From: Shinisaurus crocodilurus
Taxonomy: Eukaryota; Chordata; Lepidosauria; Squamata; Shinisauridae
NCBI GenBank assembly: GCA_021292165.1
Contig: CM037877.1
Location: forward strand, 30,206,197 to 30,270,196
DNA: 64,000 nt
Reading direction: 5' to 3'
The notes under the pieces are model-generated. The model did not search any database and was not told the DNA's origin. It worked only from the letters and a program-made list of their open reading frames with translations. Made by a program: the position numbers and the translations under genes. This document shows, piece by piece, positions 1-64,000 of this stretch; the first letter of the stretch is position 1, and each line of letters starts with the position of its first letter.

Positions 1-9
1 GCCTTAGCG

Positions 10-351
10 CAAAGGTGCTGAACCACTTTCACCCTGAGGGTGAGTTCCACTGTGGAGAAGCTCTTCTGGGCCACATTCCAGTGGTGGATGGGCAGCCAAA
101 AGCAAAGGGAACAGGGCCAAAATACTTGCATACTTTAGCTAAAAGCTCTTACTGCTAAGTAAGCCTCAGGAGAAGCATTTCAGCCTTTTAGAATGGGGGG
201 GGGGAACTGCACAAAAGCTGGGAAACCACCAAATGATCGGTGGGGGGGAGCTAGGGGAAGGGGGTGTGGCCTTCTGGGGAACCCCGGAGTGCTGGACTGG
301 GACCTCAGCAGGGCTAGATCTGGCCCCCAGGCCTGAGGTTCTGCACCCCTG
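10..351 (-). mobile_element. hAT-type non-autonomous DNA transposon at window edge
   Basis: The right end reads GGTTCTGCACCCCTG and the left end CAAAGGTGCTGAACC, imperfect terminal inverted repeats. The flanks CCTTAGCG (2-9) and CCTTATAG (352-359) agree at 6 of 8 positions, as expected for an aged 8-bp hAT duplication. Interior segments match, in reverse orientation, the element at 31851-32211. No transposase is visible. Confidence 0.6.
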
Positions 352-980
352 CCTTATAGATATTAAGGATACACACTGATACAAGTTATTTAGTTTAGTA
401 CATTTATGTATCACTTCACACAACTGAAAGGAGTTCCAAAGCAATTTAAAAAGAAATAATAAAAACAAAAGCACCCCATACACATATCAAATACAATAAC
501 ATTAAAAACCTCATGAATTTACAAAATATCCATCTAAAAGATCACCTAAAGGACAAAAACCATTCTCCATCCAGCACAGGAGTGAACAACAAAAAATGAT
601 GGGCCGTTAAGTTACCCAAATTCCCCAGAAAAGAGAAACATCTTATACCGGTGTCTAAAAGATGACCAAGTTGGTGCTAGGCAAGCTTCCCTGGGGTGAT
701 CATTCCAGGGAAGAAGCACAATTAGTTCTGCTTCCTGAACAGGGGCATATTGTGGGCATCTGAAGCTAGTACCTGGTCATCTCCCATGTGGGGGACCTGC
801 AAGACATCACTTTAGATGCTAGTGATATGTGCAAATACAAAGAAGCACTGCTCACCTGCATCATCTCCATTTGTTCCTATTACCATAACAGAATCAAAGC
901 AGGGCTGGGAGGCCATCTAGTCCAACTCCACATTCAGTGCAGAAGGACTAGAGCTACAGTCTTCCCAACATTCATTCATT
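352..980. other. No gene seen; possible CR1 3'-end remnant near 893-935
   Basis: Mostly AT-rich single-copy-looking DNA. Around 893-935 the phrase GGCCATCTAGTCCAACTCC resembles the minus strand of a CR1 3' terminus, but it is too short to be sure. Confidence 0.35.
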
Positions 981-1214
981 CATTATTTATTTATGACATT
1001 TATACCCCGCCTTTTTTCCTGCAGGGAACCCAAGGTGGCTTACATAATCCTCCTCTCCATTTGATCCTCACAACAACCCTGTGAGGTAGGTTAGGCTGAG
1101 AGTCAGTGACTGGCCCAAAGTCACCCAGTGAGCTTTATGGCCGAGCGGGGACTAGAACCCGGGATCTCCCAAGTCCCAGTCCAACACTCTAACCACAACG
1201 CCACACTGGCTGTC
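981..1214 (-). mobile_element. tRNA-derived CORE-type SINE, near full length
   Basis: On the minus strand the element starts with a tRNA-like head (A box like TTAGAGTGTTGG, B box like GGTTCTAGTCC). A MIR/CORE-like middle follows (TGGGTGACTTTGGGC, CTCACAGGGTTGTTGTGAGG), then a tail ending in AAATGAATGAATG-like repeats. The same element recurs at 10248, 12817, 14622, 51775 and 57172. Confidence 0.88.
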
Positions 1215-2815
1215 CAGCTATTCCAGTGAGGAATAGCTTGCCCCATACACACCCCATCCAATAATGTGGCTACGTTGTTGAACTGTTCTTACAATTAAGC
1301 CACGGGGGGGGGGGCACAATCCAATGAGGCTGCCTATAACCCTCCATAGGTCACCTCCATGCTCCTCCCGCCATGCAAGATACTTAGACAGCCGATTTCA
1401 GCCATCTAAGTGTTTGGCCTCAGAGCTGGCAGGAAGGAGTGTGAGGCGCCGCCAGGATACTTCGTATGCTGGCAGTGCCTGTCTCCTCCCCACCCGCAGA
1501 AGCCCTCACCGGCTGCAAGGGCAGGGGGAGGACGCTCCAAGGTCGGAGTCCCAGCTCCGACCTCGGAGCAAGTTGCCAAGGTCAGAGCTGGGACTCAGAA
1601 AAATCCTATGGCCATCTAGGCTCTGTCTAGCAGCCATAGGATTGCGCTGTAGGAAAACTAAACATTGGTTTTAAGGAGGGACAAAGAGAGAAAGCAGCTT
1701 TCCTGCTTTATACCATTGCAAAGAGCTTCCAAATATGAAAATATTTGTGTACACCCTCCCCACCAGTTTCCAAATCACATCTTCTACATAGAGGTTCGCA
1801 ACACCCAAGGAAGAGTGCTCTAGTAGCCATGTCACTTTTTTTATTATTACACAGGTTTCCATGGAAATTGCATAAATGTATTTTACTACATTTACATACA
1901 GTACATTGCCCATTTCAGCTTTGTAACGGTTGCACATATGGCAAAACAGACATGTGCAAGACTGTCTTATACACATGTATTCTTTTTGCTATATCTGTGT
2001 AGCAAAAACATGCATTTATGTCATCTTTTGAAGACAGTGACCTTTTCCCTAAAAATAAATCAAGTTAACTGAGAAGGTGTTAGGTACATGTATACAAGTG
2101 GCACATTTCAGAATCAAACAAGGCCAGGAAATCACGTTGCTCTAGTGGCATGGAAGCCACCACCGTGCCAGTCCTTTCTGCACTGCTGGGGTAATGTGAG
2201 AAGGCCACACTGCAGCTCCCTCCTGCAGTTGAATCAAACTGGATTAACACACATGGAGGGGAGCTCCTCTGCAATGCCTTCATCACTAGACTCAGCTGAG
2301 TACCGAGCCTGTTTGCAGTTGCAGCTAGGAAAAAAGCCCTACCCCTTACCCTAAACAGGCATGAATGGAGACAGCGTACATCCCCAATTGTAATTAAAGC
2401 TATCCAAGCATTTGCCCCTTCCCTCCACTGTCTGAAAGAACACTGGTGTAAACACGTAAGTTAACTGATCATTGTTCAGAGAAGCTAAGCTTGCTGCACC
2501 CTACAAATTGTAGGTCTGGAAATGACTATAAAGTCATCTAACTCCCCTACTACCCCCCACCCTAATCCCAAGGCAGAATGCTCTTCATTCAGAGTCAGGT
2601 GGTCCACTTGGCGTATTGTCACCAGTGGTGCATCTAGTCCACTACTGTCAAATGACTGGCAGTGGCTTTCCAGTGACCCAGTCAGAGGTCTTACCATCCA
2701 AGATTCTTATAACTAAAGACACTGGGGACCTTGGGAATGTAAATCCAATGTACATATGAAATGTGTGTGCCAGTGTCTACAAGTTTTCCCTTAATACATT
2801 TCCATGGATGTTTAT
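1215..2815. other. No supported gene; weak repeat remnants
   Basis: A G homopolymer lies near 1304. A segment at about 1310-1650 ends in CCTATGGCCATCTAGG and ATAGGATTGCG, motifs shared with the region 38085-38300, so both may belong to one old palindromic family. Short ORFs here have no recognisable domain. Confidence 0.4.
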
Positions 2816-3805
2816 TGTGGAGAAACGAGCCTTTGGGGGTACACACACACACCTCATGTGTGAACCGGCTGGAGGCTGGGAGGAGGCGAGGGCCTCGGAT
2901 GGAATGGGTGGCGCCTAGATGCCTAGAGAAGCTGGCGTAGGCTTTTCATATGTAGATAGTTCAAGCCATGACTCAGGAGTTCCCTTCCCCCTGCCTGGCC
3001 AGTTCCCTCCACCCTGCCTGGCCAGGTGAAGTTCAAATTGATTGGCTGAAGCAAGAAGGTTACAGAAAAGGGGAGGGGGAAGAGCTATTTCCCCACGTGT
3101 AGCCTTTGTTCTTGGTCTTAGTCCTTTTGGTAGCGTGCCCGGCATGGCAGTGCGCCAGTGAGGGGCCCAAGACTTTAGGGGGGGGCCCTCAAGAACCGAC
3201 CCCAGGCAGCTCCTGGTAAAATTAGCTGGATTGAGGGCTCTGGTGAAAGGCGAGTCTTGTGAAGGGCTATTTATCTCGGACCTGCGGGTAGATAAAATAG
3301 TTCCCCCCGGGCGGCAAGGCTGTGCTGGATCTAACCCTTGAAGAAGACACCCTCAGGTAACAGGTGTATGCCTGAGAGATCTTAAGGAATCAGGTTTTCT
3401 TGTTTTGCAGCTTTACTGTGTACTAAAGTGTCTCTCTCTTTATTTTGTGTGCTTCTCTCATTTCCCTAATCTTGTTGTAAGATGCTACCAGAATAAACCT
3501 GTTTGGTTTTACCCCACATGGGTTTTGTAGTGCTCTGTGAGTTCAGTATCTAAATCCAGGTTACAGAAATGGAAGGCGAGTCCCTAAACAGAGATCCAAG
3601 TAGGATTGCAGACAGCTGAGGCTGGCAGTCTGGTATCTTGAGATCTCAGAGGGTCTTGGTTCCTTTGCCAGTAGGCAAGGGTGGGGTGGTGGCGAGTCAG
3701 CCAGCCCCCCCTTCCGGGCCACATAGTGGCAAGTGCTGGGATTCCTTTGAGTTAGGAAAGGGTGGAGGTCTGGCGGGCCAGCCAGCCCCCCCCCCTTCCT
3801 CCACA
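2816..3805 (+). mobile_element. Solo LTR, 990 bp, family A
   Basis: The unit begins TGTGGAG and ends CTCCACA. It is flanked by a perfect 5-bp duplication TTTAT (2811-2815 and 3806-3810). It contains a polyadenylation signal AATAAA at about 3493, followed by a U5-like stretch. No internal retroelement sequence flanks it, so it is a solo LTR left by LTR-LTR recombination. It is the same family as 59449-60352 and a more distant relative of 33814-34586. The 5-bp TSD fits a Ty3/gypsy or some ERV groups. Confidence 0.87.
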
Positions 3806-3810
3806 TTTAT

Positions 3811-4105
3811 ATAAACATTTGTCTCTATCTCATCCCTCCTTAAAGCAGTAGATTCCAAAGTGGCCTAGCCTCCCATCTAGGTACTGGCAAGGCACAGACC
3901 CGCTTCGCCTTGGTACGCAAACCAGATGCATATTTAAGTCCTGCTGCTGAGTTCATTAGGGCTGACTCCCAAATGTGTGTGTAAGATTGTAGCCTTAAAA
4001 ATAGAATGCCATCAGTCCACTAGTGTACATCATTTCCTGGGCTAGAGGACAGGTAATTGCAACACTAATTCTAATACATCACATTGTTTGCACATGCATT
4101 AATAG
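3811..4105. other. No gene or clear repeat seen
   Basis: Short unclassified stretch between the solo LTR and the palindromic MITEs. Confidence 0.4.
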
Positions 4106-4190
4106 CCTGATCCTGTTTACTCAGAAGTAAGCCTCACTTATTTCAATTTCATCAGCTTACTCCCAAGTGGGTTGCTAGCTAAAGAGAGTC
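4106..4190 (+). mobile_element. Palindromic MITE of the 'TTTACTCAGAAGTAAG' family
   Basis: Contains CTGTTTACTCAGAAGTAAG and, about 50 bases on, the partial inverse CTTACTCCCAAGTGGG. Relatives lie at 17726, 32722, 35778/36940, 39455 and 49468. Degenerate copy. Confidence 0.6.
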
Positions 4191-4195
4191 TTTAA

Positions 4196-4305
4196 GGGCA
4201 CAATTCTATGCATGTTTAGACAGAAGAAAAGTCCTACAACTTCCAGGATTCTGGGGAATGCTGGGAGTTGTAGAACTTTTTTCTGTCTAAACATGCTCTT
4301 TGCAC
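4196..4305 (+). mobile_element. Palindromic MITE, 'ATGTTTAGACAGAA' family
   Basis: Long inverted repeats: TATGCATGTTTAGACAGAAG at the left and TTTTCTGTCTAAACATGC at the right. The inner arms (AGTCCTACAACTTCC and GGGAGTTGTAGAACTT) also pair. Related copies occur at 15540 and 15655. Confidence 0.75.
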
Positions 4306-4489
4306 TATTTATTCCACATGCAGATGTTCTCAATATAAGAGTAAAGTCAAATGTACATAATAGTTTTCATCTCCCTTTAGACTCTGCAGTTGCAACCTCA
4401 TCTCTCAGGACTAGACTAGGCTGCAAGATGTATTCCTTCTAGACTCACAGTAGAGGTGAATTACTTAGATGAGCTAGCATGTGAAAATA

Positions 4490-5034
4490 ATATTAACGTA
4501 TATATTTATTGCATTTCTATCCTGCCTTTATTCCATGATTGAATACAAAGCAGTATGGTACATAGGCATCTCTGAGGAGGCAAACTGTATATTAAATTTG
4601 AGTGTGCTGTTGCATCTCAAGCATGTGACACCCAACATTTTTTTTACATAACAAAAGCAGCTTGGGGAAGCAAGATCTGGATCAAGATTGGAGGGGGGGG
4701 GGCGCCAGCAAAGCTCATACTTGCAGCTTGGGGGCAGGATTTCCAGCAGAAAAATGGTATGAGGAGGAAGTGTTAAGCCCCTCCCCATGTGGTCCCAGTC
4801 CAGATCACAGACCCCCACCCCGCAGCTGCTCTAGGTTTAAACAGGTGACTCCCCAGCGCTTTACATTTGAAGTAACATATAGTACATTGATGCTCAGGCT
4901 GTCTCCAGCTGGTGACCAGACTCAGCCCTCCTTCCCTTCACCATAGCTGCTGTATCATGTGGCCTTCAGACCGTACCCTGGCAGGCTAACTCCATTTTGC
5001 TATGTTTTTAAAGACAACTAATTTTTGCTACTTT
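4490..5034. other. Unclassified; possible LINE/SINE tail at 4500-4545
   Basis: TTTATTGCATTTCTATCCTGCC resembles the minus strand of a SINE or L2 3' tail. The rest, including a G-run near 4692, shows nothing recognisable. Confidence 0.3.
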
Positions 5035-5039
5035 ATTTA

Positions 5040-5300
5040 AACACATTTAGAGATACAACACTTTATCACATTATATTCCAGGGTGGTGTACAGCATGAAA
5101 CCAATACAATAAAATACAAAAACAAAGATAAAAGCAGCAGACATAAACCTTAAAATAAGCTAAAATATGCTCCATCGGTTTAAATGCTTGCCTAAATAAA
5201 AATGTTTCTGGCTGGCACCTAAAATATGGCATTGCTGGTGTCAAGCGAACCTCTTTGGGGAAAGCAGTCCCGAAAACCTGGCCCATCTATAGGCCAGGGA
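5040..5300 (-). mobile_element. LINE 3'-end fragment, probably L2 group
   Basis: On the minus strand a short reading frame with a C-terminal motif like FRQAFKPMEHILAYF precedes an AT-rich 3' region. Such C-termini are typical of L2-clade ORF2 ends. Heavily decayed, so the group assignment is tentative. Confidence 0.45.
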
Positions 5301-5589
5301 AGGAGCAGAGGGAGCTCACTTCTCCCTCCCTGCCAGAAAGAACACTCGCTCCAACTGATGGTTGCACTGGGACTACAGAAGGAAGGGGAAAGAATGCTCT
5401 GGCCCCATCCATTGGCCAAAGGAGCAAAAACCACCAACTGGTGTTCAAGTTCAACCGAGAACACCAGCAAAGGAAGATCAGCCTTGCCCAAAGTTCATTT
5501 AAAATGTCCACTTAAAGCTCATCACCTTCTTGTGGCCTTGAAAAACCAATCTCTTCCTTTTCCCTCCACTACCCTTCCCTTCTATACAG

Positions 5590-5730
5590 TATCTTGACAT
5601 TATCGTTTGCAACCCTGAACAGGGACTGCCTCTCTCTCTCTCTTTTATTGATGTGAGCCACTTTGGGAGACAATAATTGTATGAAAGGCAGGATAAAAAT
5701 GCAGTAAAATAAATAAATATTCCCATAACT
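5590..5730 (+). mobile_element. L2-like LINE 3' tail
   Basis: GTGAGCCACTTTGGGAGAC followed by a GGCAGGATAAAAATGCAGT stretch and an AAATAAATAAAT tail is the usual form of an L2 3' terminus. Confidence 0.5.
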
Positions 5731-6777
5731 GTGGTGCCACTGCTGAAAAAGCCCTCTCTCTTATAGATGATTTCCAGAGATATGACAGTCGTACATGGAG
5801 AAGGGCCTTGGCAGAAGCTCTTGCAGCATTTTATTGATTGATTGATTTGCTTATTTGCAGTATTTTTATGCTGCTCCTCAACCGAAAAGGCTTCCAGAAT
5901 GGCTGACATATAATCAATTAAACAAGACAGTCCCTGCCCACAGGCTGACAATCTAAAAAGATATGACACACGAGGAAAAAGGAATGGGGAGGGAAGAGGG
6001 GGACATTGTTTAAGCAGGGCTGGCAGAATGGCCCTGTTCTCCCTCTCATCTCCCTCTGTACAGCCTACTGTGGAATAGCTAGTGGTGGTGACAGTTGAAA
6101 GAGGAAGGTAAGTAGGATATTGGCTCCTTGCGGTATATGAATCCCAAGCTGCTCAAGTACTTGGGTCTCAAGCTGCTTTAGGGCATGAGACCCAAGTACC
6201 ACCACCATGAACTGCACCTGGAAGGGAACAGGATGCCAATGATGCATTCCCAATTTGTATGATATGGATGAACCAGACCACACCACTCAAGATTCTTGCA
6301 ACCGTTTTCTGTATTACCGTAATTGAAGTTTCCGAACACTCTTCAATGGCAACCCCACATACAATGCACTGCAGAAACGCAGCCCATGGGTTACCAGGAA
6401 AAACTATTAGGGGATCAGTGTGGCAAGGGTGGGGGGGAGAGAAGAGGAATAGAACTTACTGGCAGTTTACTTCCCCAGGGCTATTTTGTGTGTGTGGATG
6501 TTTCAGGAAGCATTCCATCACTGCATACATCCTCGTGTTCTTTCATAGCTCAACTGAAAACCTTCAGTGTAAATATCCCAAACAAACAATCTACAACCTT
6601 TGAGACAAGGCCATACTTACATAAAGGCTTAGGACCTCATCCATGTGGCACATCCCTACTCCTAAAGGCATTTACCACTATGACTTAAAAAAAATACTTG
6701 GGCATGGAAACAAGTTTACAGAAAAAAAATACCCCTTCCTCCCTGATGAAGCAATGCCTAGGCCCTAGGACTTAGAT
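5731..6777. other. No gene; old LINE-like repeat around 5830-5960
   Basis: The segment at 5855-5960 (CTGCTCCTCAACC...CAGGCTGACAATCTAAA) resembles old reptile LINE 3' sequence on the minus strand. The remainder has no recognisable feature. Confidence 0.35.
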
Positions 6778-7117
6778 CAGGGGTAGGCAACATGTAGGCT
6801 GCGGGCACCAATGCACCCTTGGACACCTCTCTTGGCATCCACCAAGGTGCCCTACCCCTCCCACTTTTTAAAACACATTTTCTTACCAGCAGCTGGGATT
6901 GCTATGAATTAAATTTATGTTGGTGCTGAAAACTGTGGGTTCAAACAAGTTGTTTAATGTGTTGAGGCTCAGACCCCACCTCTGCCTTGTGCTCAGTCTT
7001 TTGGACAGGTAACTTGTCCTTTGCCACGCCTCTCATGGAAGCCACTTGTGGTGGTGCCCAAGAGAGTTTCTTAAACTGCCCAGTATGCCCATGGCACAGA
7101 AAGGTTGCCCACTCCCA
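6778..7117 (+). mobile_element. hAT non-autonomous element, about 340 bp
   Basis: Starts CAGGGGTAGGCAAC and ends GTTGCCCACTCCC, imperfect inverted termini. The flanks ACTTAGAT (6770-6777) and ACTTAAGAT (7118-7126) match with one inserted base. The interior resembles the outer hAT at 33696-34914 and that at 55084. Confidence 0.68.
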
Positions 7118-7410
7118 ACTTAAGATCATCAGGGAAAAATAGCAGAAACTATGAACAGATGCTCAACAGGTCCACTTTCTCTATAGCTGCCTGTCCGTGG
7201 CCAGGCAAGTGGCTGCTCAACAGCAAGGCAGACACTGTAGGCTCCCGAGATACTTGATGAACATGGAGGTGGTCACTTTAAGAAAACTTATCTGAATGTA
7301 CCAAGGCAAGGGCGGGTAAAGTGACAGCAAAGTGATCTTGCCTAATAGCCCTGCAGCTCATGTACACAAGGTCAGATCTAGCAAAACCAACCTAATCAAA
7401 ACTGCAAATA
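7118..7410. other. No gene or repeat recognised
   Basis: Unclassified spacer between two DNA transposons. Confidence 0.4.
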
Positions 7411-7662
7411 CAGGCAGTCCCCAGGTTATGAACGAGTTCCATTCTTAAGAATGTCTTTAAGTCGAATTTGTATGCAAGTCGGAACAGCATAGCATTCTAT
7501 ACATTAAAATCGGCATTTACACAAATTGCATAAATTACGCAGTTTACGTAGTATACTATGCTATGTACTCTGCATAAACGACATAGCACCAGGGAACCCA
7601 GAAGTCCGTTCTTAAGTATGGGTTGTCTGTAAGTCGGACGTTCTTAGCTTGGGGGCTGCCTG
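7411..7662 (+). mobile_element. Tc1/mariner-pogo (Tigger-like) MITE
   Basis: Termini CAGGCAGTCCCC and GGGGGCTGCCTG are inverted. The element is flanked by TA on both sides (7409-7410, 7663-7664), the TSD of this superfamily. Sub-terminal sequences also pair (GTCTTTAAGTCGAA against CTGTAAGTCGGACGTTC). About 252 bp, no transposase. Confidence 0.83.
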
Positions 7663-8528
7663 TATTATTCAGTAACCTTAGGATGAGAAAATGCTAATGT
7701 GATTATGTATGCATTTGCCAACCCGCAAGAGATCTCCCAAAGCATGATTAAATCAATGCCCAGGTAGAAGACTGGAAATTTCTCAGTGCTGCAGCCCATC
7801 CCCAAATCACTGTTTTTGTGTATTTATTAGATATTTATTTTTACATAAACATATATTGCTTCCTAGTGAAATTCTCAAAAGAGGTAATAAAAATAATTTT
7901 TAAAAATCTAACAATAAAAGCACAATAAAATAATCACTGATTGATTATAACCATATTGATTGGGTCACTCCTCACAGAAAACCTGCTTGAAGTGGTAGTT
8001 TTGAACAGATAGTTCTATGTGAAGGCTCTAGATAAGAGTTGTCCTAAAGCTATTGTTTTGGCCCGGAATTGCTATTGTTGCCAACCAGGAATCCTTCAGC
8101 AGTTTCTTTGCATTTTTATTATGTCAGCAGTGACACCATTTTGCACATTTGAAACTGTTGTTAAAGTATAAATATAAAGTATAAAAGCCCCAAGTTCTGA
8201 GCTTTCAGTCTGCCGATTCACCAGATTGGCTGCTGAAATCACTCAAAGCAAAGCCAACCTAGGCAGGCTACCTTTGGCTGAAATCACTTTTTTGCCTAGA
8301 CCCAGCAGAGCCTGGCCACTTAGGTTCTCATCTCAATACAGGCAGAGACCCGCTACATCCTCTTCATAAACGGACCTACCGGTATTTCACCTGCTGAGAC
8401 TCCGGAGTTTCAACATGCCCCAAACTTCAGCTTTAGGAGCAGGTTATTTGAACCCAAGGAGAGGTATTTCTATCCTATTTACAGGAGGTCCTTATAGAAA
8501 TTGTAGCCTCCTACTCTGCACCCTCTTT
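7663..8528. other. No gene recognised
   Basis: AT-rich sequence without a codon-like signal or a repeat I can name. Confidence 0.4.
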
Positions 8529-8552
8529 TGTATGTGTGTGTGTGTGTGTGTA
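8529..8552 (+). repeat. (TG)n microsatellite
   Basis: Uninterrupted TG dinucleotide run. Confidence 0.9.
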
Positions 8553-10247
8553 TACTTCGGTCTAATTTTGGACAGTATTTGGTTGCAGCCCAGCCACTTT
8601 GCATAAGCCTTCCCCTGGTCATCTAGTTGGAAGAACTGCAGTCTTGCTCCTAATATGAGCAACTCTTGTGTCTCTTCTTCACGCCAATTGTGATCAAGGA
8701 GACCAAGCTGAAATTGATCAAATAAATTGGCTTGATGTATAGTGTAAGCTAAACTTCCAACCATTAATAAAGATATGGAAGAGACAGAAGAGATTACACA
8801 CAAAGCACTGTAAATTAGAGTGTGTATTTCAGCCTAGGTAACCTCCATCCCTCAGCTACTTTGGTTACTGTGACTGTGCATCAGGATTGGCCTGATCACA
8901 CCACCCCTTGTTAAGACAACTTCCCTGAAATCTTTCTTTCCTCCTCACCCTTATAGGCTCACCCCGAACCATTTTTTTTCTTTCCCAGTAGATTTAGGGA
9001 TTCCACATTTCCTTATCCCCAACCTCCTTGGATTCAGAAGCCCTGCCCAGACTATTCACACACATCTGTGGCCTAGTTTACACACCAGAATCTTGGTTTA
9101 GCCACCAAGACAACTAAGCTAATTTCCACATTCATTTTGCATGTTTAGTGTTTTGCTTGTTTTGATTCCTAAGCGCTCTACGAAACCAATTTCCCCACTT
9201 AATGAGTGTACATTTTAAATTCTTAAGTGTGCTTAATAAATTCCCCTGTCCTTGAGGAAGCCGGTGTATGTGTGTGTCACAGGGTTCCCTCCTGCCAGAC
9301 ACCCTATTGCCAAAGTTAAAAGGTCCCTTAACGAACACATAGTTGAGAATGTGAGCAAGTTTGTACACATGTCTAGAGGAGGACATGTGGTAACACAAGT
9401 TAAACCTGTTCGATATCTGCCTGTCATGTTGAAAACAAAGATTTTGTCAGTGGGAGGAAGAGTAGCTAATCTAGGTAAAGTTGCCAACAAGATGTGATAG
9501 ATAAGCGCGCCAAACACATCGCTTCCAGCCCTACAGAGAGATAATTTAAGGCTGTGTCACTCATGGTGTAACTTGCTACTTCCTGCCTCAGTCAGTGAAT
9601 TCAATATAATGATCAGAAGAGACAAAGCTTCCATCTAGCCCAGCCCACTACCTAACTGATAGACCAGTTCCCACAGATCTTGCCACAGATCAATCCAACA
9701 CATGCCACACAGAAGGTGCCTACAGAATAGCTACCAGATAACATGAGCAAATCCAGTAATGTGCTTCTGCACATGCTAGAAGCAACAGTAATCCCCTAAC
9801 CTCCTTGTTAGCTTGCCCTTGGTTGGGGAGAATAACTTCCCAATCTCAAATATAGCAATTTGCCAGGCCCTGTGTGCCAGCAGAACCCATCAGACTATCC
9901 CTTCCCCATAATCACTTAGGGCCTCTTCATACATTTCACGTAAAGCGTGAATGCAACAAACCGGTGTTTGAAATACATGTGTGTGATATTGGCAGACTCA
10001 AAGAGCTTGAACTGGCTGCAGTTCCGGAGGCAAACCCAGCCTTATTATTGTCTAATTTGTCAGACATCCCTTAGCCTTGTAGCAAGTCATCATATATCCT
10101 GACAGCTTCTCCATGAGATGGGATTGTTGTTGCCGTTCCTTATTCACAGGGCATGATGACAGAGACCTGCCCAGGGCCAGCCAATAATTTCATGGCTGAA
10201 TCTGAACTGAGCTTTTACAGATCTACATAACACACTGGATCACACTG
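8553..10247. other. No supported gene; two unexplained ORFs
   Basis: A minus-strand frame (8492-8803, with a segment reading FDQFQLGLLDHNWREE) and a plus-strand frame (9252-9497, lysine/valine-rich) are long for this composition but match no family I recognise. They could be remains of an old mobile element or chance frames. No splice-bounded exon is evident. Confidence 0.35.
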
Positions 10248-10484
10248 GAGCCAGTGCAGCGTAGTGGTGAGAGTGTTGGACTGGGACTCAGGAGATCCGG
10301 GTTCTAGTCCCCGCTTGGCATGAAACTCACTGGGTGACTTTGGGCCAGTCACTGACTCTCAGCCTAACCTACCTCACAGGGTTGTTGTGAGGATAAAATG
10401 GAGAGGAGGAGGAGGAGTTTTATGTAAACCGCCTTGGGTTCCTTGCAGGAAAAAGGCGGGATATAAATATAATAAATAAATAAA
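10248..10484 (+). mobile_element. tRNA-derived CORE-type SINE
   Basis: Head GAGCCAGTGCAGCGTAGTGG with A box TAGTGGTGAGAGTG and B box GGTTCTAGTCC. A CORE-like body and a tail GATATAAATATAATAAATAA follow. Essentially full length. Confidence 0.92.
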
Positions 10485-11133
10485 TCTCCAAGCCTTTGGC
10501 AGGGGGCAGGGGTGAGTGAGATCAGCTAGTCTCAAAGTAAGATTAGAAGTACTGTATATGGGAAAAAGGAGACAGGTCAAGAAACATCCAGGTTAGGGTT
10601 TGAAAATGTCAGGCATCATTCTTCAATATAGGAGAGGGGAGGGTAGAAAACAACAGCAACCAGCAGCTGGACAAAGAGGGCTCGGAGGACTGCTCGGAGG
10701 ACAAAGGGCTCAGAGGATTATTGCTATTGTTACAGTTAAATAATTTGATTCAAACATTCAAACTTCTAGCCACTCAGCTCGGGTCAGAGCTGGTCAAATG
10801 TTCATCAGCAAGCACTGCTTGACAAATGCTAATGGAATTTTTTCAAGCCCATATCATTAATGAGCATTCCTCTCTAGTAATTCAACTTGTCAGGCCATAT
10901 CAGTTAATATTAAGTAGTTAAGAAGTTATAGCTACTCTTACTCCACAGGTTCTCACTCCCCTTTAATCACACAGTGGGTGGAGTTTTATGAAGGAGCAAA
11001 AGTTTAACCCCTGGTGGTAGGTGGATTTCTTAAGCAAACCTCAAAGGGAGGGGAGGGGAGAGAGAAGAGGTCAGAAACTGAGAGCTTTGTCTTCATAATA
11101 AGAATAAGAATAAAAAATAAATTCACCCTGAAT
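10485..11133. other. No gene or named repeat seen
   Basis: Purine-rich local stretches (10640-10720, 11045-11075), no coding signal. Confidence 0.4.
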
Positions 11134-11559
11134 CAGAGGTGGTGTTGGGGGCTGGAGCCCTGAATCTTTCATTTGGAGCCCAAAATCTCTGAGAGGCCAT
11201 CTGCCCCACCACCCTGCTGTCCGCGGGCACTTGCTGAAATAGAGGTACAAGGGCACTGATGATCTCTGTTGCATCTGATCCCCCTGGATTAGCTGGATTT
11301 TTGCCCACAGTGCTTCACATCTTGCTGCCTCCCCACCTTGAATCTTTCTGCCTGAGGTTGTTTAAAAAAAAAAAAAATGCCCTCCTCTCCCCTGTCCATG
11401 CATCCCTTTTTACAAATAGGGGGCAGGATCCTTTAAAGACATACACACACACTTTACAGCATAACGTATGTAAATTAGCATGTGCTAATCTGTGCTTTAA
11501 AAAAAAATTGTCCTATGGGTCTGAGCCCCAGATCTTTTCGGTACCTAGCACTGCCCCTG
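11134..11559 (+). mobile_element. hAT non-autonomous element, 'AGGGGTGGTGCTAGG' family
   Basis: Starts CAGAGGTGGTGTTGGGG and ends CTAGCACTGCCCCTG. It aligns over its length, in opposite orientation, with 32213-32639. I could not find an intact TSD here, whereas the sister copy has one. It carries A homopolymers near 11360 and 11500. Confidence 0.7.
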
Positions 11560-11985
11560 CCAGTCACCCTATCCCTATTTGATTAGTAAAGTGCACAAAA
11601 AAATCTCAGTACTCCCTTTCAGGGGTGTGGATGCACTGAGATGAACCACTCAATTCCCAGCAGATAGCATCACCCATAGAGCACCTTGCACAATGCAGAA
11701 AGCAATAACCCATCATTTGTGCTTCCATCCATGATGCTAACTTGTTTTTACAAGTTCCAACTCTTCTCTATATTGCAACAGCCTGGAAGGCAGGAGCACC
11801 ATAAGATGTCTCCAAGGTACTAACTAGGTAGAGGTTTTCTTTTAATCACCATGTACACAACCTATTAGGGCTGTTGTGTCAAGAAACAGCTTCTAGGCTA
11901 GCGGACCAAGAACACAGACGGACATCACCTGTCGACGTAATAAAAGAGGGCAGAAGGAAAGAGAGCAGGGAGAAAGGCGGCTTAC

Positions 11986-12088
11986 CATATGCAAGTTTAG
12001 CAAGGGGCATGGGAACGTAGGAGGGCTCCACCAGCAAACAAACCACGCCGAGTCTGTCTTCCCGCCTCCCTGGATGGGCAAACATTCA
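11986..12088 (-). CDS. Putative spliced exon of an unidentified host gene (hypothetical)
   Basis: On the minus strand a pyrimidine-rich tract ending CCCTGCCTAG is followed by a short segment with ATG at 12085. It ends in a strong donor, ATATG|GTAAGC (GT at 11985-11984). The 5'-most coding part would read MFAHPGRREDRLG, then a stretch containing LLVEPSYVPMPLAKLAY. I do not recognise the protein. An alternative reading is a first exon driven by the TATA-like box at 12124-12130, which would leave a very short 5' leader. The local CpG richness and the pair of splice signals favour a real transcript over chance, but no downstream exon was identified in the window. Confidence 0.3.
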
Positions 12089-12450
12089 CTAGGCAGGGAA
12101 GACGAGCGCCGAGGCGGCTTCCGTTTTATAGGTCAGGGCGGGAACACCGTTGCGTCCCTTCCACTGGGCCTGGAGCCGCTGCGCCTTAATCCGATCACGG
12201 CGGCTCCCATGTCTTCAAGCCGGTCCGAGGCGACAACAAAAACAACAACAAGCCCTCCCCGAGTGCCCGCGGCTCAAGCGATCCCACGAGCAGCAGCAGC
12301 AGCCGCCGCCGCCGCCGCTTCCACTCCTCTTTTACTCCACTTCCATAAGTTGGAAGTGGCGCCGCCGGACCGTGGTAGGGGGCGCTTCACATGCAACAGA
12401 GCGGGTAACCGGGCAAGAGGGGGGAGGAGGATGCAAGCGTGACGCTCCTT
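11990..12450. promoter_or_regulatory. CpG-rich block, possible promoter (with trinucleotide run)
   Basis: GC and CpG density is well above the surroundings. It includes a CAG/CCG trinucleotide run at about 12290-12322 and, on the minus strand, CCTATAAAACGG (TATA-like, 12124-12130). Unmethylated-island character is inferred from retained CpG in otherwise CpG-poor DNA. Confidence 0.5.
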
Positions 12451-12755
12451 CCCCCCCGCAAGGAAAAAAAAAAGAAAAAAAAGATTCCCCTCCTGCTTGA
12501 TAAAACGATCTGCCACAGTAAATCAAGCCGTTTCCCATCATTTTAAGATCAAACTATGCCCTTCCCCATGCAACCATCACTTTTAAAAAAGCGAGGCTGA
12601 GAAGGAACCGGGGGGTGGTGGTGGCCAGACCAAAAGCCCACAGGGGCCCCGAGCTTTACACACATAATACAAGTTTTTTTAAAAAGTTGTATAAGCATTT
12701 TGTCAAGGGAAGCTACGGTAGGCTCAGAGCGAGTGACCGCATCTCTACCCAGACC

Positions 12756-13146
12756 TCAGCCTTCCCCAACCTGGTGCCCTCCGGATGGTTTGGGCTTCAA
12801 CTCCAGTGTGAGTGAAGAGCCAGTGTGGCATAGTGGTTAGAGCGTTGGACTGGGGAACGGGAGATCCCGGTTCTGGTCCCCACTCAGCCGTGAAGTTCAC
12901 TGGGTGATTTTGGGCCAATCACTAACAGCCTAACCTACCTCACAGCGTTGTTGTGAGGGGGAAAATGGAGAGGAGGAAGATTATGCAAGCCGCCTTAGGC
13001 TCCTTGCAGGAAAAAGGCGGGAAAGAAATATAATGAAGAAATACATAAACAAACAAACTCCCACCATCCATCACCACTGGCCATGTTAACTGAGGACGAT
13101 GGGAGTTGAGGTGCAAAACATCCGGAGGGCACCAGATTGGCAGGTT
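12756..13146. mobile_element. Foldback-type MITE ('CCTTCCCCAACCTGG' family) split by a SINE
   Basis: The left arm CAGCCTTCCCCAACCTGGTG pairs with a right arm containing ACATCCGGAGGGCACCAGATTGG. The SINE at 12817-13057 sits between them, so the MITE is older than the SINE. Relatives are at 53527, 53779 and 56640. Confidence 0.72.
12817..13057 (+). mobile_element. tRNA-derived CORE-type SINE inside a MITE
   Basis: Head GAGCCAGTGTGGCATAGTGG, A box TAGTGGTTAGAGCG, B box GGTTCTGGTCC, CORE-like body, tail of ATAAAC/AAAC repeats. Full length. Confidence 0.9.
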
Positions 13147-13379
13147 ACTAGCTTGCTCCTGCTACTGAAGGAAACCCCATCCCAGTCACCGCTTTTGGGG
13201 TTTCTCCCGCTAAGCTCTCTCCACCGCCCGCCGAGACCCCTCCGCTTCTCTCCTCAGCACACCCTGCCCGGCCACCGGTCATTCTGCAAAACCCGCCCAG
13301 GAGGAGGGAGCCGGATTCTCCTACTCCGTCTCTGCAGGCGCTGCCCGTAGCTGAAAGGTCCCCGGGAAGCCGGGTCATC

Positions 13380-14110
13380 TGCCGTGAGTCCGGCGGCGCC
13401 CCTAGCCTGCCTCTCGCCCCGCTGTGGCAAAAAGCGCGCTTGGGGGGGGGGGGAACGACCCTGACGGTGCAGACCTTTCCCTAGCCATCCTCCTCAGAAC
13501 AGAAGCCGAACTGAGTTCAACGGGGCGCACGCCCGACAGCTAAGGGAAGCCGCGTCAATGCTTCAGCAAGAAGCAGGCAGGCAGGCAGGCAGGCACGTCA
13601 CTTACCCTCGGCCAGCGAAGGCGCGCGTCTTCTGTTCTTACGGCCCTGCTGGAAGCCGCAAGCAGCAGCTGGCCAGCCGGCGAGCGAGTGCGCGAGGAAA
13701 AGGAAGCGGCTCCGGCTATCCCCCGCGTGGCGCGGCGCGGCCCAACCCTGCGCCCGCCCTCGAGCTCCGCCGGCCGCTGGCGGGATCCGCTCCTAAGATT
13801 GGCCGCAGGGACGTGAGTCACTTTGTTTCCCCCACCCCGTCGCACCCCACCCCTGCGCGCACGTGACGCCTCGGCCTCCGCCCCGGCCGCAGAAGGCACG
13901 ACAGGTGGCGGGCATGGCGTGTGCCCGGAGGCTCTCTTCGTGGAAGCCGGGACGAAGTTCGGCCGAGGCGCGCCGCTCCGCGCTTGGACGCCGTTTCGGG
14001 GGTTATGCGGAAAAGCAGAGGCGTCGCATCCTACCTAGCCCGGGCCGGTCGCCCTTGGCTGGAGCTCTTCGCTGCGGATTTGTTCAGTGCAGTAACTCTT
14101 GCTGTGTAAT
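13380..14110. promoter_or_regulatory. CpG island, probable (possibly bidirectional) promoter
   Basis: The most CpG-dense part of the window. It holds an inverted CCAAT (ATTGG at 13798-13802), an E-box CACGTGACG at about 13860, GC-box-like runs, a plus-strand donor-like GTGAGT at about 13814 and a minus-strand donor GTAAGT at 13605. A Kozak-like ATG in GGGCATGGCG at about 13914 opens a plus-strand frame with an arginine-rich start (MACARRLSSWKP), which I cannot identify. Transcription start sites cannot be fixed from sequence alone. Confidence 0.6.
13606..13780 (-). other. Putative non-coding first exon, minus strand
   Basis: The minus-strand segment downstream of the CCAAT box ends in CCGAGG|GTAAGTGACG, a near-consensus splice donor. 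It contains no ATG, so it would be a 5' UTR exon, possibly spliced to 11986-12088. The 5' limit is a guess. A GGCA tetranucleotide run (about 13574-13596) lies just inside the proposed intron. Confidence 0.3.
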
Positions 14111-14621
14111 CCCGTCATTGGGTTCAACGAAAAGATCGCACACACCCCAAAAAATCGTGCAAGCTTTCGAGATCCCCAGATCTCTTCTTCAGGCAAGGGG
14201 GGTGGGAAGTGACTAGATGGTGATTTCAGACTCCGAACTTAATGCTGTATTCCCCCCCCCCCTTTCTTTTTATATGGCAATGCTTATTACTTCAGTTGGG
14301 AAGCACACAAATCCCCACACAAATGCTTCTACATGCCTGATATATTAGAGGAGGAGGGAATCCCTGTTTGCCAACTCTGATTTAAAAAGAAAGAACCTGT
14401 GCCTGTGCATTTTCACTTGTATAATTAAAAACAAACAAACATTAAATGACTACAGGAATAAGATGAAATTTGCTTCTGCTGCCCTGATGCTAACCACACG
14501 TGGTAACAAGCACCATTTAGTTGTAGAAAAGGCTAATAGATTAGATATTTCTACTTGTAAAAAATACCTAATGTACAGATTATTTTTTTATATTAAAAAA
14601 TATCTAATCTGTACATCTTGA
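14111..14621. other. No gene recognised
   Basis: AT-rich. An inverted repeat around 14530-14610 (AGATTAGATATTT...AAATATCTAATCT) may be a small palindromic element. Confidence 0.4.
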
Positions 14622-14816
14622 GAGCCAGTGTAGTGTAGTGGTTAGAGTGTTTGACTGGCACTCGGGAGATCTGGGTTCTAGTCCCTACTCTGCCATGAAG
14701 CTCACTGGGTGACTTTGTTTCCTAACCTACCTCATGGTTGTTGTGAGGATAAAATGGAGAGAAGGGGAGGTCATATACACTGCCTTGGACTCCTTGGAGG
14801 AAAGCTGGGATATAAG
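14622..14816 (+). mobile_element. tRNA-derived CORE-type SINE, slightly shortened
   Basis: GAGCCAGTGTAGTGTAGTGG head with B box GGTTCTAGTCC. A short deletion lies in the body after TGGGTGACTTTG. The tail runs straight into the CR1 fragment at GATATAAG|AACATAAG. Confidence 0.87.
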
Positions 14817-15350
14817 AACATAAGAGCCCTGCTGGATCAGACCAAGGGTCTATCTAGTCCAGCATTCTGTTCACACAGTGGCCAACCAGGTGCCCATAGG
14901 AAACCCACAAGCAGGACATGCATGCAACAGCACCCTCCCACCCTTGTTCCCCAGCAACTGGTGTACAGAGGCACACTGCCTCTGATACTGGATGTAGCAT
15001 GTAGCCATCAGGACTAGTAGCCGTTGATAGCCTTCTTCTCCAATCCCCTTTTAAAGCCATCCAGATTGGTGGCCATCACTACATCTTGTGGAAGTGAATT
15101 CCATAATTTAACTATGTGCTGAGTGAAGAAGTCCTTCCTTTTATCTGTCCTGAATCTCCCACCAATCAGCTTCATGGGATGACCCCTTTGGGTTCTGGTA
15201 TTATGAGAGAGGGAGAAAAATGTCTCCCTGTCCATTTTCTCCACACCATGCATAATTCTGTACACCTCTATCATGACTCCCCTTACTCACCTTTTTCTAA
15301 GCTAAACAATCCCAGCTGCCCGTAACCTTTCCTCATAGGACACATTGGCT
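14816..15350 (-). mobile_element. CR1 LINE 3' fragment
   Basis: The minus strand encodes the CR1 ORF2 C-terminus (15014-15274). Motifs are GGRFRTDKRKDFFTQ and VKLWNSLPQDVV with a terminal FKRGLEKKAINGY. The 3' UTR ends in GGTCTGATCCAGCAGGGCTC-like sequence. 5' truncated as is normal for CR1. The short ORF is still open, so it is moderately young, but the fragment has no RT domain. Confidence 0.88.
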
Positions 15351-15539
15351 CGGATTAGACATTCTTTCCTGTGTAATGTGCTTCCTAATCCTACCTTCTG
15401 TTTTTGAAATATGAATATTTTTTTAAAATTGCTTCCCAATTAGTCCGGCAGACCTTAGCCTTTTCATAGATTGGGTCATCGGGGCTTAATCCCAGGTAAA
15501 CATGTAGGATTGTAATCCTAAATAGGATTGCAGCTTTAG
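15351..15539. other. No gene; degenerate palindromic-MITE remnant near 15480-15535
   Basis: CCCAGGTAAACATGTAGGATTG followed by AATAGGATTGCAGC resembles half of the TTTACTCAGAAGTAAG MITE family. Confidence 0.4.
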
Positions 15540-15730
15540 GATGCAATTTTATGCATGTTTAGACAGAAAAAAGTCCTGCAACTCCCAGAATGCCCCAGCC
15601 AGTTATGCCATTTTCTGTCTAAACATGCGTAGGATTGCACCATTAATTGTTTAAAGGCATGATCCTCTACATGTTCAAATATAAAAAAGTCCTGCAACTC
15701 CCAGCGTGCCCCAGGATTGTGCCCCAAAGC
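15540..15730 (+). mobile_element. Two tandem-lying MITEs, 'ATGTTTAGACAGAA' family
   Basis: First copy 15540-15645: TTTTATGCATGTTTAGACAG pairs with TTTTCTGTCTAAACATGCG. Second, partial copy 15655-15725 has the CCTGCAACTCCCAGCGTGCC arm. Same family as 4196-4305. Confidence 0.68.
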
Positions 15731-15853
15731 TAATGAATTGACAATATAATCCTGTGATCTGGATCAGGGCCCAGAGCTACTTCCCCACCAAAAATGCTCC
15801 CCATTGCTATTTCCAGCACATTTGATCGGATTAGGTGTGGGATTTCGTGAGTC

Positions 15854-16462
15854 GTGGATACAGGAAGTGAGCGGGAGGAGGCCAATGGTAGACCGGTCTT
15901 GTGGGATAGGTTCCAGCTTCTTCCTTCTGATGAGGTGGACAAGGTGCTTTCATCTGTGAAGCCAACCACCTGCTTGCTTGATCCTTGCCCGTCCTGGCTC
16001 GTTATGAGCTGCAGGGAGAGACTGGGTGAAGAGATCAGGGCAGTGGTGAATGCCTCCCTCGATGAGGCAGTGATGCCATCAGCCCTTAAGGAGGCTGCAG
16101 TAAGACCACTTTTAAATAAGCCCTCCTTGGATCCCCAAGACTTGAACAACTTTCACCCAGTCTCCAATTTACCATTTCTGGGCAAGGTGATCGAGCGGGT
16201 GATGGGGGCTCAGTTGAAGGCACACTTGGATGAAGCCGATTATTTAGATCCATGTCAGTCGGGCTTCAGGCCTGGACATGGGACGGAAACGGCCTTGGTC
16301 GCCTTGGTGGATGATATGAGGAGTGCCTTGGATAGGGGCAAATGCTCCTTCCTAGTCTTCCTCGATCTCTCAGCGGCTTTTGATACCATTGACCACGGAC
16401 TGCCTGGAGGGGTTGGGTATCAGAGGCACTGTATTGCAGTGGTTCTGGTCCTGCCTCTCTAG
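15854..16462 (+). pseudogene. L2 ORF2 piece 1: RT fingers/palm
   Basis: A 202-codon frame carrying the segment before motif A through DTIDHG, where a deletion shifts the frame. The following pieces occupy 16380-16829 (motifs B and C, YADD) and 16848-17456 (thumb and C-terminal region). Together they cover RT but not the endonuclease. Reverse transcription and target-primed integration are known functions of the family; this copy cannot perform them. Confidence 0.85.
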
Positions 16463-17517
16463 AAGGTACCAGAGGGTAGTTCTTGGGGAGGTGGTTTCGG
16501 ACCCTCAGCCACTCACTTGTGGGGCGCCGCAGGGTTCTATCCTCTCCCCAATGCTATTTAACATCTACCTAAAGCCACTGGGGGCTATCATCAGGAGGTT
16601 TGGGGTGCGGTGTCATCAATATGCGGATGACACACAGCTCTACCTCCCTTTCAAGTCCTCACCAAGGATGGCCGTTGAGACCCTGTCCAAGTGCCTGGAG
16701 GCAGTGGGTGGCTGGATGGGAAGGAACATGCTGAAACTGAACCCCATCAAGACTGAGGTACTTCTGGTGGGATACAAGGGGCAGTTAGGTGATGTTGACC
16801 TGGTGCTGAATGGGTGCAGTTACCCCTGAAGGACCAGGTCCTGCAGCTTGGGGGTCATTCTAGACTCCCAGCTGTCCATGGAGGCTCAGGTGGCAGCTGT
16901 GAGCCGGGCGGCGCTGTATCAGCACCATCTGATACGGCAGCTGCGCCCCTACCTTCCTAATCATCTGCTCCTATCAGTGGTTCATGCCTTGGTCTCCTCT
17001 CGCCTAGACTACTGTAATGCGCTCTACGTGAAGACAGTTCGGAAGCTACAGCTGGTACAGAACGTGCCAGCTCACCTGGTTAAAGGCAGCCGCCAGTGGG
17101 ATCACATCACTCCAGTGCTCAAGGAGTTGCACTGGCTACCAGTTGCTTGCCGAGCCGAATTCAAGGTGTTGGTTTTGACTTTTAAAACCCTACATGGCTT
17201 CGGTCCAGTTTATCTCAAGGAGCGCCTCCAGCAACATCTAGTAGGCCACTCAACAAGATCTGCCACGGATGGCCTTCTCCTTGTCCCATCAGCCAGAGCA
17301 GCCAGGCTGGTGGGGACTAAGAAGAGGGCCTTCTCTGTGGCGGCCCCCAAGTTATGGAACTCCCTCGCTAGTGACCTTTGCCATGCCCCCTCCGTGATGA
17401 GCTTCTGCTGCACATTAAAAATGTGGTATTTCAGGCAGGAATATGCGGTGGGTTAGGATTTTTAAAAAACATTTATACTGTTTTAATTGTGTATTTCTGT
17501 TTTATTGTTGGAGTGTA

Positions 17518-17560
17518 CATCGCCCAGGGTGGCTGGGTGGCCGGCCAGATGGGCAATTCA
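17518..17560 (+). other. L2 3'-terminal hairpin (decayed)
   Basis: CATCGCCC pairs with GGGCAAT and GGCTGG with CCGGCC around a 4-base loop. Compared with 24827-24866 the stem has a G-T wobble and a mismatch. Confidence 0.65.
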
Positions 17561-17725
17561 AAAATGTAATAAATGTAATAAATATTTTTTTGGGTGGGGA
17601 AGTAGCACAGGGACCCAATCCAGATTGGGACTCCAGGCTGCAGCTTTTCTTCCACAGTAAAAGCAGCCAGTTTAAGCCCACTTCTTAATAAGCATGATCA
17701 ACATAACATGTCATTTGGCCCTTAG

Positions 17726-17826
17726 GATACATTCAGTGCGATTCAGTGCATGTTTACTGGGAAGTAGATCCCATTGTATGCAATGGGCTTACTCCTAGGC
17801 AAGTGTGCTTAGGATTGCAGCCTATG
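17726..17826 (+). mobile_element. Palindromic MITE, 'TTTACTCAGAAGTAAG' family
   Basis: GTGCATGTTTACTGGGAAGT at the left, the central CCCATTG...CAATGGG pair, and AGTGTGCTTAGGATTGCAGC at the right. Confidence 0.78.
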
Positions 17827-17869
17827 TCCTATACGCTAGCAATCAGTGGTGTTGCTAGAAGAGTGGAGC

Positions 17870-18015
17870 TTTTTCCTTGCAAGAACCCTGTGAGGATGGT
17901 TAGGCTGAGAGAGGCAGTGGCCTGCTTAAGCCCAGTGATGTTGAATGTCTCAGTGGAAAGAACCTGGATTTCCCACCTCCAACCCCAGCATAGCCACTGG
18001 ACTGCACTGCCTCTT
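17870..18015 (-). mobile_element. Decayed CORE/MIR-like SINE
   Basis: AACCCTGTGAGGATGGTTAGGC and AAGCCCAGTGATG match the body of the SINEs in this window in reverse orientation, but many positions are changed and the tRNA head is weak. Confidence 0.5.
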
Positions 18016-19949
18016 GCATGTAAAACCTCAGAAGGCCACGTTGTCTATGATGTTTCTTGTGTGGTGTAGCTTTTACTTTCAGCAGCCCTTTTGAATCTAG
18101 TCTGATCATTCCAGCCAGTATTCCTGTACCAAAATGGATCCTGCACAAGTTGGGTGATTGGACTGAATAGGAATCGCTCAGCTACCATCAGCGGTTTAGT
18201 GGAGCCAAGGCTTGCAGGGACACAGTGCCAGCACATTTTGATTAGCAGAGATGCTGATGTCATCTGCCACCCCACTCAGAATTCCCTGTTCCCTCTGAGT
18301 TTAGCTGAAATTCTCATAGTAGATGGGGGGAGGGATGAATTTTTCCACCAACAATATATTGGACAGTATCCAACAGTGTCATTTCTCAAACTCGAATAGC
18401 TCTAGCAGAGCTCTGCTGAATCTTTGTTATGCATTACACTTGTGCTGTGCAGTCCTTTGTGCAATCGGTTGTGCATTATGCTTGCACAAATGTTATGCAC
18501 GTGGAATGTACAACTGCTTGCATAAATGTAACTTTAGTCAGATTCTCCTCTTCCTCATAGTTCGGAGCCTAGTTTCTGCGTTTCCATTTTCTGTGTTTCC
18601 GTTTGCACTAATGGAACAACACAGATGGATACTGCCCATTCTTCCCTGTTGTAAAGCAAAGTATTTTGGGGTAGCTTAGTCTGGAATGGGCAATTAAAAC
18701 CCATTAGATTTACAGACAACCTGCTCCTGGTGCAGATAAAACCACTATAATTTATTGATACGGATCAACACAGCTGCATGTCTTTATGGACCCTCCTTGG
18801 GGGTTGGGCTATGGGAACTGTCATGATGAGGACCTGCACTTGAACATTTTACCATGATACCACAGGTTACCATTGCATGGTGTGTGTGTGTGCGTGTGCG
18901 TGCATGCACACATGCACAGATATACAGGCTGAGCAACGGTTACACGGTGCAGGAGCAAACACACAGGAACTACCGGATGCCAGTCAATATCATCAGTCCA
19001 ATCTGCCACAATTCAAATGGCTGTTTCCCAGTTTTTATGTGCCTGTTTTGAAGACTTACTCAATAAGAGAAGCAGTGCGGCATAAAATCTGACTCTGCTC
19101 CAGGGCTTGATGGTATCCTCACCTGGATTTTTGAAATGCTTTGGTGCTCACACTTAGAACTGGCTTGGCTTGTTTTTTCACAAGTCTGATTAGGGAGGGG
19201 AAACTTCCAAAGACCTGACCTGATCCCAGCTTAAAGTCACCACCCGGCTAAAGCTAGATCTTTAAGGATTAAGAAGCTGTAATAAGACAACTGAAAAGTT
19301 TTGGGATGGGTGAACATCCTACAGGTAATCAACAGTTTCTTTAATTTGCCTTTCCATTTAACTAGCTGTCAAAACAAGAGAAATATTCGCCTCTCCAATG
19401 CAAGATTGTTGTTGAGGTCTTGTAAAGCTCTGGAGAGACTGTGCCTTACAGGTCACTGGATAAGCAAAGAAGCTGTTAGGATAGGTCACAATGACAGCTG
19501 CACCATTGCAAGTAACATCACAACCCAGCATTCCCAAAACTTCCTCTGTTGTTGCTATCTTCACTATCTGCCAACTTGAGCCAACTGTGTCTGTCTCCTG
19601 GGACAGCTCTTATCTGCCAGGAAATGATGTGGGGTGGCTGCGGTGATGCTGAATGCGGGGGGGGGCAACACCACCCCTCTAATATCTTCCCCAGTTACAG
19701 ACTTTGGTGGGAGATTGGTTCCCTCTTAGGGCCTGAGTATGTGCCTGGGAGGGTGGATATGGGGCCAGGTGGGGGGACCCAGTCAGTGTAGTGATAGGTA
19801 GAGGGAGATATGACATTGGGCGGAGGACTAGCTAGTTAAGGGGAATGTGGCCCAGACAGTTAACAGTTGTGCTGTGTTCCAGTCCTCCCCGCACCTGCAG
19901 GTTTGGTTTGGTAGTCACCCTATCAGCCTGCCCTCAGTTCTCCAGATGC
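18016..19949. other. No gene recognised; TG/TGCG microsatellite at 18878-18912
   Basis: Apart from an alternating TG/CG/CA run and a poly-G near 19657, nothing identifiable is seen. ORFs are short. Confidence 0.4.
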
Positions 19950-20022
19950 TGCTTTTGCATTGAGCAGGGGGTTGGACTCTATAGCCTTGTAGGCTCCTTC
20001 CAACTCTATGATCTATGAAATG
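19950..20022 (+). mobile_element. CR1 3'-terminal fragment
   Basis: GCAGGGGGTTGGACTCTATA and CTTCCAACTCTATGATCTATGA are the standard CR1 3' terminus, including the short terminal repeat. Confidence 0.82.
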
Positions 20023-20235
20023 CCAGATCGGTGCAGAATACAGCCTCCCTTATCTGTGATTTAATAGTGCATGAGGCAGCTGATCTAGAATGCATAACTG
20101 AGACCTGAGTGGGTGAACAGGGAGGAGTTAGACTCTCCCATTTGCGCCCACCAGGGTACTTGGTTCAGCATCAGGATAGACTTGAGGGACGGGGACCAGT
20201 GGTGGTGGTGATGTTGTTGTTGCCATAGTCTATAA

Positions 20236-20238
<3 letters not shown>

Positions 20239-20275
<37 letters not shown>
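20239..20275 (+). repeat. (CT)n microsatellite
   Basis: Uninterrupted CT run inside the endonuclease part of the old L2. Confidence 0.92.
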
Positions 20276-20277
<2 letters not shown>

Positions 20278-20924
20278 GGCTCCCTGTCCATCTGACTAAT
20301 AGTCTGGAGTGTTTGCATCTTGTGTTGGGCTCGTGGGACAAATTGGGAATTCTGCTGGTGTGTGCCACCCACACCGCTACCCAGCAGCCTCCCTACCTGA
20401 GCTAACAGAGTGGTCTCGATTGTGATGCTGAGATTCCCTAGGGTGTTGGTTTCAGGGGACGTTAACATTTATGCAGAGGGCACCTTGTCTGGGTGGCACA
20501 GGATTTCATAGCCTCCATGACAACCATGGGACTGTCCCAGCATGTCATTGGCACAACACATGTAGCAGGGCACACTAGTCAGCTGGGCATGGGGATGGCA
20601 ATCTGAAGGTGGGAAACTTTGATTAATTTCCCTTTGTCATGGTCAGATCATCACCTGTTGAGGTTTAGACTGATGGTGGCTTTTCCCCTCTGCAAGGGGG
20701 GCCCCTATTAAGATGGTCTGCCCCAGAGGCTAATGGATCCAGATGATTTCCAGAGGGATCTAGGGGTGTTCCTGGCTGATATGGCTGGCGCTCCTGTTGA
20801 CACCCCGGTTGATCTCTGGAATGTAGAAATGACCCGGGCAGTTGACACGATTGCTCCTGAGTACCCTCTCTGTATATCAGGATCTGCTCAGCTTGCTTAG
20901 TGCTACAGCTCCGCCTGGTGGATG

Positions 20925-21405
20925 AATGGCAGGCAAGTCCACCTACAAATACTTGCAGAACTAGCACCGGACTTGTAGGTGCTCGCAGGATTAGAGCAGT
21001 CCCCTCATAAAGATCAGCTAGGAGCCACACGAACATGAGTCTTCATGGTGGCAGCATTGTGCTCGTGCCTTGGCTCAGGCTTCCAGTCTCGATATGCCTT
21101 GCTGGTATATGACCCTCACCTGTCCTCAACACTGCCTTTGCCTCTGGTCCAGCTATGCCTCCCTGACACCCAAGCTCTTGCCTGTCCTCGAGGCTGCTTT
21201 TGGTCCTGTCATGTCTTGCTGGTATCTGACCCCTTGCCTGTTCCTGATGCCTCCTTGCTTCTGGTCCTGCCATGCCTCACCAACACTCAACACTTGCCTG
21301 AGTAAACCTTGGGTCTCCATCTACCTCCATCACTCCTGGCCTCGGTGTTCCAGCCCAAGATGCCAGCTGCTCACATCCTGGACCTGACACTATAGTAGAG
21401 TTCGT
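20925..21405. mobile_element. Unclassified insertion in the old L2
   Basis: The L2 frame (ending near GCTCCGCCTGG) resumes at TGGTATACCTTGGAGCTG after about 480 bases of unrelated sequence. The insert has loosely repeated blocks of about 70-75 bases built on CTTGCTGGTATCTGACC and CTTGCCTGTCC. It could be an LTR remnant, but I could not find clear termini or a TSD. Confidence 0.45.
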
Positions 21406-22401
21406 ATGGCCCTGTGGTATACCTTGGAGCTGAGAACAGTGAAACAAAATAGAAGGCAGCTTGGATGCAGATGGGGGGAAACTCCTAGTGGATGCAATCA
21501 AACTCTGGTATGTGCCTATAGTTGGGTATATTTAGGGGCAGTGAGGGCAGCAAAGAAGCACCATCTTGCTGCCTCAATTCAATCCTCTATGTGCCACCCA
21601 GCGGAGCTTTTTAGGGTCATCCAGGGCCTATTACATGCCAGCCCTAAGGACATGGTAGACTTGTCTGAGGCCTGCTGTAACATATTTGCTAGGCACTTCC
21701 AAGATAAAATCTCTTGCATCTGCCAGGACATAGACTCCAATGTTACAGCAGGTGAATCAGGTCAGGTATCCAGAGCACAGCCTGGTCCAGTTTTCTTTGA
21801 TGAGTTTCCATTGTTACAGCTTGAGGATGTTGGCAAGGTGCTTGGACAGGTTCATGCAGCCACTTCTGTACTGGATCCTTGCCCCTCTTGGCTTATATAA
21901 ACTAGCAGGGAGGGAACAGCCTGCTGGGCCAGGGAAGTGATTAATGCCTCCTTGCGAGAGGGAGTGGTCCCAAGTTGTCTGAAAGAGGCGGCACTGAGAC
22001 TACTCCTGAAGAAATCCTCTCTGGACCTGGAAGATCTAAACAACTTAAGGCCGGTGGCAAATGTTCCTTTCCTGGGCAAGGCCCTTGAGTAGGTGAGGGT
22101 GAACCAGCTCTAGGCACTTTTGCATGAGACTGATTATCTTAATCCATTTCAGTCGGGGTTCAGGCCAGGTTTGCACAAGAAACAGCTTTGGTCACCTTGT
22201 ATAATGACCTGTGTTGGGAGAAAGGCAAGGGGAATGTGACCCTGTTGATACTCCTGGATCTCTCAGTGGCTTTTGATACCATTGACCATAGTATCCTTTG
22301 GGGCGACTGTCAGAGCTGGGAGTGGGGGGGGGGTACTGCATTGCAGTGATTCCACTCCTACTTGGATGGCCAGCTCCAGAAGGTGGTGCTTGGGACTTCA
22401 T

Positions 22402-24754
22402 GGAGACCATGGCTTCCTGGGAGCTGCACCCTGTATTAACTGGACCTACCCATGTAGCCGGTCATGCGCTGGACTTGGTTTTTGTTTCTGGAGAGGGGGG
22501 AAATGATCTGGAAATCGGGGGTATATCCACCACTCTCTTGTCATGGTCAGATCACTATCTGGTGGGGTTGGATTTCTCGGTGCCACAACCCCTCTGCAGG
22601 GGTGAGGGACCTATTAGGATGGTCCGCCCCAGGCGTCTTATGGATCCGGATGGATTCCTGAACGCGCTTGGGGAATTGGAGCACACAAACGGTAGCTCGG
22701 TCGAGACCCTGGTGGATGACTGGAATGCTGCAATCACCAGGGCATTAGACCAAGTTGCCCCGAAGCGCCCTCTTCGCCTAAACAGAGCTCGCGCGGCGCC
22801 ATGGTTCACTCCGTCGCTGCGAGCTCTGAAACAAGAGGTGAGAAGGCTAGAGCGCCGATGGCGAAATTCCCGCTCCGAAGATGATCGAACACGGGTTAGA
22901 GCTGCATCTTCAGCCTACCGGGTGGCGGTGAAGGCAGCAAAAAAGAATTTCTATGCTGCCTCCATTGCGTCTGCGGAGTGCTGCCCCAGGAGGCTGTTCC
23001 AAGTGGTCCGGAGTCTGGTCGGTCCAGTTGCTCCGGACCCACTGGAACAGTCTAAAGCCTCCTGTGAGGCTTTAGCGAAGCACTTCGCAGATAAAATCGA
23101 TCGGATTAGGCGTGGGATATCGTACGTCGTGGACACAGGGAGTGAGCGGGAGGAGGCCAATGGCAGACCGGTTTTGTGGGATCGGTTTCGGCTTCTTCCT
23201 TCTGATGAAGTGGACAAGGTGCTTTCATCTGTGAGGCCGACCACCTGCTTGCTTGACCCTTGCCCGTCCTGGCTCATAATGAGCTGCAGGGAGAGACTGG
23301 GTGAGGGGATCAAGGCGGTGGTGAATGCCTCCCTCGAGGAGGGAGTGCTGCCATCAGCCCTCAAGGAGGCAGTAATAAGACCGCTTCTAAAGAAGCCCTC
23401 CTTGGATCCCCAGGATTTAAACAACTTTCGCCCAGTCTCCAATTTACCATTTCTGGGCAAGGTAATCGAGCGGGTGGTGGGTGCTCAGTTGAAGGCACAC
23501 TTGGATGAAGCCGATTATTTAGATCCATGCCAGTCGGGCTTCAGGTCTGGACATGGGACGGAGACGGCCTTGGTCGCCTTGGTGGATGATATGAGGAGGG
23601 CTTTGGATAGGGGCGAATGCTCCTTTCTAGTCCTCCTCGATCTCTCAGCGGCTTTTGATACCGTTGACCACGGTATCCTCCTGGACCGTCTGGAGGGGTT
23701 GGGCTTGGGAGGCACTGTATTGCAGTGGTTCCGGTCCTTCCTCTCTGGAAGGTATCAGAGGGTAGTTCTCGGGGAAGAGGCTTCGGACCCTCGGCTGCTC
23801 ACTTGTGGAGTGCCGCAGGGTTCCATCCTCTCCCCGATGTTATTCAACATCTACCTCAAGCCGCTGGGAGCTATCATCAGGAGGTTTGGGGTGCAGTGTC
23901 ATCAATATGCAGATGACACGCAGCTCTACCTCTGTTTTAAGTCCTCACCAAGGTTGGCCGTTGAGACCCTGTCCAAGTGCCTGGAGTCAGTGGCTGGCTG
24001 GATGGGAAGGAACATGCTGAAACTGAACCCCGACAAGACCGAGGTACTTCTGGTGGGGGACAAGGGAAGGTTAGGGGATGTTGACCTGGTGCTGAATGGG
24101 GTACATCTACCCCTGAAGGACCAGGTCCGCAGCTTGGGGGTCATTCTAGACTCCCAGCTGTCCATGGAGGCTCAGGTGGCAGCTGTGAGCCGGGCAGCGC
24201 TGTATCAACTCCATCTGATACGGCAGCTGCGCCCCTACCTTCCTAATCACCTGCTCCCATCAGTGGTTCATGCCTTGGTCTCCTCTTGCCTAGACTACTG
24301 TAATGCGCTCTACGTGGGGTTACCCTTGAAGACGGTCCGGAAGCTTCAGCTGGTACAGAACGCGGCGGCTCGCCTGATTAAGGGCAGCCGCCGGCGTGAT
24401 CACATCACGCCAGTGCTTAATGAGTTGCACTGGCTACCAGTTGCTTGCCGAGCCGAATTCAAGGTGTTGGTTTTGACCTTTAAAACCCTACACGGCTCCG
24501 GCCCAGCTTATCTCAAGGAGCGCCTCCAGCAACATCAAGTGGGCCGCTCAACAAGGTCTGCCACGGATGGCCTTCTCCTTATCCCATCAGCCAGAGCAGC
24601 CAGGCTGGTGGGGACTAGGAAGAGGGCCTTCTCTGTGGCGGCCCCCACATTATGGAACTCCCTCCCTAGTGACCTTCGCCATGCCCCCTCCGTGATGAGC
24701 TTCCGCCGTGCATTAAAAACATGGCTGTTCAGGCGGGAATATGGGGTGGGTTAG
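22402..24754 (+). CDS. L2 ORF2 (endonuclease C-terminus + reverse transcriptase), open but 5'-truncated
   Basis: The open frame runs back to 22298, but the first ~35 codons are read-through from the host L2. The element itself begins near 22402. Visible in order: the endonuclease end with GPTHVAGHALDLVF and SWSDHYLVGL, then a basic linker. The RT follows with NFRPVSNLPFLGKVIERVV, CQSGFRSGHGTETALV, motif A LDLSAAFDTVDHG, motif B CGVPQGSILSPMLFN, motif C YADD at about 23905, then NMLKLNPDKTEVLLVG. The C-terminal region ends SDLRHAPSVMSFRRALKTW. The family nicks target DNA and copies its own RNA there. This copy lacks the N-terminal part of the endonuclease and any promoter, so autonomous activity is unlikely although the RT is apparently intact. 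Confidence 0.88.
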
Positions 24755-24826
24755 GTTTTTAATAAGAATTGTTTTATTGTTTTAATCATTATATTTTATT
24801 GTGTTTTTACTGTATTTTAATTGTAC

Positions 24827-24866
24827 ATCGCCCAGGGTGGCCGGGTGACCGGCCAGATGGGCGATT
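24827..24866 (+). other. L2 3'-UTR hairpin with GTGA loop
   Basis: ATCGCCC pairs with GGGCGAT and GGCCGG with CCGGCC, separated by a small internal loop and closed by GTGA, a GNRA-type tetraloop in RNA. It lies directly before the AATAAAT tail, where related LINEs carry the structure their RT recognises. Also present at 51094-51131 and, damaged, at 17518-17560. Confidence 0.75.
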
Positions 24867-25905
24867 AATAAGTATAATAAATAAATAAATAAATAAAAAT
24901 ATTGCTCAGCCCTGTGGATTCTCCAGCATCGAGTTCCCCAGCAGTCGGTTTTGTTCCCCCAATCCCCCATGCTATTCAGTATCTACATGATGAAACCACT
25001 GAGTGGGGTTATCCAGAGTTTTAGAATACATAGCCATCAGTATGCTGATGATACGCAGCTCTACTACTTTTCATCTTCATCAGGTGAGGCTGTGGATGTG
25101 CTAAATCAGTGCCTGGCTGTGAGAATGGACTGGATGTGGGCTAACAAACTGAAGCTCAATCCAGACTGCCAAACTATGCCCCTATCTGGACAGGGATAAC
25201 CTGGTTTCAGTAATCTATGCACTAGTAAACTCCAAGTTAGATTACTGCAATGCACTCTACGTGGGGCTGCCTTGAAGACTGTTCAGAAGCTGCAGTTTGT
25301 GCTAAATGCAGCAGCCAGACTAATAACTGGGATCGGAAGGCCTGAACATATAACACCTATTGTGGCCTACTTGCCTTGGCTGCCTGGATGCTTCCAACTT
25401 CCAAGCCCGATTCAAGGTGCTGACTTTAACCTATAAAGCCTTACACGCAATACCTGACGGAACGCCTTTTCTGACCTGAATCTACCCAGACACTACAATC
25501 AACATCTGAGGCCTTCCTCGGAGTACCAGCTCCAAGGGAGGTTCAGAGGGTAGCAGCAAGCGAGAGGGCCTTCTCAGTGGTAGCCCCCTGATTGTGGAAT
25601 GATGATCTCCCAACTGAGGCCTGCCTGGTGCAAATGCTGTCATCTTTTAAGACTGCCCTCTACTCCCAGACATTTAATGGCATATGATGGGAGATTTATG
25701 TCTGCTGTCTTTTTAACATGTCTAGTATTTTTTATTGAAATTGTTTTTAGCTGTTTAAATTGTTTTAAATTTTGTATATTGCATTTTTATGTGGTATTTT
25801 ATTATCTGTATTTTGTAATTTGTAATTTTATGAATTGTTGTGAACCACCCAGAGAGCTTCAGCTTTTTGGTGGTATAGAAAATAAATAAATAAATAAATA
25901 AATAA

Positions 25906-26118
25906 ATTTTTTTGGGTACCTAGGCGTGTCATTTGATACTCCCACAGGTGGTTAAGGCTATCATCAACTGAAAGTTACTTATAATTTTGGCATAATTGTT
26001 GTTCAGAAGCGATGGGAGGAACAGTACGCACCAATTAGCCTATGACACACGACAGTGCAATCTACTGTGCAAAGGAAAGGAAAAACAAGAAAAATAACCC
26101 ATCGTGAATATTGAAATT
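25906..26118. other. Unclassified segment between L2 tail and solo LTR
   Basis: Could be the left half of the L1 that resumes after the LTR, but I found no frame to prove it. Confidence 0.3.
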
Positions 26119-26921
26119 TGTGGAGAGAAAGCCTGACCAGGCACATACCTCACCCTGTCACCTGCATAATCCCTGCCTAGGGCAGAGAAGTCCAGTTCTG
26201 AGCGGACATTTACATCTAGATCGGTAAGCCCAGAACACATTTGCATTCACCTCAATGGGACACATTTGCATCCACCTCAATGGTCTTCCCAAGCAGTCTC
26301 AAAGAGCTGCAGAAATATCCTCAAGCACCTGGGAGGCGCCCCCAACCCCTGCTGAGGAGAACCAGTTCATCCTGTCATCAGAGGGGAGGGTTGGGGCTAG
26401 AGGAGGGGGTAAAAGGACAGCCTAAACTCCGTAGAGGTTGTTGGGAACAAGGTGCGTGCGGGACTGCATGGACTGGGTCAATGGCTAAGGCCAGCCCAGG
26501 AGCCCTTTCCCAAGCAGGCTGCTTGGTAAAATATTCCCAAGTTCTACGGAATTGCGAGCAACAGGCTAGGTAGGTTCTTCAGTGTTAGATAGGAAATAGT
26601 GTAGGTTCTTTGATCACATACAACTAAGTCTTCTGTCTGTGCTTTGCAAGCCTCATTGCCTTTACTGTGTATTGCAGTTTCACGCTTCGACTGTTTATAA
26701 GCAACTTATATCAACTGTGAATTCCTTATCTTCCTGACCCGCTTCGCTCAATTAAACTTGTTATAAACAACAGCCGCTTGTCTGTTGCAGGCTCTGATTC
26801 AGTGCTATTCTGGTGCGGTTGAACTCAGATAACCTGGGAGCTGCGAACGGGAGTTTTTAACATGCTTGTTAACCCATTAACTCCCGAACTCACGCAAAAG
26901 GACCGGTGGTGGTCCTTCACA
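26119..26921 (+). mobile_element. Solo LTR, 803 bp, family B
   Basis: Begins TGTGGAGAG and ends CCTTCACA, with a perfect 5-bp duplication AAATT on each side (26114-26118, 26922-26926). ATTAAACTTG near 26750 may be the poly(A) region, followed by a U5-like stretch. Not obviously the same family as 2816, though the first seven bases agree. Confidence 0.85.
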
Positions 26922-26926
26922 AAATT

Positions 26927-28150
26927 ATATGAGTATATGTATGGAATGGCCTTTTTGTTTTACAGGTATTACTGATGCAAACATCACTTGCACTTTTGCA
27001 AGTTAAAAATAATTTCCACGAAAATTTAAGATTGGATTTGGAGGGTAAACTAAGAGAAGAAAGGGTTATTAGATTATCCGATTGGGTGGAAAAGATGGGG
27101 ACTAGAAACAAATAATGGAAATTGTTGGGAGAAGAAGAGAGTCGTGGTTAAATTTATTACAGTTAGAACAGTGGTCGAAGACGTGGAAAAGGAAAACTGA
27201 GTATGAGAGAGATTTAACTAAATTTGAAAAGATGGTTATGTCTAGAGATGGTCTACAAGGTAATGCATCAACAAGAGGTATAACAAGGGATTTATATAGA
27301 TTGATTCAAAAAGCAGAAGAACAAGAGGACTAGCTAAAAGCAGTATGGGATAATGAATTTGAAGAGGTGACCTCGAAGGTGGGTTGGAACAACATATGGG
27401 ATAGACGGATTGTGAAGGTGATGTCAACTAGGATAAAGGAGAATTTCTATAAACTAATTTGGAGATGGTACTTAACTCTAGTAAGATTAAATAGAATAGA
27501 TAATAATTGTTCTGCATTTTGTTGGAGAGGATGTCAGGAAAAAGGGACATATGCTCATATGTGGTGGAGTTGTAAAAATGTACTGGTTTTTTGGCGAGAG
27601 GTTTTTACAGAAATATCGGAAATTATTGGTATTAATTTAGAGGTCTGTCCAAAACTAGCATTGTTATCAATAATGGAGAAACTTATTTGCGACCAAAATA
27701 CGAAGGAATTAATTGTAAACTTGTTAACTGTGGCTAGGCTAATGATAGCGAGGAAATGGAAAGTACAACATGTTTTCCTAAGAACAGACTGGTATAAGGA
27801 AGTTTGGGATATAGCCCTAAATGATAAACTAACTTGTAGTATCAAATGCAAAAAAGGACAGTTAAAGAGGAATAATTTTATGGATATATGGAATCAATTA
27901 TTAGACTATGTATTAATAAAGGGGAAAGGGAGCATGCCTTGTCAGGATATGTTATATTTTTGAGATTTGGAATTCATTTGATCAAGGGGATGGAAGTATA
28001 TAAATTGGTCCCTTGGAGGGTGGGGGGGTGCACTTTATGATTTATTGTATGTTGTTTATGTTATATTTTTGTGTTATTCTTGTATTTTGTTATATTTTGT
28101 TTTGAAAAGTAAAAAAAAAAAAAGAAAGAAAGAAAGAAAGAAAAATAAAT
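26927..28150 (+). mobile_element. L1-clade LINE 3' end
   Basis: ORF2 C-terminal pieces are followed by a short 3' UTR and a poly(A) tail grading into (GAAA)n (about 28110-28150), the normal L1 3' end. The element abuts the solo LTR at its 5' side. Confidence 0.82.
27367..27963 (+). pseudogene. L1 ORF2 C-terminal fragment
   Basis: 198 open codons containing FYKLIWRWYLTLVRLNRID, then the cysteine-rich element (CSAFCWRGCQEKGTYAHMWW) and a helical C-terminus with LLTVARLMIARKWK. These are standard for the region after the L1 RT. An earlier piece of the same ORF lies at 27115-27333 and a stop separates the two. No endonuclease or RT core is present. Confidence 0.82.
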
Positions 28151-28155
28151 ATAAG

Positions 28156-28192
28156 CCAGCCTAGGGCGCCAAACTGCCCTGCACCGGTCCTG
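28156..28192 (-). mobile_element. Terminal fragment of the 'CAGGGCCGGTGC' hAT family
   Basis: CCTAGGGCGCCAAACTGCCCTGCACCGGTCCTG matches the end of the MITE at 56694-56858, in about 33 bases. Confidence 0.65.
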
Positions 28193-28824
28193 ATATTGTT
28201 GCTCCGCTGTCAGTGTAAACCTTTCCAGCGTGTTCATTTCATAGATAGTCCATAGGTTTGTGCTGTTAATGCAGGGCATAATTGCATTCAGTTGCAAACC
28301 ACGTTAACGGCATCAGTCTGTTCAAACACACGACCGAAACATGAAAGAGCAGTATGATACTGTTTGGAAAAAACAAATGATACCAGAAAACTCTTATTAA
28401 CAGGCTGATAATATAATTTAGATGCAAGATTGAAGAAATGGGTTTGGCTGTAGCCTACAGAGAAAAAAGATAAAGGAGGCTACAAGAATGTTTTGATGTA
28501 TTTAAATGTGATCAAAGTCAGGTGGCAAGAAATGTGTTCTTGCCTACCACTGAAAGTTTATTACGTTTCAGGGGAATAGGTGTAGGTTAAATGTAAAGAA
28601 AAGTTGACTCTAAAAAGAGTTGGTGAAATGAAAACATCCCAGGACCTAAACAAGATAGGCTGGTAGTCATAGTCTTCCCATTTTGCAGCCACAAACCATA
28701 GTTGTTGTGTATATGATCCAACAATCTGAGTGCTTTCCAACATTTGTCATTCTAACTTTAAGACGGTAGCTTTGTTAGTCAGTTGCAGCAAAAGCAAAGT
28801 TTTGCATGCAGTCTTATCTTCAGT

Positions 28825-28856
<32 letters not shown>

Positions 28857-29039
28857 ACCCAGTATGTGACAACTCTAATTGCTTAAGATAAGCAAAGTGA
28901 CAACAACAGTAATTGGTGTCATCCTAGCTGTAATGGAACACTAGTTATTAATACCTATAGTGGAACAGGAAACCATTGTCTCTATTCCAGCCCATACAAA
29001 TATAGTCAACCTTCTTGATTTGCTCTAATTCCTCTATTG
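28193..29039. other. No gene; (TG)n at 28825-28856
   Basis: Only a TG microsatellite is recognisable. Confidence 0.45.
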
Positions 29040-30245
29040 CAGTGATGGCGAACCTATGGCACGGGTGCCACAGCTGGCACGCAGGGACATCTCTGTGGGC
29101 ACTCGAGCCATTGGTCACCAGATCACGAAAAGACCGTCCCCTTCTGTAAAACTACTAATGATCTTGTTCTTTCTCACAGTGTGGAACAGAATGAATTTAT
29201 TCTAGAATTCCTGTTACAGAATTCTTTTCTACATGTTATCACATTTAAAAGATTTTGAAGAATGATGCACAGAGCATGGCTTGGATGTAAAGCCCTAATA
29301 GTTTACCTGAGTGCTGCATGTGTTGCTCTCAAACTAACGGAGTATGAGCCAAGTTTTGACAAATTATCAGCATGCATGCAATAGCAAAAATCACATTAAT
29401 TGTGCAAAAGCATGCCCAATGCAAACTTTTACCTAATGCAGTGTTTGTAGTCCAAGACATAAAGTGTTTAAAATGTGTTAAGCACGTTTAGTTTTCTTGT
29501 TTATCTTGCTCATCCTAGTATAGGTTGACTTTTACTAATCCGACACCTGTAGAAGCAGGGAAAGGACCCGGAGTAAAGCTTGCCCCATACAATTTCAGTC
29601 TGGCATATAATCATATTACAAGTTGAGAATCCCTTATCCAAAAATACATGTGCCTAATTATTTTAAAAGTTTGTATAAATTCCCTTCAGGCTATGTGTAC
29701 AATGTAGTACTATAATATTTTTTTGAGTTGATTTTCCCCCCCAACAAAATAATAATAATAATAATAATAATAATATTTTATTTATTACCCCGCCTCTCCA
29801 TCTAGATCGAGGCGGGGAACAACAGAAAATATAAAATACCTAAACTAAAACAACACAATATATACTATTAAACATCTTAAAACATCCTAAAAACATCCTA
29901 AAAACTTCTTTAAAACATCTTTAAAACATCTTAAAAACATCTTTAAAACATCCTAAAATTCCGCCGGATAGGCCTGCCGGAAGAGTTCAGTCTTTATGGC
30001 TTTTTTAAAGTCCAAAAGACTGACAAGTTGACGTATCTCCTCCGGCAGGCTGTTTGTATCATTGAAAGCTCTGTTATTGTGTTTTTCTTTAAAGACAAAA
30101 GATGTTTGGACAACTGTATGAGTTGTTTTTTTAAAACTAAAACCTCAGTATTCAGGTTTAATTGCAGTGTTGGCACTTTGAAATAAATAAGTTGGTTTTG
30201 TGTTGCAGTTTGGGCACTCGGGCTCAAAAAGGTTCGCCATCACTG
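29040..30245 (+). mobile_element. hAT element copy 1, carrying an L2 insertion
   Basis: Termini CAGTGATGGCGAACCT and AGGTTCGCCATCACTG are perfect inverted repeats. A perfect 8-bp TSD CTCTATTG flanks it (29032-29039, 30246-30253). Without the L2 piece at about 29742-30049 it is about 900 bp, like copies 2 and 3. No transposase reading frame is seen, so it is non-autonomous. Confidence 0.93.
29742..30049 (-). mobile_element. L2-clade LINE 3' end inserted in hAT copy 1
   Basis: On the minus strand the ORF2 C-terminus (LPEEIRQLVSLLDFKKA, then LFRQAY) is followed by a 3' UTR with several ACATCCTAAAA/ACATCTTTAAA repeats. Next come an inverted-repeat hairpin (CCCCGCCTCGATC/GATGGAGAGGCGGGG) and an (ATT)n tail. 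hAT copies 2 and 3 give the empty site. It is a different L2 subfamily from 22402. Confidence 0.82.
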
Positions 30246-30357
30246 CTCTATTGCATGCTTCCCTTGAAATTCCCTTGTTGTAGAATGGTAAATTTCAGGT
30301 CAGCAGTGGTATCCTGGGAGATCATGATTATGGACTGTATCCAATGTTTGCCTAACT

Positions 30358-31270
30358 CAGTGATGGCGAACCTTTTTGAGCCCGAGTGCCCAAACTGCAA
30401 CACAAAACCAACTTATTTATTTCAAAGTGCCAACACTGCAATTAAACCTGAATACCGAGGTTTTAGTTTTAGAAAAACAACTCATACAGTTGTCCGAACT
30501 AATTAACATCTTTTGTCTTAAAAGAAAAACGCAATAGCAGAGCTTTCAATGATACAAATAGTTTTTTGTTGAAAAAAAAATCAACTCAAAAAATTATTAT
30601 AGTACTACATTGTACACATAGCCTGAAGGGAATTTATACAAACTTTTAAAATAATTAGGCACATGTATTTTTGGATAAGGGATTCTCAACTTGTAATATG
30701 ATTATATGCCAGACTGAAATTGTATGGGGCAAGCTTTACCCCGGGTCCTTTCCCTGATTCTACAGGTGTCGGATTAGTAAAAGTAAAAGTCAACCTGTAC
30801 TAGGATGAGCAAGATAAACAAGAAAACGAAACGTGCTTAACACATTTTAAACTTGGACTGCAAACACTGCATTAGGTAAAATTTTGCATTGGGCATGCTT
30901 TTGCACAATTAATGTGATTTTTGCTATTGCATGCATGCTGATAATTTGTCAAAACTTGGCTCATACTCCGTTAGTTTGAGAGCAACACATGCAGCACTCA
31001 GGTAAACTGTTAGGGCTTTACATCCAAGCCATGCTCTGTGCATCATTCTTCAAAATCTTTTAAATGTGATAACAATGTAGAAAATAATTCTGTAACAGGA
31101 ATTCTAGAATAAAATCATTCTGTTCCACACTTTCTTGTGAGAAAGAACAAGATAATTAGTGTTTTGCAGAAGGGGACAGTCTTGTCGACAGTCAATCTGG
31201 TGACCAATAGCTCGAGTGCCCACAGAGAGGTGCCAGCTGTGGCACCCGTGCCATAGGTTCGCCATCACTG
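30358..31270 (-). mobile_element. hAT element copy 2, inverted relative to copy 1
   Basis: Same perfect terminal repeats as copy 1 in opposite orientation, with its own perfect TSD GCCTAACT (30350-30357, 31271-31278). It is 913 bp with no L2 insertion, and only 112 bases separate it from copy 1. Confidence 0.93.
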
Positions 31271-31350
31271 GCCTAACTTAAGTTCCATTCATTTCAATGG
31301 GTCTATTCTAAGTAGGGACTAACATTGGATACAACCCTATGGTTTATTTA
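31271..31350 (+). mobile_element. Possible palindromic MITE remnant
   Basis: AAGTTCCATTCATTTCAATGGG and AAGTAGGGACTAACATTGG recall the TTTACTCAGAAGTAAG family. hAT copy 2 may have inserted at its edge. Confidence 0.4.
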
Positions 31351-31850
31351 TTTTACTTGTGACTGTGCTTTCTATAGAGCACAGAGTTCCAAAGAAAGCA
31401 TTACGTAACTAGTTTCCATCGAAGCACACTTTCTCTCCGTTTTCCATGTCACAGCACCTGCATTCCAACTAGGTGCCTCTCAAGCTGCTATTTTCAACAA
31501 GGAAAACCATAACTTTCACATACAAGAAAAAGCTCCCTAGTTGACTAGTGACCTCATAAAACATTTTATTCATGTTCCAAGTTAACATTTAGATGATTTG
31601 ATCAGAGATGGGAGCCAAGAAAGGCAGAAACAGACAGGTTGAATCCACTGGGACTATTTGACATAACCTCCCAAAAAAGAATAGAATAATAAAACTATTA
31701 AGAGTCCAATTATGAATAGCTCTCCATATACATTCCAGAATAATTCTTGTTTGTGTCTGAAATATCAGCTTTTGACTCTCACAGATATGATTAACAAAAA
31801 GAAAATGGCTTTGGTTTTAAAATAAATAAATAAACCCACATGTTCAAGTG
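31351..31850. other. No gene or named repeat seen
   Basis: AT-rich; nothing recognisable. Confidence 0.4.
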
Positions 31851-32211
31851 CAGGGATGCAGAACCTCAGGGCTGGGGCCCAAATCCAGCTTTCCAGGGTT
31901 TCCCAGATGGCTTCACCCCCTTTTCCTGTTGCCCCACTCCCTTTCTTCCCACCACCAATCATTTGGTGATTGCCCAGCTTCTGCACAGATTTTTCCCCAT
32001 CCTAAAAGGTTGAAATGCCTTTCCTAAGTTACTGGCTATAAGTGCTTTATGCTAAAATATGCTGCTTTTAGGGGTATTTCTAGCCTCCACCTCTTTTGCT
32101 TTTGGCCTTGCCCTCTTTTTCCTCCAGCCACGCCCACCATGGAATGTGGCCTCCTAAAGCTTCTCTGAAATGGAATTCGGCACTCAGGCTGAAATAGGTT
32201 CTGCACTCCTA
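31851..32211 (+). mobile_element. hAT non-autonomous element (same family as 10-351)
   Basis: Starts CAGGGATGCAGAACC and ends GGTTCTGCACTCCTA. The left flank TTCAAGTG resembles GTCAAGAG, found after the adjoining element (6 of 8). A second hAT has inserted at its very last bases. Confidence 0.68.
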
Positions 32212-32212
32212 G

Positions 32213-32639
32213 CAGGGGTGGTGCTAGGTATCCGAAAAGTTCCGGGACTCAGGCCCACAGGACAAAAAAGCGCACAAATTTGCATATGCTAAAGTGTGCA
32301 TGTGCATGTTTGTGCGTGTCTTTAAAGGACCCTGTCTCCTAAGGACATCCCTATTGTGAAAGGGGATGTATGAACAGGGGAGAGGAGGGCATTTGATTTC
32401 AGAGTAAAACCTCAGGCAGAAAGATTTGAGAGGGGGCAGCAAGAGGTGAAGCTCATGTGGGCAAAAATCCAGCTAATCAGACGCAACAGAGATCATCAGG
32501 GCCCTTGTACCTTTATTTCAGCAAGTGCCCATGGACAGCAGGGTGATGGGGCAAATGGCCTCCCAGAGATTTGGGGCTCCAAATGAAAAATTCAGGGCTC
32601 CAGCCCTAGTGGGCCTCCCCCTAACACCGCCTCTGACTG
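32213..32639 (-). mobile_element. hAT non-autonomous element, 'AGGGGTGGTGCTAGG' family
   Basis: A perfect 8-bp TSD ACTCCTAG (32205-32212, 32640-32647) delimits it. Starts CAGGGGTGGTGCTAGG and ends CCTAACACCGCCTCTGACTG. It aligns in reverse with 11134-11559. Confidence 0.85.
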
Positions 32640-32721
32640 ACTCCTAGTCAAGAGAAATAGAAGAACTCATATGGTTCATTTTCTTCACCCTCACATATAA
32701 TATGCAAGCAACAGAGAGTGC

Positions 32722-32816
32722 AATCCTATCCATGTTTACTTGGAGGTTGTCCCATTGTGTTCAGTAGGGTCCCCCTCAAGTATGTATGCCTAGAACTGCA
32801 GCCTTAAATACCAATG
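32722..32816 (+). mobile_element. Palindromic MITE, 'TTTACTCAGAAGTAAG' family
   Basis: AGTGCAATCCTATCCATGTT, central CCCATTGTGTTCAG, right arm TGCCTAGAACTGCAGCC. Moderately decayed. Confidence 0.72.
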
Positions 32817-32829
32817 CCCAGTTGAAGTG

Positions 32830-32910
32830 TTTTATTTATTTTACAATAATCTTTGTTGTGAGCCACCTTGAGCTTTAGAGAGACATTATATAAATGTTTT
32901 AAATCAATAA
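32830..32910 (+). mobile_element. L2-like LINE 3' tail
   Basis: TTGTTGTGAGCCACCTTGAGC then ATTATATAAATG and an AT-rich tail. Confidence 0.5.
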
Positions 32911-33695
32911 CAAGTCATATTATCTTACATGCACATTTTGCATATTGTTATCTTATATTAAATGGACAATTACAATTTCTGACCAAATGAGTACACTACA
33001 TTTATAACTATATTCTCTGGTTTATGTTTACTGTTCTATGTTAATGATGAATTATACTGTTTTATTTGTGTTGTTTCAATGGCTTTGAATGTGCACAAAT
33101 TGGAGCCCACGGGGAATTGTGAGGGGAAATAAGAGGACAGGTAAGCAACAGGGCAGGATGAAGAGAAGGAGAAACAAAACAATCCAAAGTAATCCACATT
33201 GTGTGTGTGTAAATAATAAGTAATAGAAGTAGTAGCAATAGTAGCAATAGTAGTAGTAGTGTCAAAATGTATTGTCCCAATACCACCTTCCTTAAAAGCT
33301 CAGGGTCAATCTTTGCTCATGCAGAGGACAATGGTGCTGGTGTTGGTCATCACAGAATCTGTTCCATACCATTATTCACTGATCTGGCAGCATCGTTTCC
33401 CTTCTTTGCGACCATCCTCCTTTTTTGCTCCTGCCTTGGAATGCAGGCCTACTGGAACATCTCTAATCTTGTTGGCTCCAGGCTCACCGCAATCCCTGTA
33501 AAATGGAATGACTGGTCAGAAGGAGCTTATGTTTGGAGCATCTTGGCTGTGTTCACTACCTGTATCCACATAGCTGGCCTGTTTTGTTTCTTCTTCTCTT
33601 TACTCTTCGCTGTTGCTTTCCTGTCCTTACCTGTCCACTTATTTCCCCTCACAATTGCCTGTGGGCTCCAGCTTGTGCACATTCATTTTCTACAC
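32911..33695. other. No gene; TAG/AAT-rich simple repeat near 33215-33262
   Basis: The open frames over 33267-33713 have no recognised domain. One is threonine/leucine/phenylalanine-rich by composition only. Confidence 0.4.
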
Positions 33696-34914
33696 CAGGG
33701 GTCTCTGATGTAGTGCCAGTGGGTGCTAATGTGCCCACGGACACCTCTCTTGGTCCCCGCCAGGTTCCTTGCCCCTCCTGATTTTTATTTTATTTCTTAA
33801 AATTGTTTTAAGCTGTGAAGAAAAGCAGACCTTTCTCCACCACACATGTGTAAACAAGTGTAATCCCAGCTGGAGGCTGGGAACCTCATGCAAATGTACA
33901 TAGTTCCTCTGATGACTCTGGGCCTGGGAGTCTCCCGCAAATGTACATAGTTCCTTTGATGGCCCTGTGCCACCTCAGAGTCTCCTATGTATTCACATGC
34001 AAATGTTCCCCAAGCACTCTAGTCATGACCAGGAGTTCACCCCTCTGACGCCTAGGGACCACCCCTCCCCTGCCTAGCCCAAATGAAGTTCATCCTGATT
34101 GGCCAAAGATAGCCGGGCTACTGAAAGGAGGGGCAGGGGGAAATCGATACTGCCAGCCGTGGCTTCTGGGTTTGGTTGTTGTTGTCTGGACGCGAAGGAG
34201 CACGGAGTAGGGCTTTTGCTGAGGCAAGCCCTAAGAAGACCAACCAACACCCCCCCGGCAAAGAGTAAGTGCCTGGGTGTTTATATAGAAAAGGAACTAG
34301 TTTTGTTGTTTTGTAGCTCTACTTGTGTATACCAAAGTGTCTCCCCACTTTTTTCCCCTTCTCTCATTTCCCACCTTTTATTGTAATCAGTTTACCTTAA
34401 ATAAATTTTCCTGGTTCTACCCCACACGGTGTGTGTAGTTCCTCTGTGGTTCAGTGCTAAATCCAGTGTATAGATTAAGGGTAAAGCCCTGAGAAAAATC
34501 AGTCTCAGGACGGCAGAGCCAAGGCTGGCAGTTTTGCACCTTTGATCTCTCGTCTTGAGGAAAGGACTGGTTGGCAGTCCTTCACATAAACTTTTTTTTA
34601 AACTGGGAGGCTGGCTTGCTGCAAAGTGAAGTGCTGGCCTCCAGCACCATCTTTATTTGGGTTCAAAAGAGAGGTTTTGCGTTTAGGAGCTCAGGCGAGA
34701 CCTCTGCCTTGTACTTAGGTTTTTGGGCAAGTTACTTCTCTTTTAGACTCACTAGTTTGGCTTCTAGGAAATTAGTGTTCTGTGACCTGCCTTGCCTACC
34801 ATGACAGCCATTTTATGATTGGACAAGGTGCCCTATGGCAGCCATTTTGTGAGGGTGCCCATGACTCTCAAAATTCCCAATGTGCCCTCTGACCAAAAGG
34901 TTTGGGGAACTGTG
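33696..34914 (+). mobile_element. hAT element split by a solo LTR
   Basis: Starts CAGGGGTCTCTGATG and ends GGTTTGGGGAACTGTG. Flanks TTCTACAC and CTCTATGC differ only by transitions. The interior right half resembles 6778-7117. The LTR at 33814-34586 interrupts it, leaving about 446 bp of hAT. Confidence 0.65.
33814..34586 (+). mobile_element. Solo LTR, 773 bp, diverged family A
   Basis: Starts TGTGAAGAAAAG and ends CTTCACA, with flanks TAAGC and TAAAC (one difference). Shared blocks with 2816 and 59449 include CAGCTGGAGGCTGGGA-like sequence, TTGTTGTTTTGTAGCTCTA-like sequence and the AATAAA followed by TACCCCACA. Confidence 0.82.
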
Positions 34915-35777
34915 CTCTATGCTAATTTAGTATTTTCTGACACTGATCTCAGCTGCTAGCATCTCCATGTTATACCCAGCTGAAAAACATACACTGAACA
35001 ATTCTCTCAAGCATATTTGTGACCTCATCCTAAATGTATAAAATGCTTGTGGTAGACCTTAAGTTTGTCAAATTCTGTTTGCTGGCTAGAAAATCTGACA
35101 AACCATGTTATTCCAATCTTGCTTGAAGAGGGAAATGTGTGATGATTATGGAAATTAACTGGTTCCGGTTTGTCAGTTCCAAAGTTCTTCCTATTCACAG
35201 AATATTTGTTCTTTTTTTAAAAAAAAATTGGAATAATTATTTTGCCCACTGGAAATTCCATTCTCCAGTTAGTTCCATTTCATGACATTATTTTCAGAAT
35301 CCAATGCCTAGTTAGGCTGAAGCATTTGATAAGATGTGTGCTTTTCCATAGGGAAAAAACATCTTAATCAAATGGGAAGGTTTTGAATTAGCTCTGTTGG
35401 AAATCTTTTAAAACTTGCTGTGTGGGAGAGAAAGAGGGAGGGGGAGAGAGAGGTTTTGAAATCTGAAAAATGAAAATCTGTAGACTAGAATGCATTAGAA
35501 AAGTAAAGGAAACATTAAATACAAAATTCAAAAATGAATAAAGCAAAATTCACTACAAAAAGTGTTCAGTAACCCTGACTGTTTACAACTAGAAGTCTAG
35601 GTGTGTACAGAAAAAGATGGTGGCTCTCAACTATGCCTGAACATTATTTGCTTCACTTTGTGTTCTTCAACTCTTCCAGAATGGGGATCCATGGCTCTAG
35701 CTTCAAGTCCCACTAACCTATCTCTTACTCAAATGAAAATTCTAGGACACTTGGCTTTCTTAAACTTGCTTAGTTAA
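34915..35777. other. No gene or named repeat seen
   Basis: AT-rich unclassified stretch. Confidence 0.4.
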
Positions 35778-36995
35778 CTGTGCAGTCCTATGCATGCCTA
35801 CTCAAAAGAAAGACCCATTGGGCGAGTTCACACAACACAGCAACCCACCCTGCGAATAAGCTACGCAATGTGGGTTGTTTGTGAAACATGAAATCTGCAT
35901 ATGTCCCTGTCCAAAACCCCTTTTAAAAAGGAAGCCAGAGTTTTAATGGCTGTCAAAATTCTGTGCTCCCACACTTTTCCACTTTCCTGAGTACCTAGAG
36001 TCTCAGAAAAGGGTGGAAAAGGTGAAGGATACAGAGAACAATCAGGTTGAACAACAATAACAACAACAAATCTAGAGGATCTCACTGGGAAAGGGGGTAA
36101 ACTACACACACCCTTTTGCTAGCAAAGATCACCTTGCAGCTTGGCTTCTCACTTGACAGCTCACTGTTTGACAGGTGTCAAATGAGAAGCAAAGATACTA
36201 AATAACTTGTTTGTAGCTTTGCTTTGTGAATGACCGTGGATGGTGTTTCCTGTACTTTGACAGGAGACACCATCCAGGGCATTGACGAGGCAAGGCTGTG
36301 TATTTTAGATAGCTGGAGGTGTGCACCTGCGCAATTCTGAAAATCCGACAATAATAATAACAACAACAACAACAAGAACAACAACAACTACATTTGCGCA
36401 AATCTGGGGTGCAATTTTTTTTCTTAAAGGTGGCGAACCACTGACAGACCCTCCAATGTACCACTTCAGCACTTTGGAGGGGCTGTCAGCAGCTGTCACT
36501 TCTGATCATGAAAAGCAATATCCCCCCAGAAAAGGGGGAAACAAGCCATGGCAACCACAAAAGGGGTCATAGTCGGCATGGGGGGAGACCAAGCCAGTGA
36601 CGATCATTCCAAAGTGCTGTTTGGGCACTTGGTGGAGTGGCTGTCACTGGTGGTGGCCTGGGCAAGCTCGGCAAAAGTGACAAGGGGTGTTTTTTTTGTG
36701 CCACTCTTGTCCAGTGGCTCACTTGCTGCTTCCCTGTACCTACTATGAGGTCAGTCACTCTGGTTCAGATGACAAAGCAACCATTTGTGGATACAACAAC
36801 CGCTAGAACAAGCCATGGATTGCCAGGGTGGCTTGTTGCCCATGAACAAGCCATCCTGCAGGAAGCTGTCCAGGTTTGGATGACATGTCAACCCCCATGG
36901 CTGGTTACCCATGATAGGTTGGGTGCATTGTGTGAACCCAGTCATTGTGTTCATAGGAGCTTTCTCCCAAGAAAGTGTGCATAGGATTGCAGCCT
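35778..36995 (+). mobile_element. Palindromic MITE split in two by a hAT-like element
   Basis: The left half 35778-35820 (GTGCAGTCCTATGCATGCC...CCCATTG) and the right half 36940-36995 (CATTGTGTTC...AGTGTGCATAGGATTGCAGC) fit together as one member of the TTTACTCAGAAGTAAG family, broken at CCCATTG. Confidence 0.68.
35821..36939 (+). mobile_element. hAT-like element with 'GGCGAGTTCACACAA' terminus
   Basis: The left terminus GGCGAGTTCACACAACACAG and the right terminus TTGGGTGCATTGTGTGAACCC are inverted. Flanks ACCCATTG and AGTCATTG match at 6 of 8. About 1.1 kb with a (CAA)n stretch near 36358-36390. No transposase frame was recognised. Confidence 0.6.
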
Positions 36996-37011
36996 GACTA
37001 ACCTGAAACCA

Positions 37012-37085
37012 GGGTTGCAAAAAATCAAATTTTTGATTTAAATCAATGATTATTTGATTTAATCAATTCCCCCCCAAATTTTTTT
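37012..37085 (+). mobile_element. Fragment of a 'CAGGGTTGCAAAAAATC' DNA element
   Basis: CAGGGTTGCAAAAAATC followed by TTGATTTAAATCAATG palindromes looks like one end of a DNA transposon. The other end is not found because an L2 fragment follows. Confidence 0.4.
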
Positions 37086-37104
37086 TAGTAAAACATGTTA
37101 AAAG

Positions 37105-37420
37105 CATTATTATCATCATCATCCTTTATTAATTCATTTTTATACCGCCCAATAGCTGAAGTGCTCTGGGCGGTTAACAACAATTCATACAATACCATAC
37201 AGATACAGATACAATAAAAACAGCATAAACATTTCAATACCAAATTTAAAAACAATTTGAATAAGTGAAACAAATTCAATACAACTGGACCTATTAAGAG
37301 GGGGAAAAACACCCGCTGACATAAGCCCCTGCCCATTTGCCATTAAGAGCCATTAGATGCTGTGGCATAGAGGGCGGTCTTAACCTGGTGCTGAAAGCAT
37401 AACAGAGTTGGCGTCAGGCG
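37105..37420 (-). mobile_element. L2-clade LINE 3' end
   Basis: On the minus strand CCGCCCAGAGCACTTCAGC and ATTGGGCGG form the L2-type 3' hairpin before an ATTAATAAAGG tail. The preceding part matches an L2 3' UTR and C-terminal remains. Confidence 0.72.
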
Positions 37421-38309
37421 GGCCTCAGTGGGGCATTAGTGCGGCATGCTCATTAAGCATTAGCTGCAGTTTCCACCAGACAGTCTTCAAAGGCATTCCC
37501 ACGTATAGTATGTTGCAGTAGTCTTACTTGGAGCATGGATAACTGAGGCCAGGTGATCTTTTCTAAATCTCTTTATTGTCTTTCCGCGCACGCCCACGCC
37601 AAGGATTGCATTATATTCTGCCACTTCCCTCTTCATTGCATACATATTAGAAAAGAGGCTGCATACGATTTGGATGTTTTGCCACAGCAGCTTCCGTGAT
37701 CTCTCTCTGATTACACACCTACACATTTTATCAGAAGCAATATTTCATTCTAATGTAGATTATGATTATGTACGATTTTGTACAAAGTGGTTTTGGTCTA
37801 TGACCATAAATAAACAATCTATCATCTGAAGGCTGTATTCCAGGATCCTCTGTGACATCCTTTGCTTTAATCTTTGCTGTAAAATGAACATTTGAGGGGA
37901 AATTGAAAAATATGCCATCCTGTTTTTTTACATTATTACTTTCTTCTCTCTCTCTCTCTCTCTCTCTCAGCATTCTTTATAGCTGTAAAGTCCCTTTATT
38001 ACTTTAGCAACATAATAGGTATTCTATATAACTTGGTTTGCTCATAAAATTATCATTAAAGTGGAAAAAACTGAAAAGTAAACTCAAGTAAAATCCTATG
38101 GGTGGTGCCCACGCGAGACAGACACCTCCAAACTCAGAGGCTTCCAGGTATCCAGTGTGTGACCTGGTTGCTGCTGGCAAGGTAGGAGGAGCGGCAGAGG
38201 CAATCCCCACCTCTCCGTCTTGCATTTTTTGCTCCCCCCCCCTCTAGAGCCCATCACCACCAGGGCTGGAGCGGCCATAGGATTCTTCGTATCCTGGCCT
38301 CTCTTCTCC
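37421..38309. other. No gene; (CT)n at 37943-37970
   Basis: The segment 38085-38300 shares GATTCTTCGTATCCTGG-like sequence with about 1460-1490 and may be an old palindromic element bounded by AATCCTATGG and CCATAGGATT. Confidence 0.4.
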
Positions 38310-38549
38310 CAGGGCCGGTGCAAGGCAGTTTGGTGCCCTAGACAAGATCAGATATTTAGCGGGGGGGCCTTCCCACTTGAGCCCTCCCTCCAACCCTATG
38401 CCCATTATGAAATAAAAGTCACTTGGCAAAACCTAAAAAAATTATTATCATAAACATTGACAAACATACATAAAATACATGTTGATGTAGTACCAATTTG
38501 CTATATAGAAAAATTCCTGGTGAAGTGTGACAGAAACTACATTTAATGT

Positions 38550-38645
38550 TTAAAACTTCATTTTCCTTGCCTTTTTCTTGGCAAACTGGCAAACCATTTC
38601 TTTAATGTCTAAAGAAGATGAGATTGGGCTGTTCAGGGCTATGCT
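38550..38645 (-). pseudogene. hAT transposase C-terminal remnant
   Basis: The minus-strand frame ends SSLDIKEMVCQFAKKKARKM followed by KF. hAT transposases characteristically end their dimerisation region with a similar acidic-hydrophobic helix and a DFAxKKARK-type basic tail. The upstream part of the 107-codon frame is not recognisable, and the dimerisation core is missing or too decayed to see. Confidence 0.55.
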
Positions 38646-38770
38646 GCTTTTCTGGACGGCCATATATGCCCACACACCTTCTTTATGGACAGATCCTAAG
38701 TATTTTAACATGAAAGTTAGTTCCACTGTATTAAATGGGCTTATCCCCAAATACATGACCCTCCATAGTT

Positions 38771-38817
38771 CATTTATTACATTTATATCCTTTTTTCCTC
38801 CTGCAAGGAACCCAAGA
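38771..38817 (-). mobile_element. SINE tail fragment
   Basis: CATTTATTACATTTATATCC followed by TTTTTTCCTCCTGCAAGGAACCC is the reverse of the SINE 3' tail. Confidence 0.6.
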
Positions 38818-39454
38818 CAGAATCCTGATTCACCATTCAGGACTGGGTTCAATAAATCCAGCGGACCGTTCATCCAGCCACTCGCTAGTCTTTCTGCATT
38901 CCCAAATTAGCACTTTCACAGTCGGGAAAAACTAGGATCCTATATGGTGACTGTACTATAGGCTCTTCCCCCCTCCACACCTCCCTTGGCTCAGCTTCTG
39001 AGCCGGGGCCAGAAAGAGGAGTAGATCTACTGAAATGTATTTGTTTTATTACATTTCTAATCCGCCTAATAACTAATATTATATGCTGATAATTTGTGTG
39101 TGTGTGCAGATTAGATATATATAGAGAGATAGACATGGAAAAAAATTAATTATTTATTATATGTCTTGTCTATACCATCCATTAGCCGAGGCGCCCCCCC
39201 CCCATTTTAAAAAGCCAAATGGTGTGTGTATGTGTGTGTGTGGAGAGAGAGAGAGCCAGCCAAATTTTCATAGATCTGTCTCATTTGAGGGTATATTCTG
39301 CTACATCATTCTACTACACTGGACTGGAGCAGCAAGGAACCTCTGCACAAGGTGCTCCTTCAGTTAGGCTACTTAATGGAGCCAGGGGAGGGAGAGGACA
39401 GTGAACCTGTGCTTTGCAATTGGCAGGATGGTCTGCTCAGCTTCCTCTGCACGA

Positions 39455-39540
39455 CAAAGGCTGTAATCCTAGTAAATTCAGTTACTTGGAAGTAAGCCCC
39501 ATTGAACTCAGTGGGGCTTACGGTTGAGTTGGCGTAGGAT
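39455..39540 (+). mobile_element. Palindromic MITE, 'TTTACTCAGAAGTAAG' family
   Basis: CTTGGAAGTAAGCCCCATTG pairs with CAGTGGGGCTTACGG. The ends read GGCTGTAATCCTAG and GGCGTAGGATCCC. Confidence 0.75.
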
Positions 39541-39708
39541 CCCACACCTTTCTTAAGAGTGCATTCTCACGATCGCAGACATGATCAAATAGCGTGCCAG
39601 CAAAAGAACCACCGCTAGTCGCGGAAAACGTACCTTCTTTCTCAGAGCTACTATTCTCCACCCTGTCTCCCCATCCACTGGCAGAGCGCACCCAAATACC
39701 ACAAAAGT

Positions 39709-39772
39709 CACCCAGTGAGTTTCATGGCGGAGCGGGGACTAGTCCAGCACTCCAACTACTACACTGCATCCA
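39709..39772 (-). mobile_element. SINE head fragment
   Basis: CACCCAGTGAGTTTCATGGC, AGCGGGGACTAG and CCAGCACTCCAACTACTACACTGC match the SINE tRNA head in reverse. Confidence 0.65.
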
Positions 39773-40110
39773 TGGGCGGCAAGCAGAGCCAGAGGACTCG
39801 TGCAAAGTGCCGCTGGCGGCAGCTGCCACTTTCTTCTGTAGGGCGGGCCCCGAAGGCGCAGCGGGCTGCCCGTTGGGGCTTGGGGGCGGCAGGGGCGGCG
39901 GCGGCAGCAGCAGCTACTGCTGGGGGAGGCGGCGAAGGTGGAGGGGTGGTGCCGACGGCGGCCGCGGGGTGCTCCCAGGCCGACCTGTCGAGCGACGACA
40001 GTGCGGTGCCCCTTTAACCCTGCGCCCTAGGCAGTTGCCTAGTTGGCCTAATGGTAGCACCGGCCCTGTCTTCTCCCCTCCCCTCCCTGCCAACTGGCAA
40101 GCCCCCTTTT

Positions 40111-41108
40111 TGTCAGAACCTGCCTTCCCGGAGTCAAGGCAAGAATCCCAATAAAAACTTTTATTGCAGTAATTCCAGTAATTAGTTATCAGACTTTACA
40201 GTCCCAATAAAGAGCCACAGAAACAGATTACAGCAAAGGCCCAGGCAGAAGTCATTTCAGGAACCCCACCACAAAGAGGCAGAGTGCATCCCCCCCTCTC
40301 CCCCCCCCCGTAAGTCCCTTGAAGTTCACAGTTCCAACGAAGGCAGAAAGCTTTCCAGGTTTTCAGTCTGCTGTCTCCTGCAAAGGCTACTGTAAGCTGC
40401 ACTGGTTTAAATACAGGGGAGTGGGTGCTAAGGATTGCTACTGGACATCCAATCCTGGCAGGGAAACCTGGCCTTCAACTGGCTGCTGCATCTCACTGGG
40501 CATTTCTGCACAGTCCTCTTCTGATGACTACGGACCAAAGGAGATACCCCTGAAACAGCCTCTCTGGCAGAGACCTCCTCTAGCTGTCCTGTTCCCAGGA
40601 ACAACATCCCTGGCTGAGACGCGCAGGCCTCCATCAAGGCCAAGTCTTCCAGCTGTGGAAGGCAGGCTGTATCAGTCTCCAACACCTCATCTCCCCCCCC
40701 CCCCATGTTTGCTAGGCAGTGGGAGGTCTGGCAGAACTGAATTCTCAGACCTCTGGTTCCCCATGGCTGGGCCTGACTCTGCAGCTTCTCCCTCTGAGTC
40801 AGAATCAGTGTCTGAGGCTATAGCTCCCCACAGACTGGGCAAGGTCCCATACTTTAAACCTCTCAAAGGCTGCTTTTGCAACCTTGGAATGCAGGCACCG
40901 CACTTCCTTCCACGGCGGCTGCAAGGGGGCAGAGGCACTGGATACCAGAGTCCCCTTCCTGAGATCTTACCGGTGTCTACAGCCTCTGAGGGGGGACTCC
41001 AAAGAATCCTATGTTCTCTGGGATGCTCTCCCAGCACCATAGGATTGTTCTCTCAGTCAATTTGTAACTATTGTCTGAATAAACTATACTTTAAATACTG
41101 TATACCAA
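40111..41108 (-). mobile_element. Probable solo LTR on the minus strand
   Basis: On the minus strand: a start TGTTTGGTATAC, a TATA-like TGTATTTAAA at about 40405, a polyadenylation signal AATAAAA near 40160, and an end GGTTCTGACA. Flanks CTTTT and TTTTT are low-complexity, so the TSD is weak. Long plus-strand frames here (40319-41128) have no known domain and are probably chance. Confidence 0.45.
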
Positions 41109-41203
41109 ACATTTTTTTCCTTTTTTAAAATATAAATACATAAATTCGTATATATCCATAACAATGAATACATATGAAGTGTGTGTGTGTAAATGCTGCC
41201 TAC
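41109..41203 (-). mobile_element. L1 3' end, left of gypsy insertion
   Basis: T-rich start (poly(A) on the minus strand), then AT-rich 3' UTR with a GT run. Together with 47984-48115 it forms one L1 3' end interrupted by the gypsy element. Confidence 0.6.
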
Positions 41204-41208
41204 AAGCT

Positions 41209-42147
41209 TGTGGAGAAAGCCAACCTAAGCCCCCTGCCTGACACACACACACACTCACCAAGGAGGGGGGAAGGAGACCCAGGGGGGGGGAGACAGCCAG
41301 TCTCCACAGATGCCAAAGGGGACAAACAACATCTACATAGAATCACCCCAGGGGGGAAGGCAAGAAGCATCACCAGGTTTGTCAATGCTCTTGCATATCA
41401 GCCCCATCTACATAAGACTTGAATACCTCTCCAGGGCAGACGCTTCGGCACCCCTAAGAAATGGCCACTCAACACCATAGGATGGGACCATTAAGCAAGT
41501 GGCTTCAAAGAGACCCCATCCCACGGGGGGAAGGCGTCACCCCACCTGACCCAAAAGGCCGCCCCTCAGGGAGGGTGTCAACCCACCTGATCACGGAGGG
41601 AGGGGCTACCTGAAACACCAAGGTATAAAACACCCTGCACAAGGGAACTTTTCTCTGGACCTGTTCAGCAATCTTGCCCATGCCTGGGGTAAGGGAACTA
41701 AAGATCGGCAACCCCGGGAAACCAAGCTGAAATCACTGGCCGCTTGGGTTGACCGGACCCCCGGGAAACCAAGCTGAAATCACTCACAAGCCACTTGGGT
41801 AGACCAGGCCTCCGCTGGGAACCCAGCTAGCCGCTTGGGTAGACCGGGCCTCTGCCGGGACCCGAGCTAAACTAACTAGCTGAGAGCCCTGAAATCACGT
41901 TGTCCTTGAGGCTTTTGCTTGCTACTTTGTACCATACTGATAAGCTGTATTGCTGGCGTGGGTCTGGGTTTGTGAAGGTAATTTTGTAAATAAACTTGTT
42001 TTCTAAAAGATACTTTTGTGGCTATAAGTTATCCCTTTGTTCTGGGCTAAGGCAAGGCGCTGGGGACCTCAGAGAAGGCCCGCCCCAGCACCCGCTACCC
42101 CCTTAGCATTGAACCCGCGCAGAAGACCAGGTTGTCGGTCTTCCACT
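41209..42147 (+). repeat. 5' LTR of the gypsy element (939 bp)
   Basis: Starts TGTGGAGAAAGCC and ends CTTCCACT, the PBS following directly. It has two 40-bp tandem units at 41790-41869. TGTAAATAAACTTG near 41985 is a plausible poly(A) signal region. Compared with the 3' LTR it differs mostly by G here versus A there. Confidence 0.92.
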
Positions 42148-42165
42148 TGGTGGTAGCGGTGGGAT
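42148..42165 (+). other. Primer-binding site candidate
   Basis: TGGTGGTAGCGGTGGGAT directly abuts the LTR and begins with TGG, the complement of a tRNA 3' CCA. The primer tRNA species is not assigned. Confidence 0.6.
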
Positions 42166-42222
42166 AACTTATTAGCCCAGAATATCTCCCAGACCCAAAG
42201 TAGCAAGAGCCTAAGGATCACC

Positions 42223-43505
42223 ATGAGCGACCCAGAGCCTGACGGAGCGACTGGGGGAGCCAAACCACGGCGGTCCCTGCCCGCAACCCCCATCACCCCG
42301 GGGTTGGCGGCGCTGATCCGGCAGAGGGAGCTGCTGGCGAGTCTGGCCCAGGGTGCCCGACCCAAGGGCCGCCGTATCCCAGTTCAGACAGATAAGAGAG
42401 AGGATATGGTGACCGAGGACCCCGCTCCTCTAGAGCCTCTGAAGCCCCTCGAGCTTCCCTCGGAATGGATGGCCCACGAGCGGGAGAGGATGGCCCACGA
42501 GCGCGAAATGATCCGGATGCAGATAGAGTTGGCCAAGCTGCAGCTCGAGGCGGGGAAAACTCCCCCGATTGTCCCCTCCGCTCCTCCCCCTCTGTCGTGG
42601 GACCACAAGATGTTCCCCTACTACAAGCCAGAGCAGGATGTCCTGATGTTCTTCCCCATTTTCGAAAAACGGCGTGCCAAGAGCAGCTGGTCCCCGACAA
42701 CTTGCGGTTGTCCGCCCTGCGAACCCAGGTCAGTGGCGACCTGGCCGACCTCCTCAGGGCGCATCTGCGGAAGACCCCGGCGAGCTACGAGGCGTTCAAG
42801 GCAGCGGCCAGGCAACACTTCGCCCTCACCGCCGAACATTGCCGGCAGAAATTTCGAGAGGGTAGACCTTCCCCCGGGACCACCCATGTGGCATGGGCAG
42901 CCCAGGTGATGCACGTCTGCGAGTCCTGGGTGGAGGCTTCCCGGGCCTCCACCCTGAAGGAAGTTGTCGAGCTGATCGCCATGGAGCAGTTCTTCACCAC
43001 CATCCCGAAGGAGCTGGCCGCTGTCGTGAGGGATCAGAAGCCCCGTACCTGTGAGGCGGCGGAGATCATGGCCGACGAGATGGGGCTATACCAGACGGCC
43101 CCATCCACCAAGGGAAGTTCCGCGGCCGTGGCCAAGAAGAAATCGGAGCCAGAGAAGAGCCTGCCCCGACGGCGCGAGGAGGCCCCTCGGACCAAAAAGA
43201 ACCAAAACCCTCGGTCTGGGGCGTGCTTCCACTGTAACGAGATGGGACACCTGCGGCGAGATTGCCCCAAGGTCCGGCCCAAGAACCGGGATGCCCGTCC
43301 CTCGCCGGGGAAAATAGAGCGCGTCGCAGGTGCTGCAGCCGCTCAAGACGACGACAGCGATGACGATCGACGGTCGGTCCTCTCCCTCCATGCAAGCATC
43401 CCCGAGGATCACGGCGCCGAAAAAGATCTCCAAGAGTGGGGTCCCTACCATCCCAGACCCCGTGCATCGCTGTATCGCATCGCCTCCCCAGACCAGCTGA
43501 GATAG
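42223..43505 (+). pseudogene. gag: gag of the gypsy element, one frameshift
   Basis: The frame opens at 42223 (MSDPEPDGATGG) and passes through a charged coiled-coil-like stretch with repeated MAHERE. At about 42660, in an A run, it shifts to another frame that stays open to 43505. Capsid-region sequence (LRTQVSGDLADLLRAHL) precedes a SCAN-like segment at about 42840-43085 with CESWVEAS and ELIAMEQFFTTIPKELAA. A CCHC zinc knuckle C-X2-C-X4-H-X4-C follows at 43224-43265 (CFHCNEMGHLRRDC). The vertebrate SCAN domain is thought to derive from Gmr1-like gag, which fits. Tryptophan codons are retained, unlike in pol. Confidence 0.88.
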
Positions 43506-43800
43506 AGCCGCAAGCAATTCTGTGAGTCCATCTATATCAATAATATAGGGTGGGGTATAGGGACACTAAGGCAGATGTAACGGCTCTGCCCCGGGACCGC
43601 GTAGAAAAGTCCCAACTTTTGTCAAGACGTACGTGTACGATCAAACCCTATAACTCCCCCAACATCACCGTCCCCATCACCCGGGTCCGGGTCAAGTACC
43701 AGGGGTGGGAAGGAGAGATGGACATAATCATCCATCACCAAAAAGAGTAGGGCATCATAATCAAGAACGACCTCGCGTTCCGGGTGGCCAAAGCTAAGAT
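43506..43800 (+). pseudogene. pol: Aspartic protease region of pol, active site damaged
   Basis: In the pol frame, DTKADVTALP at 43562 stands where an aspartic protease has DTGA or DSGA. Lys replaces the essential Gly through an AAG codon. Further on, IIHHQKE-stop-GIIIKNDLAF resembles the second half of the retropepsin fold, and a TAG at 43748 interrupts it. The pol frame differs from that of gag. Confidence 0.75.
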
Positions 43801-44101
43801 GAGAGTCGTCACCCGGGGACAGGCAAGGAGAGGGGGGGCGCCCATAACTGCACCGGTCCCAAAGCCTAAGCCCGTGCCCCCTCCACCACCCGGGGTGACC
43901 CCATCCCCTGCGGGGCACTCCAGAGAGAACCAGGCCATAGCAGAGCCCCCGAAGAACGAAGGGTTTGCCCAGATGGCTAAAGACTTTGAGACTCAAGCCC
44001 AATTCAAGGAAGCCCAGCGGCTAGACCCTTCCTTGCAAGAGTGTCGCAATCTGGCCAAGCAAGACCCCGGGGTATCCCTTGCCACCGAAAGATTTGTCTG
44101 A

Positions 44102-45322
44102 GACAATAGAACTTTGTACCGAGAGTTCGAGCCAAAGGGGGAAGTGGCACCAGAGCGCAAGCAAAGGCAACTAGTGGTTCCCCAACGGTACCGCCATGCC
44201 GTGCTGCACCTCGCCCATGACGTGGCATGGGGAGGACACCTGAGGCAGAAGCAGACCCAAGCTCGAATCACAAAAAGGTTCTACTGGCCCATGATCGCCT
44301 CCGACATTAAAGCTTACTGTCGGTCCTGCGATGTGTGCCAGCGGGTGAGACACAATCGCGATCACCCAAGAGCTCCCCTTCAGCCTTTCCCGGTGGTGGG
44401 GATCCCTTTTGAACAGATTGCTATAGACATAGTGGGTCCCCTGAACCCGCCCACCAAGACAGAAAAGAAGTTTGTACTGACAGTAGTAGACTTTGCCACC
44501 CACTACGCAGAGACTTTTGCGCTAGCCTCCATCTCTGCAGCCAGCCTGGCTAAGACTCTGCTCTCTCTCTTTGCCTGCTTAAGAATGCCCCGCACAGTCG
44601 TGTCGGACTGCAGCACCAGGTTCATGTCTAAACTGTTCCAGAAGATGTAAGACCTGAGGGGGGTTGACCATGTAACTTCAGTGCCTTACCACCACGAGAC
44701 CAACAGACTAGTTGAACGCTTCAACCAGACGTTAGAGAAAATGATCCGGGTGTATGCTAGCCGTCACCCGGGAACTTGAGACCAAGCCCTACCCTACCTC
44801 CTCTTTGCCTACCGAGATGCTCCGCAAGAAAGCCTTGGGTTTTCCCCGAATGAACTGATGTTTAGCAGAGAACTACAAAGGCCCTTGGCTCTGTTGCGGG
44901 AGGAGTGGGAGGGGGCTGCCAGCAGTTCGCCCGTGCCGGTTCACACTTTTCTGTGGCGGCTACGAGACACCCTCCACAGCGTTCGAGAAGCCGCCCAACA
45001 GCATCTGAAGGCAGCCCAGCAGCGGCAAAAGGAGCTGTATGATAAAACCACAATAGCCCAGACTTTTGAAGTAAGTGATACAGTATTAGTTCTGCGTACC
45101 CTCAAAACAGACAAGCTGTGTCTTAAGTGAGAGGGTCCAGAGACTGTAGTTGAGAAACTTAGACCAGTCAACTACAAAATACTCTTTGCCGAGACTCCTA
45201 AAAAATGTAAAGTGTTTCATGTGAATATGTTGAAATTATATGTAGACCAGAGTGCGAGAGTAGGCTGTGTGAAAGAACATAATGATAAAGATTTCGCTAA
45301 TAGAGATCTGTTAAGAGAATGA
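44102..45322 (+). pseudogene. pol: Integrase region of pol, located upstream of RT
   Basis: The N-terminal zinc-binding part (LAHDVAWGGH...CRSCDVCQ) is at about 44200-44345. The catalytic Asp of IAIDIVGP is at 44426, the second Asp of VVSDCSTRF at 44606 and the Glu of LVERFNQTL at 44714, giving a D,D(35)E arrangement. A GPY/F-like C-terminal module (EGPETVVEKLRPVNYKI, then HVNMLKLY) is at 45130-45245. In-frame stops are at 44099, 44648, 44777, 45128 and 45320, all in one frame. In the family the enzyme inserts the cDNA; here it cannot be made whole. Confidence 0.88.
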
Positions 45323-45339
45323 AGAGATGGCGAAGAGAT

Positions 45340-46110
45340 AGAAGAAATTTCACTGTCACCCGCCCTGTCCGAGGCTCAGCGGGAGCAAATGAAGCGGGTG
45401 CTAGATGAATTTGAGACCATGTTCTCAGACCGCCCCGGGCGGACCCCACTCATCCAGCACACCATTCAAACAAGTGACAGCCCCCCTCTGCAATTTCTGC
45501 CATACCAGGCAGTAAGACCCCACGCTTAGGTCATTGCGGAGGAAGTCAAAGCCATGTTAGACCTAGGGGTGATCGTTCCTAGTTCTAGCCCATAGTCCTC
45601 CCCGATTGTCCTAGTGGTCAAAAAAGATGGGGGGGTGCGGTTCTGTGTAGACTATCAAAAAATCAATAAGGTGACCGTCCCTGACCCCATCCCCAACATA
45701 GATGTCTTGCTAGAGAAGCTAGGGAGGGCCAAGTACATTACCACCCTAAACCTCACCAAGGGCTACTGGCAAGTCCCGCTAGACGCGGATGCTGCTCTCA
45801 AGTCTGCCTTTGTCACACACCTGAGTTTATTCCAGTTCACCACTCTTCCCTTCAGAGTCCAGAATGATCCAGCAGCCTTTCAGAGGCTGGTGAATGGAAT
45901 GCTAAACGAGTTAAGAGAAGTTGCCTGTGCCTATCTAGACGACATAGCTATCTTTAGTTCCACTTGGGAACAGCATCTGCAGCATGTCCAGCAAGTCTTC
46001 CAGCAGATCCGGGACGCTAAGTTGACAGTAAAAGCAAAGAAGTGCCAGGTGGGGCTAGGAGAAGTTGAGTACCTTAGACATCGAGTCGGAGGGGGAGCAT
46101 CAAACCCATA
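45340..46110 (+). pseudogene. pol: Reverse transcriptase region of pol
   Basis: The same frame as integrase continues. RPGRTPLIQHTIQT opens it, then VKKDGGVRFCVDYQKIN, motif A TLNLTKGYWQVPL, LPFRVQNDPAAFQRLVN and motif C YLDD at 45932-45943. The motif A catalytic Asp is replaced by Asn (AAC at 45749). Stops at 45527 and 45593 precede the longest open piece (45614-46111). A one-base change in a G run near 46090 then shifts the frame. Confidence 0.9.
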
Positions 46111-46785
46111 AAAGCTAAGATAGAGTCAGTTCAGAAATAGCCCCAACCCGCAACCAAAAAACAAGTGCAGGCTTTTCTAGGACTTGCAAAGTACTATCAG
46201 AAGTTCGTGCCACACTTCAGTCAGCTAGCAGCCCCTCTGACTGATCTTTGTAAAAAGCGCCAACCGAACAGGGTCCAGTAGACCGCGGCTTGCCAGACCG
46301 CTTTCGACAGGTTAAAAGCCTGCCTCACGGCAGCTCCCATTCTGCAAGCCCCAAACTTCGAATCCCCCTTCATTCTACAGACAGATGCCTCTGAGGCCGG
46401 GATGGGGGCGGTGTTATTACAAGAAAAAGTAAGAGAAGGGCTGCGCCCCGTTGCCTACCTGAGCAAGAAACTCCTGCCCAGAGAACGTAGTCTTGCCACC
46501 ATTGAGAAAGAGTGCCTGGCCGTGGTGTGGGCCATCACCAAGTTCTCCCCTACCTCTGCGGGAGACGGTTCCGCCTGCAGACCGACCATTCCCCCCTGTG
46601 CTGGTTAGATAGAGTCAAGGGCAACAACCAAAAACTCCTACAGTAGAGTCTGGCGTTGCAAGACTTTGACTTCGAAATTGAGCACATCAAAAGTAAAGAC
46701 AATGTCTTAGCTGATGCACTCTCCCAAGCTTTCTCAAGTGATAGGCAAGTCGATGAAAAATTGGGGTGTGGGACCCCAATGCCAT
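46111..46785 (+). pseudogene. pol: RT connection and RNase H region of pol
   Basis: After the shift: QVQAFLGLAKYYQKFVPHFS, then the RNase H core with TDASEAGMGAVLL (Asp at 46384), IEKECLAVVWA (Glu), and after another shift near 46550 IKSKDNVLADALSQ (terminal Asp). Stops are at 46138, 46279 and 46644. The end of the frame overlaps the polypurine tract. Confidence 0.86.
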
Positions 46786-46794
46786 CTTTTCCCC

Positions 46795-46807
46795 GGGGGG
46801 GGGGAGA
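46795..46807 (+). other. Polypurine tract
   Basis: A run of ten G followed by AGA directly before the 3' LTR; the plus-strand primer site of the element. Confidence 0.8.
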
Positions 46808-47978
46808 TGTGGAGAAAGCCAACCTAAGCCCCCTGCCTGACACACACACACTCACCAAGGAGGGGGGAAGGAGACCCGGGGGGGGAGACAGCCAGTCTCC
46901 ACAGATGCCAAAGAGGACAAACAACATCTACATAGAATCACCCCAGGGGGGAAGGCAAGAAGCATCACCAGGTTTGTCAATGCTCTTGCATATCAGCCCC
47001 ATCTACATAAGACTTGAATACCTCTCCAGGGCAGACGCTTCGGCACCCCTAAGAAATGGCCACTCAACACCATAAGATGGGACCATTAAGCAAGTGGCTT
47101 CAAAGAGACCCCATCCCACGGGGGGAAGGCGTCACCCCACCTGACCCAAAAGGCCGCCCCTCAGGGAGGGTGTCAACCCACCTGATCACAGAGGGAGGGG
47201 CTACCTGAAACACCAAAGTATAAAACACCCTGCACAAGAGAACTTTTCTCTAGACCTGTTCAGCAATCTTGCCCATGCCTGGGGTAAGGGAACAAAAGAT
47301 CGGCAACCCCAAGAAACCAAGGTGAAATCACTGGCCGCTTAGGTTGACCGGACCCCCGGGAAACCAAGCTGAAATCACAAGCCGCTTGGGTAGACCGGGC
47401 CCCCGCCGGGAACCCAGCTAGCCGCTTGAGTAGACCAGGCTTCCGCCGAGAACCCAGCTAGCCGCTTGGGTAGACCGAGCCTCCGCCGGGAACCCAGCTA
47501 GCCACTTGGGTAGACCAGGCCTCCGCCAAGAACCCAGCTAGCCGCTTAGGTAGACCGGGCCTCTGCCGAGAACCCAGCTAGCCGCTTGGATAGACCGGGC
47601 CTCCGCCGAGAACCCAGCTAGCCGCTTGGGTAGACCGGGCCTCCGCCGAGAACCCAGCTAGCCGCTTGAGTAGACCGGGCCTCTGCCAGGACCCGAGCTA
47701 AACTAACTAGCTGTGAGCCCTGAAATCACATTGTCCTTGAGGCTTTTGCTAGCTACTTTGTACCGTACTAATAAGCTGTATTGCTGGCGTAAGTCTGAGT
47801 TTGTGAAAGTAATTTTGTAAATAAACTTGTTTTCTAAAAAATACTTTTATAGCTATAAGTTATCCCTTTGTTCTAGGCTAAGGCGAGGCGCTAGAGACCC
47901 CAGAGAAGGCCTGCCCCAGCACCCGCTACCCCCTTAGCATTGAACCCGCGCAAAAGACCAGGTTGTCGGTCTTCCACT
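46808..47978 (+). repeat. 3' LTR of the gypsy element (1171 bp)
   Basis: Same ends as the 5' LTR (TGTGGAG...CTTCCACT). It is 232 bases longer, almost all because of eight rather than two 40-bp units. It has many A residues where the 5' LTR has G. Confidence 0.92.
47381..47700 (+). repeat. Eight-unit 40-bp tandem repeat in the 3' LTR
   Basis: Eight consecutive units of exactly 40 bases, each starting GCCGCTTGGGTAGACC or a one- or two-base variant and ending in AGCTA. Variants within GCTTGGG are mostly G-to-A (GCTTGAG, GCTTAGG, GCTTGGA). The 5' LTR has two units (41790-41869). Confidence 0.95.
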
Positions 47979-47983
47979 AAGCT

Positions 47984-48115
47984 ATACATAGGTTTCAACA
48001 AAAGCTGACCAAATATCCAAATAAGTATCAATTTGACAATGGTGTCTATATGCCACCCACTCAAATGTTGCAAGTGTTGTAAGGTCTTAAATCTATTGCA
48101 TTATAGGAGATGAGT
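47984..48115 (-). mobile_element. L1 3' fragment, right of gypsy insertion
   Basis: The reverse complement matches 60640-60760 (ACATTTGAGTGGGTGGC... and TTGGATATTTGGTC), the end of L1 ORF2 and start of its 3' UTR. The gypsy TSD lies at its left edge. Confidence 0.72.
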
Positions 48116-48131
48116 ATTTATCCTCTCAATA

Positions 48132-48378
48132 CAGTAATACCTTGGATTGCAAGTAACTTGGTTTGAGAGCGTTTTGCAAGACAAGCAAATTTTTAAATAT
48201 TTAATTTTTTTTTACTTGATATACAAGCGACGTCTTGCAATACAAGTACTGTAGTACGGCTGAAATTAAAAATCTCTGTACAAATTTTTTGGGGGGGGAT
48301 TTCATTTTGATATAAGAGTGTTTTGGATTACAAGCACGTTTCCGGAACGAATTATGCTCTCAATTCAAGGCATGACTG
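48132..48378 (+). mobile_element. Tigger-like (pogo) MITE
   Basis: Starts CAGTAATACCTTGGATTGC and ends CAATTCAAGGCATGACTG, flanked by TA on both sides. Sub-terminal TTGAGAGCGTTTTGC and AGAGTGTTTTGG match Tigger-type elements. 247 bp. Confidence 0.87.
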
Positions 48379-49467
48379 TATTGTAATATCAGTCTTTTAG
48401 GTGTCAGAAGGGTGTCCATTTGCTCTGACCATGTGTTAATTTCCAGGAAGCAGGTAGATAATTTAAAAGAGCATGGACATCAGTGAATATTAAGGACTGT
48501 TCCAGTACAAAATTGCAATTTTAGCTTAGCTGCAATTTTGCCCATGGCATGTCCCCTTTAAGAGTGCTGTAGAGAAGGGATTAGCTGGGTGAAAAGAAAA
48601 GGAGGTGGAGGCTGCACCTGCTGGCCTGGACCAAGGGAGAGGTGAATGAGGGAATTTATCATATGATTCCTTTCTTATATTGCCAAAGATTTTATTTCCT
48701 AACAGAGCTGACTCTGTGCCTCTAACAGGTGAGATACAGTGCCAGAAGGGAATGCAACAAACTTCCCCTTCTCTCTGAAGCTCCATGTTTGGGGGTGTGG
48801 GGTGGGTAAGCTTCACCTGTTGAATTTGTGCCAATCCTAAAAATTTTAAAACAAAAAGAGATTGCCCTACAAGCACTGACCCCCCCCATGAAAAACACCT
48901 GATATCAACAATTAATGGTTTAAGTAAGGTAAAACATTTTTACAAAAACCCCTTCTAAAATATAATAAAATAATATATAATATAATAATGTAATAATTAT
49001 AATATATAAGATATTATATAATAATATAATTCTGGAAAAGTCATCCTAGCTAGCACTGGCGCTGCTGCTGCCACCTCTTCTTCTAGCAAGGAGCAGCATT
49101 TCACAATTATCCCTCAATTACACCATACTTCTTCACACAATGCATAATCAATTAGCTGCCACAAGATGTGATGGTCAGTGTTGTAGATTGCTTTAAAACA
49201 AGGAACTTCAGTGTTTAATACTGGATAGATGTGCTCAAATGCAAGATATATGAATTGTGGGAAGGAAAAATATTTATTAATGTCTAACCATGAATTAAAA
49301 AAAAGAATAAAGGTTGAAATATTTTGTCCCAGAATACATTTACATTTAAGGCATACCCTTTCTCCATAATAAAAAAAAAACCTGTTAGGCCTTCTGAGTC
49401 TTTTAACAAAGCATAGTCAATACCTGTGGCCCTCCTTGACAACTTATTATTTAATTTACCTAAATCT
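48379..49467. other. No gene; AT-rich (TAATA)n-like stretch at 48955-49030
   Basis: Nothing else recognisable. Confidence 0.4.
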
Positions 49468-49560
49468 AATAGTGTGATTCAATTGTACACTTACTTGGGA
49501 GTAAGCCCTGTTGAATTCCATGCGACAGACTTCTGAGAGATTATGCCTAGGAAGGCAGCA
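49468..49560 (+). mobile_element. Palindromic MITE, decayed
   Basis: ACTTACTTGGGAGTAAGCCC, the central GTTGAATTCC and a right arm ATTATGCCTAGGAAGGC follow the TTTACTCAGAAGTAAG pattern. Confidence 0.6.
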
Positions 49561-49707
49561 GTATTCTGGCCACTTCCTTGAGAGTAAAGCCCCATTGAAA
49601 GAAGTGGGAGTGGCTTTTGAATGAACATTTATAGCATCAGGCTGTAAAACTAGACTTTGCTCCTTATGAAGGATTGAGGCCTACACAGGCTTGAGTTAGT
49701 TTGAAGC

Positions 49708-50391
49708 CTGTAGGCCCAAACATCTCCTGATGGGAGGGGGGGCATTTGTGAGTTTCATTTTCCCCTCATGGAGTTAAAGTTTCCTTTTCAGTAAGAGAAG
49801 TCTCCTTTTCCCCCTAATGGAGTTAAGTTTCATTTCCCCAGTTTGAGGTCACAGGTTTGTAACCATCTAGTTCTGTGAGAGTGTATATAAAGGGGAGGCG
49901 GAAGCTGCAGGAGGGAGAAAGCAAAATTGAGAAAAGCTGCAGAGAGAGAAGCTGTGTGGAGGAGAGGTTCTGCAAGCACTAAGAAGCAGAGTCTGAATAC
50001 TGTATCACTGAAGAATGCAGAACAGCCAGAGCTAGGCTGGGAAAAGAATCTCTTAACTGAGGCATACAGGTGAAAGAGTAGCTAGGTTATAGAGAACTGC
50101 ATTATTGTTTCTTTATTTCTATTATACCTGCTTTTTGAAAGTATACAGCTCTATTTGTGTAATTACCTTAAGTTATTGTGAATCTATTATACCAAAATTT
50201 ACTAAAGTAAACAGTTATTGTTAACTTCAAGTTGTTTGGAGTGTCTTTTGCACCACACCTAAGGCCCAATCCCATGTTACTGGGAAGAGAAGGTAAAAGA
50301 GAATTGGCATCCTGATACAGGAGGGGCTCTTAACGAGGCAAAATATCTTTAAGGAGCTGATCAAGGTGTCCTGGTACAGGTGGAACTGTGA
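49708..50391 (+). mobile_element. Possible solo LTR
   Basis: A TATA box in GTGTATATAAAGG (about 49893) is followed by a purine-rich leader and a T/A-rich region with several possible poly(A) signals. Proposed start TGTAGGCCC and end CTGTGACA. Only three flanking bases (GCC) agree, so the limits are uncertain. Confidence 0.42.
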
Positions 50392-50785
50392 CAGCCACAC
50401 CCTCATGTTGCCTGGCCACACCCCCTTGATCACATCTTCCTGTTGCTTAACCATACCTCTTACAAATTCACATGTGTGTCCCTATTTGCATCTGCAAAAT
50501 GTTGGAGGATATGTAGCTGCATTGCACCACCAGCAATTAGCTGAATCAGATAATGGAATGGTAACCAAGCATATTTAATCTGAGAACCTTGAAGCAATCT
50601 GAACCTGTTACTTGAAGAGTGACATTTTAATCCTTTTTGTAAATAATGCCCTTTAATAAACATGATATTTTTTGTTAATTTAGAAAGGTTGTCTCTAGTG
50701 GTGGTGATAATCTCATGCATATGCCAGTGGTTAAATGTTTTATAGTGAGGCAGCATTCCCTAATGGTGAGGTCTAACTGGGAACT
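50392..50785. other. No gene or repeat recognised
   Basis: Unclassified sequence. Confidence 0.4.
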
Positions 50786-51168
50786 ATCTCAAGGAGCGTC
50801 TCCAGCAACACCAAGTGGGCCGCTCAACAAGATCTGCCACGGATGGCCTTCTCCTTGTCCCTTCAGCCAGAGCAGCTAGACTGGTGGGGACGAGGAAGAG
50901 GGCCTTTTCTGTGGCGGCCCCCGTACTGTGGAACTCTCTCCCGAGTGACCTCCGCCATGCCCCCTCTCTGATGAGCTTCCGTCGCTCATTAAAAACCTGG
51001 TTGTTCAGGCGGGAATATGGGGTGGGTTAAGATTTTAAAATTTTTATATTGTTTTAATGTATTTTATTGTATTTATGTATTTTACTGTCTGTACATCGCC
51101 CAGGGTGGCCGGTTGCCGGCCAGATGGGCGATAAATAAATATTAATAATAAATAATAATAAATAAATA
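50786..51168 (+). mobile_element. Young-family L2 3' end
   Basis: It corresponds to the last ~390 bases of 22402-24896. The ORF2 C-terminal codons (50815-51030, GRSTRSATDGLLL and FRRSLKTWLFRREYGVG) are still open. The 3' hairpin (ATCGCCC...GGGCGAT) is intact at 51094-51131, followed by ATAAATATTAATAATAAAT. An extreme 5' truncation. Confidence 0.88.
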
Positions 51169-51774
51169 ACTTCATTAAAAACTGGGGCAGTAAGTTCCAT
51201 AGACCCAAGCCTCAATGTTGTTGTTTTTAAAAATAAATATAATCCACACGTTGTTCCATTGCATGTTGTAAGAGTGGTGGGTTAGCCTATAGTAGCCCTA
51301 TTCAGGGTTTGTACCTGAGTAGGGGAAACATTCAATGGGAGTGAGCTCCCTCTGGAGAGGAGAGACTTCTCTATCTGTGGAGGCTCTCCATGCAGGCCAA
51401 AATGCTGGAAAAGAGCTTTCTGGCCCACATGGAGAGGCTTCATGGATAGCGGAGGCTCTCCTCTTCAAACACTCACCCTCCATAAGTAGAGGGGGATGCA
51501 TGCAACAAAAGGATGGACTGCTCCCTCTCCTGTGTTTGCCCTATTCAGGTACAGAATGCCTGAACAGGGATAGTGTTTCTCTCACATGTGGGATTTAGAA
51601 CTACTTTTTTTTTTCCTCACTGCTACAGCCCAGAAACACAGGCCTTGATAGAACTAAACCCAAACTCAAGAATGCACATTTTCTTCACATATTACATAGT
51701 GACTCTACTTACATATTGGCAAACTAAGCATGACTTGGAGCATCCCTAAATGTCTATCAGTAAAAGATACATAT
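51169..51774. other. No gene; inverted segments around 51300-51600
   Basis: TATTCAGGGTTTGTACCTGAGTAGGG and CCCTATTCAGGTACAGAATGCC are partly inverted and may bound an old element of about 290 bases. Confidence 0.35.
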
Positions 51775-52008
51775 TATTATTATTATTACATTTATGTCCC
51801 ACCATTTTTCCTCTTGCATGGGAGCCAAGGTGGCTTACAAGCTTCTCCTCCCTTTTTTCTTCACAACAACCCTGTGAGGTAGGTTAGGCTGAGAGTCAGT
51901 GACTGGCCCAAACTCACCCAGTGAGCTTCATGGCCAAGTGGGGACTAGAACCCGGATCTCCGAGTCTCAGTCCAGCACTCTAACCACTACACCACACTTA
52001 GATCAATA
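51775..52008 (-). mobile_element. tRNA-derived CORE-type SINE
   Basis: Full length in reverse: ATT repeats and CATTTATGTCCCACC tail, CORE-like body (CAACCCTGTGAGGTAGG), then B and A boxes (GGACTAGAACCC, CACTCTAACCACTACACCAC). Confidence 0.9.
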
Positions 52009-53339
52009 GTTTTTATAAGGAATGGAAGAAATAACTGTGCTGGGAATCCTACAAAGAGAACTAAAAAATAACAGTTCTCCCCTGCCCCCGAAACCTATAG
52101 CTTCAAAATTTTTAGACATTTTACACTTCTATTACATCATTTTTAGAAATTTGGGAGGAGCAAAGGGCAGTAGCAATATACGAACTCCTAGTCTTAAACA
52201 TTTTATCATCATTCTAAAAGAAAATATTTCATAACCCAGAATTGTTCAATTTTTCAAAATTTTCAGAAAACGAAAAAGGTCTTTGGGAAAAAATGGATTT
52301 TTCTGATTCCTCCCCCCCCCCCCCCAGGCCTTCACATCTCTAATCCTTACAAAAGTGCAAAATCCAAAACTTTGAGTCCGGTAGTGCACAGCATTGCGCA
52401 AGAGCTTCCACAACTTCATTCAGCTAGATATTGTTAGCATTAATTGTACTAGTTTGTCACTAGCAGTTGCACAGCCACTAGGAGAGGAATGCCACTTCTT
52501 GCAAAAGGCCTCATGAGGCGTCCACCTCTCCAAGATGCACTTCAGCAGAAACACCCCAAGAGTCAGCTCCCTTGCATCCAGAGGAGGCCACAGTACCATA
52601 CTAGGACTCTGAGAACTTGAGCCAGGAGGACACTAGCATACCCCAGCAACTCCCACCTTGTTGCAGCATGAGATTGCTAAAAGGGGCCAGGCCCTGTAAA
52701 AGACCAAGTCTCAGTCAATGTGGAAGTGGGGTCAACCAGCCTAAAGACGGCTGCATTTCTATTTCAGTCCCAGTCTTGCTCTGATCCTTGTCGGAATTAG
52801 TTGTGCGATTTTTTGGTTTACAGTAAGTGGTGGTCACGGGGCCTTTTTGGCTTTGATTTGCCATTAAATCCCAGGAGGAGGAGAAAGGAGAAGGAGATCC
52901 TTGTTGGAGCAGACAACCCTGTCTAAATTCCAGCCCAGCACCACTCAGAGCTTTTCATGGTGCTGGTCTCTTTCCATCTTGCTTCATGAGAAACCTGATC
53001 TAACCTGACCCCTGCTCAAGATCTGATCATAGCAGAAGCCTGCCACCCAAGCTACATCACAGAGTATCCTCAGAACCCACGGCCTGAAATCATACACATC
53101 TCCTCTTCCTTCTGCTACTCTTGATTGCCTGACTTCTGCAGTATGCAGGTGAGTGGTGATGGAGGCTGCACTGCTGATGTAATGTACCTTACAGGTACAA
53201 TAAGGGTTTGTTTCCACTAGCCTGGTGCCACCTGGAAGTTTTCATCAACACCAGCAGCATCTTCTGCCCCATGTAGAGCTGCCATACTCAACTGGAGCAC
53301 TTGTGTGAATTGCCAACTCATTAACCTAGTCTGACATTG
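52009..53339. other. No gene recognised; poly(C) at 52313-52325
   Basis: No recognisable domain or repeat. Minus-strand ORF 52984-53217 is cysteine-containing but unrecognised. Confidence 0.4.
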
Positions 53340-53526
53340 CACTGTTATAGTGCAACTGGTAGTCAGAGGCCTACTGCCGCCTGATACTGGAAGAGATATG
53401 TAATAGTAATATATAGCAGTCATGACTGGTAGCCATGGATAACTTTATCCTCCATGAATTTGACTACTCCTCTCTTAAGGCTGTCCAAGATGGTGGCCAT
53501 CACTACACCTTGTGGTGGAGCAGGGA

Positions 53527-53650
53527 GCAGCAACTTGTAGTCCTCCAGATGTCTTGGCCTACAACTCCCATCAGCCCTAGGCAGCATAGCCAATGATGAG
53601 AGATTATGGAAGTTGTAGCCCAAAACATCTGGAGGGCCACAAGTTGTCCA
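53527..53650. mobile_element. Foldback MITE, 'CCTTCCCCAACCTGG' family
   Basis: TAGTCCTCCAGATGTCTTGG pairs with CCAAAACATCTGGAGGGCC. ACAACTCCCATCAG lies in the left arm. Inserted in the CR1 copy. Confidence 0.75.
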
Positions 53651-53778
53651 GACATGTGGTAGATAATTTCATAGTTTCTACCACACTGTGGTCTTTATTT
53701 TGTCTGTCCTGAATCTCCCACCATTCAGCTTCATTAGGTGAGCCTGGGGTCCAATGATATGAGGGAGAAAAACATCTC

Positions 53779-53905
53779 CCTATAGACCAGGGGAACATCT
53801 CCAGATATTGTTGGACTGCAACACCCATCCCATTGTCTAGACTGCCTAGGGCTGATGGGAGTTGTAGACCTCCAGATGTTGATGGACAGCATGTTCCTGA
53901 CCCCT
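53779..53905. mobile_element. Foldback MITE, same family
   Basis: GGAACATCTCCAGATATTGTTGG pairs with CCTCCAGATGTTGATGG. The arm CTGATGGGAGTTGTAG is typical of the family. Confidence 0.7.
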
Positions 53906-54690
53906 CCTATACATTTTCTCCATCCCATGGATAATTTTATATGCCTCTACCATGCCCCCTCTTAGTTGCCTTTTATCTAAGTTAAAACATGATAATCTTT
54001 CCTTGGGGCTGGGCTGGGCTCCACACCCTTGAACCTTCGAGCATCTCCTTTCTGCACCCTTTCCAGCTCTACAATATCTTTTTTGAGATGCAGTAACTGG
54101 AACTGTGCACAGGATTTCCAGTGTGGTAGCTCCAAAGACTTGTATAAAAGCATTATGATATTTATAGTTTTATTTTTGATCTCTTTCCTAATGATGTCCA
54201 ATATGGAATTTGCCTCCCCCCCCCTTTTCTTTTTTAACAACTGCAACACTCTGAGTTGATGTTTTTATAGAGCTATGCACCGCAAACCAAAGTTCCCTTT
54301 CCTGGTCAGTCACCGTCAGCTCAAAGCCATCTGCATATATTTGAAATTAAATTTCTCCTCGGTGTGCATCACTTTACACTTGATTGCACTGAACTACATT
54401 TGGCATTTTGGCATGTCTATCCCCCCAATTTGAAGATATCCTTGTGGAGCTCTTCTCTGTCCCTTTTTTGTTTTAACCACTCTAAACAATTTGGTGTCAT
54501 CAGCTACCCTAGCCACATCACTGCTCATCCCTACCCCTGATCATTTATGAACCAGTTAAAAAGCACCAGTCCCAATACAGATCCCTGGGAGACCCTGCTG
54601 TCGGCAGCCCTTCCTTTTGAGAAGTGTCCATTCACTCCTAATCTCTGCTTGTTTTTAAATCAGTCCATAAGAGGATCTGTCCTTTTATGC

Positions 54691-54998
54691 CAGGAGTGAG
54701 CAACTTTGGGCACTCCAGGGACAAATCACTCCCCACTCCCCAGATCCACTGCAAACCACACTCCCTGGCACTACAAAAAAAGGGGAAAGGGAGGAACAGT
54801 CATGGTTTACCCCTAAAATGTGGTGACAAACTGCTACAGAGGATTAGATTGGACAAATGTAGCTGGAAAACAAGCTAAATTTGTCCAGATTGAGCCTCCA
54901 TAGCCCTTTGCCACTGAATTTGGCTGACAAATCCAGGTAAAAAGGAAAAATAGGCAAAACTGGGCGGGGGGGGGGGGAGGTTGCCAATCCATGCCTTA
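54691..54998 (+). mobile_element. hAT-like element in CR1
   Basis: Starts CAGGAGTGAGCAAC and ends GGTTGCCAATCCATG, imperfect inverted ends. CR1 sequence is continuous on both sides. The TSD is decayed. Confidence 0.6.
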
Positions 54999-55083
54999 TA
55001 CCATGGCCTAGGTTTACCCAGGAGTCTTTGGTGAAGGACTTTTCCAAAAGCCTTTTGAAAGTCCAAATATGCAAAGTCTACTA

Positions 55084-56245
55084 CAGGAGGTAGGCAACGA
55101 GGTGCCCATGGATACCAGTGCACCCTCAGGCACCTTTCTTTGCACCACCAAGGTTCACTACCCCTAGGACAGTGATGGCGAACCTATGGCACGGGTGCCA
55201 CAGCTGGCATGCAGGGACCTCTCTGTGGGCACTCGAGCCATTGGTCACCAGATCACGAAAAGACCGTCCCCTTCTGCAAAACACTAATGATTTTGTTCTT
55301 TCTCACAATGTGGAACAGAATGATTTTATTCTAGAATTCCTGTTACAGAATTCTTTTCTACATTGTTATCACATTTAAAAGATTTTGAAGAATCATGCAC
55401 AGAGCATGGCTTGGATGTAAAGCCCTAACAGTTGACCTGAGTGCTGCATGTGTTGCTCTCAAACTAACGGAGTATGAGCCAAGGTTTGACAAATTATCAG
55501 CATGCATGCAATAGCAAAAATCACATTAATTGTGCAAAAGCATGCCCAATGCAAACTTTTACCTAATGCAGTGTTTGCAGTCCAAGACATAAAGTGTTTA
55601 AAATGTGTTAAGCACGTTTAGTTTTCTTGTTTATTTTGCTCATCCTAGTACAGGTTGACTTTTACTTTTACTAATCCGACACCTGTAGAAGCAGGGAAAG
55701 GACCCGGGGTAAAGCTTGCCCCATACAATTTCAGTCTGGCATATAATCATATTACAAGTTGAGAATCCCTTATCCAAAAATACATGTGCCTAATTATTTA
55801 AAAAGTTTGTATAAATTCCCTTCAGGCTATGTGTACAATGTAGTACTATAATAATTTTTTGAGTTGATTTTTTTTCCAACAAAAAACTGTTTGTATCATT
55901 GAAAGCTCTGCTATTGTGTTTTTCTTTTAAGACAAAAGATGTTAATTAGTTCGGACAACTGTATGAGTTGTTTTTCTAAAACTAAAACCTCGGTACAGTA
56001 TTCAGGTTTAATTGCAGTGTTGGCACTTTGAAATAAATAAGTTGGGTTTTGTGTTGCAGTTTGGGCACTCGGGCTCAAAAAGGTTCGCCATCACTGCCCT
56101 AGGAGGTTTTTTAAAATTATCATCATCACCACCACCACCACATTTTCTCACTGGCAGCTGGAATCACTTCAAAGCAAGGCAACGGCCTCCAGCCACTGCC
56201 ATCTTCATTCCCCATAAATGCCTCTGGGCCACACAGTCTTAGAAA
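55084..56245 (+). mobile_element. hAT-like element split by hAT copy 3
   Basis: The left end CAGGAGGTAGGCAACGAGG and interior CACTGGCAGCTGGAATCAC resemble 6778-7117. hAT copy 3 sits inside. The right end was not located, so the end coordinate is approximate. Confidence 0.5.
55170..56096 (+). mobile_element. hAT element copy 3
   Basis: Same orientation and termini as copy 1 (CAGTGATGGCGAACCT/AGGTTCGCCATCACTG), with a perfect TSD CCCTAGGA (55162-55169, 56097-56104). 927 bp. Retains the sequence (AACAAAAAACTGTTTG) that the L2 disrupted in copy 1. Confidence 0.93.
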
Positions 56246-56637
56246 CAGTCTTAGAAAATGGAGATGGTGGGCAGTTTCAGGCCCACACTTTCATCTGCAG
56301 CATGCTCAGCCACCAAGAAAAAGAAGGCGGGAGGAGGAAAAGGGAGCCCTGTCACTTCTACCTGGAAATCTGAGAGTGGGGCGGGGAGCTAAAACAGAGT
56401 CTGGGGTAGACTAGGAAGGGCAGTGGGAAACCAGCCAGGGGATCAGGGAAGGGGGAGCAAAGGCCATGAGGACATATAGGGGATGAATAGGAGATGAAAG
56501 ATAAGGTGGGGTTTGCGGAGAGTTTTAAGGTAAGAACAAAGGTAAGAGGTAAGAGCAGAGTTTGTCTAGGCTACCAAAGGGGATGGAATTCAGTATAATG
56601 AGCCCAACTTCCAGCAACACAGAAGTTGATGGGCTAA
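56246..56637. other. No gene recognised; purine-rich
   Basis: G/A-rich stretch without a codon-like pattern. Confidence 0.4.
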
Positions 56638-56935
56638 TGCAACCTTCTCCAACCCAGAGCCCTCCAGAAGTGTTGGACTACAACTCCCAGCATCAGGGCC
56701 GGTGCTAGCATTAGGCCAACTAGGCGGCTGCCTAGGGCGCCGGGCTAAAGGGGGCACCAGGAGCATAGGGCTGGAGGGAGGGAGGGCTCAAGTGGGAAGA
56801 GGGGGGTGCTAAATATCTGATCTTGCCTAGGGCACCAAACTGCCTTGCACCGGCCCTGCCCAGCATCCACTAGCCAGCCAAGGAGTTGTATTCTAATATG
56901 TCCAGAGGGCCCCAGGTTGGGGAAGGCTGGACTAG
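56638..56935. mobile_element. Foldback MITE split by a small hAT MITE
   Basis: CAACCTTCTCCAACCCAGAGCC at the left pairs with GGCCCCAGGTTGGGGAAGGCTG at the right. The 165-bp hAT at 56694 interrupts ACTCCCAGCAT. Confidence 0.75.
56694..56858 (+). mobile_element. 165-bp hAT MITE, 'CAGGGCCGGTGC' family
   Basis: Starts CAGGGCCGGTGCTAGC and ends TTGCACCGGCCCTG, with a perfect 8-bp TSD CCCAGCAT (56686-56693, 56859-56866). The ends match 38310-40068, so it is an internal deletion derivative. Confidence 0.92.
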
Positions 56936-57171
56936 TGGCACATACTGAGGAAGGACTGGATCCAAGCTTCAGTGCTGAGCCCAGCCACCAGGAACACTCC
57001 CCAAACCCAAGGACCCGGAGTCTGGAGTCCATCCCCCCTCCGAGACTGTAGCCCCCAAGCCAGATTCCAGCATTCTGGACCCCCGAGGCTCCACTCCACT
57101 CAGCCCAGTTGCCAATGCAGGCAATGTGCCTGCTGAGACCAACAATTTTGTTGTTGAGACCAACAACAAAA

Positions 57172-57439
57172 GAGCCAGTGTGGCATAGTGGTTAGAGTGT
57201 TGGACTGGGACTCGGGAGATCCGGGTTCTAGTCCCCACTTGGCCATGAAACTCACTGGGTGACTTTGGGCCAGTCACTGACTCTCAGCCTAACCTACCTC
57301 ACAGGGTGTGTTGTGAGGATAAAATGGAGAGGAGGAGGAGGAGGAGGAGGAGGAGGATTATGTAAGCCGCCTTGGGTTCCTTGCAGGAAAAAAGGCGGAG
57401 TATAAATATAATAAATAAATAAAATAAATAAATAAAAAA
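57172..57439 (+). mobile_element. tRNA-derived CORE-type SINE
   Basis: Full length, with head GAGCCAGTGTGGCATAGTGG, B box GGTTCTAGTCC, an expanded (GGA)n in the body and an ATAAATAAAATAAATAAATA tail. Confidence 0.93.
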
Positions 57440-58068
57440 CAATTATCTGACTTAGACATCCCTTATTAAAGAGATGTTGTGGTGTCCAATAGACACAAAA
57501 CAGAAGTTTTTGCTGAATAAGACACAACCTGAGATGAGATCCATGGACACATCAGATAAAGACACGAAGGCGGCAATCCCTTGATTAGGCAAAATAGGAT
57601 AATCCAGCTCCCTTTTCCATTCCTGATTAAGACACTGTATATCATATTTTTTCATCAATAATAAGTATTCATAGACATGGATCATAGGTCAATTTGCCTG
57701 ATCAGCTTCAATAAGTGCTTCCAATAGTAAGGGAGATGTTGAAGCTATAGAAGCAGCTTCTATACCTAGAAGAAGTATCTAGGCCAAACCTATGGTAGAT
57801 ACTAACAAATGTGGCAACTGCAAGTATTGCCAATCAGCCGTAACTTGTAAATCATATTTATTACGCAAAATAGAGAACAACAAAACTCATCAACAGTGCC
57901 TACCAGTTGATCTAAGCTAAAAATTGCCTTATCCATCCATGCCATGTCCACTACAAAAACATTTTCTTACCAATTTTTAAATCTGCATTTCCCCATATAC
58001 AGTAGTCAATTTGGCATGAGTAAATGGATGAAAATGTAATTGACATGACATTACAGTATACAGTATGC

Positions 58069-58214
58069 CAGTGCTTTTTTTCTGGAGAAAAGGGTACCGG
58101 AACTCTTGGATTACATTTCCTCGGGAGTAGATGGTGATTAAATTGTAATGCAATTAATAGAAGAAAAGGTGCTGGAACTCAGTTCCGGTGAGTTCCACCA
58201 GAAAAAAAGCCCTG
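58069..58214. mobile_element. hAT MITE in the L1
   Basis: Starts CAGTGCTTTTTTTCTGG and ends CCAGAAAAAAAGCCCTG. The arms GGTACCGGAACTC and GAACTCAGTTCCGG also pair. Flanks AGTATGCC and AGTATGTC differ by one base (one-base ambiguity at the left end). Confidence 0.8.
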
Positions 58215-58868
58215 AGTATGTCACACATCTTTAACAGTCATAACTGTGGGAGGAGCCCTGTCTGTTCTAATATGCCTAGAACCTAATGCTATCCATTTAG
58301 AGAGAGGGTCCAGACAAGAAGATTCCTGTTGTGCCTCCAGTAGGTCAGACAGAGACCAGCCGGGCTGGAGTGTGTTTGGGGTGGGCCCAGGCTAAGTGCA
58401 GCCTGACCCAGCTGGGCAGCCTTACCAATCAGCGCCTGCTCAAAAGGCAGGTCCCAAACACACTCAGATGCTGGAAGCAATTGTTTGCTAATACAGCTAC
58501 AGCCGGACGCTCCTGACATTCCTGACCTCAGACTTCTGCACCTTTGATCCTTGGAACGACCTTGACCATGACTTTGCCTGATCCCAAACTGGTTTACGTT
58601 TGCTCTGTTTTGGACTGATATATTTTGGCTTCGACTCTCGGACCGTGATAACGACCATGGCTTATCTTGGAACTGGACGGATTTAGGACAATCCAAAACC
58701 AAGCAAAGTGGAAAATCTGATCTACATGGAAAAGACCACCATTTAGTACAAGTCAAGAAAAAAGCCTGATTATATAAAACATCCAGAAAATGAAACCCTC
58801 CTTCTTTAATTGGAAGTTGCATCATTTACAAAGATAATTGTGACAGAGAGGAACCCCCCCAAATTTTA

Positions 58869-59440
58869 TTAAACAGAGCATTGATTTTTGCCAGGTATAA
58901 ATAGAGGAATCCAACGTATAACATAAACAATCCGAGGTATACTGTTCATCTCAAGTGTAATTATCCTGCCCAACAAACTCAGCTTTAAAGATGCCCATCT
59001 ACCTAAATTCTGAGAGATCTCATTAATAAATTTGTTCGGAGTAAGCTTGATCATTTGAGATATGTCTCTGGGAATAGGCAATAACATCTGGGCACCATCG
59101 AAATTGCCAATCAGCTAACACACTGTAAGATATAGTATCTTCAGTTGCCACCAGTTCAGATTTTGTCCAGTGAACTGAATAGCCAGCCAGATTACCAAAA
59201 GCATTAATCAACTGCATCAAAGCTGGAAGAAATGACTGGAGTTCTGAGATGAACAATAAAAGATTATCCACATAAAGAATAATTTTAAATTCTAAATTAT
59301 CATGCACAAAGTCATGAATACTACTATTCTGTCTAACAGCACAGGCCAGAGGTTCCAAACATAAATCCTGTATCAAAGGAGAAAGTGGACATCTCTGTCT
59401 CCTACCTCTCCTAAGTGAAAAGAAAGCTCAAAAAAGACCA
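58869..59440 (-). pseudogene. L1 ORF2 reverse-transcriptase remnant
   Basis: Minus-strand RT pieces in order: a CPLSPLI segment (RT motif B region), YVDN at about 59265 where the family has YADD, then GNLAGYSVHWTKSE, and after a shift LGRIITLEMNSIPRIVY. Asn replaces the second catalytic Asp, and stops and shifts separate the pieces. A dead copy. Confidence 0.78.
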
Positions 59441-59448
59441 TTAGTATA

Positions 59449-60352
59449 TGTGAAGAAAAGAGCCTTTGGGGGTTCCTACATGTACACACACACACACGCC
59501 TCCTCATGTGTAAACCAAGTAAGGCCAGTTGGGGGGCTGGGAGGGGGCGAAGTGTGCATAGTTCCTATGGATGGCGCCTGGAAGTCCGGAAAAGCCGGTC
59601 TAGTCAGTGACCCAGCTTTTAGATGTAAATGTCATGAGTCTCCCTCCCCCTGCCTGGCCAGGTGAAGTTCGTTCTAATTGGCTGGAGGCAGGAAAGCTAC
59701 AGAAAGGGGGAGGGGGGAAGAGCTATATTCCAAGGTGGGACTTTTGTTTCTTTGTCTGTCTTTTGGGTCACCGCATGGTGGCTGTTGGAGCAATGGCGGT
59801 AAGCCAAGGAGAGGCCCCAAGCCTTCGGGAGGCCTCAGGATCCGACCCCAGGTAGCTCCTGGTGAAATTAGCTGAATGAGGGCTCTGGTAAAGGCAGGCC
59901 CTGTGGAGGGCTACCCATCTCGGACCTTCGGGTAGGTGGAGTAGTTCCCCCCGGGCGGCAGGGCTGTGCTGGATCCAACCCTGGAAGAGAACTGACCCTC
60001 AGGTAACTAGTTGTGTGCCTGAGAGATAGAAAGAATCAGGTTTCGTTATTTTGTAGCTCTATTTCTGTGTACCAAAGTGTCTCTCTCTAATTTTGTGTGC
60101 TTCCCTCATTTCCCCTAATCTTGTTGTAAAATGCTACCAGAATAAACCTTTCTTTTGGTTTTTTACCCCACATGGTGTTTGTGGATTGCTCTGCTTGGTT
60201 CAGTATCTAAATCCAGGTTACAGAATTAAAGGCGAGTCCCTGAACAGAGATTCAAGTAGGAGCTGAGGCTTGGCAGTCTGGTACCTTGAGATCTCTGGGG
60301 GTCTTGGTTCCTTTGGGGTGGTGGCGGGCCAGCCAGCCCCCCTTCCTCCACA
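59449..60352 (+). mobile_element. Solo LTR, 904 bp, family A
   Basis: Begins TGTGAAGAAAAG and ends CCTTCCTCCACA, with a perfect TSD GTATA (59444-59448, 60353-60357). AATAAA at about 60141. Over most of its length it aligns with 2816-3805. It interrupts the L1 RT between LYSTRRDRVI and the CPLSP region. Confidence 0.9.
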
Positions 60353-60786
60353 GTATAACTCTATCCCTTCGCGTTGAGTATAAAGTTCTGATCCATTCCA
60401 AAAATCCTACAGGATACATCTTGGCACCGCCCAGTAGTTGCCCCTTTTTGGAGGAGGTCATTATATGGGGGAAAAATTGTATTGGAACACTCCTTAATAC
60501 TCACTGATGTCCACGTTGTTTTAAATTATCTACCAGTTTCCTGGAATTAACTCAAGGTCAGAGCTGGCTTGATTCTCCACACCCTTCTGACAGCTAAAAG
60601 ACTGATATTATAACATCGGAAGGATAAACACTCACCTCCTATAATGCAATGAAGACCTTACAGCACTTTCAACATTTGAACAGGTGGTGTATAGATGCCA
60701 CCTGAGAATGGACATTTATTTGGATATTTGGTCTGCTTTTGTTGAAATTTATGTATAGTTCTTAGAAACCTATATTTTCATATACA

Positions 60787-60846
60787 TGTATTTGTGTGTG
60801 TGTGCGTGTGCGTGTGCGCGCGCACACACACACACACACACACACA
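60787..60846 (+). repeat. (TG)n-(CG)n-(CA)n alternating purine-pyrimidine run
   Basis: About 60 bases alternate TG, CG and CA and are self-complementary overall. It lies in the L1 3' UTR. Confidence 0.9.
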
Positions 60847-60945
60847 GTTTCATAGGTTTGCATTGAAACTGACATATTCAAATCCATAAAGCCACTTCTT
60901 TATTTTCTTTCTTTTCTTTTGTTGAAATTTTATAATAAAAAACCA

Positions 60946-63052
60946 ATTTTGAAAAATGTTCCTGGTGAGAAGCCATGAAGCAGCAACATATTGCTAGGCC
61001 AGGGGTGAGCAACTTGCGGCAGCATTCCCCCCCCCCACACACACACACATGGGCTGCCGCTGCCAGTGTGGGAATAGGTGCAAGTGAGGACCGGTGCCAC
61101 ACTCACTCTTGCCAATGGTGCCGTCCGAAGCAGGTTGCTTCATTCTGCTGCCTTCCAAGGTCAGCCCTAGCATCTTGTGTCCTGGGTTGCTTAGAGCTCT
61201 TTCTGGGCTGTGCCTCACCCATGGTTATGTCCATGACAAGCACTGTGATTATAGAGAAACTTAGAATACCAAGGCCCAACTCATCCTGTGACTTCAAATG
61301 CAGGTCAAACCTAAGCTTCACATTTAATAGATCCTGTCCTTCAAATAAAATTTATCATGGCAGCTTACATACAAGCTCCAATCCCAGCTATAGCAGGAAC
61401 AGCTGGGGTGTGCAAGGCCGGCCACAGAGACCTCTCTGCCCAGTTTGTCACTCTTACCCCTGTTGGAGTAAGTGACTAGAAGATATCAACTCTGCAGGGA
61501 GGTTTTTTTTTAAGTTGACTGCCCAGTAAAGGTTTAAGATAGACTGTTATAGTCTAGTTAAAGGGCAAAGGCAGAAAACAAGCTTCTCTGAGAAGTCAGG
61601 GGGAAGGGTTCAGTGGAGCAAACCACTTAGTGGTATCAGGGGAGGGAATGCTGGACGTTGATTAGCAACAAGTTAGAAATTCCATTCTCCCTCTCTGACA
61701 GTTAGACTGTTCCTACAGTTAACTGACTTAACTGACACTTGCTTGGCTTAACCAAAGGGACTTGATCTGTGGTTTTCCTTACCTCACAGTATGAGTAACG
61801 TTTAAGAAACTGCACTTACAAAGTCTGTAACCATCAAGCTTATAGTGCCTAAGAAATCTTATGTTACTGTTATTTACTTTAAAAGCATCTACTGAGAAAT
61901 AAGTCCTGTGTGAGAGTGTGTTTGTTGGGTGAAGTCTGCTGCTGCTATTGTGCTCTGCCATCAACCCCTGCAGTCCATCTCCCAAGGATCTTGTTTCCCC
62001 CAGCTAAGATACCGGAAGCGAACCTGGATAGGAGAAAAACACTTGGGGGAGGGGGTGGAGAGTTTTGGGTTTTTTTAAAAGCGGGTGAAGGAGATTCAGT
62101 CCAGACACACACACCTTTGCTGCTTTAAATTACATCACTCTCACCCCATTGTATATGTCATGGGGGCAGGCCCAGCTTGAAGTTTTGAATCTGCCACCGT
62201 TACATGGAGTTTGGGCCTCTCAAAAGCGCTACAGGAGTGCTGAGGATGAAGGTTACACTTTGGTGCTGGAATGTACAACGGTGACAATGGGAAATATCCC
62301 TGGAAAAGGCAAATAGCTTTTTAACTGGGACACCCAGGACAAAGCCAAATATGCAGAAGTGTTACCATACATTGATCTTCAACAGGGCTGGCCCTGCCAT
62401 GAGGCAATGTGAGGTAGCCCACTTCAGGTGGCAGATTTTGGAGGGCCATAGAATGCAGCAGGCTGGGGACTAGCATGCCATGAAGCACTTTGTCTATTTA
62501 CTGCAAGGATGAAAACTGCTGATCTCAGTGGCACATCGTAATCGTGTGGGCTGGGATTCCTTACATTCTACCCATTCTATGCCTTTTCTTCTGCTGCAAA
62601 GGCAAATTACAGCTCGCAGCTTCCATTTCTTCCTACAGCAGTTGACCCCTGCCATCACTGCCTTGTGTGTAGCTAATAACTGGGTCAACACAGCCTTGCA
62701 TCATTGTAACTGCCTGGCTAGTTGGAAGGAGGTGTGGGCAGAAGGTTGGGGTTGGGTTTCACGGGTGGTGCTTCTGTGCGGCTCCAGTTTGGGATGACAC
62801 CAGCTGCCTCTTGTTTGTTTCCTCTGCAGATCTGAAATGACTCCTTTCAATAGGTTCATTCAATCCTTCTGTGCATACATGGAACAGCACCAGACAGAGT
62901 GAAATCCCACTTGTTTGCAGCAAACGAGGAATAATTCATCCTTTCATACCCTCAGCCAGATGTAATCCCATCTAATAGTAGATCTGTATAGCTTCATGTT
63001 TCCTAGCCTGTGTTTAATTATGTAATTTGAAACTGTATCAAATGCCTTACTA
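60946..63052. other. No gene recognised; hAT-like end at 61000
   Basis: CAGGGGTGAGCAACTTGCGG at 61000 looks like one hAT terminus without a partner. Short ORFs (60975-61475, 61910-62128, 62528-62797) have no known domain. A TTAACTGACTTAACTGAC repeat lies near 61720. Confidence 0.4.
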
Positions 63053-63397
63053 CAGGGGTGGGCAGAAGGTAGATCGGTATCTACTGGGTGATTTGCAGCA
63101 GATTGGCAAGGCTGTCTTGACTCCCAGTTGTTTTAACAACAATCTAACTACTACCACTGCTTGATTCTCCCCCCCCCCTCTAAATTATTACATCAAGACC
63201 ACCTGGAATAACCAGGAGTAGATGTTTGTGTGGAAGGACTATGAACTCAGTTCAGTTTTGGTACTCAAAATAAATTCCTGGGCTCAGAATTCTTTAATTC
63301 TAAGGGTGTTCTCTTCTACATCTGGCTCCAGTTGGTGGATCTCAAGGTCCTAGTAATACAATGTAGATCCTGTGACTCTGAAATCTGCCCATTTCTG
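63053..63397 (+). mobile_element. hAT non-autonomous element, 345 bp
   Basis: Starts CAGGGGTGGGCAGAAGG and ends ATCTGCCCATTTCTG. Perfect 8-bp TSD CCTTACTA (63045-63052, 63398-63405). No transposase. Confidence 0.9.
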
Positions 63398-64000
63398 CCT
63401 TACTATAACCAAATGAATCCTCTCTCTCTCTCTCTCTGCAGCAAGAGGTAGAAAGATAATTATTTGACCATGATTAATACATGGCAGAATCATGCGATTT
63501 TCTAACATCTTGCAATAACCCACACAAGATGCTTTTCAGTTAGCTGGGCTTTAGGCTTCACATGTGTCCTCCATGCTTCTACATGCTTGGACTATTCCTG
63601 CCATCTTATTGGGAAATGGCCAAAACACTCCCATGCTCTCCTCATTCCAGAATCAGACTGATCTCCTTGTAGGTGGTTCAGATTTGTAGCATGTAAAGCA
63701 ATACCAATTACCTGTTGAGCAAACCAAGGCACACCCTGCACCTGATATGCTTTCATTGTTGCTGGGGATCAGCACCCTTGGAAATCAGACTCCCTCAGCT
63801 CAGTGCCATTTCACACAGGTACTCCACATGAGTATGTAAATACGCATGCTGTGTTCTCCATAATGCATGTTCTCCATGTCAGTATAGCAGTTATGGCTAT
63901 CTGAGGCTAATCATAGCTCTGTGCAATGTATATATGAAGTGAAAAACTATCCTGGGTAATATGTGGGAGTTTCAACTTTGAATAACTGAAACATACCGTA
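63398..64000. other. No gene; (CT)n at 63421-63438
   Basis: A short CT run, otherwise unclassified to the end of the window. Confidence 0.45.

Follow-up and report, generated by a model that had tools for sequence, protein, structure and literature searches.

A Gypsy element in the 64,000-nucleotide stretch of Shinisaurus crocodilurus DNA analysed here (the window) was very probably edited by an AID/APOBEC-type deaminase acting on its minus-strand cDNA. The element (hereafter the focal copy) is flanked on both sides by the direct repeat AAGCT, and its features are listed in Table 1. We aligned its LTR pair over 889 columns, with the 40-bp array left out. From the 5' to the 3' LTR we counted 24 G>A changes, of which 19 precede a G and 4 lie at CpG (Fisher test, GG vs other, P = 4.8e-5; GR vs GY, P = 1.4e-3). 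The reverse change, A>G, occurred twice, C>T and T>C once each, and there were 4 transversions. A count by eye in the first-pass annotation (about 22 G>A, about 17 of them before G, with 2 in reverse and about 6 others) was thus close to the measured 24, 19, 2 and 6. As a control, the LTR pairs of nine of 20 other copies gave 0-6 changes per copy in each direction (G>A and A>G), two of these pairs being compared over short blocks; for the remaining 11 copies, the retrieved piece did not include a 3' LTR that could be compared. The eight array units of the focal 3' LTR differ at 8 G/A, 3 C/T and 2 other columns, and 13 arrays of other copies have 0-4 G/A columns.

Table 1. Features of the focal copy (window positions).
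Feature	Position	Strand	Remarks
5' LTR	41209..42147	+	939 bp; two 40-bp array units; essentially unedited
Primer-binding site	42148..42165	+	located by eye; starts TGG directly after the LTR
gag: SCAN-type capsid domain and CCHC knuckle	42223..43505	+	lightly edited
Protease-like and linker region	43544..44098	+	protease label from the first-pass annotation; editing rising
Integrase region, 5' of RT	44102..45380	+	strongest editing; 3' limit set by us
36-mer with the highest purine content in the internal region	45313..45348	+	candidate zone for a second plus-strand start; editing drops immediately 3' of it
RT and RNase H	45381..46740	+	two frame changes; edited
3' polypurine tract (PPT)	46795..46807	+	directly adjoins the 3' LTR
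3' LTR	46808..47978	+	1171 bp; edited, more strongly in R-U5 than in U3
Array of eight 40-bp units within the 3' LTR	47380..47700	+	G/A differences between units

The same bias appeared when the focal copy was aligned to other family members, a test that the first-pass annotation had proposed, with GG and GR contexts strongly enriched among the G>A changes. Six unedited copies span every piece, and relative to them the focal copy shows G>A at 219-229 sites, A>G at 21-38, C>T at 19-25 and T>C at 18-33 (GR vs GY, P <= 9.4e-21). The context signal is weaker against shorter references (P = 0.57 for c08, 0.10 for c13 and 0.09 for c14), which mostly cover the lightly edited 5' part. At sites that are G in all unedited copies read, the focal copy has A at 122/503 GG sites and at 24/919 others; G before a pyrimidine became A at 7/550 sites, and C>T changes in the same comparison number 6/1447. 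Its 5' LTR has GG>AG at 2/69 sites relative to unedited copies. An excess of G>A far above C>T was also found in copies c11 and c00.

We take the focal copy to be a Gmr1-like Ty3/gypsy element, judging by two features of its sequence: a SCAN-type capsid, and an integrase placed before RT, which is a mark of Gmr1 elements. Pfam matches were obtained for gag (PF02023, 4.7e-14; PF00098, 4.1e-6), whose reading frame shifts near 42.67 kb, for the integrase region (PF17921, 3.5e-19; PF00665, 3.4e-6, below Pfam's cut-off) and for RT/RNase H (PF00078, 5.7e-26; PF17919, 1.5e-31; PF17917, 2.8e-22), while a search of the protease-like part (43544-43747) returned no Pfam match. The primer-binding site presumably matches the 3' end of tRNA-Leu, a candidate assignment, and the U3/R/U5 limits of the 3' LTR were set by eye from the TATA box and AATAAA. 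Gmr1-like Gypsy elements are described, in the accessible parts of two papers, as the source of the SCAN domain (PMC3424704, PMC4131045); they share the SCAN-type gag and the integrase-first order with the focal copy, and a comparison by gag domain and gene order found no difference from it.

The focal copy carries 12 in-frame stops in pol, of which 11 correspond to tryptophan in other copies and one is of the C>T type. Six of these stops (44777, 45128, 45593, 46138, 46279 and 46644) had already been attributed to lost tryptophans, and at these positions at least 80% of unedited copies have TGG. Likewise, the missense changes at 43568 (protease) and 45749 (RT), previously read as G-to-A, are G in every unedited copy with a letter there (25/25 and 8/8). 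The statement that gag keeps its Trp codons was nearly right, with three of four kept and one lost.

Although the element had been presented as a single-locus example, and is indeed a clear case for an LTR element, it is not alone: 6 of 32 usable other copies picked by gag were also judged edited (on medians, with the seven highest re-examined). Initial genome searches for the family returned 673 to 2428 candidates. Clean siblings have GG>AG at 6/510 (c01), 4/506 (c09) and 1/501 (c18) sites. Copy c35 was dropped as an edited copy; raw counts had suggested it, but fixed-G sites did not. We also examined 15 of 35 new matches, picked by similarity to the edited integrase end (45001-45380), of which 13 are clearly edited (GG>AG 10-46%) and two weakly (n03, 7%; n10, 5%).

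Which enzyme was responsible? The host genome encodes AID (L110, L111) and at least four APOBEC1-like genes; an NCBIfam search of the host deaminases gave no match. In the pooled pol region, G>A rates are 46.8% at GGA, 19.7% at GGT, 12.3% at GGG and 8.3% at GGC, and outside GG they are 1.6% (GC) and 2.6% (GT). On minus-strand cDNA the favoured site is 5'-TCC, which reads GGA on the plus strand; GGA also leads among the contexts in other edited copies. We found weak heterogeneity among 21 copies, with the weakly edited n03 and n10 kept (P = 0.04 across five contexts; P = 0.14 for GGA vs GGT alone), so we kept a single signature and rejected two editors with different motifs. Copy n10 hardly shows the GGA motif.

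Routine decay of methylated CpG since the insertion could account for the four LTR changes at CpG and for 4 of 8 focal C>T changes at CpG (at sites fixed in other copies), but it would affect both strands. The strand bias refutes it, the scarcity of changes at G before a pyrimidine also counts against it, and we consider this explanation hardly conceivable; a pattern that would be fatal to the editing reading, equal C>T and G>A without GG context, was not seen in the all-copy comparison. AID itself is present in the host, but it prefers WRC, or GYW on the plus strand, which fits poorly with the low rates at GC and GT relative to GGA; we set it aside on context as an improbable editor. An APOBEC3G-type enzyme was also rejected: the CC target agrees with human A3G hotspots (CCC/CC, in the available text of PMC3961392), but C is not favoured at -2, GGG being edited far less than GGA. 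We infer that the editor was probably one of the APOBEC1-like enzymes. The AID/APOBEC reading proposed in the first-pass annotation fits the strand bias, the context, the restriction of the signature to a subset of copies and the increase from primer-binding site to PPT. A host cytidine deaminase would have struck this Gmr1-like element during one round of reverse transcription. While the minus-strand cDNA was single-stranded, C would have become U, chiefly at 5'-TCC, and been read as A in plus-strand synthesis; the edited copy would then have integrated with a dead pol.

Editing in the focal copy climbs from the primer-binding site to the PPT (Spearman 0.68, P = 2.5e-4), bearing out a gradient that had been claimed to be lowest near the primer-binding site. 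The gradient is significant alone in the focal copy, c11 and c37, and not in c29, c00 and c15. GG>AG changes in the focal copy number 4/81 in 42148-43540, 9/43 in 43541-44000 and 23/34 in 45001-45380. Along the element the profile forms a saw-tooth, with one fall beyond the 3' PPT and another near 45.35 kb. Exposure time as a single strand may set the dose, which would be lowest in gag and highest far from a plus-strand start. Within the 3' LTR, 6/54 GG sites are edited in U3, 9/27 in R and 4/11 in U5 (U3 vs R+U5 at 13/38, P = 0.009; Mann-Whitney, P = 3.3e-4), and lower editing in U3 than in R-U5 would follow from re-exposure from the U5 side. In the focal copy only the 3' LTR is edited, as expected if the LTR edits followed the copying of plus-strand strong-stop DNA; the pattern thus suggests their timing relative to that step. 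However, c11 has both LTRs edited alike, ruling out 3'-LTR-only editing as a general rule.

Because editing falls both after the 3' PPT and near 45.35 kb, the profile suggests that plus-strand synthesis has a second start at about the latter position, and we lean slightly towards it as a factor shaping the saw-tooth. When six copies are pooled, editing falls most sharply at 45350 (95 observed/58 expected before, 13/27 after). Site permutation reached this drop in 3/1000 cases with 300-bp windows and in 17/1000 with 200-bp windows, and it remains at 45350 under a five-base context model. In the 15 integrase-end copies, with 45001-45380 left out, 45381-45649 is low (43 observed/67 expected; 19/5000). 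Their excess before 45350 (301/194) is ascertained, since they were picked by similarity to that edited piece, and only the trough outside it was counted. As an extra test free of that selection, five copies were picked by the piece 44001-44560, but none proved usable: two were unaligned, two unedited and one partial (GG 3/6 before 45350, 1/9 after). The peak before the drop is absent in c15 and n06 and nearly absent in n04. The candidate tract holds no uninterrupted purine run of at least nine in at least half of the unedited copies, and longer purine runs elsewhere in the element have no comparable drop. A central PPT primer is expected to be shielded from editing, yet GG sites in the tract are edited at the average rate (17/72 and 40/176; 22% over all GG sites). 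PPTs can contain a pyrimidine, according to the accessible text of PMC3185511.

The drop could instead reflect hotspots that the model does not capture, clustered in the preceding stretch, which is rich in purines and GGA; this competitor we rate at somewhat under even chances. Different copies have edits in common 1.0 to 2.2 times as often as context predicts, so unmodelled hotspots exist and recur between copies; the purine tract is itself edited, and the 200-bp windows give the weaker permutation result. However, such a cluster sits less easily with the persistence of the drop under five-base context, with the 300-bp permutations, or with the trough in the 15 other copies. The timing of the LTR edits faces a separate objection, that an unedited copy supplied the 5' LTR by replacement or conversion once the element had inserted, which would make the 3'-only pattern uninformative. 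The two arrays do differ in length (2 vs 8 units), and without the G/A differences the LTR pair differs at 6/889 sites (0.7%), no closer than the focal 5' LTR is to other copies (median 0.8%, lowest 0.1%). But the target duplication is intact, editing increases by degrees across gag, starting from an unedited 5' end, and array lengths differ between LTRs in 8/9 other copies (two with one array unresolved), which leaves conversion unlikely.

It is an even bet, in our view, that Gmr1-like elements have a second, central plus-strand start near the integrase-RT junction, as in lentiviruses, and that TCC edits made by an expanded set of APOBEC1-like enzymes record both starts and the timing of LTR edits relative to strong-stop synthesis. 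HIV-1 shows a twin editing gradient and is protected in the region past its central PPT (PMC3310730, seen in part); the reduced editing downstream of plus-strand starts resembles that in the focal family, although HIV-1 is a lentivirus and the present case a Ty3/gypsy element. A literature search, judged mostly from its listings, returned no paper on a central PPT for Gypsy elements of vertebrates or on this TCC motif. The first-pass annotation held that LTR editing is reported for lizards and birds. Editing of LTR retrotransposons across vertebrates is indeed attributed to Knisbacher and Levanon (2016), as cited in PMC6523648, PMC7760323 and PMC5391955, but in the anole, per the accessible parts of PMC3880073, L1 is G>A edited and LTR elements are not, while lizard A1 mutates DNA. 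The anole thus shares non-mammalian G>A editing with the present case, which differs in being a Gypsy element. As far as those citing papers go, the 2016 study likewise found a plus-strand G>A excess in LTR-family copies; the TCC motif, the APOBEC1-like paralogs and the saw-tooth profile are features of the present case that may set it apart.

We thus have a clear case of LTR-element editing in a genome with several APOBEC1-like genes, and a simple assay could match the TCC motif to one paralog. Hypermutated genomic copies may also serve as a record of reverse transcription, preserving plus-strand start sites and the time of LTR exposure.

The focal copy is a complete Ty3/gypsy insertion flanked on both sides by the AAGCT repeat. 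In gag there is a capsid domain of SCAN type together with a CCHC knuckle, and in pol the integrase domains precede RT and RNase H. Gmr1-like elements are built in this way, with integrase ahead of RT as their gene order. One paper traces SCAN to Gmr1-like elements (PMC3424704) and another reports SCAN in more than half of frog Gmr elements (PMC4131045). A search within the window found no second copy. The 40-bp LTR array is also of unequal length between the two LTRs in eight of nine other copies compared. At six of seven other LTR loci (L002-L007), none of three tested internal pieces lay within about 1.5 kb; these may be solo LTRs.

Features of the focal element (window positions) and of the deaminase gene region
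Feature	Position	Detail
Gypsy element	41209-47978	
5' LTR		939 bp
3' LTR		1171 bp
40-bp array, 5' LTR	41789-41869	2 units
40-bp array, 3' LTR	47380-47700	8 units
gag frame shift	42660-42690	near 42.67 kb; apparently indel-caused, as read in the focal copy
pol frame changed twice	46100-46640	past 46.1 kb; apparently through indels, as read in the focal copy
Candidate purine tract	45313-45348	most purine-rich 36-mer of the internal region
Longer purine runs	43707; 43825; 44134	
Deaminase genes (L110-L118)	G000:C6:5525398-6484492	two near-identical AID sites separated by about 210 kb; a pair of near-identical blocks of APOBEC1-like genes, about 240 kb from each other

That this copy is hypermutated is as good as certain. 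Over 889 aligned columns, its 3' LTR shows 24 G>A changes against the 5' LTR, vs 2 A>G, 1 C>T, 1 T>C and 4 transversions, and G follows at 19 of the 24, bearing out the excess before G reported by the first-pass annotation. In 9 of the 20 other copies both LTRs could be compared (in the remaining 11 the fetched piece lacked a comparable 3' LTR), and each of these control pairs had 0-6 changes from G to A and 0-6 from A to G. Those 20 were the best gag matches, represented by three pieces each and aligned piecewise; a protease-integrase piece was added from 19 further gag-picked copies. Among the first 21 copies, private G>A and C>T changes numbered 76 and 8 in the focal copy, 61 and 7 in c11, and 28 and 8 in c00. 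The remaining 18 had 2-18 and 2-17, including c15 (18 to 9) and c02 (17 to 5, a nominal bias, P 0.017). Against six unedited copies covering all pieces, the focal copy has 219-229 G>A and 19-25 C>T, and GR differs from GY at P 9.4e-21 or smaller; short references were weak for this test (P 0.57 for c08, 0.10 for c13, 0.09 for c14). At sites with G in every unedited copy read, it has A at 122/503 GG and 24/919 other G, vs 6/1447 for C>T; the proposed family alignment upheld the claim. GG>AG in unedited copies was 6/510 (c01), 4/506 (c09) and 1/501 (c18).

Most of the stops fit the same changes. We set limits for three pol frame segments, which together contain 12 in-frame stops. Eleven of these fall where at least 80% of unedited copies have a TGG codon, as had been proposed for six of them; the other is of C>T type. 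Such Trp codons survive at 8 of 19 positions in pol and 3 of 4 in gag, so the claim that gag keeps them holds for three and fails for one.

Of the 39 gag-picked copies, 7 were excluded on coverage and 6 of the 32 usable were judged edited (c11, c37, c29, c00, c15 and c02). Calls were made from medians with the seven highest re-examined, whereupon c35 was rejected. Among 15 copies found via the edited integrase end (L094-L108), 13 were clearly edited, and in some the level matched that of the focal copy; edited copies are therefore not rare in this genome. No pair exceeded a Jaccard overlap of 0.5 between edit sets, indicating that most copies were edited in separate events. The ratio of edits common to two copies to the number expected from context was 1.0 to 2.2 (15 pairs tested), and several copies have other variants in common, as one subfamily.

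We pooled 21 copies over 44001-46807 (the focal copy, c11, c37, c29, c00, c15 and n00-n14, including the weakly edited n03 and n10), counting sites where 90% or more of the unedited copies have G. Editing reached 683/1460 at GGA (46.8%), 191/971 at GGT (19.7%), 263/2145 at GGG (12.3%) and 68/817 at GGC (8.3%), with 5.1% at GA, 1.6% at GC and 2.6% at GT. The cDNA-strand preference is thus TCC > ACC > CCC > GCC. CCC or CC are the hotspots described for human A3G (PMC3961392), whereas here TCC comes first and CCC third.

The genome encodes AID (L110 and L111, differing by one base in 273) and at least four APOBEC1-like catalytic exons (L112, L114, L116, L117; 52-59% identical, L116 and L117 82%). 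Since the top Pfam model is SNAD4 in three and NAD1 in the fourth, with APOBEC1 above cut-off in all four, the label APOBEC1-like is provisional. Of the two compared with solved structures, L112 is closest to APOBEC-1 and L110 to AID. An anole A1 is described as a potent DNA mutator (PMC3880073). Three of the four APOBEC1-like exons have near-identical second copies about 240 kb off on the same contig, and L121, on another contig, is a fragment matching L117. The doubled AID and APOBEC1-like blocks reflect either segmental duplication of recent date or a duplicate (haplotype) left in the assembly. APOBEC2- and APOBEC4-like genes are also present; the APOBEC2-like catalytic exon L119 is separate from, and about 27% identical to, the longer APOBEC2 match L109.

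Plotted from PBS to PPT, as had been suggested, editing rises in a saw-tooth. In six edited copies (focal, c11, c37, c29, c00, c15; context-normalised, 200-bp bins) it is 0.2-0.8 to 43347, 0.55-0.95 to 44147 and 0.8-1.1 in integrase, peaks at 1.90 (45148-45347), drops to 0.54 (45348-45547), then runs at 1.0-1.45 before 2.21 (46548-46747) and 0.69 in the final bin. A free scan with 300-bp windows put the largest drop at 45350 (95 observed/58 expected before, 13/27 after), also under five-base context. Within-context site permutations over 43700-46800 matched it in 3/1000 cases, or 17/1000 with 200-bp windows. The raw GG rate falls after 45350 in all six copies; in c15 the preceding excess is absent (5 observed/6.3 expected). 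Some of the six were called edited from 43541-45380; as that stretch takes in the plateau as well as the peak, such selection alone does not produce the step. In a second set, 15 of 35 new matches to the edited 45001-45380 piece, any excess within that piece is biased by the search; outside it, 45381-45649 is low (43 observed/67 expected; 19/5000 permutations as low).

In the five copies that have a 3' LTR, 30/109 GG sites are edited ahead of the known 3' PPT and, past it, 12/170 and 9/80 in U3; the rate recovers to 17/65 in R and 15/73 in R-U5. In HIV-1, too, editing is lower immediately downstream of polypurine tracts (PMC3310730); in this family it falls past the 3' PPT and at 45350. The profile supports a second plus-strand start there. 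Three findings count against the candidate purine tract as primer: its purine runs are all shorter than 9, it is itself edited at an average rate, and the longer purine runs elsewhere show no comparable drop, the six largest scan drops all lying at 45340-45390. A purine-run search of the internal region did not find the exact primer.

In the standard scheme of reverse transcription, edits made before plus-strand strong-stop synthesis reach both LTRs, and later ones are confined to the 3' LTR. GG>AG is 2/69 and 16/78 in the 5' and 3' LTRs of the focal copy, and 15/69 and 19/78 in c11, whose LTRs differ by 4 G>A and 1 A>G. Conversion of the focal 5' LTR after insertion is conceivable: leaving G/A differences aside, the pair differs at 6/889 positions, no closer than different copies to each other. 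Editing during reverse transcription, with the U5 side re-exposed and refilled late, would predict less editing in U3 than in R-U5; with the U3/R limit set by eye, the focal 3' LTR has 6/54 edited GG sites in U3 and 13/38 in R-U5 (P 0.009).

Hypermutation, of a kind already known, recurs within this Gypsy family. The saw-tooth most deserves to be followed up, and after it the motif and the APOBEC1-like genes.
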